NCBI RefSeq assembly: GCF_000001735.4
Contig: NC_003076.8
Coordinates: 6,572,001 to 6,636,000 of the forward strand
DNA: 64,000 bases
DNA from: Arabidopsis thaliana
Taxonomy: Eukaryota; Streptophyta; Magnoliopsida; Brassicales; Brassicaceae
Direction: 5' to 3'
A program made the position numbers and the translations under genes. A model generated the notes under the pieces. That model was not told the origin of the DNA. It saw nothing but the letters and a program-made list of their open reading frames with translations, and did no database searches. Below, one piece after another: positions 1 through 64,000 of the stretch (positions are counted from its first letter, which is position 1; each line of letters opens with the position of its first letter).

Positions 1-929
1 ACCATGAATTCTTTTGCAAGAGATCACTTCCAGAGTCACTGTCAGATGCTCATTATCTTCATAATTTGGTTGGAGACACAGAGATTAGAAAAGGAGAAGG
101 AATGCAATTAGATCAGCTTATTCCTAATGCATCACTTAGTAGCCGAGATACGAATGCTCGCATCCAACCTTTTGTTCTTGATGAACTTAAGGAGGCTTTT
201 GAGCTTAATGATACAGCTCCTGTTGAATTGCCTCCAGTAAGAATATTGCTCTCTCTGTTTAGATTTTAACTTCCTGTAACATCTAGATCTTTTACTAACC
301 ATGATAAGTTGAATTACTTCCAAGTATCTTGTGATGATAGTTGAGCTAGGTTTGAGAATATGAGATCTCCTGTTCTTATTTCAGGCAGAGAAGGGAGCTC
401 CTACCACTGTATCAAAATCAAAAAGTGAGTCAAAAGATAAGGATAGGAAACATAGAAAACATAAAGACAAGAAGGAGAAAGATAGGGAACATAAGAAGCA
501 CAAGCACAAGCATAAAGATAGGATCAAAGATAAGGATAAAGACAAGGATCGAGACAAAAAGAAGGAAAAAAGTGGACACCATGATAAGGTTATAAAACTG
601 TCTGCTCTTGTTGGTACCTAGGCCGTCTATATATGTATATTTTGGATTCTTAAATTCGATAGAATTGACGTGGTATACGCTATCACTTTACTTTCAGAAA
701 AGGAAGAACAATGGGACTGAAGATGCTGATGACGTTCAGAGGCACAAAAAGAGTAAGGTAATATACTAATGGCAATGGAGGCATCTCCTTCTTTTTAGTG
801 AAGCTGAATTTAGAAGTTTCTGGTTACTCGCACATTGGTGTTGCTCTGCAAATTTTATTTTTGTCGGCCCTAAAATTAACTTTTTTGCAGCATAAGAGCT
901 CAAAGCTTGATGAGATGGGAGCGATGTAG
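1..929 (+). CDS. MED19B: Mediator complex subunit 19 (MED19), 3' part of gene
   Basis: This is the C-terminal part of a MED19-type Mediator head subunit, which links transcription factors to RNA polymerase II in the nucleus. The gene starts before the window. Visible exons are about 1-236, 385-588, 698-757 and 891-929 (stop TAG 927-929), with GT-AG introns between them. The first exon reads through the family signature around LPESLSDAHYLHNLVGD and TEIRKGEGM, followed by LDQLIP. Exons 2-4 encode a very basic Lys/His/Asp-rich tail (repeats such as HKKHKHKHKD and DKDKDKDR) that is typical of plant and animal MED19. Arabidopsis has two copies (AT5G12230 and AT5G19480, from memory); gene order points to the second. 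The family call is secure; the symbol is less so. Confidence 0.9.
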
Positions 930-1906
930 GTTGGAGGCTGAAGCCGTGCACACTTTCATTTTTGTATTGCACACCCAAGGTGTCATGGAGAGGCTTAGAA
1001 GCAGCTAACTTTGTTAGGTAACTCGGTCACTAGAGTCATCTTCTCATCTTTAGATAACGCACGTTTCTCATATGGGGCTGCGTCTGTCATAACCAACGGT
1101 ACTGTACATGATGAATATGATTGAGTCAACAAAGCTATGGTTGTTTTAAACATGAAGAAATAATTATTGTCTAAGGCTTATAAGAAGATAACCTGGAACT
1201 CTAGCGACCGAGAGTGCACTAACTTTATTTTGGAGTCTCAAATAATTAGAAATGTTTCTATATGGTGTAGATTTGTCTCAACATAACATAAAATGATTTG
1301 GATTTGGTTTTGCAGGTTTAATCTCTAAATAAAAATTGCATTGTGGGAGAAGTTAGGAGGGGTTAAGCAACGAAAAGTTCGCCAAGAAGAATCACAACTT
1401 GTACATTTTGTTACACTTTAAACAAGCTATGAAGTTTATCTATTCTCGTGACTATTTAAACAGAAAGGTTTCATACATTCGAAATCATTTACTCTGAAAT
1501 TTATCGAATCTGAAGGCATGTGACTTTTTGGGTGTATTCGTCTCTATGGAAATACCAAAAACAAAATTTAGATCTTTCAGGAAAGTGTTTTATCTCGAAC
1601 AAAAGAGTAAATAATGAGAAGAACAAAAAAAGACATATGTAATATAACCAACGGAACAGAGAGAAGGGTCAGTGGCTGACAAAGTGTTTCAAGACTTCAT
1701 GTATATGTAATGAATAGCAAAAGATCAAACTCTATCAGTAAAAGATACTAACGGAAAATCTCAAACTCTTAATCAACAAAACCCTTAGTGGGAAACTTTC
1801 CAATCCTTCACACTCTTCTCTCCTACCAAACGAATGACTAAGTAATGCTGCTTTTCATTTTAAAAAAGCGTTCCAAGATGTGACCTCATTTGCTTATCCT
1901 TCCTTT
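930..1906. other. Convergent 3' region between MED19 and eIF2B gamma
   Basis: This tail-to-tail interval should hold the two 3' untranslated regions. There is no open frame with recognisable protein content, no RNA gene and no repeat that I can support. It is AT-rich with several AATAAA-like stretches. Confidence 0.6.
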
Positions 1907-4352
1907 TCATTTTCTAGCAAAGGTCTCTCCTTTGTGCTCACTCCCGGCACAAACAACATACCCTGCTTCCACCTATAAAACCAATTGATGTTTTGATTAT
2001 GGAATCTGTAAAAGCATTGATACGTAGGGGACACTGTATTATGAAAACTGAAGGGGGTAACGTACTTGGCAGTCTCTTAGAGTAACACGCTCTTGAAGCT
2101 GTGCGTTGCTGCAAATGACTGAGCCTTGTATTGAACATCCGTCTCCAATTGTGGCATGGTCCATCACAACTGAATTAACAATCTGCACCCACATATACAA
2201 GCAGTTGAGTGTCTTTTCGAGATGTACACCACCTTTCTTTGGCTGGCTTGAGTAAAAAGCTAATTATTACCTTCACATTGGAGCCTATCCGGCAATGTCT
2301 CCCAATTACAGATCTTTTGACACTGCATTTATCACCGACTTGAGAGCCTTCTCCAAGCATACAATGAGGTCCAACCTGCAACCCAAAAATTGTTATTCAC
2401 GATCACAACTCACAGAACAAATGCTCAATATCTACACATGTAGAGTTACGTACTGTGGTTTTCGATCCAAGCTCAGCTGATGGGTGGACAATGTTGTGAT
2501 GAGCAGAAAAGGAGTATCCAGATAGGTGGTTTGATTCACCAATAACCTGCACAAGTTTGAACAATTGCGGAGCTTCATAAGTCAACTGAGAAAAAAATAC
2601 TGGAGAAGGAATCCCATGTGTAAACAACTTACATCTCTGTTTACGTCCATGAAGGCTTGAATGCTATTCAAGCGGACGAAATACTTACTTTCATCCGCTA
2701 TATAAACACAGCATTTATGGGTTTTCCGGGTACCCAGACCTGATTCATAGACTTGATGAAAGCTTGGCATGGATGCGTTGGAGAGAATTTGAGACAAGAC
2801 CACCTCGTTGTTCTGCATATTATTTTTTCCATTTCCATTCCCATTTTCTTCTACATTACTTTGGTCAGAGAAGACATCTGATCTCTGATACTCAAGGGGA
2901 AACCGCACAAATAAGGAATCAAAATGGTAATAAAAAAAAAATGGTCATTTGCAAGGACCGTATCCGACTAACCAGCTGTGTACGAACAAGATACGGTAGT
3001 ACATCCTGTTTTAGGCTCCTAAAAGCAGGTTTTTGATCCAAAACTTCCTGCAGAACTGCTCTGTAAGACAAAAGAACATATTGAGTATCGACAGATAAAA
3101 CTACTTTGATAGCAGGAAAGCAGATCTGACCAACCTCTTGAAGGCATATATATGAGAATCCATCAGATCTGATCGAATTTCCATCTAAATCGAAAATGAC
3201 AAGATAATTAGAAACTGTACTAAGAATTTGTAATATATGAATCATAAAAAGATGCATTTGTAGGTAATTTCAAAAACTTAATAAGAACATTACCTTGCCA
3301 GCCGCACAGAGAATGCTCTTTTTTACTCGGGTATCTTTCTTAATCTCAGTACCTAACACAATTTCAGGAGGTAAACCAACAACAAGTTCAAGCATTTTGT
3401 TACCTCTAAGAAACATAAAGAAAAATTAAAAGTAGGACCTTTGGCTATGTATAACAAGAACTGTTTCAAGGAATCAAGCCCTATGATATCATCGCAAGCA
3501 GGTTTTTTGGTTTTATCTTTCCCACCAGAACCTCCTGATTCTGATGGCCCACTGACAGGTTGAGCACAAAGCATAACAGTCACTGCTGCATCATGCCTTC
3601 TATGAGTGGCGGCAACAGCACCAGGAGGAATATCAGAAACAATGTCTCCACTTACGATCTACGTCAAAGCAAATTACCAGTTAACTAGAAGCTCAAAAAG
3701 TTGCACAAAGCAAAAGCTACGAGACGTCTTTATTGAAAAGCTAACCAAAATGTCTTTGGCAGTTAAGTGGTGTGCAATTGCCCTGAGTGCCCCAGCAGTT
3801 CCAACATTCTCAGCAACAGCAGCAACCTAAAGTAAAATATCCAGCAGAACATTAATAACGAATATGACACTAGTTTCTTTCAATCATGCATAGAGTTTTA
3901 CAGAATTCAGATGCCATAGATGAGTAAATACCTCAACATGTAAACGATCAACACAAGCAGAAGAAATCCATCCACCAACTTTCAAAGCAGCATCTTCCCC
4001 TTCAACAACCTGTTCCACCAATGCGAAACGAAAAAATCTGAGCTCTATTGAAAACATTCAACCTAGAAACTCGCAAAAGGAAATCAGTAATTGTATTGAA
4101 AAGATAAAAGGCGTACGACGATCAGATCCTTGAGATTACTACTCTCGAGAAGATCCAGAACGTAAGACAACACCGGACGATTCGCTACGGGAAGCAACGC
4201 CTTAGGAACTTCCTGAACAACAACAACAAATTAGCAATTCGTCGAAACTGTTATGCTGATGATGAGAGTGAAAGAGAGAGACGGACCTTGGCGACTAAGG
4301 GAACAAGATAACTAGAGAATCCGCCGGCTAGAATCACGACCTGGAAATCCAT
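1907..4352 (-). CDS. Translation initiation factor eIF2B subunit gamma
   Basis: This is the gamma subunit (EIF2B3 orthologue) of eIF2B, the guanine nucleotide exchange factor that recharges eIF2 in cytosolic translation initiation. ATG is at 4352-4350; exon 1 (4287-4352) encodes MDFQVVILAGGFSSYLVPLV, the start of a nucleotidyltransferase-like domain with a LAGG motif. Next come PKALLPVANRPVLSYVLDLL and a VSGDIVSDIPPGAVAA stretch. The C-terminal half carries hexapeptide left-handed beta-helix repeats (HPSAELGSKTTVGPHCMLGE, SVKRSVIGRHCRIGSNVKI, NSVVMDHATIGDGCSIQGS). The reading ends GSEHKGETFARK before TGA (1907-1909). The coding sequence is split over many short exons and is about 450 residues long, normal for the family. 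Gamma lacks the catalytic C-terminal domain of eIF2B epsilon, so its role is structural and regulatory. Locus from memory AT5G19485. Confidence 0.9.
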
Positions 4353-4768
4353 TGTCGCAGCTGAATTGACGAGAGAAGACGAAGAAGAGAGGTTTCTGCT
4401 TTCTGGGGTTTTGATTTTGAGAAACGGTAGACGAAGACGATATCAATTTAACCCGCTTGTTTCTTTCTTTTGGATCCGACGGGTCGTTCCATTAATCTTG
4501 GGTTATCTATCTCACTTAAATATTTTAATTAAAATTAAACATTAACAAAGATTAAACCATACTTTATGTATATGATTTTATAGTTTGTGTAAAGCTTGCT
4601 ATCAAATTAGAAGAGATGAATGAAAAAAACGAAATTACATTAAAGAGAATGAGAGCAATCTCCTACATACACACTGCTTCTATAATATATAAGTGTGTCA
4701 ATTCCTAAGTTGTTGTTTTCTTTCTCCTACCTTTAGTTTTAAGTCATTTCACCTAAACTGAAACTCTT
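4353..4768. other. Promoter of eIF2B gamma and 3' region of the NC2-alpha-like gene
   Basis: Short AT-rich spacer between two minus-strand genes. It must contain the eIF2B gamma promoter and 5' leader (higher-numbered side of that gene) and the 3' untranslated region of the next gene. No clear TATA box or other element is seen. Confidence 0.5.
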
Positions 4769-6273
4769 TCACTCTTGGTCTATGCTTTCTTCATCATAAT
4801 CTTCCTCGTCACTAGCACTAGCCTGTTGTTGATCATCAGGATCTATTTTCATTTCGTTAATCTCCAACGGGTAATCTGGACTTCTCTCTAGCTGTGTTTC
4901 CAGCCATGTAGCATTGTCTCCATTCTCATCTAATTCAACATTAAGATCGAAGTTCCTTACTTTTACCTCTGAGTTACTACTATGATGATTGTTGTGTGAT
5001 GCAACTTTCTTCCAAGATGTATCGTCGTGAGAAAGGCTCCCGTTTTCGGGAGACGGGGTCCTGCTGCTTTCGGGAGAACCGTCTTCTAAATCTTCTTCAA
5101 ATTTTAGAGACAGCCCACTTCCTGTTCTTCCACTACTTCGTCCGCGGCCTCTACCTCGCCTTCCTCTGCCACAGCTAGTATGTTTGACCTCATGCTGTAA
5201 CAAGGCGAAACATATGCGTTAAGTAATATACAATTGTCTATTGGCAAAATAAGTCTGGCTAGTTACCATTTGAGTGGTCTTTATCATATCTTCATCGTTG
5301 CAACTACTTCCATCAACAACTTTCCTGAAAAGTCGAACAAACAAGTTGTTAGACACGATACCGATATCAAAATTAGGTAGATTGATTGCTGACATAGAAT
5401 AGAACTATAGAAGAAGCGGGCCTAACCTTCTTTTGGTAGCTGATTGGTCTTCAGTGTCTGAGCCACCCAAATCAGGAACTTTAGCGACAGTGTCTCTTAG
5501 AAAATCAAAGACATTAGTCGCTTGCACACACTGCTTCCTGGAAAAAGAATAGAAAAGTATTGAAGAAGCAAGAAAACAATTGGTTTATATAAGCAAAATC
5601 CAAAGATGAGATTCACACTTACAAATGAAAGGCGTTGACAGTTTTAGCACCTCGGCTTAGAGTTACATCATACGTGTGATTACACAAGTCTTGTAAAAAC
5701 AGCTCCAAAGCTTTAGCTGAAAAGTTAAATTCAAAACCAGAACAGATCAACTACATGTGACACAAGCTAACATATGAACAACGTTTGAGTAAGAAAATCA
5801 AAAACATCACATCACTTACAAACAAGAAGAGGGACTGCCATTGCTATTTTGCCAACTTCCTCATCAGTTTGCATAATCTTCTTAATCCTTGTCTGAAACA
5901 AATTTTGAACATATCAACACATACAAAATCAGACTCAGACACTAAGAAATTTCTTATGTAGATATCAACATCTTTGATTAGCCCTAAACAAGATATCTCT
6001 GCAGTTTATTTATATCTAGCCATGAACAAAAGAGCCCTCCAAGTCCAAAGATACATTCACAAAGATAAATTTAAAAACCTAATGAAGACAAGGACCATGG
6101 AACCCTGAAGAAGTAAACCTGAAATCATAGCAAAAGTTGAACCTAACTACTCTCACAACTCACAAAACAGAGTTCATGGTTATCTCCATAAGAAGAAGAA
6201 CATAACAAACTATAAAACAGTGAAAAGTAATGTTTCATACCGCTGGAAAACGTGTCTGGAGCTTCTTCTTCAT
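4769..6273 (-). CDS. Histone-fold transcriptional corepressor, NC2-alpha (DRAP1)/NF-YC-like
   Basis: ATG is at 6273-6271; exon 1 (6241-6273) encodes MKKKLQTRFPA. Later exons give TRIKKIMQTDEEVGKIAMAV, then SKALELFLQDLCNHTYDVTL and SRGAKTVNAFHLKQCV. This is a histone fold of the NC2-alpha/NF-YC type, with the family's FPxxRIKKIMQxDEEVG signature. NC2-alpha pairs with NC2-beta (Dr1) to bind TBP and block pre-initiation complex assembly. The last exon (4769 to about 5192) is long and low in complexity: an Arg/Gly tract (GRGRRGRGRGRSSGR), a Ser/Pro segment, the peptide FDLNVELDENG, and an acidic end (DEEDYDEESIDQE). The stop is TGA at 4769-4771. The N-terminal domain is firm; the function of the tail is unknown. 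Locus from memory AT5G19490. Confidence 0.85.
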
Positions 6274-7018
6274 GCTATTGTTTTACAGAGGAATAGCAGC
6301 TTCCAAAGTCAAGGGGAAGAAGATAAAAACCCTAATTTTGAAATTTGTGTTGCTTGCTTCCGTTCTCTCTGGAATAAATAACAAGAGAAAATCAAATTAA
6401 CAAATATATATATTGATTCCATCAAACACGACAAGAAAAGGAAAAAAAATAAATTCCTTTGGATCTGTTTTTTTCTAGTTAGAAATTGGTCTCTGTTTTC
6501 TGACCCGTCCTTGTCGGACCCAAATCATACGCAATTGGACCTTTTTTCTCCCACTCTTTTTTAATTTAATAATGAGATCTTATATTTTATTTTGCTTTTC
6601 ATTTAACAAGTTTTATGTAACAATTATTTAATTTTGACAGCATGTATTATGTAACATTTAATTTGATTTATCACATGATATCTTAAGAAACCATAAACTC
6701 AAAATAAATAAAAATTATTTTTATAGAGTAAATTGTAAATTATACTTTATGTTTGCATTGCTATTCTTTTACTTGCATACAACTTTTGTATCATTGATGC
6801 AAATAGTATTTTCTAAAAGCAAAATAGAAGCATAAAATGCATAGATTTTAAATTTAATTGGGAAATAAAACTTCAAAAATAAGACAGCCACACATGTTAA
6901 TCTGGAAGCTAAGCTCTCTCTAACACAATCTTTTGACTGTCGGAAGTCGCAGAAAACAAACCAGAAGACTGATCATAGGCTTTTCATAGCTAGTGTCTGA
7001 TATCAGACAAACACAGAC
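6274..7018. promoter_or_regulatory. Bidirectional promoter region
   Basis: This 745-bp AT-rich spacer lies between two divergently transcribed genes (minus strand ending upstream at 6273, plus strand starting at 7019), so both promoters must lie here. No single core motif stands out enough to place a transcription start. Confidence 0.5.
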
Positions 7019-9699
7019 ATGTCTGTGTCTCTAAGCTACACTTGTCTTCTTAGATTACCCACCTTTTCAGTTCCAACGAAACCCATTAGTTTCAATGGAC
7101 CTCTCCCTTTTTATCTACCAAGATCTCATATTTCCTCATCTTGTTTTGGTTTCAAATCAAACCCATTCATAAGAACTCAGACCCCAAGATTCTTCAAGTG
7201 TTTGCCTCAGAGAGTGTCTGATGAACGCAGAGAAACACAAGTAACAACAGAAGAAGAAGAAGAAGATGAGGAAGAAAAGATTGTCGTATTTGAGAGGCTC
7301 TTCTCTAACCTGAATCAATCAACATTGAAGCGAGAATCCGGTACAAAGACTGTTACCATTTTGCATGTGAATACCCAAATTTGGATAGAAATTTTTGGTT
7401 TTTAAGTTTTAGAAATTTTCAGGAAGTTTGTCCAGTGCAATTTTCTTGGTTGCTGGCACTACCGTAAGTGTGTCTACTTTCTCATAACTCTGTCCATATT
7501 CTTGTTGAAACTATGCAAGGAATCAAGTTTGTTTTCTGCTAAACTTTTATCCTTTTCTTGATTAGGTAGGTGCAGGGATACTTGCGATTCCAGCTGTGAC
7601 ACAAGAATCAGGTTTTCTAGCCTCTGCAGTCGCCTGCATTCTCTGTTGGGCCTTCATGGTGATGATGGATGATTCTTCTTATCTCTGTTTTATGTTTCTT
7701 GCAAGTAACGGATTGGTCATTAGTAATACATGTTGGCTTCAGGTTGTGACAGGTTTGCTGGTTGCAGAAGTAAATGTCAACACCATGAGTGAACTAGGCT
7801 CTGGAGGCGTATCTCTTGTATATCCCCTCAAACCAATACTTCTATGAAAACTTAGCTTAGTTATTATGTCTTTAAACTCAGCTTTGACATGATATTTTGG
7901 CAGGTCTCAATGGCGAAGCGGACTCTTGGGTCTGTTGGAGTTCAAGTTGTTTCGTAATCATCCTCTCATTCTCACTTCAGAACTTGCTTTCCATCACTGT
8001 TTCTTTCATTTAAACTTGAAACAAGCCTTTCTGTTGTGTAGTTGGTCTTATCTTCTCATACATTACACCCTTCTTGTGGCTTACATTGCTCGGTCATCAG
8101 GCATCCTTACCAACTTCCTCGGCATTCCGATGTATGAAACTCCAATTGATCCTCATTTACACTGACACTTTTGAGTGTTGTGCTTCTGTACTTATTCCCT
8201 AGAATGTTCTGTAGATGGGAGAGTGCAACTCTATTCTCACTGATCTTCGGAGGCCTTTGCTTCTTTGGAAGGTTAGCTCTCCATATTAAACTAATCACTG
8301 ATGCCACAATTTAAATCAGAAACTGTATAAACACAAGGAGAACCAGAGTGGAATAGTGGTAGACCCGACAAGTTAATCATACCTTCCTCCATGTGGTTGC
8401 AGCCAGCGATTCATCGGTGCAGCCAATGGAGTTCTGGTGTTTGGAGTAATTGCATCGTTTGCAGCACTCGTGGTAACAAGTTTTTGGCTAAATACTTTCC
8501 TGTGAATTCATTAAATGGAAAACAAAACCATAGATGACCTCATGACCATATTGTTAGGCAGTTGCAAGTGGAGACTTACACTGGGAAGCTCTTCTCAAGG
8601 CTAACTTTGAGGCCGTTCCCATGAGTGTACCCATCATTGCTCTGTCATTTGTTTATCAGGTAGTCAGAGGGAATCTCATTATTTCAAACTTGGATTCTTG
8701 GCTCCAAGATGAAGAATCTTTCTCAATTGGTTGCTTTTCTTACAGAATGTGGTGCCGGTTCTCTGCACAGATCTTGAAGGAGACTTGCCGAGAGTAAGGT
8801 GACATCATACCCTGCAACGTTAATGGTGAAACTCACTCAGTCTGTATGGACTAACTCAACCTTCTTAATATCTTTATCTTCAGAACCGCCATCGTTCTTG
8901 GCACAGCCATACCACTTGGCTTGTTTCTTGTGTGGGACGCTGTGATTCTTGGATCGTTTCCAGTAGATACTGGGGTGGCTGTTGAGAAGATGGTCGATCC
9001 TCTGCAACAATTGAGATCAAGTAGTGTCACTGTCGGTGTAAGTTTAGTTGTTCTTGCTTATTTGATAAACTCTCACCAATCACCAGCTAATCAGTCTTCT
9101 TTTGATCACACAGCCGTTTGTGGAAGCATTCTCTCTTTTTGCAATCGCAACATCTTATATAGGGTTTGTCTTAGGCCTCTCTGATTTCTTCTCTGACTGT
9201 AAGTATCATCAAACAATCAAACTTTTATGTTTTTCTACTAAATCTACAGCCATGGAGACATAACTGTATAATCTATTCTTTCATCGAAAACTTTCAGTAT
9301 TGAAGCTCCCGAGTGGCCAGAACAAGCCTCTTCTTTACTTGCTTACTCTCGTTCCACCGCTTGTTCTGTCCCTACTGGATCCAGAGATTTTCTTCAAGGC
9401 CTTAGATTTTGCCGGGACATATGGAGGTAAGTCTCTTCTTGAGAAACCTGAATCAACAAGTTCAAACATGAAAACCTAACAACTGTATGTTCTCTTTCGT
9501 AGTTCTGGTATTGTTCGGAATCCTCCCAGCAGCAATGTCTTGGTCAGATAGGTACATAGTCTCATCATCAACAGTGACAAGATTACCTCAACTTGTTCCC
9601 GGAGGAAAACTCACCCTTTCTCTGGTTATGGGAGCTGCAGGATACGTAATTATTTCTGAAGTAATAGAGAATTTGTCAAAGTATCTAAATGTTTCTTAA
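7019..9699 (+). CDS. Tryptophan/tyrosine permease family protein, probably plastid-targeted
   Basis: Membrane transporter of the aromatic amino acid permease (HAAAP/TAT-like) family. ATG 7019 opens exon 1 (7019-7340): about 75 residues rich in Ser, Thr and Arg and poor in acidic residues, then an acidic run (TTEEEEEDEEEKI). This is the pattern of a chloroplast transit peptide. Exon 2 (7423-7463) gives SLSSAIFLVAGTT; exon 3 starts at 7566 with VGAGILAIPAVTQESGF, the conserved first transmembrane motif. Further exons encode repeated hydrophobic segments (for example VVTGLLVAEVNVNTMSELG, then the segments around 8930 and 9120). The last exon (9503 to stop 9697-9699) encodes LVLFGILPAAMSWSDRY and ends LSKYLNVS. 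Inferred role: amino acid transport across a plastid membrane; the substrate is not proven. Locus from memory AT5G19500. Confidence 0.88.
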
Positions 9700-9853
9700 C
9701 AATGATGCAACGGAATAGTAACCATTGAAAATTTAGTGTTATTGTAACATGAAAGCGGTCTTGCAACTAGGAAAGAAACATTTCGGTAAACAACACAAAC
9801 GAAAACAAAACTTGAAATTCAGATATGTTTCGGTAAGGAGAAATTTGAAGTCT

Positions 9854-11137
9854 CTAAATCTTGTTGAAAGCGACAATGTCACAACTCTGGATGTACTCGT
9901 TGTTAGGCTCTGAGGTGAGGAAGTCTTCAATGAGGTTGTCCGGGGACACGAGGTCATCAACAATCGTGAACATAATTGTGAGTTTCTTGATCCCATAACC
10001 AACTGGTACAAGTTTTGCTGCAAGACAGGGAGAAAAAAAATATCAATTATAAAACTGTCTCACCCAAAGAGTAACAAGCTTACTCTGATATAAAGATTGA
10101 AAGTTTAAACGTACAGGCTCCCCAGAAAAGACCAGGCATCTCAACACCACGAACAGCCTCTTCCAGTTTCTTCATGTCGGTTTCATCATCCCATGGCTTA
10201 ACATCCATGAGCACAGAAGACTTTCCACCTAACAAAGAGTTCAAAATTCAAAAGAGAGTTAGAACCCTTATTAAAATTTAAGATGCAGTTACTAATTCAC
10301 ATGCTTGTATATGTACTATCGAATTCAATTAAGAGGCTTACTCTCTTTAGGCTTCTTGGTGTCCTTCTTAGCAGCCTCCCTCTCCTCTGCAGCTTTCTTT
10401 TCTTCTTCGGTCTCGTCACCAAAGAGATCCATGTCATCATCATCATCAGCTGCAGCTGCAGGTGCCTGTTGACAATTATGCAAGATAGCGTAAACACACA
10501 CACACACACACAACATTCCAAACCAAACTCCAATCAATTCCCCTACCAAACATAGCTCGTGATCCCTAATACAAGATTGGAAATATCACCTTTCAAATCA
10601 TAGTTCCAAACTACATTCATTACCCTTTTTCTAAGGTCTACGACTATGGTAATAAAGAATAAAGCATTCAAGTAAAGGTACCTCAGCTTCAACAGCTGGA
10701 GCAGCAGCAGCAGAGCCACCGAATTGTACTCCAACGGCCTTTCCAGGGAAACTGCAACAAATCAAAACTCGTCAATTCCTGGAAGATCAATATACAAATC
10801 CAAATCTGAATCGATTATTACAAAATTCCGAAAAAAGGACGAACCTTTTAGCAAGTTGGGAAGCCACGGACTCGTACCACTTGCTAGCATTGGGGAAGGC
10901 ATCGCTGGGTTTCACTGGAACGGCAGCGTAAACCTTGACATCATCCACAGACAATTGATCTCTGCAAATTCAAACTCTCTTATACGTCAAAACGGGAATA
11001 GAAACAATCGAATCGTGTCGCAAAAACAATAGGAAAAGTGAGAAACTTTACCCGGAGATGTAGGTTTTTCCGGCGAGGTGCTCCTCCACGGATTTGACAC
11101 CCTCCTCTGTGTGTAGATCTGAAAAGGTAACGGCCAT
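9854..11137 (-). CDS. Elongation factor 1-beta (eEF1B guanine-exchange subunit)
   Basis: Nucleotide exchange subunit that reloads eEF1A with GTP during cytosolic translation. Six exons splice to 224 codons: 11052-11137, 10845-10961, 10682-10751, 10342-10465, 10115-10228 and 9854-10017 (stop TAG 9854-9856). The N-terminus ([20 protein letters not shown]) is a GST-C-like domain that binds eEF1B gamma. The middle is an Ala-rich hinge, then an acidic run ([18 protein letters not shown]). The C-terminal exchange domain includes [34 protein letters not shown] and the invariant ending [12 protein letters not shown]. The length equals plant EF-1-beta (about 224 residues) and it lacks the longer delta/leucine-zipper form. 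It is convergent with the permease, only about 150 bp apart. Locus from memory AT5G19510. Confidence 0.95.
10494..10512. repeat. (CA)n microsatellite in an EF-1-beta intron
   Basis: About nine uninterrupted CA units lie in the intron between exons 3 and 4 of the EF-1-beta gene. This is a simple repeat and likely to vary in length between accessions. Confidence 0.8.
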
Positions 11138-11236
11138 TGTTGCTGAGTTTTAGGGTGTGAGGGAGGTAGAGAGATCAGAGAGACTAAGCTGCTGTTGAAA
11201 CCTAAAAGAGTATATCCTGAGCTGTGAGACTCTGAG

Positions 11237-11286
11237 AAACCCTAAACCCAAATAAACTGACAAATATTTGGGCTTATTTATGGGCC
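11237..11286. promoter_or_regulatory. Telo-box and site II elements of the EF-1-beta promoter
   Basis: About 100 bp before the EF-1-beta start codon, AAACCCTAAACCC (11237-11249) is a telo-box. It is followed by TGGGCT (11269-11274) and TGGGCC (11281-11286), two site II motifs. Telo-box plus site II is the known promoter signature of plant translation and ribosomal protein genes active in dividing cells. The motifs are seen directly; their activity is inferred. Confidence 0.65.
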
Positions 11287-11299
11287 TTCAAAGTGGCTC

Positions 11300-14078
11300 G
11301 TTCCCAAAGAGAGTCCGGAAAAAGTAAAATTAACATTTAGGTTGTTCTTTATTTGGAAAAAAATAACATAGGTCTCAACTCTCAAATAGGTAAAGGTATC
11401 TACAAAATTGGAAATAAACAAATTAATGATAAAATTTATTCTTCCCAGTTTTGGGTATAGAGTGAAACCTTGATATGAATGAATTGTAATTTGTACTATT
11501 TTGTATATATGTAAATCTGTAATGAAAAGTAAAATATTTTTGATGAATTTAAATTTACTTGACTCCGATTGATCATACTAAACCAGAGCTCATTTTGGAC
11601 TTAGTTTGTGTTATTTTAGTAACTAACTTAGACAATTATGTAATGTCATGTGTATATTTTAACAGAATTTGAGTGTCAATTCTCTTCCCAGATATGGCAA
11701 TGAGTCACTACCATGCTGCATATTTATAGTTGGCTCCTTCATCTTGGAATCAACTTCTCTTGGTTGCTGCATGATACAACAGATAAAGCTTGAGTCTGCT
11801 CCAAGGATGGCGATTTATGAAACTTGGAAGGAACATAATCACCATTATCACCTTGACATTATACACTACAACCTGATGTTACCGTTGTCCCAAAAGACCA
11901 AGAAGATCTCTCTAAACAAAGCTTAGGCTCTGCTTCGATTGGGGTCCCTTACTTACTTAGTGATGTTGGTTTGATCAGTAGTTATCAACTTACCACTTAT
12001 TAGTTTGGTGAAACGATGGTTGAGAATTTGTATATTTCTTTGAATGCTACATTTATAGGGTGTTTATTTTCTCTTCTATTTTTTGGTTGATATGGTTCAT
12101 GTTTAATTCTTTTATAAACTTTATTTTGTTATTGCAAACAAATCCTTTGCCAATAAAAGAAAAATGTCAAAGTGTACATATTACTGGTCACTGTCACGTT
12201 TGAGTTTTATGTTTTGGTCCATATATCGTTTGAGTTTTATGTTTTGGTCCATATATCACCTTTACTTTCGACTTGTGAGATTAAACACTTGATGACATGA
12301 CCACATTACGTACCTACAAATTGTACATAACATTTGGGAAAAAGATGTATTCAATATTTGGCATCTTTATAAGAAAAATCTATTAATTACAAATTTACAT
12401 TTTTAAATAATAAGCTTAACGGCTAAATGACATAGACACAAGATAACATTAAAGTAGTTAAATTCAAATATCCACGCATTGAAATTATCTACTACTATTT
12501 TTGTTGTCGTCCTTTAGTACTCATAAAAGGATAGGTTCAATTTTGAATAATTGAATTCGGATTTGTTCGATGCGAGTTATTTTAAATATCCTACCGTGCA
12601 CATTAAAATCATGGGAAGAACTAAGAAGATAGGTACGTAGTTTACACTCAAAACAATATAAAAGTTGATTTTTTCATCGAAATGCCAAATTCGTCTTTAG
12701 TCTTTACCGAAATTTTAATATATTTCATTTGTGAAAATAACGGTAAAACCAAGGACTGTGTCTGTATATATTCTTGCTGTCGCCTTTGTCTTTTCTTTTC
12801 AACTCTTATTAAGTGGTACTATTATATTACAGTTTTTAAAAATTATAACTACATTACTACTATATGATTTTTGTGCAATTTAAGATCTATGATATTAGCC
12901 AGACCCATTCATAAGCAGCTGTAGCAATTCTGCATTAACTAACCCTTCTCTATTTGTTCGTTAACCAAGCTAATGCGACTTCTCATTTCATGTTGTTTTT
13001 TACGTAGATCACATGCATTGATCACATCATTTTAACTAAATGACACTGAATTTTCAATATTCTATTTGAAGAATCATTATTAATATAGTACTACTTAATT
13101 AAAGAAACTAAACTAAAAAATATAAACATATTCGCGAGACATAAGAAAAAGATGTCTATAAATTAAAAATAAGACTGTTGACAACAACAAAGATAAATAA
13201 ATAAGACTGTATTCATATCTTTTTGTTATCAATTCACATTGGAAGTATAAAACTTTATTTTTCTGGGAATCCCCTCTGAGATCCACGTGATTTTATTTTT
13301 TATTTAATTGATGCCTATTTGTTTCTTGTCTGTATTTACTGGAATTCATTTTAAAAATAAATTTGTTCAACTTCTTCGTTTTGGTAAATGCACTTATAAG
13401 CTGGAGTTTTCGCTCTTTGCAAAGCAGAACTAAAGTTTCAAGATCAATCCTTGCTTGGCCTTTCAGTGTCCTTGTACGACTATCTCTCTTTTCCCTTTCT
13501 CTGTTATCTTTATTTGTTTCTTTAAGTTTCTAAAAGTGTTTTCTTTTTTTTGTCCACCCAAAGATAAAGAGAGTTCAATACCTGCTCTGTTTTGTCTCTG
13601 TAACTTTTATAGTAAGCTTATATCCTAAGTATACGTTTGAATATTTTCCAACGAGGCACTGTTGGTTTACTTTTTCTTTGGAAGTATACATATGTGTTTT
13701 GGGAAACTGTTGATCCTTCTTACGGCTTTCTTCAGAAAATTGGTTGGTTTTAAAGAGTACTCATTTACTTAGAAAAAATGTTCTTTCTTGCAGATCTCTT
13801 TTCTAGCCTTGTAGGATTTGGTTTAGGTTTTAAGGTTTAGCTTAGATTTGGTGTAAAATTTTGTCAATAGTCATTAGTCAACTAAGTCCAAAGTCGGTGT
13901 CAAGCATGTGTTATGTCAAATCTCGTTGTATCTAATTGTGTAAAGAGTTTGTGATTAATGTAATCACTGATGCACTTCTACTCTCGTGTTCTTAGGATTT
14001 GGTCCAACTTCTAGGCTCTTTTGGGAGCCATTGGAGTCAAACAGCACCGCAAACTTATTGGTTGGAAGTGACTTAGGG
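11300..14078. other. Long AT-rich intergenic region and MSL9 leader
   Basis: Nearly 2.8 kb without a supported gene between EF-1-beta and MSL9. The last part (roughly 13400-14078) looks like the MSL9 5' leader. A strong acceptor CTTAG at 13991-13995 suggests a leader intron, with the ATG 84 bp further on. The rest is AT-rich with no recognisable coding frame. A 30-bp tandem duplication at 12197-12256 is listed separately. Confidence 0.5.
12197..12256. repeat. Perfect 2 x 30-bp tandem duplication
   Basis: The unit begins CGTTTGAGTTTTATG and ends GGTCCATATAT. It occurs at 12197-12226 and again at 12227-12256 with no difference, in intergenic DNA. Confidence 0.9.
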
Positions 14079-16771
14079 ATGGCTGAGAGGAGAGTCAGTA
14101 ACGGAGAAGAAGTTGTTATTAATGTTTCAGATAAAGAAGATTCAAAAGATCCAAGAGCATCTCCTTCTTTCAATCCATTGGCTTCACCAGACTCCGATGC
14201 TGGGATTGAGAAATCGAAACCAGTGCCGCCCATAAGCATTCCTACTCCTGAAATCTATAAGTTCTCTGGTAGCGTTCATAAGCCACCTAAAATTCCAAGT
14301 CCTGAAGGTCTAGTTCGGAGGAAGTCTCTTTCGAGGTCAATTTACTCCAAGCCTAAGTCAAGGTTTGGGGAGCAACAGTCTTTTCGATACGATAGCACTA
14401 GAGAGGAAAATGGTGGAAGGTCCCTTAGGGAACAGTTTGGTGCTGGTTCATTTGCAAGGGGTTCTTTTGACAGGGCTTCTCCTAATAACAAATCCAATAG
14501 GAGCGTTGCGTCAGCAGCACTGAGTAAAGTTGCTGAGGAGGAACCGGATGAAAATGAAGAAATCTACAAAAAGGTTAAGCTACACCGAGTGAAGCGTAGC
14601 GGAATGAAACCTCTGGCCTTTCTTGAGTTGGTAGTGTTTATGGCCATTTTGGGGGCTTTAATTGTGAGTTTAACCATTGATGTGGTGAACAAGCATACCA
14701 TTTGGGGGTTGGAATTTTGGAAATGGTGTGTGCTTGTGATGGTTACACTCAGCGGCATGTTGGTGACAAATTGGTTCATGCATTTTGTGGTGTTCATCAT
14801 AGAAAAGAACTATCTTCTTCGGAAAAAAGTTTTGTACTTTGTGCATGGGTTGAAGAAGAATGTTCAAGTCTTCATTTGGTTTAGTCTGGTTCTGATTGCT
14901 TGGATATGTCTGTTCGATGGTGATGTTAAACGTACTCGTAAGACCAAGAGATTTCTAGACTTCATCACTTGGACTATTGTCTCTCTTCTCGTAGGGTCAA
15001 TCCTTTTCTTGGTGAAGACGTTTGCCTTGAAAGTTCTTGCTTCAAAGTTCAACGTCAGAAACTTCTTTGAGAGGATTCAAGAGTCTGTTTTCCACCAATA
15101 CGTTCTTCAGACTCTCTCGGGACCTCCGCTTATCGAAGAGGCAGAGAACGTTGGGCGCGTGCCAAGCACAGGTCACCTAAGTTTCACAAGAACCAAAGAT
15201 GGAAAGGTGAAAGACAAGAAAGTGATCGATATGGGAAAGGTTCACAGGATGAAACAAGAGAAGGTCTCTGCTTGGACAATGCGTGTTTTGATCGAAGCCG
15301 TGGGAACTTCAGGTATATCAACCATATCCAGCACTCTAGACGAGGTCAACAATAAGAAAGAGAGAACAGATAAAGAGATAACAAATGAGATGGAGGCTGT
15401 TGCTGCTGCTTATGACGTCTTCAACAATGTCGCTAAGCCAAACCACAAGTGAGTCATCACACAAATACTCTGTTTTCTTCTACTCTGTTTTCATGTTAAT
15501 CTCACAACTTGAATTGCTTTTTAATTTCTCAGTTACATAGAAGAAGATGACTTATTGAGGTTCATGATAAAGGAAGAAGTAGACCTTGTACTCCCATTAA
15601 TAGAAGATGCCGACACCGGAAAAATCACACGCAAGACTTTTACAGAATGGGTGGTAACATTCTTCAAACACCCTTAATTTTTGTGTTCAAAGTTGTTTTA
15701 GATGACTAATGGTTACCAATAAAGGAAACCCTAGATAAAAACATAACACATGTCTATTTAGAGAAGTTGTTAAGTTAAAGTAGGTGTGTTGTGCCATTTT
15801 TTGACAGGTTAATGTATACACAAGTCGGAAAACTATAGGGCATTCACTGAACGACACAAAAACAGCGGTTAAGCAGTTGGACAAACTTATAACTGGAATC
15901 TTGACCGTTATCACATTCATTGTTTGGATGGTACTTCTGGATATAGCATCGACCAAGCTTTTATTGGTCTTCTCCTCACAATTTTTGGGTCTTGCTTTCA
16001 TGATCGGAAGTACTTGTAAGAATATCTTCGAATCCTTTATGTTCGTCTTTGTGATGCATCCTTATGACGTCGGAGATCGTTGCGTTGTCGACGGTGTTAT
16101 GGTAACTTACTTTGCAAGTTTGTTTAATTTGCTCACTATTACTACTCAGTTAAAACATCTAAATCATTGAGGTATTTTTTTTTTATATTATTGCTTGAAG
16201 TTGTTGGTTGAAGAAATAGATCTTTTAACAACCGTGTTCCTCAAGATTGACAACGAGAAAGTGTTCTACCCAAATTCGGTTTTAATATCGAAACCGATAA
16301 GCAACTTCTACAGAAGTCCAGATATGGGAGATTATGTCGACTTCGGCATCGCATTCTCAACACCGGCCGAGAAAATCGGCTGTCTCAAGGGAAAAATCGG
16401 AGAGTAAGTATTAGGCATCTTGGTTCTTCACATATATATTTTAGTCCCCTAACTACCATATAACATGACCTTGACCACATTAAATCACTGACTTTTCATT
16501 GACTCTAAATTTGGTGTTGTAATTGGTCAGATACTTGGTGGCAAACTCACAACATTGGTATCCAGAAGCACAGGTGATGGTGAGGGCAATTGAGAATATG
16601 AACAAGCTGGTATTGAATATACTGGTCCAACACACGATAAATTTCCAAGTATATGTAGAGAAGAGTTTAAGAAGAACCGCGCTGATCATCGCAATCAAGC
16701 GAATTCTCGAGGATCTTGAGATCGATTACACTCTCCTTCCTCAAGATGTCAATCTCACTGGTCACAAATGA
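14079..16771 (+). CDS. MSL9: MscS-like mechanosensitive ion channel MSL9
   Basis: Plasma-membrane mechanosensitive channel of small conductance (MscS) family, acting with its close relative MSL10 in plant cells. Five exons (14079-15448, 15533-15653, 15808-16101, 16201-16403, 16531-16771) give 742 residues. The first ATG after the leader acceptor reads MAERRVSNGEEVVINVSD; the frame extends further upstream only through the intron. A soluble Ser/Pro/Lys-rich N-terminus (about 180 residues) precedes hydrophobic segments near residues 190-370 (PLAFLELVVFMAILGALIVS, VFIWFSLVLIAWICLFDGDV and others). After a cytosolic loop come two more membrane spans ending in the pore segment FLGLAFMIGSTCKNIFESFM, then VMHPYDVGDRCVVDG, the MscS beta-domain signature. 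The C-terminus is LPQDVNLTGHK. It is convergent with ACL5. Locus from memory AT5G19520. Confidence 0.95.
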
Positions 16772-17175
16772 TCGTGTTTTCCTTCTCTTCTTTTGCATTT
16801 TATTCCACTAGTACTAGTTTCCTTCATTTGCTTCGGTTTAAATTTGATTTGTTTCGGTTTAATTGCACTCAGAAACTCGGGTTTACTTTAATTGCTTCGG
16901 TTTAATCGAACCATAATTGGCCTATTCGATTTCTAGATTTGGTGTGGAGAAATAAGTAATTGAAGATCGGTCTTTCTTAGTAAGCAATATAGTCTTGTTA
17001 AACCGGAATAACTTGAGGGAAGAACAAGAAAACAAAAAGCAATGTAGAAAATAAAACCGAACCAAAGTAATCAAGATTCAAGACAACACCCGGTTCTGTG
17101 CGGAGAAAAGAAACCGGCCTTTTGTTTTTGTGACATGGGTTTGGTAATAACACTGAAACTGAAACCGGTTCGTCT
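16772..17175. other. Convergent 3' spacer between MSL9 and ACL5
   Basis: This 400-bp tail-to-tail interval holds both 3' untranslated regions. A short motif TTCGGTTTAA recurs three times between about 16830 and 16910, a minor local repeat. Nothing else is seen. Confidence 0.6.
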
Positions 17176-19091
<1,916 letters not shown>

Positions 19092-19205
19092 ATCCAAGTT
19101 GAGGAGAAGATATAGAGAAAAAGTGTGAGTGAGAGATATAGAGAGGAAAAAGAGTGCTACTTAATGTTTGGTGATGGGACGATATTCTATGGAGACAACC
19201 TTTGC

Positions 19206-19214
19206 GTTTTTATA
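19206..19214 (-). promoter_or_regulatory. Candidate TATA box of ACL5
   Basis: Read on the minus strand, CTATAAAAACG lies about 115 bp before the ACL5 start codon, a normal place for a core promoter with a short leader. This is a motif match only. Confidence 0.4.
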
Positions 19215-20654
19215 GAATCTTGTTGGTGTGTAGAATGTTATATCGTGCGTTATCCACAAATGAAGGGAAAATGAAAAATGCTAGCATGAGTAATGATTGC
19301 GACAGATTACAACTCTACAATCTTCTGCCAAAATTCCGTCGCATGCTTATATTTTGGCATTTTAACGTTTCAACACTTCCTCATCGTGACATCATAATTA
19401 TAAGAGATTTATGGTAGATATATAGTAATTTATATAAACTTCTATTCATATATGTTCTTTAGTGTTTAAGTTTGAAATAAATGTTTAAGGTACATAACCT
19501 GTTCAACTAGTTTTTGAAACTATACTAGTTTACAATTTTCGTCCGATCAATGTATATATTTAAAGTATGTTTCTACTATTTTGATTTTTAGGATAAATCA
19601 TACCAGAGATGCTTCCGGACCACGTTTGGACCGGTGGTTTACTTTAGTTTAAGACATTACTTCAACTATCTTAGTTGACATCAACCTTTTTCCCCTCAAA
19701 CCATAACATCACTTTTAAGTTCAATCATGTTTTAAAAGCTATGGCTTTCTCCCACCCAAAATCTCAGTCCTTGTAACTTTTTTTTTTTTGTTAACCAAGA
19801 ATTTCTGACCTCTCAACATATTAATCCACTATGATCTTTCTTTGTTGCACATTATTGTGCTCCATAACTACTAAAACAAATGAAGAATCAACTATGTAAC
19901 TAAAAGGTAAAAACCAGTTTGACGAAATTAAAACAATAATGTAATTAGGTTCTCCTTATGTTTGGTTACGATACCAAGTGGACTGTGTAGGATGGTGCAA
20001 ATATGAAATACAAATCACTGCAAAACAACACGCGCAGTCTCAGTTTTTAGATCATGGCCCTGCCAGAATTTTGGTGGAATCCACAGCTAGATACATATGT
20101 ACACTTGTCAGTTCCCCTCTCGACTATGATATTTTCACATTACAATTTTTTTATTTATTTAATCGTATATATAATAAATACACATCGAATAGTTAAAATA
20201 TTTTGAATCGAAATTCAAAGTAATTGTGTTATATTATTTTTTTGACTAATTTCCGCAGTCTACAGAAGAATTTGGTGTATCTAAAATTATCAACACATGA
20301 TTAAGAACATAACTCTGTTATAGTTTCTAGAGATTATTGTGAGGTTCAAACACAAATAGATGAAATTGGAAATAAAAGTTGGAATATTATCGTCATTAGC
20401 AAAACAATAGTCCCAATTAGTGACACAGGATCATAAATACTCGAAGAAACAGAAGAATTAGAATGGGACCCACATCTGGAGGTATGGGATATGCACACTT
20501 AATTAAGCGTGGAGTTAATCCACTCAAAAGAGAATGATATCTTTGTTGGAGACTCCACTCTTATATGTATACCCCTTTCTTACTTCTCTTTTGCCTCTAA
20601 CAAAAGATATTTCTTTAGTTGAGTTTAAGTCATTTAGTTCAAGAAAAAAAAACG

Positions 20655-20712
20655 TGCATTATCATCATCATGACCATCACCATCACCATGATAACAATCA
20701 TCATCAATATTA
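20655..20712. repeat. CAT/ATG-rich trinucleotide tract
   Basis: An imperfect run of CAT-type triplets (for example TCATCATCATGACCATCACC) spans about 58 bp. It makes His-rich or Ile/Thr-rich open frames by chance, which explains the short frames seen here. Confidence 0.7.
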
Positions 20713-22446
20713 TCATTTATCAACAAGATCCTTGCTCACATGTATTGTGTACAGAAGATCTTGAAATGAAGCCAAATCCCCACGACACGCCCTTTGTATA
20801 TATATATATCATTACCTATCTATAAAATCTCTCGTTCTGTGTGTATACGTTTAATTTTTATACATGTTGTGTGTCTATATGTTCACGAAGAGACGACGAT
20901 CATATATTTAAAACATTCAAAGAAATGATGCAATATATGGTCTAAACTAGTGATAAACATCACAGCACCAATCACTTTAAAGAATAGTGAGTGACAAAAA
21001 AAAAAGGGTAGCGATATTAGTGGGTTTGTAATATTTCGTCTGTGTCTCGGCAGACAAAACACACGCTACAAATTGGTTTAAGCCTAGAAAATTCGTTAAC
21101 CATATTATAGGTTATAGATTTGTGATGGGATGCCTCATGCACACCTCCTGCAAAAAATGTATCTACGGACTCATCACGTTTACCTAATCCACATGCATGT
21201 TCGGATAGTGTAGAACAGAAAAGCTAGTTATGTCGCATCTATTATCCAAATGGTTTATGAGGAAGGCCAATAAATAGATGGTCTTAGCACCATATCTCTC
21301 GGATACCCAATATATATCCAAATTCAAATATCATGATAAGCACCATTTAAAAGGAATATGAAAACTTCTCTCTAATATTCTACTGAGAGAACTTATACTA
21401 TTAAGAGACTAAATACTCAAAAGTACACTAAATCAAAGAGTATTATCTCATGTCCATACTTTACCAACTAATCTCATTTTGAGCATTTTCTGATTTTAGT
21501 GTCGTAAGGTCTTTAGAAGATAAACTTTACATGTATGCGCAAAAAACTAGATGCATACCATTCGATGGTGGGCGCATGGTGGAAAAACAAAATCAATGGT
21601 CCAGATAAATGAGGTAATAGGTGAACCATAAAGGACAACCACTTTTATTCGTGTCTTCAAAAGTGGCCTGCCTAATGAATAGCTTGCCGTCGAGTTGTCT
21701 TCCACAGGTAATCTAGATTATATATATTACGCATCATTTTTGAAAGAAACATTTGATTTGTTAGAAAAACATATAATTACTGATGATATCTAATGGTGCA
21801 TTGTTATACAACTTGGTTAAAAGACCAAGAAGGATTGTGTGGAAGCTGACTTTAGAATGATGTTAAATTATTTGTTTAATGAAAGCGTGACTAACTTTCC
21901 TCCAACATCTACGTGGTTAAAGTGGTTCCACTTATGACTTACCCGACCACACTCAACTTATGCACTGCATGTATCAATATAGATATATGTGTGCACAAAG
22001 TTGTGGGCACTAGCAAAGGATCTCTACAAAATTTGTTATTGTGGACAAACTTTCTCTTTCATAATCTCTATTATTAATTAAATATCTAAAATATAGATTA
22101 ATAAAATAAAATATAAATACACCCTTCAAATCTTTTTTTTTTGTATTTTTAAGTTTGCATGTAACATGATCACATAACTCATCTAATAAGAAAAGAGTCC
22201 TATATAAATTAAATTGAAATTTATATGAATGCAGAGAAAAAAAAGTAAGGAGAAGAAAGCTATACAAATGAATAAGTTTTCTTACGAACAAAAGATCATT
22301 GGTGAGTTATGAATATGAAGTTAAAGACAAAGAAAAGCTGACATGCCACGGGAAATGCAATGCCAAGAAGAGACCCCGTAACCCCCATTTAACTTATTAT
22401 TATTCAGCTTATTCCACTATATAAAACTTAGCAGTTAGTACCGTAA

Positions 22447-22516
22447 TACTCCAAATTAATAGACAACTAAAACTAAATATGTACTCCAAATTAATAGACA
22501 ACTAAAACTAAATATG
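22447..22516. repeat. Perfect 2 x 35-bp tandem duplication
   Basis: The unit starts TACTCCAAATTAATAG and ends AACTAAATATG. Copies lie at 22447-22481 and 22482-22516 with no difference. It is intergenic. Confidence 0.9.
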
Positions 22517-23078
22517 TACTTAGTTTGATGATTCGGTTATTATCTCTATATACTTTTAGTCTATCGCTATATTGCGTATGGAACTTCAAAAAACTGTGTG
22601 ACTTTTGGTCATAACATTTGTATCGGTTATTAATATAATGTTTTAAAAAATATATATATATTCAATTGGTCAAATTCTTGAATGTTTGAACAATGCAAAA
22701 GAAAAAAGAAAAAAAAAATATGTACTTAGTTTGCTATTCCAAAGCAATAGCACACAGCATTGTATATGTGCGTCTTCCTAAGTTATTGAAAACCAACATG
22801 AAATGTATGCATGCATAAGTAACACAATAGTAGATGTTACCAAGTCTCAAAAAAACTAATACAGTAGCATGCTAACTAAATGTTTTCAGTTATAATTACA
22901 TCAGTCAATAGCTCGATTAAATGGCAAATTAACACTCGTCTAACCACTTAATAATGCTCGCAGATTAGGAAGAATACAATCAGAACTCGAAAAGAATGAA
23001 AAGAGAACAATTGTTTTTGAACTAAATCAGCTTCAAAACAACTCACGGTTTGCATTTAGACTTGGTTTACTCGTGATA

Positions 23079-23480
23079 TCTCAACTTCAATTTTTTTCTT
23101 TGTGGCCGAATTTTAACAAAAAAATAGCTTTTAGCAAACTCAAAATGAAAAAAACAAATGGCTAATTAAAAGATCCCAACATGTTTCGTGAACTCGGTAT
23201 CAGCTTTGGCCAAGCTCTCTTGTTAACGACTGATTTCAATTGGTAATAGTTCTGTTCCTTCTTATATTCTCTTAACATGTTTATATTCTTAAGTTTAATA
23301 ACTAACAGTAGTTCCTTTCTAGGGATGAAGTTGAGCTTAGAATGGTTATGGAGCTGATTTTTTTTCGTGCTTCAGTCTCAACTTCATTTTTTTCTTTATG
23401 GCCAATTTTATCAAACAAAATTGGCATTTAGCAAAAACCCAAAATGAAAAACATATGGCTAATTTAAAAGTTCCCAATGA
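23079..23480 (+). repeat. Diverged direct duplication (two arms of about 105 bp)
   Basis: Around 23079-23180 and again around 23375-23480 the same order of words appears: TCTCAACTTCA, a T tract, TTTCTTTGTGGCC (second copy TTTCTTTATGGCC), then AAAATGAAAAA, ATGGCTAATT and TCCCAA. The copies differ by many substitutions and small gaps, so this is an older duplication just upstream of the next gene. Confidence 0.65.
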
Positions 23481-23747
23481 TTTATGGTTTCTGTTGTCCC
23501 ATATAGATTTATGAACAAGGAATAGACCATATTTTACTCTCTTGGTTTAGAACTGGTTTGGTTAAATCATATTCAGTTATTTGGTTCGGTTTACTAAGTA
23601 ATTCACCGAATTTTTTTTTGTGGCCGAAGTAGAAACGTGTAAACTTCCTCTGGTTGAAAAATGGCGAAATATCTTCTCCACATCACACACTAGTTCTTCT
23701 TCTGCTCAATCTCAACTATCCCGTAAAACAAAAACGAGGGAGGAACC

Positions 23748-25724
23748 ATGGCGGTGAGCTCATTCGCCGTCCTTCCTCCATTTGGTTCCTCATACAGCTC
23801 CACAACCGATAGATCTTCTTCTTCTTCGTTTTACTCATCTTCGAAACTTCTCCGCATATCTCAATACCGGTTCCAGTCAAATTCCCGTTGTCCAAATGTG
23901 TTCGTCTCGTGCTCACTGAATCAGCCTTCTGATGATGCTTCCGACGCCGCCCTTTTTCTCGAATCCAATTCAATTGCTGATTACATGCGGTTCAAACGCC
24001 GTCCCGACCCCGGAAATGGTACCAGCGAGTTGCAGACTGCAATCGTGAGTTACAAGAAACGTTTCCCTTGGATTCTTCTCAACCCTTTTCTTCAGGTTAC
24101 ATCACCATCTCTGTTACTTGCTGGGTTTCCATTTAAATCGATAAAGGTAACATTTTTATCGATTTCATCATCTCTATATTGCAGGTGGATTTGGTCTCAA
24201 CTATTCATATTGCAGATAAAGAGTGAGTCTTTCTTCTATTGCTCGTAATTTGTTTATATCACTAGTGAGTTTGATTAAGTTTTAATTAGTTTCTTGTGTG
24301 GTGATATATGTGGATTGGGTTTGGGTGTGTAGGTACTTCACAACTCTTCAGAAGGAGCTTGAACCATATGATTCTATCTTGTATGAGATGGTGGCTAGTA
24401 AAGAGACCTTGGAAAACAGGAGAAACCCTATTGCATCTAAGAGGCTCAAGAGTTCTCGTTCAAGAGGTTTCAGTATTCTTGGGTTCATTCAGCGGCAGAT
24501 GGCAAGAGTACTAACACTTGATTTTCAGCTAGATTGTCTAGATTACGATACTGAGAATTGGTACCATGCTGATCTCGATTTCGAGACATTCCAGTTGCTT
24601 CAGGTTTGTTTCCAAAGAACAGAAGTGCCTGTCTTTAGTTGTTGCTTGTTCTCTGTCATTTTTGAGTAATATTCTTTGGTTTCCGCATTGGCCTGTATCA
24701 TGGTTGTATTATTTGGGAGTGAGAACTATCAGTTGAATGATGATTAAACCTGTATCATATTTGTTGCAGAAGGAGAAAGGAGAAAGCTTCTTCTCATTTG
24801 CCAGGGACATGACTATTAGATCAACAAAAGCAATGATACAGCCAGCTTTGGTAACTGAAGGTCGTGATACTTGGAGGTCAAAGCTTCTATGGGTTTCACG
24901 GGTTTTTCCTATGCCTCTTGTGGGTCTTTTCCTAATCGGGGCTTTTTGTGCTGACTTTGGAGATCAGACCTCAGACTATCCAGAATTAGAAGCACTTTCA
25001 CGGCTTGACTTTGGAGCTGCTATGAAGGTTTTCCTTGCTAAGAGATTGACATCCGAGTAAGTCCGGTCTTGTTCATGATTCTGAAGTTGTTTTTCTTTTG
25101 CTGATCTAAACTTGGGATATGTGCTCTACTTGACACATTTCTTACCATTTGAATTGTGTATGTGCTTCAAAGATAGGGCAAGGCAGAGTAGTTTTTTTCT
25201 TATTTTCTTAGAACATGCAAATATATGTAAGGCTAGTAGGAAGTTAACTATTCTATTATTTTTTGTTGTTGTTGTGAAGGCTAACACTAGAGACATCAGA
25301 TATAGAGGAAAAATCTGTCATCATTGGTGAGAGAAACCGAGCAGCTACGGAAGCTTTAAGAAGAGCAATAGAGCAAGGACACAAGAGAATTGGAATTCTA
25401 TATGGCGGAGGCCACATGCCCGACCTGGGAAGACGACTGAGAGAAGAGTTTGATCTTGTTCCTTCAGAGGTAAGATGGGTAACAGCTTGGTCCATCAGAA
25501 ATCCAACGGACTTGGAGACTAGTTCATATCCGATTCTGAGGAAAATGGCAGAGGCTTTGCGTTGGCCACTAAACCGGTACCAAACATTGGCATTGCTAAT
25601 ATTTTCATCTGTACTTGCACTGGATCTCTGCTTTTGGGAGCTCTTCTTTGGTTCGACAATTGACTGGGCTACCCAGATAGGTGCAGAGTTATACCAGTTT
25701 ATAGATAATACAAAAATTGTATGA
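23748..25724 (+). CDS. TraB/PrgY-like protein, predicted plastid membrane protein
   Basis: Five exons (23748-24095, 24185-24222, 24333-24603, 24770-25056, 25280-25724) splice to 462 residues. The start MAVSSFAVLPPFGSSYSSTT opens a Ser-rich N-terminus of about 55 residues, consistent with a chloroplast transit peptide. The splice between exons 1 and 2 builds VDLVSTIHIADKEYF, and the last exon has RIGILYGGGHMPDLGRRL. A GTIH-like motif plus a G-x-GH-x-P/M-x-L motif is the pattern of the TraB/PrgY family, which is metalloprotease-like but has unknown activity in plants. Hydrophobic segments occur near MPLVGLFLIGAFCADFG and at the C-terminus (LALLIFSSVLALDLCFWELF), suggesting membrane anchoring. 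The gene structure is firm; family assignment is by motif and moderately sure. Locus from memory AT5G19540. Confidence 0.85.
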
Positions 25725-26200
25725 CGCAGCACAGAATCATGTACAAACAGTGTCAAATACCTTTTACAGTGTCCCAAGTCTCTCTGTTGTAAAGCAAACA
25801 TGGCTCTGATGTCAAAGAAATCTATTGAATAGGTAACTCTAGTTGTTTTTGGTTTGATGATAATGTTTTTATGAAGAAAAAAAAATTACTTAATAAATGG
25901 AAATTAGAATTCAGACAAAGAAAAACGACAAAAAAAAAAAAAGAAGTCAGACAAAGAAAAAAGGAATTGGAATATTTCTCGTATAAAAAAAAAATGTAAA
26001 TAAAATTTCTCGACTTGTTGGGCAAGTTCAAGCATCGCCCACAGTTGCCAAATCGCAATATAGGCGCCCACAGCTAAAAGTTGATTCTCAAAACCTCTCT
26101 CTCTTTGTGAACAAGATTAAAAAGACGACTTCTCTTTTAACTTATTCCTCCTCTGCTTCTTCAAGATCCATTGTCTGCAATTTCAATCCCTTGTCTCGTC
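25725..26200. other. Spacer holding the 3' end of the TraB-like gene and the ASP2 promoter
   Basis: About 475 bp, A-rich in the middle (several A runs near 25877-26000) and CT-rich just before the ASP2 start, as expected for a plant 5' leader. No other element is seen. Confidence 0.55.
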
Positions 26201-29597
<3,397 letters not shown>

Positions 29598-31233
29598 ACT
29601 AGCGACCATACATTTTTTTGCTGTTTCTACAAATAAAATGGGACAAAAAAAAAGAACACCGTTTTTGTTGGCTTATATACTATGGTTTTTTTCTGATGGT
29701 ACCATATGTTTCCTCATGTCTTTTGACTAAAGATGGTTGAACCAAAACCAAAGTGAGGATTGTGACATTGAGATCTACCGTTTCTAAGAAAATATTGGTT
29801 ACTTTAATTTGCCACCAACAATTGTTATTTTGCAGAATTTTCAAATGTCCTGTTATTTTATTTGCTGAGAGATCCTTATAGTTTGGTTCTCGCTGGAAAA
29901 AAATAAGTTTTGGGAAGTTTGGCACACCTAAGAAGAAGTATGATTTGTATTAGAAAAAAAAATACTTGTCGGAATACTCTCTAATTGGTCCATCTCTTAA
30001 AATATCACATAAACATAATTTTCAAATGAAGCAATCGATCGTTTGGAATTGTAAGGGACATATAGTGAACATGAAAGATAAGAAAATGTAAAACGGAATG
30101 AGGTTATATGGTTTTTTGTATTTAATTAGTTTTCTTTTGTTTCTTTAATGAAAACTTGTTTCAATGTGTCCATTTATAGGTAGACTCATTTGTTTAAGCC
30201 GCTTGATAAAAAAAAATGTCAATGCAATATTTATACATCAGTGAGTGGATGAGAAAATGGTCATAAACACCACTTTTCAAAGTGATAAATTACACGACGT
30301 GATTAAACGATTAAAGCAGTATTATAAGATATTGAAATCAAATCTTTTAAATTAGTAGGATAAACAGAAATGTTTAGACTTGGTAAAGAGTCGCCGTGTT
30401 ACATGCCTCCATGCTACTGTTGCACTAACGAATTAGTCAAAATCTGATTTTAAAATTCGATTGTCTCTCTTTTTAAGTTATTAAGTTTGTAAATTCCAGC
30501 TATATTTGATCCATAGTCTTACTTAATTCGAGATCAGGCTTAAACAATAACGATCCACAAAACATAAATTATCCCTCTCCAAGTTTATAGCACATAGGAT
30601 TCTAACTCGGTCCGGCGGGTAACTCTAAAACATCATTTTTCTAATCGGTTGAGCCAGTCACATTTTTGTAGACATATTTTATTTAGAAAATGTTCTTACA
30701 AGCTCATTTAACGAAATGTGGATTAGTTCAAATAACGAACAATTTTCTTACACGAAATTGTTCCAGTGAATCAAAACCTGAGCAGCGTGAGGTAAAATTC
30801 TAAACAAATGAAAGATAAAATAAATTAAGGAAAAGTCGGAGTATCTTTAACCGCCCTTCCACTATTTATCTTTTGTTTGTTTTTTGAAAACATGGACCGC
30901 ACGTTGTCTCTCCAGCCCTAGAAAACTACTTCAACATTTCTCTGTTTCATTCATTTTGCACCAACTAAAAAACAAAAACATAAAACAACTGGAAAGAAAA
31001 AAGTACAGAACATAAAGTAGTTTTGTTTCATTCGGTGGTGAAAGAACAGAGACAAGGGAGAGCTAAAGGACTAGTTGCTTGATCTGTACGTCTCTTTTGC
31101 TTTCTTCTCTTCCATTTTGTGGATTTCATTTGCTTTGTTTTCTTTTATATAATACGATCTGAGACAAGAAAAAAGAAGAGAGAAATATAAAAAAGTGTGT
31201 GGAGAGATATAAATTGAGAGGAGTAAATTGGGA
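29598..31233. other. Intergenic region before ROPGEF10
   Basis: About 1.6 kb: the ASP2 3' untranslated region first, then AT-rich DNA, then the ROPGEF10 promoter and leader (GA-rich near 31030-31230). No RNA gene, repeat or coding frame that I can support. Confidence 0.5.
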
Positions 31234-34130
31234 ATGGTGCGGACATTAGGACGTAAACTAAGCTGGCCAAGATCTTTTAGTTTTAGAAAGATGTTCGATG
31301 GTCGGAACTCTGGACATTCATCTTTCTCTTCTCGTGGGGATGGCATGCATACACCCGAGCACGAACTCGCCGGACATGCTGCACCATCCACTCGTAGAGG
31401 CAAGCAAAATAGGAGATCAGGTAACATATTAGTGCAAGTTTATTTGGTAAATGGTAATGGCAAAATTTTAATTTAATGGAAATGAAAATTTTATTTCGAG
31501 ATAATATAATGGTAGAAAGAAAACTTTAGGTGAAAGAATTTCTAAAAAATATCCATTTCATATTTTCGTAAATATATCCATTGCACCAATAATTAATTAA
31601 TGCTCCAATTAATGATAATGTAGAATCTCTAAATCATTTATTACCCGCTTATATATATTGACCGAAATAAGAAGTCCTCATTTTATAAATTATATATAGA
31701 CAGGAAAATGATATTATTGCACGGAAAAAAATTATGTGATCCGCAATAATTAATTATTGCTAAATTTGATAACCACATAAACGAATAAAATGTTATCCCA
31801 AAACCACAATGAATTAGATGTATTAATATCTTCATTAGATGTATTGTATATAGCATAATGAATTGCATTTAGATTGCATTTGTGTAAGATGCATGGGTTG
31901 GATCTGAAAATCAATTGGTAAGAGTAGAATTACCAATATCGTTGTATAAAGATGAGTTCTTTAACTAATATTTATATATTTTTGATAACTATTTAATTAA
32001 TATTATTCTATGTTGGATTCCTTACATAATCTTTGTATTGATATCTGTTTCAGACATGGAAGTGATGAAGGAAAGATTCGCAAAACTGCTTCTTGGAGAG
32101 GACATGTCAGGCGGTGGGACAGGGGAGACCTCTGCGTTAGCTTTGTCAAACGCCATCACCAAACTCGCTGGTAAACCTTTAACACTACTAATATGATTAA
32201 AACATTAAATGTCTAATAACGATTTGAATGGTTAAAATAAGTCACAAACTAATTAATGTGGCTTTGGTATTGGCATGCAGATTCGATGTTTGGAGAGCAG
32301 ATGAAATTGCAGCCTATGTATCCGGAGACAAAAGAGAATTGGAGGAAAGAAATGGGTTGGTTATTATCTGTGATTGATCACATTGTCCAGTTTGTTCCTT
32401 CTAGACAAATGGGTAAAAATGGCCAATTCACTGAGGTGAATGCATGCAACTGTTAGTCATTAATTACGTACATATATAACAACTACTAGTCTACTAGTGA
32501 CGATTTTTCTTATTAACCCTAATTTTCTCCTTTGTAGATCATGGTTACAAAACAAAGAGATGATTTGCTGACGAACATTCCAGCTTTACGCAAACTTGAC
32601 TCGGTTCTTCTCGTGAGTTTAATTACTACTTGATTGTTTCAACCGCGGTTTCAACGTTTGGGAAAAATTAAACCATTATATTATATCAAACACCACATCG
32701 TTTCAAAAATATTTTGTTTGCAACAATATCCATGACACTAGGACAAACTACTATATATACTACAAGTCATAGTCATCTTTGCAAATTATAAAGATAAATA
32801 TAACTGAAAACGTCATAACACCAAGAGTACCATCTCATTAATTAATTTCATATAGGAGTGCATGTATTATAAAATGATCATGATATATATATATAACAAA
32901 CAAAAATAGATGAGTTGTGACCATTTATCATACTAATGCAATTACTCATTTGGCAGGAAACTTTGGACAACTTCAAGGATCAGAAAGACTTTTGGTATGT
33001 GCCAAGAGATATGGAGGATGCAGATCACAATGGAGATTGGAGGAGGGATGAGAACTGGTGGTTACCAGTTGTTAAGGTTCCAACAGATGGCTTGTCTGAG
33101 GAATCACGTAGATGGTTGCAGAATCAGAAAGATTCTGTGGCTCAAGTCCTTAAAGCCGCCACGGCCATCAATGCTCATGTATTGTCTGAAATGCACGTTC
33201 CTGAAAACTACATTGATTCCCTTCCAAAGGTTACTTACTTCTTCTTCAAAAGTGTTCTGTTTCTTTACAATTTCCACTAAGCTAGGAAGCTGATGAGGCT
33301 GTTGGTTATGTAGAATGGGAAGACAAGCTTGGGAGATTTTCTTTACAAGAGCATAACAGAGGAGAGCTTTGATCCTGACTACTTTGTCTCTTTCTTGGAT
33401 TTGTCAACGGAACACAAAGTACTTGATCTAAAGAACAGGATTGAAGCTTCCATGGTGATCTGGAAGAGGAAGATGTGCCAGAAAGAGAAAGACGGGAAAT
33501 CTCAGTGGGGATCCACTGTTAGCTTAGAGAAGAGGGAGCTTTTCGAAGTCCGAGCTGAGACCATTTTGGTTATGCTCAAACAACAATTTCCTGGGATCCC
33601 ACAATCCTCCCTTGAAGTCTCCAAGATTAAAAACAACAAGGTAACATAACATAACAAAGACTAAACAAACATCAACAAAAATGTAGTGAGACTGAGTAAG
33701 AGTTTGTTGTGATTTGATCTTACAGGATGTTGGACAGGCGATTTTGGAGAGCTATTCAAGGGTACTAGAGAGTCTTGCTTCAAAGATAATGTCAAGAATA
33801 GAGGATGTTCTTGAAGCCGATCGGCTAGTTCAAAGACAGTTGATGGGAGAGGCAGAGACAAGATCAGAAAGCGAGGCAGAATCAGAATACGAGGAAACTG
33901 AAAAGGTGGTTGCAGCGGAAACACCAAACTCGAGGAAACTATCAGACTTCATAGGGTGGAGATTGTCATCTGATACTAAGAAGCATAGTTCAATGAGTGA
34001 TATAGAATTCTTCCACAAAGTTGAGCAGGAGAAGGAGAAGCCCATGATGAAGTCTCCAAGAGCTCTACCGAAGAAATTTTCATATCTAGCAAAGTTAGAG
34101 AACATGAGAAGCCCTAGTGACAGACACTGA
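31234..34130 (+). CDS. ROPGEF10: Rop guanine nucleotide exchange factor 10 (PRONE domain)
   Basis: Plant-specific activator of ROP small GTPases at the plasma membrane, linked to root hair and tip growth. Seven exons (31234-31420, 32054-32170, 32281-32435, 32538-32612, 32957-33229, 33314-33640, 33726-34130) give 512 residues. The start is [20 protein letters not shown]. After a variable basic N-terminus, the PRONE domain runs from about residue 63 ([20 protein letters not shown]) through [27 protein letters not shown]-like [57 protein letters not shown] and [20 protein letters not shown] to [11 protein letters not shown]. The C-terminal tail is variable, acidic and Ser/Lys-rich, consistent with receptor-kinase regulation in this family. 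Locus from memory AT5G19560. Confidence 0.95.
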
Positions 34131-34738
34131 TAGTGAAAAGAGAAGGTAATAGAACAGGGCATAGAAGAAGAAAAACACAAAGAGAGTGAGAGAGAGAGAA
34201 TAGAAGAAGGTTAAAGTGTGTGAGAATGTACATATATAACAATGCAGGCATTGGTTTTAGGATTTGGACATGAGACTTGGTGTTTGATCATGATTGTTGC
34301 TTGTTTTGACTATTGCTTCCTGTTGTTTTTTCTAAGAAGGAAGTGTGATTCAGTGTGTAACAATATTTTGGTATTTTTGTTCTTTGGTGTTTTGTATTGT
34401 AACGTCTAATCTACAACATTGTTTCCTAATGGATTTTGAAGCTCATTGATAATGACTAGTAGTGTAGTAGTATTGTAATGAAACATTATTTGATGACGAC
34501 ATGTAATTTAGTGGTTTGTGATAATACCATTGATCTGTGTTTACCATCCGGACTATTCAGGTATTCGGGTCCGTTATTTGGATTTTTAAATTTTTCGGAT
34601 CGGGTTTAGTTCGGTACCTTTCGGGTTCGGGTCGGTTCTGGATATCCAAATAATTCTTCTTTTTGATCTCCTTTACTCAACATTTAGTGGTTAAAACACA
34701 GAACAACGGAAAAGGCAAATCGGGATCAGCCACCGGCG
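34131..34738. other. Spacer with GGGTTCGG-type low-complexity tract
   Basis: ROPGEF10 3' untranslated region followed by the promoter of the TMEM234-like gene. Between about 34551 and 34645 short words such as GGGTTCGG, CGGGTCGG and GGATCGGG recur. This degenerate G/T-rich low-complexity tract is common in Arabidopsis intergenic DNA. Confidence 0.5.
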
Positions 34739-35152
34739 ATGAAGGAAGACATGGATAAGATGGTGGCGGTAGGGCTCGTATGGGGAGCCACCAATGCTCT
34801 GATCCGTCGTGGCGCTCTTGCCTGGGATAAAACAAAGTCTTCTTCGACAACAGAATCTCATTCTCCTCCTCTTCAGATCCGCCGCAAAATCATGATTGCT
34901 CTCCGCGACTGGATCAATCTCCTCCTCTTCTGGCAATACTCAATTCCTTTCCTCATAAACCTCTCCGCCTCCGCCACATTCTTCGCCCTTCTCAGTCACG
35001 CTCCCATCTCTCTTGCCGTTCCGGTGACTAACGCCACAACCTTTGCCGCAACCGCCGCTTTTGGGATCCTTTTAGGGGAAGAAACTCAAATCGGACTTGC
35101 TTTGTTAGGTACGAGCTTTATTGTATTTGGAATTTGGCTTTGTGTTCTGTGA
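34739..35152 (+). CDS. TMEM234-like small membrane protein
   Basis: Single-exon gene of 137 residues, ATG 34739 to TGA 35150-35152. The N-terminus contains VGLVWGATNALIRRGALAW, matching the WGxTNxxxRRG signature of the TMEM234 (UPF0546) family, a half-size relative of drug/metabolite transporters. After a soluble loop there are hydrophobic segments near WINLLLFWQYSIPFLINLSA, the stretch around FFALLSHAPISLAVPV, ATTFAATAAFGILLGEET and IGLALLGTSFIVFGIWLCVL, so about four membrane spans. The biochemical role in plants is not known. Locus from memory AT5G19570. Confidence 0.85.
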   Translation: MKEDMDKMVAVGLVWGATNALIRRGALAWDKTKSSSTTESHSPPLQIRRKIMIALRDWINLLLFWQYSIPFLINLSASATFFALLSHAPISLAVPVTNATTFAATAAFGILLGEETQIGLALLGTSFIVFGIWLCVL

Positions 35153-35594
35153 AATTCGAATTTTGTAAAACCGTGACTCTGTTTCTGTGAGATCTATTTT
35201 GCGAAAGAACTATTTGTGTACCATCTTTTGAGAATTTTAGCTAACTCTCTGCAATATTATCGAAGGTAATTAACATTACTAGTCAATGAAACAAACAGTG
35301 ACTTGCAATGAACGCATCGAATGATTTATACGCAAAACCGAACTAGTGAAGAAAGAATAGAGCCAAAAGTAATAATAAAAGAATTTCTCCAATACAAAAT
35401 TTAGTCATAAAAACTCACCGAAAAGGTTTACATGAACGGAAAAGTTTATAGAAGTGAAAGAAAACACAAGTAATTTGGATCCATTAATGGTGGCATAAAC
35501 AATATATATAGAAGGAAAAAAAAACTGATATTATGTGATTGTTTTATATTAAGATGTTACGGTCATAAGACAAAATGGGTAAAAATTATCGTCA
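35153..35594. other. Convergent 3' spacer
   Basis: Tail-to-tail interval of about 440 bp between the TMEM234-like gene and the glyoxal-oxidase-like gene, AT-rich with their 3' untranslated regions. No other feature seen. Confidence 0.6.
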
Positions 35595-37517
35595 TTAGAC
35601 GACCTGAATCCATTCTCCAGTGCTGGGAACACCTTTGTAGATGGCAAAGATAAGATAGTAACCCGGTGGAGCGATGTTTCCATTTGGTGGTGCAACGGCC
35701 TGGATATCGTAACCGGCACCAGCAGGTTTGACATTATTGACACCCAAGATGAGCATCCTCATGTTCATTGAGATACTGTGTGTTGTGAAGGCAGGGGCTA
35801 ACATGGTAACCTTGAGATTTCCCTTGGTTGCTCCCTTTTCTTTAAGGTCGACCTTCACGTTGAAGAATTGTCCGTATTTGACCTGTTTTGGGGTGCCGGT
35901 GGTGACGATCTTTGGCCTTATGTTGGCTAGAGCCGGGTCGAGGTAAGGTGGGGAGAATTTCTCAACGCGAAGCTCCGTTGGGAACTCAACGTTGTACTTG
36001 TAACCGTCGTTGGTGTTGCTGCCACCGACAAGAACCTTACCGTCTGGAAGAATGATGGCGCTGGAGTGGTACATACGTGGGATGGTGGTGGGCTTGAGCT
36101 GTCTGAAACGCTTGCCACGTGCAGCATGGGGCTTGTACAAGAGGGGAGCAAAGGCAGGGTCTTTACCATATCCCCAGCCTGAACAACCACGTTTAGCTCC
36201 GTTGACTAGAAGGATGTCTCCGTTAGGGAGGATGACAGTATCACTCATGATTCGTGGGGTTGGCATCATCTCCGTCTTCCATCGTGGCTTTGCGCTGTTG
36301 ATCCTTATCCTGGCGCAGTCTTGTAGTGCTGGTTCGTATATTTTTTTACCAGCCTTGTAATACGCGTCTTGTTTGGAACCACCACAGACGAGAACCTCGG
36401 CTGGGATGACCTTGGGGTTTTTCACGTAAAGTTGGATGGGGAGGAGTGCGGAAGAACCTGATCCCGGGTAGTTACGGGCACCACCTGGGAGCTGAGGGAA
36501 CTCCTTGATGACTTGGTTTGTTTTGGGGCTTAGAAGGATGGATCGGTTGTTAGCGAAAATGAAGAGGTTACCGTCGGTGTTAAGCCAGACGAAAGGGTAA
36601 AGGTTGTTTTCTTCCGGGTCGTCTGTTTGCCTGAGGAGCAATGAGTCAAAGAGCTTCCTGTTGTTTTGTCCCTCCTCAGGAATGTATTCGTAGTTCAAGG
36701 CGTCTCTTCCACCAATCACGAAGAACTTTCCGTCAGGGAGAGTTGCTTGCGTTGAGTACCATCTCTTCGCGGCCAATGCCTGAGGGTATTCTTCCCACTT
36801 GCAGTTTTCACAGCTGGATAGGTACCTCGCGGTGTTGGCTCCTCCTCCGTATCCTCCAGTGCTCACCAATGTACCATTTACGGTCAGACCTCCGGATGAG
36901 CACCATGTATCGGTGGAAAGCTATCATGAAACATGTGAATGCAAATATTTAATTCAAGTTCGTATAATATGATTCTATTTAATGAGAAGAAGATAACCCG
37001 TGTCTAGGCCTAGGCCCAAAAAAAAAAAAAAAAGATGGTGTCGTGAGTTTGAACATACCCCTAGAGGCTTAAGGGCGCCGGTGTTGACATCCATGAGAAT
37101 CGAATGAGCCCAACAATCGACCTTGTTAGTCTTAGCGTCCACGACATGGCATGGTACGCCTGGAGGCAACTTAATCTTTGAAATTCTCCAAATGGTGGCG
37201 TCATAGTACTGGACCTTGTTGATAACTGGCATAAGGATCGCATGCATCCCTGACACACCCGAGTTTTCCAAGAAGAGCTCCCACTTACCACCCCAGGTTG
37301 TCTGAGCGTCTAAACCGCCGCCACGCTGCCTTCTTGCGGCTTTTCCACCAACTGCTCCTGCAGGCTGTGGTTTCGCAACCTTGACAGCCTCATTGTCCCT
37401 AAAGCCGTTGTTGAACCCAGGGAGGAACGGTAGAAACGGTAGAGGGAAGATGGCCTCGGACACAGCAGCGAGCATAAGGACAGATATTGTCCATATGACT
37501 CTTGTTGAGGCTTTCAT
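35595..37517 (-). CDS. Glyoxal oxidase-related secreted protein
   Basis: Predicted copper-radical oxidase of the glyoxal/galactose oxidase type, which oxidises aldehydes to acids and makes H2O2 in the cell wall space. Two exons (37059-37517 and 35595-36920; intron 36921-37058) give 594 residues. A signal peptide is clear (MKASTRVIWTISVLMLAAVS), then a Pro-rich stretch. The N-terminal oxidase domain reads LFLENSGVSGMHAILMP, CHVVDAKTNKVDCWAHSI and DTWCSSGGLTVNGTLVSTGG, with the Cys of the expected Cys-Tyr cofactor. Kelch-like repeats follow (RRWYSTQ-type KRWYSTQATLPDGKFFVIGG, RMYHSSAIILPDGKVLVGGS). The C-terminal DUF1929 domain contains FTTHSISMNMRMLIL and ends GEWIQVV. Enzyme activity is inferred. 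Locus from memory AT5G19580. Confidence 0.92.
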
Positions 37518-37650
37518 TTTCTAATTTTTTTTGATTTTTTTGTTTTCTTTTTTTTTCTTCCCCTGTTTTGGTTGGGGAAATAAGAAAATTGGATCCCAGG
37601 CTTATATTGATTGTTGTGATGCCTGAAGAACAAGCTCTTGTCTCTGCGTG

Positions 37651-37657
37651 ATTTATA
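37651..37657 (-). promoter_or_regulatory. Candidate TATA box of the glyoxal-oxidase-like gene
   Basis: On the minus strand TATAAAT lies about 135 bp before the start codon, in good position for a core promoter. Motif match only. Confidence 0.45.
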
Positions 37658-37699
37658 GGTGTTGTTATTTCACTTACGTTTATTATTAGCAATTGCTAT

Positions 37700-39613
37700 T
37701 TTTAAATGTGTGGTAAGAAGACGTCTCCCCAAAACAGCCTATAGATTTGTGGAGTTTCTGTGATAGAAGAAAACATTGGTGTTTCGTATCTGTCTCTCGT
37801 GCCCTTTTTTTTACAATGACGTGGTCATGCAGACAATTTCTTAATTTGATGTCATAAAGTTAAGGACCATTTCCTTACAAACCATCATGGGGCTGATCCA
37901 AAGGGTAAAGGATTGCATAATACGTACACATAACTATACATATTACACATATTTTGAAAAGTAATAAAGAAACGTGATTGGCAACAAACTCTCAACTAAC
38001 ATAATTAATAGATGATTAACACATTCCCAAATGAGCCAACTTAACAATAATGACTATGCATGTCACGGACATTGTTAACATTTAATTGGCTGCAGTGGAC
38101 TTGCACATCAACAAGCATCAGAGTAGATCTGTCCCGACGTTGATAATTGTTTTCCTTGTTGAGGGAAGTGACTATATATCTAGTGTTAGTCTTTATGAAA
38201 CTGAAAACAGCAATGTCTATAAAGATAAATAATTGCGGTGACGTATAATTGTGTAGGACCCTATTATTTTTCAAAGTGAACAAGATTGTACTTAAAGTAA
38301 TTGTAGTTTAAGAACATAAACTTTCTTTATCAAACATAGTGTAAACATAAAACACCATGCATTGAAAACTAACAACAATCTAACTTACATAATCAAAGAC
38401 TTCTAAATACATATTATCCTTAACTCCATAACATTCAATCTTTCTCGTAATATAGTCGTGACCAATAGTGTGTGTTCCAATGGTCTCTTGAATTTGTCGA
38501 GGACTCACCAAGTCACCATACATGTCAAAGTCGAGGATCGAGTAACACTCTCTATGAAAATCATTGTAGTTAACCTTTTGGCCACGGTAAACACCAGTAG
38601 TGACAAGAATACCGGGTTTTTACATGTCTCTTGAGATTAGTCTGGATTTCCGTAATATACTTCGGTTTTAGAAAATACAAGTAATCTCCATTAGTTAGTT
38701 ATTTATGTACACTAATTTCATGGCTTTCTAGAAAATACACAAATTGGTCCTGCTTGTTTTAGTCCAATAATATCACATTTTAACCCATATTTGATTGACA
38801 ACTTACAAGCCTCCATGAAACATTGAAACCCTTAGTTTGCAGAGAACACAGTCGTGGTTATTGCGGTTTTACATTACAAGCTTTGATTTATCTAATGGAG
38901 ATACAATATATTACAAACCATTCTTCACTTGTCGATCCCTGCCTTCACAGATCTGCCTGCAATGTAGAACGAAAACCACTCGGTTAATAATCAAATCAAA
39001 ACATCCAAACGCAAAACTGTTGATACCTAGTGAAAGCAATCTCCATAGCATTTAGATACCAAAGAAGACCATAACATCGTGGTCTAAGAATATGTGGCAT
39101 CGCAGACCAATACAGAGGAGGTTCTTTTCACGACAGTTAGTATTACAGTTTGCCATGAAAGGCTTAACCTATCAAAAGATCAAGTCCAACAGTGAAGGAA
39201 AGAAGCTAGCAAATGCCAAAACCATAACAACAAAGACTATATCTGCCTCTATATCCGACGGTAAGGTCATGGCGAAGAACTAAGAGCAGCAATAAAGCAT
39301 CTATTAAAGCTTGGTATGACAGACTACTAACAACTATGAAGAAAGAAAACAAAGACCAAGGACTTATAGGAAGCTACTAACATCCAACCTTTAAATCCAT
39401 TGCAGTTCCAGAGATTCAAAAACAATGATCCAAGCTAAGTCAATGGATTATTACGTCAGAAGTCAAATTCCACATAACAAATAGAACAAAACCCTAACCA
39501 AGCAATCTAATCCAAAACTAGTGAACCAAGCTAAGATTTCAACTAAATTCAAAAGCCCTAAATTTGTAGAACCCTAAAGATCCCAAAGTTCTAACCTTTA
39601 ATTCAAATTGAAA
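37700..39613. other. Intergenic region with a decayed coding fragment
   Basis: Mostly AT-rich DNA upstream of the glyoxal-oxidase-like gene and downstream of the DUF538 gene. A degenerate minus-strand coding remnant lies at 38380-38695. The segment 38850-39613 is probably the 3' untranslated region of the DUF538 gene, possibly with an intron: donor AAAG/GTTAGAA just after the stop codon near 39593, acceptor TTGCAG near 38958, both read on the minus strand. Confidence 0.45.
38380..38695 (-). pseudogene. Degenerate coding fragment of unknown family
   Basis: On the minus strand, from about 38625 down to TAG at 38380-38382, an open frame of about 80 codons reads with protein-like composition. 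It includes KPGILVTTGVYRGQKVNYND, CYSILDFDMYGDLVSP and IQETIGTHTIGHDYITRK. Immediately upstream this frame hits TAA, but a one-base shift opens GDYLYFLKPKYITEIQTN and NLKRHVKT, ending at another stop near 38700. A continuous protein-like reading across a frameshift, with no ATG and no flanking exons, suggests a gene remnant. I do not recognise the parent family. It could also be a chance frame. Confidence 0.4.
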
Positions 39614-40069
39614 TCAAGAAGAAGATCGTTTCCCTTCACAATCAAGACTCTCATCGAAATTCTTCGAAGGGTATTTAGCAGTTATCCCAGCAACCTCAAA
39701 GACAAGATTATCTCCAGAAGATCGAATCCCAGTAATAGACCACGACTTGAAAAACGCCCGAACCCGAATCCCTTGGAGCTCCGCGATCTTACCCTGAGAG
39801 ATCCGACCCGTTACTTTGTTAGAATAAGTAGCGATGTAGTTATCAGGTGGAAGCGTGATTTTGCATGCTCCGTTGAGGAAAAGAGAGAAGTCGCCGGAGG
39901 TTTGGTTGAGGAAGTAATCTTTGACAGATAAAGGTAGGAGTCCAATTGGGAATCCATGATTCGTGAGCTCTGCGTGTGCACGAGTTGGTTTCTTGACTTC
40001 AGGAGTAGGATCTTGTAGGGAGATGGGTAAGAGAATGAGGATAGAGAGGAGGAAGAGAGAAATCTTCAT
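39614..40069 (-). CDS. DUF538 family small secreted protein
   Basis: Single-exon coding region of 151 residues, ATG 40069-40067 to TGA 39614-39616. The frame stays open upstream to 40192, but the Met at 40069 is directly followed by a strong signal peptide (MKISLFLLSILILLPISLQD), so it is the better start. The mature part has DUF538 features: AHAELTNHGFPIGLLPLSVK, GDFSLFLNGACKITLP, YIATYSNKVTGRISQGKI, LQGIRVRAFFKSWSITGI and FEVAGITAKYPSKNFDES. DUF538 proteins form a beta-barrel of unclear function; some are stress-induced and may bind lipids or chlorophyll breakdown products. Locus from memory AT5G19590. Confidence 0.9.
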   Translation of the reverse strand: MKISLFLLSILILLPISLQDPTPEVKKPTRAHAELTNHGFPIGLLPLSVKDYFLNQTSGDFSLFLNGACKITLPPDNYIATYSNKVTGRISQGKIAELQGIRVRAFFKSWSITGIRSSGDNLVFEVAGITAKYPSKNFDESLDCEGKRSSS

Positions 40070-41112
40070 TTTTTTTTTGTGAAGGAGAAAAGCTTCGAAC
40101 CACAGAGATTTTGGCAGACTTTTCGCTTTAAAAAGTTTGTGTTTTTGGATTGGGTCAACCGTTTGTACCCGTTTCCGAATCCGATTATCCAAAAAACAAA
40201 TTTGGTAAAGGTAATTAGGAATTAGTTGGAAAAAAGTATTAGGAATTTAGTTGATGACAAAAAATAATAATTAGGATTTAGGAATTAGCAATTTCAAATT
40301 ACTCGTTTATGTTAAAATATATAAATTCTGATTGCTGACACAAATTTTTTACTTGGTAGTAAGATTGATAAGTTTTTACGAAATAATATAAAACTGTACA
40401 AAACAGTAGTTGTACATAAAAATTGTACTAAAAAAAACTGTGAATAACGTTTTTAATAAAGTTTTAATATCGCTTTAGTGATTGTAACTGTCTAAGTGGT
40501 ACAATACATATTAAAAATTGTATGATGTTACCACTTAAAAATTGTATGATGTTACCACTCAAATCCTTAATTTCAACATGTAAAGATGGTTTAGAAAAAA
40601 AATTGGATACTTGAGTCGGTGAGATAACTAAAAAATTCTAATTAAATTTCAGGGAACTTTGATTGCCACATTAAACATAATTGTTTCATGTCTATTAATT
40701 ACTCCCTCAAGATTTCAGTTTGGGGGAGGAATATTAACAACTTAATCATTAGTTTTTAGGTGATTAATGTTGATTAAGCTTAATGTGTTTGAGATCAGAA
40801 ACTTTGCACAATGATTTTTTGTTTTAGTCAATAATACTGAAATTTTCATTTATCGCTTCTTGCTTTTCTTTCTCGGTTACAACTCTTTCATAGCCACGAA
40901 GCAATCATAGTGGTCTAATTAAAACCATTTCATGATTTTGGGTCCACTACATTTAATTCCCATAATTCAAAGATAAGCAGTTTAACTTCTGTTTTTTTTT
41001 TCTTTCTTAATCTATATTTTGGTTCCACTGTTAAGCAGTTTAACTTCCATTGACAAAAAAGAAAAGATTACGCATTTTATTAGAACCTTCCCACTAATAA
41101 CTAAGAAGAAGG
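40070..41112. other. Intergenic region between DUF538 gene and SULTR3;5
   Basis: About 1 kb of AT-rich DNA holding the DUF538 promoter and the SULTR3;5 3' untranslated region. It carries a small 2 x 24-bp tandem duplication at 40511-40558. Nothing else is seen. Confidence 0.55.
40511..40558. repeat. Perfect 2 x 24-bp tandem duplication
   Basis: The unit TTAAAAATTGTATGATG followed by TTACCAC occurs at 40511-40534 and 40535-40558 without change. Confidence 0.9.
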
Positions 41113-44047
41113 TCACACTTCCGGCTTGGTGGTGGTAAGATTAAATCGGCATGCTTGAACTGCATCGTCAATCGATAAGAACATATACTCTTTTCCTATC
41201 TTCTCCACGAAATGGGACAACATCATCTTTTCCAAGACTTCAAATCTTGGATTTATTATCACCATCTACAATTAATAAATAAAATATGAAAAGTTTAATT
41301 TAAATTGTGGTTTGGTATAATATTAGAATTAGTGAAGAGTACAAACCTTGATGTTTTTTGATCCAAGGATTCTCTGAATTTCGAGTAGTGTTTCCATCCC
41401 GGTCATGTCAATGGTTGAAACTCCTGCCACAACAATGTTTTAATTAGTAATCAAAGAAAATATATTTGTTTGGTAACATTGTAGACAGAAATGCAAAAGT
41501 AAAATTAAAGTCACCAGAGAGATCAAGGAGAAGAAACTCGATGGCTTCAGGTTCATCACGAATCCACCTCAAGATCCGTTCACGGACGTAAGTGCTATTG
41601 GCAAAAAAGACTGGAGAGCCTAATTGAAGAATGATATAACCAAGCATCTCCTCGGAGGCAGGGTACTGTTCTATGTCTCTAAACATAACCGAGTTTGGTA
41701 TCCTTCCCAATTTACAAGTGGAGGGCCTTGCAACGTACAACAAAGCTCTTACGATAGAAAATCCAACGGAGATGATGAGACCGTAGTCCATGCTAAGGAA
41801 TGAAACACCGAAAAAGGCGGACATGCAGACGAGGAAATCAAACTTGTCAACCTTGAAGAGATGGTACATCTCCTCGTAGTTGATGAGACCCAACATGGCT
41901 GACATAATGATGGCTGAGAGACCAACTAATGGTGTGTAGCTGAATAGAGGCGCTAGGAAGAGAAGCACAAGCATCATGCAAACGCCCATTACTACATTCG
42001 ACATCGGTGTCTTTGTCCCCGCGTTGTAGTTCACTGCTGTCTTTGAAAATGGCCCTGAAAATTCCCTCCATGATTAGTTAGCATCAACACCACAACTATA
42101 CATTGGTGGAAGTATGTCAATATATTTGTAACTATTTACCCGTTGTCAAATAGCAAGAAGTGAAGGAGCCAATTACGTTCATAAGACCAAATGCTATCAT
42201 CTCTTTGTTCCCGTCCGTTTGTTCGTTCTTCATTACAGCAAAGCTTCTTCCAATTGCTATCCCTTCCTGAAATTATATATCCATTCATATTTTTATAAAA
42301 TCATATACACATACATAGTCCAATATGAGCTAAGGAAAAAAAAATGGTGAAAATATATAGTTATTTACGGCCAAAGCGATGAGTCCTGTGACGATTCCGG
42401 CCTTAAACACCATCCCTAGATACTTGGAGTCAAAGTTCAAAAGTTGAATAGAAGGAGGATTTAGTCCTTTCTTTAAAGGCCCAACCTGTATTAAGAAACA
42501 TACTATTAATAGAAACCCTTGATGCTCAAGCTTTAAAACTTGTTCGCTTAATTAAGTTTAATTATGTTTGCATGTGATTGTTATTTGTTAGTATATAAAT
42601 ATGTGTATATGACTGCATTGCTCACAGTAGCAATGCCGTGTGCTGTTCCTTTCACCAAATAAGCAACAACGCAACCCACAACGACCACCACCATTGGACC
42701 CATTGCTGATACCCAAAATAGCTTTGGGTATCTTTGCTTCTGCAATAGTAACAAATTTTCAAACATGTTAATTCTTGTTAAGCATTTGAGAAGCCATTTG
42801 ACTTTTAACATATGTGAAAGGGTGGCTATGTGAAAATAAGGACAAATCGTATCTAAATCATTGTTATTCAAAAAAATCCAACTCAAAGTGGTATGTGAAA
42901 AGTTGAGGAATGATTACAAAAATAAAAAGTGAAAGATTTTGAGAGGGTCCAAATCCAATGGTTTTGTCCCTACTAAGTGGATAAAAGACTTAAACAAATG
43001 AAAAAAAGAGAAGAAGAAAGTTACTATGTATCGAGTGGATTGTAGAAATACAAGAAAGCAGACACCAGCCAAGGTACTTTGCCACTTCCACTGCACCAAG
43101 TAACACCCTCCCAGGATAACACAATTAGCCACTGGTAACAAATTCTTAGATTTATATATTTTTTTAAAGAAAAAGAAAGAGAGATGACCTCAGCCCGGTT
43201 GTCTAAGATTGAGTGGAGAACTGATACGACATCGGTTTTGTGCGTAAAATGGACTAGTCCAAAGATGCCCTTAAGCTGTTGTAGGAGAATGATGATTGCG
43301 GTACCGCCCATGAAGCCCGTTATGGTCGAGTGTGACAAGAAATCCACCAATATCCCCAACCTATTATTTTTGTTTTTTGTTTTTTTGTTAAAGACCTATT
43401 ATTTTTGTTGTTTCTTTAAATAACTTAAAAGTTAAATTTTTTAACGTAAGGATAGAGATTGTATGTAGAAAAACCTCAAGAATCCCATAGCAAATTGGAA
43501 TAGACCGGTGATGAGAGTGGCGGTGAAGATCAAATGAAGGTAGAGTTCAGGCTCATTTTTTATCATCTCCTCACCGAATGTCTCAGCGATCAGCAAAGAG
43601 CATGCTGCGACTGTTCCCACTGCCAGATTGTTCGAACTTCCGAACACGGCATACACAAAAGGCGGCACAAAACTTGAATCTGAATTTCCATAAAGTTTTT
43701 AACAAAAAATGGTATTATTAGTTTTGTTTTTTTTAACATCAATGGAATTATTAGTAATATGTTCAATATTAAAATTAAATTTGGAATAATTTTACAGCCT
43801 TATATATTTGAAAAATACAAATAATTAAACTTATATAGAGGAGTTTACTTGTTATTTTTTTATATGAACAAAATAGAAAGAGAAATAAATTGAGACTAGT
43901 ACAGTTGGGCAACACCTACTGTCAGTTTGTGTAGACAATAAAGCACTCTGCCAATATCATTTCTATTTTAGGTTCCTCTACTATTTTAGTTACACAAGAA
44001 AAACATGGAAAACTTGTCTAGATATGGAGCATTTAGATTTCAATTTT

Positions 44048-44096
<49 letters not shown>

Positions 44097-44891
44097 AATT
44101 TCAGAAATACTTTATGTAAGAAGTAATAATTTTGTTAAAAACAATAAGAAAATCATCTTGTATATTAATCTTTAAAAAGAAGACACTTTTGAAAAATCAA
44201 ACTCAAGTGGATTCATACTGTATATTCAGAATCAGTATTAATTTTACAATATAGAAACGTTTTCATTAATATGGAGATAAAGTGGTAGGTAACATAGTAG
44301 CATGAGCTGCATGGCTAAACGGTAGACTATACATACATATACAGAGTAAAACCATATTTGGAAAACGTAAATTCATATTTAATTAATATGAAAACAGAAA
44401 TAAGTTTTTTGTTGTATTGCAAAATCGAAATTACACCTTTCTCCGAAATCACTTTAAGAAATATGATTTTATCATTTTGTAAGATTATATTTCGTGATGA
44501 TTGTTGATGGATGATGCATAATTAAAGAACAAGAAAAACAAGAGGAAGAGATCTCACATAGGCCTATGATGGGAGGGATACTGGCGAGCTTAGCATAGCT
44601 GATGCCCTGAGGAACAGCAAGACTGGTGATGGTGATTCCGGCGAGCACATCATACTTTAGTTTTTGCATATCATACTTTGGGAGCCACTCAAAGATTGGC
44701 ACAAAATACTCCAATAACTTCTTTGTTTTTAGCAAACGGTTTGGCTCTTGCGATATCGGTTTGAATGGATCATCGGGAAAGAAGGTTTCTTTACATTTTG
44801 ACTTAAATTTTGAACCAAAGCCTCTCGGGGTCGAGAAATTTACTCCCCGGCCCTTCGGTGAGGAGGTAGAGCTCGTTATAGTATTCTCCAT
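41113..44891 (-). CDS. SULTR3;5: Sulfate transporter 3;5
   Basis: SLC26/SulP membrane transporter; SULTR3;5 works with SULTR2;1 in root vascular tissue to help root-to-shoot sulfate movement. ATG at 44891-44889 gives MENTITSSTSSPKGRGVNFS. Exon 1 (44558-44891) has the family segment LAGITITSLAVPQGISYAKL; an 878-bp first intron follows. Later exons give FVPPFVYAVFGSSNNLAVGT, DFLSHSTITGFMGGTAIII, EGIAIGRSFAVMKNEQTDGN, FGLMNVIGSFTSCYLTTG and PFSKTAVNYNAGTKTPMSNV, all SulP signatures, across about twelve membrane spans. The C-terminal STAS domain contains EFLLLDLSGVSTIDMTGMET with the expected Ser/Thr, and ends FNLTTTKPEV with TGA at 41113-41115. There are about ten exons and about 634 residues. 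Locus from memory AT5G19600. Confidence 0.95.
44050..44092. repeat. (AT)n microsatellite in SULTR3;5 intron 1
   Basis: About 43 bp of uninterrupted AT repeats lie inside the first intron of SULTR3;5 (43680-44557). Simple repeat, prone to length change. Confidence 0.9.
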
Positions 44892-45745
44892 AGTTACAAA
44901 AAAACAATTGTATGTGAATGAGAATACACACAACAAGCAAGGAAGAAGTAAAAACCTTTCTGTGTACTTTGTTACTTTAAAGTTCGTTGTAGAGAACAAA
45001 TTAGACTATTAGAGAGTATGGTCGTTTATATAGAAGGATGGCCAAGGAAAGTGGAGAATACTGTTACAGAATTATTCCACGTTGACCCATGTTTTAATTA
45101 GGCTTGTGTGGTCTTTGTCTTTTTTTGGTTATAAAATCTGCTAATCTTATCTTTACTGCAGTTGATTCGGTATGTAATTAATATCCATGTATCTTACTAG
45201 GTTCATTTTCACTGTCGATTTTTTTTTTCTTCTCCTTTTCTTGACAGTGTTGATTTTTATTGAAAAGTTGTGTTTCAGTAATTAATCAAATTACGAAGGA
45301 CAATAGATAGAAAAATTGTTATATATATGAATCATATTTTTTGGTGTGCTTCACAATTACATAAATAGTCAAAATACTTTAATATTTTGTTCCAAAGGAT
45401 CCAATTATTTTCTTCCATTCAAAGAATATAGAGTCACCACATCACATCCAAAATTTGTTACCATTTACGAAATTAGCTAATCTTATCTTATCACATTGCA
45501 TTGCTTCAAATCACTCTTCTATGGAGTTAATGTGTTGTCTAAAAAAATGGAGACTAATGTGGTATGTGGTAATTGAATGAGACTTATAAGGGTATATATA
45601 TTTAATATGGATTATTTGCCATAAAATTGATGATTGCTCTATGGAATTAGTAGAAGCTATATATATCCAAAATCTCATGACTTCTTGAAGTTGATCATAT
45701 AATTTGAGCATTAAATCATGAATTACATAGTACAATAATAAAAGT
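44892..45745. other. SULTR3;5 promoter and GNL2 3' region
   Basis: About 850 bp between two minus-strand genes. The left side holds the SULTR3;5 leader and core promoter; the right side is the GNL2 3' untranslated region. AT-rich, no other feature. Confidence 0.55.
45025..45032 (-). promoter_or_regulatory. Candidate TATA box of SULTR3;5
   Basis: TATATAAA on the minus strand lies about 135 bp before the SULTR3;5 start codon, a normal core promoter position. Confidence 0.45.
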
Positions 45746-48700
45746 CTAAATCTCTTCATCGGGAAATAACTCATCCTTGAGCGCTGGAGCAATCCATTGA
45801 ATCTGAATATACGTAATCTCCCAAAGGTCATCGTCTTCCTTCTGCACCAAAATCTCTTTCTCCTTCATGGTACCAATCATGGTGGTCAAAAGTTCAGGGA
45901 CAACCTCTTGAAGTTTGTTATCTCCATACTCTCCCAAATCCGCCTTCATACACGTATCCATTCTCCTCAACACTCCTAACCAAAAAGTTCTAAACTCAGC
46001 ACTTTCTACAATTTGTTCCAAGTAAACCAAGAAAACGTTCATGAGCACTTTCATAGCTATCTTCAACGTCCCCTCCATGCTTCTCATCTCTCTTTCCGCG
46101 TTTTCGCGCCTTGAATAGTCGAGAAGCTTCTCATGCAAGTCATCGATTGTTGGGAATATGACATGGTCTATGCAGTATATACAACCAGAAGGTGTGAATC
46201 CAAGATCTTCATGACCCATGGTGAAACTTTTCTCTAGAGACGTCACTGCTCTGTTCCTTATCTCTTCTCGGCGTGCAAGGGTCGTTTTTCGAAAAGCCTC
46301 GGAGAGTTTGAGGAAAAGATGATGAACAAAGTTAACCCCTCTCAAGTTGTTTTCTTCCATGGATGATGAACTGCTTGTGTTGCTTGCCGGGCTATAGCTA
46401 TTCGCGGTATCAGTAGAGGCAGTTTTGTACCATTTTACCAACATTGTCACTGAATCTGCCATGAGATCCAATATTTTCAAGTTCTTCTCAACAGAGCTAT
46501 TTCTTAAAGCAACAAAACTGAAGGCGCAATCGATGCAATAAGCGTAGCTTGACTGCGATAGATGCGATGCGTTAAATGACATTAAACCGATGAGAGCATC
46601 CACCGCTTGCTCTTTGGTCTCTGGATGTCTTCCACATAAAGAAAGTAGTTGTAAAACACTTTTCCACCCTATATTGGTATGCAGATTCGCAGAGTAGTCT
46701 ATAATGATCTTGCTGACAAACTCTGTTATTGTGTCATAACATGTTTCAATGATTTCTTTGTCTATCTTCCACATTATTGTCAAGGACCTAAAAATCAACT
46801 CCTCTGGTAGATGGTCTTGAAGGTTAGAAGCAAGAATCTTGATGCATACCCTAAATAAACCCGGGAGCCCTTTTTCGACAAACGGAATGGGTGAAAAGAG
46901 CGGAAAGTTTGCAACGTTGAGTAGATATTCATGGTAACTTGGCCAAAACATGTTGAACCGGTGGACGTTAGATAATGCAATGGTTATGATCAAATCCCAA
47001 CAAAACTTAACCGTCTCTTCTTCTTCGATAGCTGTACTAAACTTCTGTCCTTTCCCAGCAGCTGCATAGATTAAAGACCGACCAAGATTCAACACCGCAA
47101 CATCCGGCAACACTGAGCTTTTGCTGAATATTTGACCGATCCTGCATTGTTTTATGACTTTAAGGTTTTGTTCAAACTCACTCATTCCAAGAGCTACAGA
47201 TTCTTCCACGTTGTCTAATGCCAAGAAGTGTGAAAACCGACCCATTAGACTAGAACCTTGTCGTCGGTTAAATTTTGTGTCCTGGCTCGAAACATTGTTC
47301 ATGTCGGATTCTGATCCGCCATTTTCTTCATTTATCTCAAACTCAATAACAGACTGTGGAAGAAGCTGAAGCTTCCTAAGTTTCAAGAGGCAATCCACAA
47401 TGTTCCTCCACCCTCCTCTGATAGAATCACCAAATGTGTTAGCGAGCGTGAAAACCGCGAGAGTAGCCATTCGCGGTTTCATATCGTGACTAAATGCAAA
47501 CAAAGTCTCTTCAGGTGTAGTGTAAGGGTTTAACAACGTTGTGAATTTACAAAAGGAAGCAATGAGCTCATCAAGAATGTCTTCAAGGCCATACTGAGCA
47601 ACTCTTGCTATAGAGATCATAGCATCAACACATTCATGAAGCACTTCATCATCATCTGAATGCTCAAAGAATGCAGAAACTGCTGCTATTGATGGACCTG
47701 CAATGGTTGCAAACATATCCCTTCCTATTCTACGATCAAACTGACATAAACTAAAAGGTTGTGTAGTCTTTGTTCTGTTCATTAGCTCAATCCATCTGTT
47801 TGGATTCATTTCCACCGGACCGGAATGTGTCGATAAAGCGAATGCATTTGTTGCAATGGACTGAAAAAGCTCAGAGAGGTATTCCTTTGGAAGGTCATTT
47901 CCCGCGTTAATTGCCCTGTTGTTGCGGATAAACTCATCTTCTGTCATTTTCCTCCTAACTTGAGGGTTATGTTGATCCGTGTTGAGCATTATAAGCGAGT
48001 AACACAAAATGTGAACAGTATCTTTGCTTGCAAAAATATCAGATGATTGTTGATCATAGAATCTCTCAGAGAAGGCTTCAATCATACGTTCGATCTTTTG
48101 AGACTCTCCCGGTAACCGAAATGACTCAAGAAATGTCCTCAATGCGGTATCAAGATTCATACCAGTGAACTCAAATGTATGTGTAAAGCTTCTAAGAACA
48201 CTGAGATGTAATTCATCAGGATCTCCAAGGTAATCTCCAATCATTGTCTTATCCAAACCCGGTGTGAATCTGAAAAATGAAGCTAATGCCATTGGATCAA
48301 GAGGATCTGAGACTAAGTAGTTATACTTCAAATACTCCAAACCCTTTTTCTCATCTCTGTTGAAATGATTTGCAGCGATCGCTAGCTTTCTCTTCTGAGC
48401 TTTCCTTACTCTTATATGATCTACCCACGTCTCAAAATCCTCTTTTGGCTTATCTATCCAAAAGGGTATGTACTCATGAATCTCAACAGGGCTTGGCTTA
48501 ATCACATTGGAGTTATTATCATCTTCTTCATTACCCTCATCTTCCTCTCTATCCATATTGTCGGCGATGTTGTGAATCAAGATCACAAGACCTTCAAAGG
48601 CTTGGATTTGTATAGAGGTTAAAGGACCAGAGGTAGGGAATGTATGTCTGCATAGAACTTTTCCGGTCTCTTCAAATATATTTCTACACATCGGATCACA

Positions 48701-50045
48701 GTCGTAGTTTACATAAGCTTCGACTATGAAAGCAGGTTGTCGACAAAAGTTGATTAGCCCTTCAAGAGCAACTTCTTGTAACGGAAGGAAGCCTGTGAAA
48801 GCTGTAACTCTCAACAACACGAAGGAGAAGAAAGCTTCGAGTTGTAGCCTCATGAACCTAATAAATCAACACATTGTTGTTAGACAAAGTTGAGAATAAA
48901 CAGAGTTTTAGGTTTTAATGTTATAAAAAACAGAGGACTTACTTGCGGAGGAAGTGATATATATTGAGTATACAACTACAGATCATTGATAGCACAAGAG
49001 GGCTTGAAGAAGCTCCATAATGGATTAAATGGTGAAATAGATCGTCCTGAACCATCCGAAGAAGCTTAGGGTGTTGCCCGATCGCATCACCGCTTAACTC
49101 AATGGCGCTATTTATTAAAACTAAAGCAAAAATCTGCACATCTTCGTCTGCAGTGTGAACGTTTGTCCCTTCTAAGTTCTCAACAACTTCAACAACATTG
49201 AGCAACGAACATAAGAAATGAAAAATGTCGATGCAACATCGGATTCCATATCCGCCGCTCATGTCGATTTCGTCAGTATCAGATTCTGAATCCTCACCAC
49301 CTTCGTCTCCTCTGACCTCAAAATCAGGTAATCTGGAGAAAATGATCTGAATCAGCTCATGCATTGTGTATCTTCCATTTCGTTGCAGCAAATCTCCTCT
49401 ACCGGTAGATTGTTGCACTACTTGGAAACATGTATTGACTATTGTGCAAACCGCTTGATCTTCTAATAACTCCTGTTTTAATACATAACTTATTATTACT
49501 GTCTTAAAAGAGGACAAAATAAACATTTGTAGTAAAAAGATTATAGTTAATGAACGTACAGAGGATGGATGTTTCATGATTCCGGTTAAAACTTGAAGAA
49601 TCCTCATCATTACAGCATCTTCAGACACCAAATCTGTTTTCTCCAAACGACAACTAGTAATCCCGGAGACAATAGAATTCATAGCATCTTTTGCACCAGG
49701 TGTTTTCTCATCGAAGATCTCGATTTTAAGGATCTTTAAGATGGAGGAAAGAGCGACAGCTGTGGCGCTAGCCGGAATCTCATCGCTTTGAATAACTTCG
49801 AGGAAAGGAGAAAGATAAACCGAAGGATCTATGGTGCGCCAATCTTGTTGAGGATTGAAAATAAGAGCTCTAAGAGATTTGAGAGATTGTTGGACTGATG
49901 AATCACAGTGGTCTGTTTCTTGGGGAGAAAGGTAACTTTCTGAAAGGGGTCTACGAATGACGGCAAGGACTGCACCAACCTCCGTGTTAAGCATGCATGA
50001 TATCCCTAGCTCTTTCCGCTTTGCTCTTACGGCGATACGATCCAT
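45746..50045 (-). CDS. GNL2: ARF guanine nucleotide exchange factor GNOM-LIKE 2
   Basis: Large Sec7-type ARF-GEF of the GNOM/GBF1 class that drives vesicle formation; GNL2 is known for its role in pollen germination. Three exons (49560-50045, 48943-49472, 45746-48857) splice to 1375 residues, the family length. ATG 50045-50043 reads MDRIAVRAKRKELGISCMLN. The N-terminal DCB domain includes LRALIFNPQQDWRTIDPSVY; the HUS box region is around PAFIVEAYVNYDCDPMCRNI. The Sec7 domain contains AIAANHFNRDEKKGLEYLKY and the catalytic-Glu loop FRLPGESQKIERMIEAFSER, followed by SKDTVHILCYSLIMLNTDQH. Long helical HDS-type regions follow, ending PALKDELFPDEEI. A short 87-bp intron between exons 1 and 2 is itself free of stops. 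Locus from memory AT5G19610. Confidence 0.96.
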
Positions 50046-51322
50046 TTCTCACCTTATCACACTCTTCTTGCCGATAAAGAAGAAAAATCATTCAGCAACT
50101 GTTTTTTTTGTTGTTCTTCGTTTTTATTCTTTATGTGTACGGTGTTGCCTTGCCTTGGTTTGATCCTATATTTAGTATATAAGTTTTAGTGGCTGAGACT
50201 CAGTGATGGGTGAGTTTCAACCATTTGTCATCACACATCTAGGAAAACTCCATCATCAGCTACCGTCAATTTCTTTAAGGCTTAAGATAGAAAACTAATG
50301 TACGTTCTGCAAAAATTCAGATTTAAGGATACATTATTTGGATCAAACGTATGTGTTCAAGGTTTTTTTTTCTTCTTCTTTTAAAGTAGAAGCAAACTCT
50401 ACGATGATTGGAGTGGAAACCATTTTTGTAGGATTAGGCCTCTTCATACTGATCTGAGTCAGACTTTGCATAGCTGAAGTTTTTTTCCTCTACTATTCAA
50501 TTAACCAGTAGAGAAAAACTGACGCTTAAGAGGTTAATGGAGCTTAAATTTTACCAAATTCAGACCATAACTCTATTTATGTACTGGTCCTAGTGTTTCC
50601 AAGAGAATATATCTCTCAGCTTAAATTTTACTAAAATTCAGACCATAACTTATTTATGTACTGGTCCTAATAAGATGAATGTTTTAAGGGTTTATGGCTT
50701 GCTTAAGAAGAGCCAAAACTCTCTATAATTAACAAGTCTAAAATTGACAAAATTAATATAATTGGTTTTGTTACATGTTTGTGACCATAACTACTAAAAA
50801 AATTCACAGAAAAACTATTCAATAATCCTTGTTTGTTCATGTGTGTGATCTATTAATCAATAAAATCAAGAAAATGGATAGGAGAAATCAACTAACGTTT
50901 TTTTCTCAAAAATCTATTTATTTATTTTGATTAACATGTTTTGAACGTTAGTTAACTAATTTACCCTACAAAAAACTAATTTACCGTCAAATAAATGAGA
51001 AATCCCCTTAATGAGAAATTGATTATTTTCCAAAATATTTATTTGACGCAATTTTATTTTCATTTTTGAAAATCCAGTAATTTTACAAAACCTAATAATA
51101 TACTCAAAGGAATGTTTACATAAAACATTCAAAAAAATAATTTGTTTTTTGTTTGTTCGTAAATGGGCTTTAACATCACCTCCTTTTCACTCTATCATCT
51201 TCTACTCCGAGTCTCCGAATCAAAAAAAACCCTAGCTCTTATTTTTTGTTCTTAGATTTTATCTCTTAAGCTCTTCTTCTTCCTTGACATTTCCTCAATT
51301 TCACTCCCGAGTACGATTAACA
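50046..51322. other. Divergent promoter region of GNL2 and OEP80
   Basis: About 1.3 kb between divergently transcribed genes, holding the GNL2 promoter (left) and the OEP80 promoter and leader (right; AAACCCTAG near 51228 resembles a telo-box). A direct duplication of about 52 bp lies at 50541-50592 and 50618-50669. Confidence 0.55.
50541..50669 (+). repeat. Imperfect direct duplication, about 52 bp, 25 bp apart
   Basis: The words AGCTTAAATTTTAC, ATTCAGACCATAACT and TATTTATGTACTGGTCCTA occur in the same order at 50541-50592 and 50618-50669, with a few single-base differences and small gaps. Confidence 0.8.
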
Positions 51323-54300
51323 ATGCATTGTCACAACGATGATGTTCGCTTCTCTTCATCTTCTATCAGAATCCATTCTCCATCTCCCAAAGAACAACAC
51401 TCTTTACTCACCAATCTCCAATCCTGCTCTAAAACCTTCGTCTCTCACCTCTCAAATACTCGTAACTCACTAAACCAAATGCTCCAGTCGCTAAAGAATC
51501 GCCACACTCCTCCTCCACGTTCGGTTCGTCGTCCCAATTTACCGACTCAGATGCTCAATTCAGTAACCCAGCTTATGATTGGGAAGTCTTCTCCAATTTC
51601 ATTGTCTCTTATCCAATCCACCCAATTCAATTGGTCTGAATCAAGAGATGAGAACGTTGAGACAATCCGTGGACTAAGCTCGCCTCTGCTCTGTTGTGCC
51701 TCTTTGTCTCTAACTAGACCTAACGAGTCGACTCAGTCAGTGGAAGGGAAGGATACAGTACAGCAGCAGAAGGGTCACTCGGTGAGTCGAAATGCGGAGG
51801 AACGAGTTCTGATTAGTGAGGTTTTAGTAAGAACGAAAGATGGTGAGGAACTTGAGAGGAAGGATTTGGAAATGGAGGCATTGGCTGCTTTGAAAGCTTG
51901 TAGAGCTAATTCAGCGTTGACTATTCGTGAGGTACAGGAGGATGTACATAGGATTATAGAAAGTGGGTACTTTTGCTCTTGTACTCCTGTTGCTGTTGAT
52001 ACACGAGACGGGATTCGGTTGATGTTTCAGGTAATATTTTGATTGTTACTCTTTTTGTTGGAGGAGAAAGGTCTCGTTTTTATGTTTCTGGGATGCAAAT
52101 AATTCTCATTTTCTTGCCATAAGGTAGAACCAAACCAAGAATTTCGTGGGTTAGTCTGTGAAAATGCAAATGTTCTTCCTTCCAAGTTCATACATGAAGC
52201 TTTCCGAGATGGGTTTGGTACGTATCCTCCAATTTAGCTTGTTTTTTTTTCTTCTGTACTGTACTAGACTTATCTGTCAATTCATTGATTTACGTTGGGA
52301 GTAAAATGGATTAATGATATTGGAACCTGACAAATATTTCGAGTACTAATGATGAAGCTAAGAATTTTCTAACACATGGTGTAAAATGTGTTAGCCTTGA
52401 ATGAAGAAGATAGATTAGAGGTAGGTAGTATTCTCAAAATGTATCCATGCTCCAAAACAGAGCATAATTTGAAGTTGCATTTAGTTTACACATATTAATG
52501 TATTGAGGCTAGTTAGGTGGATTCCTTCTGTTCGGTGTGTGTTTGATTGGAGAGGGTAATGGTTAGTAAATGTTGGTGTCAAGCTGTGTAGGGAAAGTGA
52601 TTAATATTAAGAGACTGGAAGAAGCTATTACATCCATCAATGGATGGTACATGGAGCGTGGTCTTTTCGGAATTGTAAGTGCTCTTTTTACACCATAATT
52701 ACTTTTTCAAAAAAAAAAATCATCCTGGATTCAGTCTTATACTTTGTGGTTAGAATCATCATTCTGTTGTCTGCCATTGTAGGTTTCAGATATTGATACG
52801 CTTTCTGGAGGTATAGTAAGGCTTCAGGTTGCTGAAGCAGAGGTTAACAACATATCCATCCGATTCCTTGATCGTAAGACGTAAGCTGGTGCCAATCCCT
52901 CCCTTATGAATGTAGTTTATATTGGTTTAAATTGTAGGCAATTCTGGATGGCACTGGTAGCTTCCTTTTATTTCAACTATTAGATTACGATTTCATTGAT
53001 AATGGTGCCTTCTATATTTAGTGGGGAACCAACTAAAGGGAAGACTAGCCCTGAGACAATACTACGGCAACTTACAACAAAGAAGGGACAGGTATTTTTT
53101 GGGCATTTCTCAGCTTAGATGTAAAGATAAGTCGCTGACTAAAACATCATAAACTATCTGAGCTGTATTTTTATGCTAAATAACACTTCTGAGTGCATCA
53201 TCTGTGTATGAAATCCTTTGGAGATCTTATTTTTAATTAAGGTTAATCACTCTTTATGGTATCATGTATGTTTCTTCGTAAAATTTGGCCTTAAAGTCTT
53301 TATGCATGAGCGTCTAAGTAGGGCCTCTACATACACATCTTGTCTAATCTGGCTTTTGGTCAATTTAGGTCTACAGCATGCTTCAAGGGAAGAGGGATGT
53401 AGACACTGTGCTAGCCATGGGAATCATGGAAGATGTTAGTATTATTCCTCAACCTGCAGGAGGTGTGTAAATATATTTCTTTCTTTTCAGCTAATACTTT
53501 TAATTTTCATCTTGTGCTTAAGGTGCAGTAGTATGAGTGAAGAAAGTATTTTCCTTGCTTATCCTTAGGCACAGTAACAAAAGGTTTTGACAGTGTCTGA
53601 TTCTGAAACTTTCTTCTTTTCCTTGTTTTTTATTCCTGTTAGATAGTGGGAAGGTTGATTTGATCATGAACTGTGTCGAGCGTCCCAGTGGAGGCTTCTC
53701 TGCTGGTGGTGGGATATCTAGTGGGTAAGTTTTAGTTTGTTTGCTACTTACAGCGATTCAATTTTTTTCTTTTGTAGCTTGATGACAACTTTTGTCCAAT
53801 TCTTTTGTAGGATCACAAGTGGCCCCCTATCAGGATTAATTGGAAGGTAAAAGTAATGTATATTTTATTTGTAATGATTTTTTTTTTATTTCTGGCCTAG
53901 GCTGTGTGTATTACATTACTGATGTAGTTGAAGTAATCATTTTATGCAGCTTCGCTTATTCCCACCGCAATCTGTTTGGAAGAAACCAGAAGCTTAATGT
54001 TTCCTTAGAGAGGGGTCAAATTGACTCTATATTTCGTATAAACTACACTGATCCATGGATTGAAGGAGATGACAAGAGGACGTCCAGATCTATTATGGTT
54101 CAGGTAACACCTTTACTGGTTATCTCAATGAGATTGCTGAGATGACTAATAAACTAATGAACTTCATCTTGAGTTAGAATTCAAGAACACCGGGGAATCT
54201 TGTTCACGGCAATCAACCAGACAATAGTAGTCTCACAATTGGTCGGGTTACAGCAGGTGTTGAATACAGTCGTCCATTCAGGCCAAAGTGGAATGGTACT

Positions 54301-55641
54301 GCTGGACTTATATTTCAGGTCTCTACTGTTCCCAATATTTTCTAAGTTTCTGTACCAATCCAGAGTAATATTGGTGTTAAAGCAATTAAAATATATGTTC
54401 TTGTCGTTTCTGACTAGATCCAAACTGGTAAATTTTTTACTTTTTGACCAATATATACGTTACCCTTAATTTCGTTTTGAATTTCATGTTTCAGCATGCT
54501 GGTGCTCGTGATGAACAAGGAAACCCTATCATTAAGGACTTCTACAGTAGCCCTCTAACTGCAAGGTATATATATGTCCCAATTCCCAAAGAATGATTTG
54601 TCTTTGGTTCTGCTCACTGTTTTCACCAATGCTGTATTTGGCCATATGAATTTGATAGATGCCATTATTAATGTTTTCTCATGCAGTGGTAAGCCCCATG
54701 ATGAGACCATGCTAGCAAAACTTGAAAGCATTTATACTGGCTCAGGTGACCAAGGATCAACGATGGTCAGTCTGATACCTCTGTTGGTACATCTTCCCCT
54801 TCTTTTTTCAGTGCCTAATTCTATCTGTATTTTTATACCAGTTTGCGTTTAACATGGAACAAGGGCTTCCTGTTTTGCCCGAATGGTTATGTTTCAATCG
54901 AGTGACTGGACGTGCCAGGAAAGGCATACACATTGGACCAGCTCGTTTCCTTTTTAGGTATGCTAACTTCCTTTGAGGCATATAATTTTCTTGAGGTCTC
55001 TATTTACCTTTTGGGATTCGAATCATCATTTCTAAAGTTTTATATAGTGTATCTTACCTTGTTCATGTTTATAGTCTGTCTGGTGGACATGTGGTGGGAA
55101 AATTTTCACCTCATGAAGCATTCGTCATCGGTGGAACAAACAGCGTAAGAGGTTACGAAGAGGGCGCTGTAGGATCTGGTCGGTCATATGTAGTTGGTTC
55201 AGGGGAGCTGTCTTTCCCAGTGGTGGGTTTTTCTTTGAACATTCCTAAGATCTCATTTCACAATGGTGTAAAAATCATGACTCTCATTCTTACCCTATTG
55301 TGCAGAGAGGACCGGTCGAAGGCGTCATTTTTACAGATTATGGCACTGATATGGGATCAGGATCCACCGTCCCAGGTACAGACTAGGCTTTCGTTTTTTT
55401 TTTCTCCTTCTGAGCCTTTCCATATATGCTTGTAATAGCTTTAGAATCTCAGGGAACCTTCATCTTTGTTATTTTCTGCCCTTTAGGTGATCCTGCGGGG
55501 GCAAGACTGAAGCCCGGAAGCGGTTATGGATATGGTTTAGGGGTGCGTGTTGATTCCCCGTTGGGGCCGCTACGCCTTGAATATGCCTTCAACGATCAAC
55601 ATGCGGGAAGGTTTCACTTTGGGGTTGGTCTGCGGAACTAA
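51323..55641 (+). CDS. OEP80: Outer envelope protein OEP80 (Omp85/Toc75-V)
   Basis: Beta-barrel protein of the chloroplast outer envelope, Omp85 (BamA/Toc75) family, essential for plastid biogenesis and thought to insert other barrel proteins. ATG 51323 reads [20 protein letters not shown]; the frame is open a little further upstream but without ATG. Exon 1 runs to about 52030 and encodes a Ser/basic N-terminal extension, then the POTRA region ([36 protein letters not shown]). Later exons give further POTRA units ([51 protein letters not shown]) and the barrel. The barrel carries the conserved loop-6 motif [20 protein letters not shown] and ends [15 protein letters not shown], the usual Omp85 C-terminal strand. 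About 732 residues. Locus from memory AT5G19620. Confidence 0.95.
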
Positions 55642-56146
55642 ATTTTCCTGTTTCTTTTTTAGATTCGATAAGTGTTTTGTCGGCCTTTGTCGCACATTCA
55701 TCTAGATGATGCTTGTCTATTTTGATAATTTATATCATCTTATGTAACTCACTGTTTTGTGAGTGGTTTGTGCATGGAGAGAGATGTCGCGTATGAATGC
55801 TTTTCATGTAGATGATTTTCATTTTACCAAACTCCCAGTTAAAATTATTAATAGAACCAAGATTAGGATTTTTATTCTTCATCCTAGTATGAACCTGATT
55901 TGTCTCCTTAGGATGTCACATGATCGTGAGCAAACTCTTCTCGATGCAATTGCAAAGCTTGAAGAAATGTCCGATAGAGTGATAATAACTCAACATATGA
56001 AAACAAGTCTTTTAGTGCGTAGTGTACAGGGACATCAAACTCCTATCGTGCTAGTAAAGATTTATCCAAGTAATTTCCGGACATACACCAACGTAGTTCG
56101 ACGAGGATGTAATAATCCCCTAAGGTCTATCTTTTCATGTGGTATT
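55642..56146. other. Convergent 3' spacer with one doubtful short frame
   Basis: Interval between the ends of OEP80 and the alpha/beta hydrolase gene. It contains an 81-codon plus-strand frame (55913-56158) preceded by an acceptor-like CTCCTTAG. I cannot assign it to any family, so it is not called as a gene. Confidence 0.5.
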
Positions 56147-57937
56147 TTACAGGGATGAAATAAATTTACATATAATATCGGTCACCTGAGAATCATATTC
56201 AGGTCCTTCCATCTGGAAATGACTAACGCCTTCAATGAGGTGTGTTTCAGTGCGTCCGACTGCAGATTTCAGCTTCTTCTTTAGCTGGCTAACGCTAGTG
56301 AACCCGTCTTGTGTTCCCATTACGAAGAGTTTGGGTTTAGGGGATGAGAGAATGGCCTTGTGGTGTCGCCCAAAGAGAATCGAGGCCATTAGGCCAAATG
56401 GGTATCCCAAACTCACATATCCCACCACTTGCTCTACTTGCTCCACCGCTGATCCTGCGATTGGTGCACCTGCCAAAGAGTCAAAACTTCAATTATTTTT
56501 CCTTTAACCAATATAAAGAAGTTGGCATGAGATATCAAATTTGTCTCAGAATATTCATTTGAAAAGTAATGTGATCACTTCATCCATTAAACACGTCATA
56601 TCAGAAAGTTAGTCGGTCACTATGATCAGTATAGGTAAGAGATGTGTTAGATGCTGTAGTATTTTATCTACAAATTTCTTATTTGCTATTGGTTCTATGC
56701 TCAGCAAGAAATTATGGAAAATACATTATGTGTAACAAACACGCAAAGAGATGCAAGTATACCAATAAAAGGGGGCACTGAAAGCAATCCTAGAAGAACT
56801 GATACGTTCATAGTCTTTAAAAAACTCCTGAAAGGACTCATATATCATCAATTGCAGTTTTGCAAATATGTGTAAGGGACATCAAAACAGAATTATGACA
56901 CACAAACAAGAAACAGAGTTATCTCGGTAGATAAGAAGAACAAACGAGAATTTCCTTTGGGAGACTGTAACATCTGATAAAGTCTACCTCAAAACCACCT
57001 AGACACTCTAAATTGACTCTGTTCAATGTTAAAACAATGCTAATCTTCTTCTTTCCACAGTGGATTGAACTTTCTTACTCCATTCTCATCTTATCAGACC
57101 ATCACTATACTCAAACATGGAACGTCAATTACATCAACTAAAACCACTTAGAGATACACGAGAGAGAAAACCTGGAACTTAACATGACCAACACCAAACC
57201 GGAACAAAGTTATCTCAGCTGATAATATCAACTAAATGAGCAAACAAAAGAGCATAAGCATAAACCTAAAACCAATTATTCTGTGTCACCAATCCGTTGT
57301 AATGTTAATGAGAAGTGAATAAGCAGCAAAAGGGTCACATTTTATCTTAAAAACCAACAGATCAAACACAAATTTTAACATAAAGCAATGCCCAGAATCT
57401 GTATACGAATCCATATACTGAATTCGAAATCAACTGTTACAGATCAACTTGTAAGAAGCAATTACCAGATCAAAAACATCAGACTTTAACTTGCAATCAA
57501 ATTCAAACTAAAACCAGATCAACAACGAAAGGAGCAACAAAATCAAAACTTGAATGGCATAGAAGAACCTTACCAGCAGAAGAACCCACGAGCAGGATCC
57601 TATGAGCATCAACATTCTGACAAAGCCACCGACAAACAGCGACCACATCCTTGACCTCAGCAAAGCCGGTAAGAGTAGCTCTTCCGGTGGATTTTCCGGC
57701 ACCTCTCGTATCGAAAGTGACAGACTTGAAACCCTTAGAGGCCAATTCAGAAGCTATGCCTTTGAGCAGAGCTTGACAACCACCCAAGAGCGAGAACGGG
57801 TGGACCAATACTATCACCAGATTCTCATCGTCGCTGACTTCTTCTCCTTCGTTTCTGGGTTTGAAGATTCTCGTGTGAAGCTTCACCCCTTCTTCTGAAT
57901 CAACGCTACACGATTCCACTATAAAGTTTGACGACAT
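56147..57937 (-). CDS. Small alpha/beta hydrolase family protein
   Basis: Two exons (57574-57937 and 56147-56469) separated by a 1.1-kb intron give 228 residues. ATG 57937-57935 starts MSSNFIVESCSVDSEEGVKL; there is no signal or transit peptide, so it is likely cytosolic. Alpha/beta hydrolase marks: strand-loop VIVLVHPFSLLGG (oxyanion region), FDTRGAGKSTG, and the nucleophile elbow VGSSAGAPIAG built exactly across the splice (Ser in GSSAG). The acid residue is in KPKLFVMGTQDGFTS and the His in IEGVSHFQMEGPEY. The catalytic triad therefore appears complete. The size is small, as in bacterial YfhR-like or carboxylesterase-like members. The substrate is unknown. Locus from memory AT5G19630. Confidence 0.88.
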
Positions 57938-58049
57938 TTTAGGAGAGACGACGAATGAACAAGTAAGGAACTTTTTTGTTTTACACTTCTTCCAGAGTTA
58001 TTAATATGTTGATAACCACTACTCCACTAGCACGAAGCCAAAATTTTCT

Positions 58050-58110
<61 letters not shown>

Positions 58111-58709
58111 TTACTAATACTTGCAAAAAAAGTTCTTTACTTTTAAAAATCAATATATTTATATAGTAATAATTGGCTAATAAATTTATATATTTCAAAA
58201 TAAGATTTTAAAAATTATCCACAAAATAAAATCAACGGTTAGAAGTTCTACTCAATGTTAATACTCTTCATTACGGTGTGCTTTTGGACCATGTTTGGTT
58301 TTAAATAATTCTTGTAAAATTATACTTGTGGGGCTTTTGTTTATTTTAGCCCATGTTTATTGGTTCAGTTTAATAATATCAGACACTTGTGAAAAAAATA
58401 AAGATTATAAAAAATTTTAATTAAAAAAAATATTCGATAATATATCTCATATATAAATTTCTTATTTGATATTTTTCTGTTGAAGTGATGATTTCATATG
58501 TCATAAATTATATTGTAAGAAAATGTGCATATTAGTTATTTCATATTCGCAGTTCAAAATTATATACTTATTAAGATAACCCTTTTTGATATTATCATAA
58601 AACAAAAATATATTTGGTTTTCTATTTTTGTTTGAATTGTATATGATCAGAATGGCGTTTTTTTGTTTGTTCAATAATAATTTTATTAAGTCACCACCAT
58701 ATTGACTAA
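57938..58709. other. Hydrolase promoter region and AT-rich spacer
   Basis: Upstream region of the hydrolase gene on the minus strand, then very AT-rich DNA up to the mobile element. It contains a 57-bp (TA)n tract at 58052-58108, only about 115 bp from the hydrolase start codon. Confidence 0.55.
58052..58108. repeat. (TA)n microsatellite
   Basis: About 57 bp of uninterrupted AT/TA repeat in the promoter-side DNA of the alpha/beta hydrolase gene. Confidence 0.92.
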
Positions 58710-58718
58710 TTAAAAAAT
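58710..58718 (+). repeat. Target site duplication of the outer element, left copy
   Basis: TTAAAAAAT, 9 bp, immediately before the element end GGGATTGTGAC. The same 9 bp follows the other end at 63472-63480. Nine bp is the classic Mutator-superfamily duplication length. Confidence 0.88.
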
Positions 58719-60968
58719 GGGATTGTGACACGTTTAGGCACTTTTTGATAATATTATTCTTTTTGAGACACTTATGAGAGAGTGAGCACTTTGCCATCTT
58801 TTTGAGAGAAAATTGGACCAATTTACCCCTAAAGTAGTGATTACGCAATAATTTTAACTCATTATTGTTGAGATCGTGTGGGTGAGAAATTTTCTTCTTT
58901 TTATCATCTCTCTCTTCCATATTCTTTTGTTTTTCATCATTTTCAATTCTCTCTTTCAAAATCATTGTTGTTCTCTATAATTCTTACAAAATCATGGTCG
59001 TTCCCATTAATTTTCTCTCCTTTCCATAAGAAATCACCAATCTTCATTATACCATATATAATCTCCTCATAAACTTTCGATTTGTCGTCTCCTCATAATC
59101 TCTTCATAATCTCCAAGTTTGAGATCCACGACAACAAACCCAGGAAGAAGATGATCATCATCCTTGCGATTCTCAGAATCCTCTAACAATAAGTTTCTTT
59201 GTTATTGTCTCTACTGATTTTTTCTGTTTATATCACCGTGAAATTCTAGATATTACGATGTTACAGAGATTAGAGGTCTTTGTTCATCGTGAATTTACTT
59301 GCGATTAAATCGAACAATTAGTGGATTAGGCTTTTATAGTTTGCTAGTCATGTTTTTTCTGAAAATATTGAAGTTATGGGTTTAATTTATTTGAAAACTG
59401 ATAGAGAAGCCCAAGTTGATATATCGAACGTTGATGGATGTGTTTGGTAAATCTTTGTTCGTGGATAAAAGTGTGTTTGTAGCTCGCTCTGCTTTTGTTA
59501 TTGGTATGTGCATTATGGATGGCTTATTATGGATTGTGAATTATGGATTGTTATGGTGAGATTTGTGAATCTTTTCATGTTTGATTAATAGGTGAACAAT
59601 CCCAAAAACAAGCTATATGTGGTGATTTTGTTACAATGATGTCCATATTAATTGGTGGTTACAGAACACTTGCTGCAAAGGCTACAGAACAGTGGCTGAA
59701 AAGCGGTGGATAGAGGACATTGACGAGTGTCCAAAAAATCAAGTCCAAATGGTCACCTAGTAACTCACATGTCGTTTCATATCAATGCACAAATTTAGAC
59801 ATGAACAGTAATCGTCGATAAAAAATTGTTGAGCTTTTGGGGTTCTTCCTCTATTTAACTTTTAGAGGTTCACTTCTCTTACATCTCTCATTTCTCATTA
59901 ATGCTTTGCTTAACTCACTCATTTTAACACAAGCACAAAAAGAACCTTCACTCTCTTTCTCTCTAGTCTTTGGTTAGTTTCTTGTTTTGACACGAAGACA
60001 TAAAACGATTAGTAAGAGAGAGAAAAGAGAAAACATTAGTTGTCAACATTTTTGTATTGGATCTAAAGATAAATTCTTATAACAAGACATACACACATTT
60101 GTGGATGGTTATAATTGTTAAATCCAACTTTTAATTTTACTGAAATTACAGAAGATCTCTACAAGGTCTCAAAGGCTCACGTTGTATCCATGAAGCTAAA
60201 GTTCATGAACCAAAATTAGCAAAGGCTGTCCACAACACTGACTGTCATTATGATGTGTGTCCATATATCCAACGTTTTATGGTAGAGTTTATATAGTATA
60301 GTATGTGAATGTATTAACCTTGTGGATGTAATTGTATGGTTAATTTTGTTCATTTAATAAGATTAACCAAATTAATTGGTCATGGTTTCCAAAATAATCT
60401 CGAATCCTTTGTAAAAAAAAACTAATCTGCGAAATATAAGTGAAGAGAATCAGAGCTAGATCCACGTTTGAGAGGATAACGTCCTCTTGACGGAGATATG
60501 ATTGTTGGAGCGGCAAAAAGATAGGGTCTAGAACTTCGAGAGAAAGAGAGAAACGTAACTTGCCCAAGTGGTTACAATTTTGATGCGGTTGTTGAAATTC
60601 GGGAGAGGCTTCACGATCATGGAATCGAAATCGAAAGAGAGAATGTCGATAGCGTTGTTGTAATTTTCGAGGAAACTTCTGACGGAAATTCTGTGACCGG
60701 AGACTTTCACATGTTTTGGAATCGGATCCAGCAGACAAAGGTGGATTTGAGAATATATTTGAAAAAGATCTCGAGAGAGAAAGAAGAAGAGAAGCAATAG
60801 ATTGTTGAGAGATAAGGAAGATGATGATAAACCTTAAGAGATTCAATTTTGAATATTAAGAGTGTCCTAAAAGATTGGATTTTTATTCTGGAAAGAGAGA
60901 TGAAGAACAAGAGAGGCCAAAATTGTTTTTGTATTCCTAAAAAAAAAGATAACGAAGAGATATTACTA
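58719..60968 (+). repeat. Inverted repeat, left arm (2250 bp)
   Basis: Reverse complement of 61091-63340, pairing position x with 122059 minus x and needing no net insertion or deletion over 2250 bp. In the parts compared by eye only one mismatch was found (58738 versus 63321). Confidence 0.93.
60960..60968 (+). repeat. Target site duplication of the inner element, left copy
   Basis: ATATTACTA, 9 bp, abuts the inner element end GAGAATATTACG at 60969. The second copy is at 63341-63349. The intact target, ATATTACTAAGCAAAGG, can be read in reverse complement inside the inner copy itself (about 61083-61099). Confidence 0.9.
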
Positions 60969-63340
60969 GAGAATATTACGTGTTGAGGCACTTTTCTGAA
61001 AGTTTAGCCGTAATTAGGCACTTCACAATCATTAGACACTTTTTTGATGTGAATTGACATCACTACCCTTTAACTATCTCTTCCTTTGCTTAGTAATATC
61101 TCTTCGTTATCTTTTTTTTTAGGAATACAAAAACAATTTTGGCCTCTCTTGTTCTTCATCTCTCTTTCCAGAATAAAAATCCAATCTTTTAGGACACTCT
61201 TAATATTCAAAATTGAATCTCTTAAGGTTTATCATCATCTTCCTTATCTCTCAACAATCTATTGCTTCTCTTCTTCTTTCTCTCTCGAGATCTTTTTCAA
61301 ATATATTCTCAAATCCACCTTTGTCTGCTGGATCCGATTCCAAAACATGTGAAAGTCTCCGGTCACAGAATTTCCGTCAGAAGTTTCCTCGAAAATTACA
61401 ACAACGCTATCGACATTCTCTCTTTCGATTTCGATTCCATGATCGTGAAGCCTCTCCCGAATTTCAACAACCGCATCAAAATTGTAACCACTTGGGCAAG
61501 TTACGTTTCTCTCTTTCTCTCGAAGTTCTAGACCCTATCTTTTTGCCGCTCCAACAATCATATCTCCGTCAAGAGGACGTTATCCTCTCAAACGTGGATC
61601 TAGCTCTGATTCTCTTCACTTATATTTCGCAGATTAGTTTTTTTTTACAAAGGATTCGAGATTATTTTGGAAACCATGACCAATTAATTTGGTTAATCTT
61701 ATTAAATGAACAAAATTAACCATACAATTACATCCACAAGGTTAATACATTCACATACTATACTATATAAACTCTACCATAAAACGTTGGATATATGGAC
61801 ACACATCATAATGACAGTCAGTGTTGTGGACAGCCTTTGCTAATTTTGGTTCATGAACTTTAGCTTCATGGATACAACGTGAGCCTTTGAGACCTTGTAG
61901 AGATCTTCTGTAATTTCAGTAAAATTAAAAGTTGGATTTAACAATTATAACCATCCACAAATGTGTGTATGTCTTGTTATAAGAATTTATCTTTAGATCC
62001 AATACAAAAATGTTGACAACTAATGTTTTCTCTTTTCTCTCTCTTACTAATCGTTTTATGTCTTCGTGTCAAAACAAGAAACTAACCAAAGACTAGAGAG
62101 AAAGAGAGTGAAGGTTCTTTTTGTGCTTGTGTTAAAATGAGTGAGTTAAGCAAAGCATTAATGAGAAATGAGAGATGTAAGAGAAGTGAACCTCTAAAAG
62201 TTAAATAGAGGAAGAACCCCAAAAGCTCAACAATTTTTTATCGACGATTACTGTTCATGTCTAAATTTGTGCATTGATATGAAACGACATGTGAGTTACT
62301 AGGTGACCATTTGGACTTGATTTTTTGGACACTCGTCAATGTCCTCTATCCACCGCTTTTCAGCCACTGTTCTGTAGCCTTTGCAGCAAGTGTTCTGTAA
62401 CCACCAATTAATATGGACATCATTGTAACAAAATCACCACATATAGCTTGTTTTTGGGATTGTTCACCTATTAATCAAACATGAAAAGATTCACAAATCT
62501 CACCATAACAATCCATAATTCACAATCCATAATAAGCCATCCATAATGCACATACCAATAACAAAAGCAGAGCGAGCTACAAACACACTTTTATCCACGA
62601 ACAAAGATTTACCAAACACATCCATCAACGTTCGATATATCAACTTGGGCTTCTCTATCAGTTTTCAAATAAATTAAACCCATAACTTCAATATTTTCAG
62701 AAAAAACATGACTAGCAAACTATAAAAGCCTAATCCACTAATTGTTCGATTTAATCGCAAGTAAATTCACGATGAACAAAGACCTCTAATCTCTGTAACA
62801 TCGTAATATCTAGAATTTTACGGTGATATAAACAGAAAAAATCAGTAGAGACAATAACAAAGAAACTTATTGTTAGAGGATTCTGAGAATCGCAAGGATG
62901 ATGATCATCTTCTTCCTGGGTTTGTTGTCGTGGATCTCAAACTTGGAGATTATGAAGAGATTATGAGGAGACGACAAATCGAAAGTTTATGAGGAGATTA
63001 TATATGGTATAATGAAGATTGGTGATTTCTTATGGAAAGGAGAGAAAATTAATGGGAACGACCATGATTTTGTAAGAATTATAGAGAACAACAATGATTT
63101 TGAAAGAGAGAATTGAAAATGATGAAAAACAAAAGAATATGGAAGAGAGAGATGATAAAAAGAAGAAAATTTCTCACCCACACGATCTCAACAATAATGA
63201 GTTAAAATTATTGCGTAATCACTACTTTAGGGGTAAATTGGTCCAATTTTCTCTCAAAAAGATGGCAAAGTGCTCACTCTCTCATAAGTGTCTCAAAAAG
63301 AATAATATTATCAAAAAGTGTCTAAACGTGTCACAATCCC
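60969..63340 (+). mobile_element. Non-autonomous Mutator-like element (inner copy), complete
   Basis: Complete 2372-bp copy, from GAGAATATTACG at 60969 to CACAATCCC at 63340, flanked by the 9-bp duplication ATATTACTA. Its length equals the joined outer copy exactly. It lies in reverse orientation inside the outer copy, which makes the whole locus a palindrome. Internally it has CT-rich leader-like stretches and two overlapping frames starting at 61213 and 61262. Those frames could be pieces captured from a host gene, but I recognise no family and no transposase. Near-identity of the copies indicates recent movement. Confidence 0.9.
61091..63340 (-). repeat. Inverted repeat, right arm (2250 bp)
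   Basis: Partner of 58719-60968. The arms are separated by only 122 bp (60969-61090), which is itself the reverse complement of 63350-63471. Confidence 0.93.
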
Positions 63341-63349
63341 ATATTACTA
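63341..63349 (+). repeat. Target site duplication of the inner element, right copy
   Basis: ATATTACTA directly after the inner element end CAATCCC, identical to 60960-60968. Confidence 0.9.
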
Positions 63350-63471
63350 AGCAAAGGAAGAGATAGTTAAAGGGTAGTGATGTCAATTCACATCAAAAAA
63401 GTGTCTAATGATTGTGAAGTGCCTAATTACGGCTAAACTTTCAGAAAAGTGCCTCAACACGTAATATTCTC

Positions 63472-63480
63472 TTAAAAAAT
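63472..63480 (+). repeat. Target site duplication of the outer element, right copy
   Basis: TTAAAAAAT directly after the element end AATATTCTC, identical to 58710-58718. Confidence 0.88.
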
Positions 63481-64000
63481 TGTTTGCTTGTCCTTTTTAT
63501 GTCAACCTCTTATAAATTCTTTCTGAAGAGTGAATTGGACCTTGACTCAATCAATCCTCCTTTTTCTGCCAATAAATTGGGTCAATTTGCTCAAAGATCT
63601 ACTAATATCCTCCTCTCTTTTTTCCTACAATTCAAAGACGAAAAAACGTTTGGTTAATAATTTTCCTAGAAAGGAAGAAGTCTTTTGTTCGAATATTCCC
63701 GGGGTAAAAGGAGAGTGAAGTTTACTCTCTCTAATCAAAAAAAAAAAAAAAAAAGAAGTCTATCGTTAATTAAAAAAAAAATGAAGAAGAAGTCTATTGT
63801 CCAACAAACTCGAAGCTTTTACTCCCTTAATTTCTCAAGGTAAGTAATATTTTGTAGGGCCAGTAACACAAAACAATTGCAACAACTAGATTAGGGCTCT
63901 AACTTCTCATGATAACTATACAAGAACGAGCCAGCTTCTTATATTAGTTAAGCTCTATTGCTAGATTCACTTGTATCTCTCTCTGTTTCTTTGAGTTTAA
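63481..64000. other. Intergenic DNA to the window end
   Basis: Unique AT-rich DNA with an A tract near 63737-63754. The last 100 bp are CT-rich, like a plant 5' leader, so a plus-strand gene may begin just beyond the window. No coding exon can be supported here. Confidence 0.4.

Follow-up and report, generated by a model that had tools for sequence, protein, structure and literature searches.

A Mutator-like element nested in inverted orientation within a near-identical copy of itself in Arabidopsis thaliana

How could a 4753-bp palindrome have come to lie between two genes of Arabidopsis thaliana? The palindrome occupies positions 58719-63471 of the window, i.e., of the whole 64,000-bp stretch of DNA analysed (C5:6572001-6636000); the genome searched comprises 119,662,809 bases. 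A repeat search defines two arms of 2255 nt separated by a spacer of 122 nt, and chance cannot account for arms of such length (about 2.25 kb). The palindrome is situated in a divergent upstream region, the flanking genes being both transcribed outward. The left neighbour is represented by minus-strand exons that are alpha/beta-hydrolase-like (57503-57937 and 56147-56476, the label having been read from the translation), while a POT-family transporter gene (Pfam PTR2) lies on the plus strand directly to the right of the window. At Rfam gathering scores, no structured RNA was matched within 58600-63600.

The palindrome consists of two copies of a 2372-bp element, the second copy being inverted inside the first, plus 9 bp (2372 + 2372 + 9). 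The outer copy lies on the plus strand and is split: element positions 1-2250, including the left end and the body, are found at 58719-60968, and positions 2251-2372 with the right end at 63350-63471. Between these two parts, the inner copy is inserted on the minus strand as a complete 2372-bp element (60969-63340). It is flanked by a 9-bp target-site duplication, ATATTACTA, at 60960-60968 and 63341-63349, and sequence comparison reveals another 9-bp duplication, TTAAAAAAT, around the outer copy at 58710-58718 and 63472-63480 (no strand applies to either). Both duplications are perfect, and both copies are complete to their ends. The ends of the element are imperfect inverted repeats of 27 bp: the outer left terminus (58719-58745, plus strand) matches the right terminal 27 bp at 20 of 27 positions when compared in inverted orientation. 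In the inner copy, the right terminal 27 bp, GAGAATATTACGTGTTGAGGCACTTTT, occupy 60969-60995 (plus strand), and the left terminal 27 bp, bearing a private G>A change at element position 20, occupy 63314-63340 (minus strand). Each of the two junctions of the composite, left and right, occurs once in the genome with up to 3 mismatches allowed. On recomputation, the coordinates, the lengths, the inverted orientation and both 9-bp duplications reported in the initial annotation were all reproduced. Its wording that the two copies are the same 2372-bp sequence is accurate as far as near-identity is concerned, but the copies differ at 2 of 2372 positions.

The element had been labelled Mutator-like from the beginning, and this label is borne out by the 9-bp duplication and by a larger relative which has similar ends and carries MULE transposase domains. 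In MULEs, target-site duplications range from 8 to 11 bp; here, they are present on five of the six full-length copies known in the genome, with lengths of 9 (outer), 9 (inner), 10 (C2), 9 (C3) and 9 bp (C4). With up to 3 mismatches, the right-end pattern has 137 matches in the genome versus 10 for the reversed-pattern control, and the left-end pattern has 41 versus 0. The relative was found by crossing end-pattern matches with MULE domain matches (150 of the 292 domain candidates were scored). It spans 7876 bp at C5:10153032-10160907, with TACATTTAA as its 9-bp duplication; its similarity to the element covers both ends (80% over 87 bp and 73% over 74 bp) and also an internal repeat. MULE, Transposase_mut, SWIM and DBD_Tnp_Mut domains are encoded in two of its reading frames. 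Within a single copy of the 2372-bp element, the longest frame is 168 aa, and the 150 scored of the 292 candidates include no MULE domain at this place; no transposase gene of its own being found, the element would be a non-autonomous member of the superfamily. When the first 60 residues of frames of at least 170 aa were read by eye in the end-similar relatives and the locations of these relatives were set against the scored MULE domain matches, no transposase-coding member was noticed. A possible affiliation of the element is with the ATDNAI27T9 families, whose name denotes imperfect 27-bp ends and 9-bp duplications, both of which fit. ATDNAI27T9 is termed a MuDR TE in PMC12312487. Further MULE-domain candidates near family ends are located at C2:4612582 (left end at C2:4618126) and C1:8796469 (right end at C1:8790242).

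A check of the genome for solo relatives of the 2372-bp element yielded four further full-length copies, on C2 (99.5% identity), C3 (99.0%), C1 (94.4%) and C4 (about 95%), the last being split by roughly 1.8 kb of sequence foreign to the element. Three of the four have a 9-10 bp duplication of their own: a 10-bp one in the C2 solo (TTCAATTAAA) and 9-bp ones in the C3 and C4 solos (TTTGTTATT and TCTTTTCTA, respectively); the C1 solo is without one. The inner insertion site is unbroken in all four solos, none of which is already palindromic at the same breakpoints; solos with such a palindrome are what the initial annotation would have counted against itself. The ATATTACTA sequence is present as a single copy in the C2, C3 and C4 solos, and this stretch is missing from the C1 solo. 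None of the four solos bears palindrome arms, and a Foldback family, as a candidate for the origin of the locus, has been rejected on this ground.

The alignment of the six copies makes it possible to ask where the inner copy came from. The inner and outer copies mismatch at element position 20 (window 58738/63321) and at element position 522 (window 59240/62819), the change being G>A in the inner copy in both cases. At these positions, the outer copy agrees with all four solos, the new base being present in the inner copy alone; thus, there are two private changes in the inner copy and none in the outer. At positions 174, 615, 1546 and 2271, derived bases are common to the outer and inner copies and occur in none of the solos, and no derived base groups either copy with a solo against the other. 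A single conversion tract within the long arms cannot account for all four shared bases because position 2271 belongs to the 122-bp tail, beyond the arms. The shared derived bases, together with private changes confined to the inner copy, indicate that the latter descends from the outer copy or from its immediate twin. The nested anatomy, the common immediate parent and the uniqueness of both junctions in the genome are firm, and it is very probable that the palindrome arose by self-insertion, i.e., that one copy inserted, inverted and with a target-site duplication, into another copy derived from the same immediate parent. The same reading in the initial annotation is upheld by the nested duplications, the complete ends, the site unbroken in four of four solos, the unique junctions and the four shared derived bases.

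The donor may have been the outer copy itself, and the latter was likely present at the locus before nesting. By simple arithmetic, a random insertion would land in any of the six copies with a probability of about 1.2e-4 per event; therefore, local or sister-chromatid movement would be the simplest route. If mutations occur at 7e-9 per site and generation, two accrued differences would date the nesting to about 60,000 generations ago (95% range 7,000-218,000), a figure that would be an underestimate if the arms underwent gene conversion, which could have raised their similarity.

Two rival explanations contest the donor and the order of events alone and overlap with self-insertion in everything else. 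According to the first, both copies arrived from a third donor, now missing, that had already carried the four shared bases, and the second arrival hit the first by chance. Such an identical donor, absent from the present genome, would explain the shared and the private bases equally well. However, a search with the left 1082 bp (40 of the 61 candidates scored) gave, apart from the six copies, two matches above 90%, of 388 bp at C1:11241767 and of 83 bp at C2:1777846, and a given copy would seldom be hit at random, the chance being about 2e-5 per insertion. A missing donor, therefore, seems unlikely. According to the second, the composite was made elsewhere and the whole 4753-bp unit then transposed into the locus, creating TTAAAAAAT. 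The sequence is consistent with this, the outer ends being intact and a perfect duplication enclosing the entire unit, yet neither junction is found a second time in the genome with up to 3 mismatches allowed, which makes a move of the ready-made composite distinctly improbable. It is here that the initial annotation went too far in holding that both insertions and their order are recorded: the nesting order is, whereas the order of events at this locus is not, since a ready-made composite could have landed whole.

The explanations that dispense with a second transposition fare much worse. Inverted duplication or fold-back replication caused by a template switch would also yield large near-perfect arms around a 122-bp centre, but the inner copy has both of its termini in full, and the 9 bp repeated on either side of it are present only once in three of the four solos, the stretch being missing from the fourth; there is no reason for a replication error to end exactly at the termini and to duplicate 9 bp. 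Because of the inner duplication and the complete inner ends, this origin is rejected as having hardly any probability. An artefact of assembly across repeated copies, palindromes being difficult to assemble, is just as implausible given the two private differences, the unique junctions and two different perfect duplication pairs.

Self-insertion suggests the following course of events. The 2372-bp non-autonomous element would first have been located between the divergent alpha/beta-hydrolase-like and POT-family transporter genes. A copy of this outer element or of its immediate twin would then have moved, most likely locally or from the sister chromatid, with a transposase like that of the 7876-bp relative presumably supplied in trans. 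It would have inserted in the opposite orientation 122 bp from the right end, duplicating ATATTACTA. A transcript crossing the resulting locus would fold into near-perfect dsRNA of about 2.25 kb, which could feed siRNAs against the family. Read-through from the neighbours is not expected because both are transcribed outward, so that such a hairpin RNA would depend on a promoter lying within the element or antisense to it. Moreover, the locus now has four ends, left and right in both direct and inverted orientation, and these would permit the aberrant pairing of ends known from double Ds in maize. The significance of the locus is twofold: it is a clean fossil of Mutator self-insertion in a model plant, where the donor relationship, the target and both duplications are readable, and it offers a testable example of how a long hairpin locus, potentially able to silence the family it belongs to, might arise naturally in one step.

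The element itself is best described as a Pack-MULE-like mosaic, as it contains three fragments each of which matches one place outside the family with 88-89% identity. The first agrees at 96 of 109 positions (88%) with the coding sequence of a WD40 gene of 341 aa, which we take to be TTG1. In the outer copy, this TTG1-like fragment lies at 60594-60702 on the minus strand, antisense to the element read from left to right, and position arithmetic places it at 61357-61465 on the plus strand in the inner copy. In the PDB, the WD40 gene matched, at E <=1e-20, WDR24 of GATOR2 alone, so that no gene name could be drawn from it. The second fragment (60699-60794, minus strand as judged by the shared reading frame) shares 4 bp with the first and is identical at 85 of 97 positions (88%) to C1:27358710-27358805. 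The third (60391-60462, no strand) is identical at 65 of 73 positions (89%) to C4:6762882-6762953, beside HMG-box exons. The direction of transfer was probably from gene to element, and the capture predates the nesting because the full-length alignments of the solos span the fragments. Through the captured sequence, the hairpin could possibly touch a host gene; the longest exact stretch shared with the TTG1 locus is 22 nt.

Aside from the palindrome, the family ends are clustered in the genome. The set of ends analysed (n = 140) included 99 right ends at up to 2 mismatches and 41 left ends at up to 3, with 38 right-end matches at 3 mismatches excluded. At 138 distinct positions, five end pairs lie less than 200 bp apart, compared with about 0.06 expected from the pair density at 10-200 kb. 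One of the five is the palindrome locus itself, and in two others the ends are 7 and 16 bp apart, adjacent rather than nested. At C3:2258772-2260993 (outer duplication TTTTAATGA), there is an inverted relative whose right end is 39 bp from the outer left end; it was rejected as a clean replica of the palindrome since the far end of the inverted relative is degraded and a clean duplication is not seen. The pair at C4:5200474/5200519 was rejected too, as it may represent a terminal duplication. In the sequence read at the four other close pairs, no clean inner duplication was seen. Among the 43 end pairings listed, left-left pairing is found at the palindrome locus only and right-right pairing in 7 cases, the palindrome locus included, in part because the right-end pattern also picks up left-like ends such as C2:1793707, a match to the left end of the element. 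As a post hoc lead, the clustering is a hint that the family targets its own ends, and it would fit either insertion near own ends or local transposition. A bolder generalization, rather improbable at present, is that this MULE lineage prefers to insert into or next to the ends of its own relatives, so that its targeting would yield double elements and ready-made hairpin loci time and again. If so, inverted cases would give an element with short TIRs kilobase-long inverted arms in a single step, and carriers of host scraps, such as that of TTG1 with its one exact 22-nt match, would yield a hairpin able to emit siRNAs against a host gene. What is least ordinary here is how clean the record is, that a host-gene fragment lies within the hairpin, and that family ends are clustered. 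The literature searched provided no report on MULE self-insertion in Arabidopsis and none joining Pack-MULE with TTG1 in this plant, and the phrase "inserted into itself" was absent among the literature matches listed.

Self-insertion as such has been known since the maize double Ds (sh-m5933 type), where a non-autonomous transposon has a near-identical copy of itself nested inside it the other way round, and by this analogy the palindrome is a clean new example. Here, too, a near-identical copy is inserted inverted, with a target duplication. However, Ds is a hAT element with 8-bp duplications, and double Ds causes chromosome breakage with Ac, whereas the present element belongs to Mutator, makes 9-bp duplications and is known from sequence alone. 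The term double Ds appears in PMC3260210. Within the Mutator family there is Mu killer of maize, an inverted duplication whose hairpin RNA has been proposed to silence the family; according to the available passages of the same work, its antisense transcripts begin inside the locus rather than by read-through, and antisense RNAs are offered as a new model, with a contribution of the hairpin left possible (PMC3440606). Both loci are inverted duplications within the Mutator family, the hairpin at the palindrome being predicted from its bases. Mu killer differs in being a partial inverted duplication of the transposase gene with two like ends, and the passages available describe no self-insertion (PMC3440606). 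As no transposase has been found in the element, any siRNAs from the palindrome might act on its siblings, yet scarcely on the gene for the transposase. Autointegration has been documented for other DNA transposons (PMC3952818), and there, as here, the transposon's own DNA serves as a target. As described there, autointegration is intramolecular and destructive, resulting in deletion circles or inversion products, while here two complete copies persist. Finally, Pack-MULEs and Pack-TYPE elements are likewise non-autonomous and Mutator-like and carry host-gene fragments; the difference is that the present element has been turned into a palindrome.

The Mutator-like family to which the palindrome belongs contains a second inverted pair on chromosome 3 (C3:2258772-2260993, locus L042), where a related element flanked by the duplication TTTTAATGA contains another family member in inverted orientation. 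The right end of this inner member lies 39 bp from the left end of the outer element, and its far end is degraded. Family ends also adjoin each other at two sites on chromosome 1. At C1:16457609/16457616, a 6-bp gap separates the left end of solo copy C1, which itself lacks a target duplication, from another member's right end beyond it. At C1:13850829/13850845, two ends of the family, one right and one left, stand back to back, 15 bp apart. The solo copy on chromosome 4 (C4:9794408-9798602, locus L012) is split by an insert of ~1.8 kb (about 3926-5734 of the locus), which, as an impression from its sequence, looks hAT-like.

Within the palindrome, the inner target ATATTACTA (window 60960-60968) and the right terminus of the element GAGAATATTAC (window 60969-60979) have the 7-mer ATATTAC in common. 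Both changes private to the inner copy (window 58738/63321 and 59240/62819) are G>A, that is, C>T in the CHH context on the opposite strand, a pattern as would be expected of methylated-cytosine decay.

The element also carries a 109-bp host-gene fragment (window 60594-60702) with a 22-nt exact match to a gene encoding a 341-aa WD40 protein, which we take to be TTG1, a regulator of trichomes and the seed coat. This fragment could possibly serve as a source of siRNAs against TTG1, provided that the hairpin is expressed.
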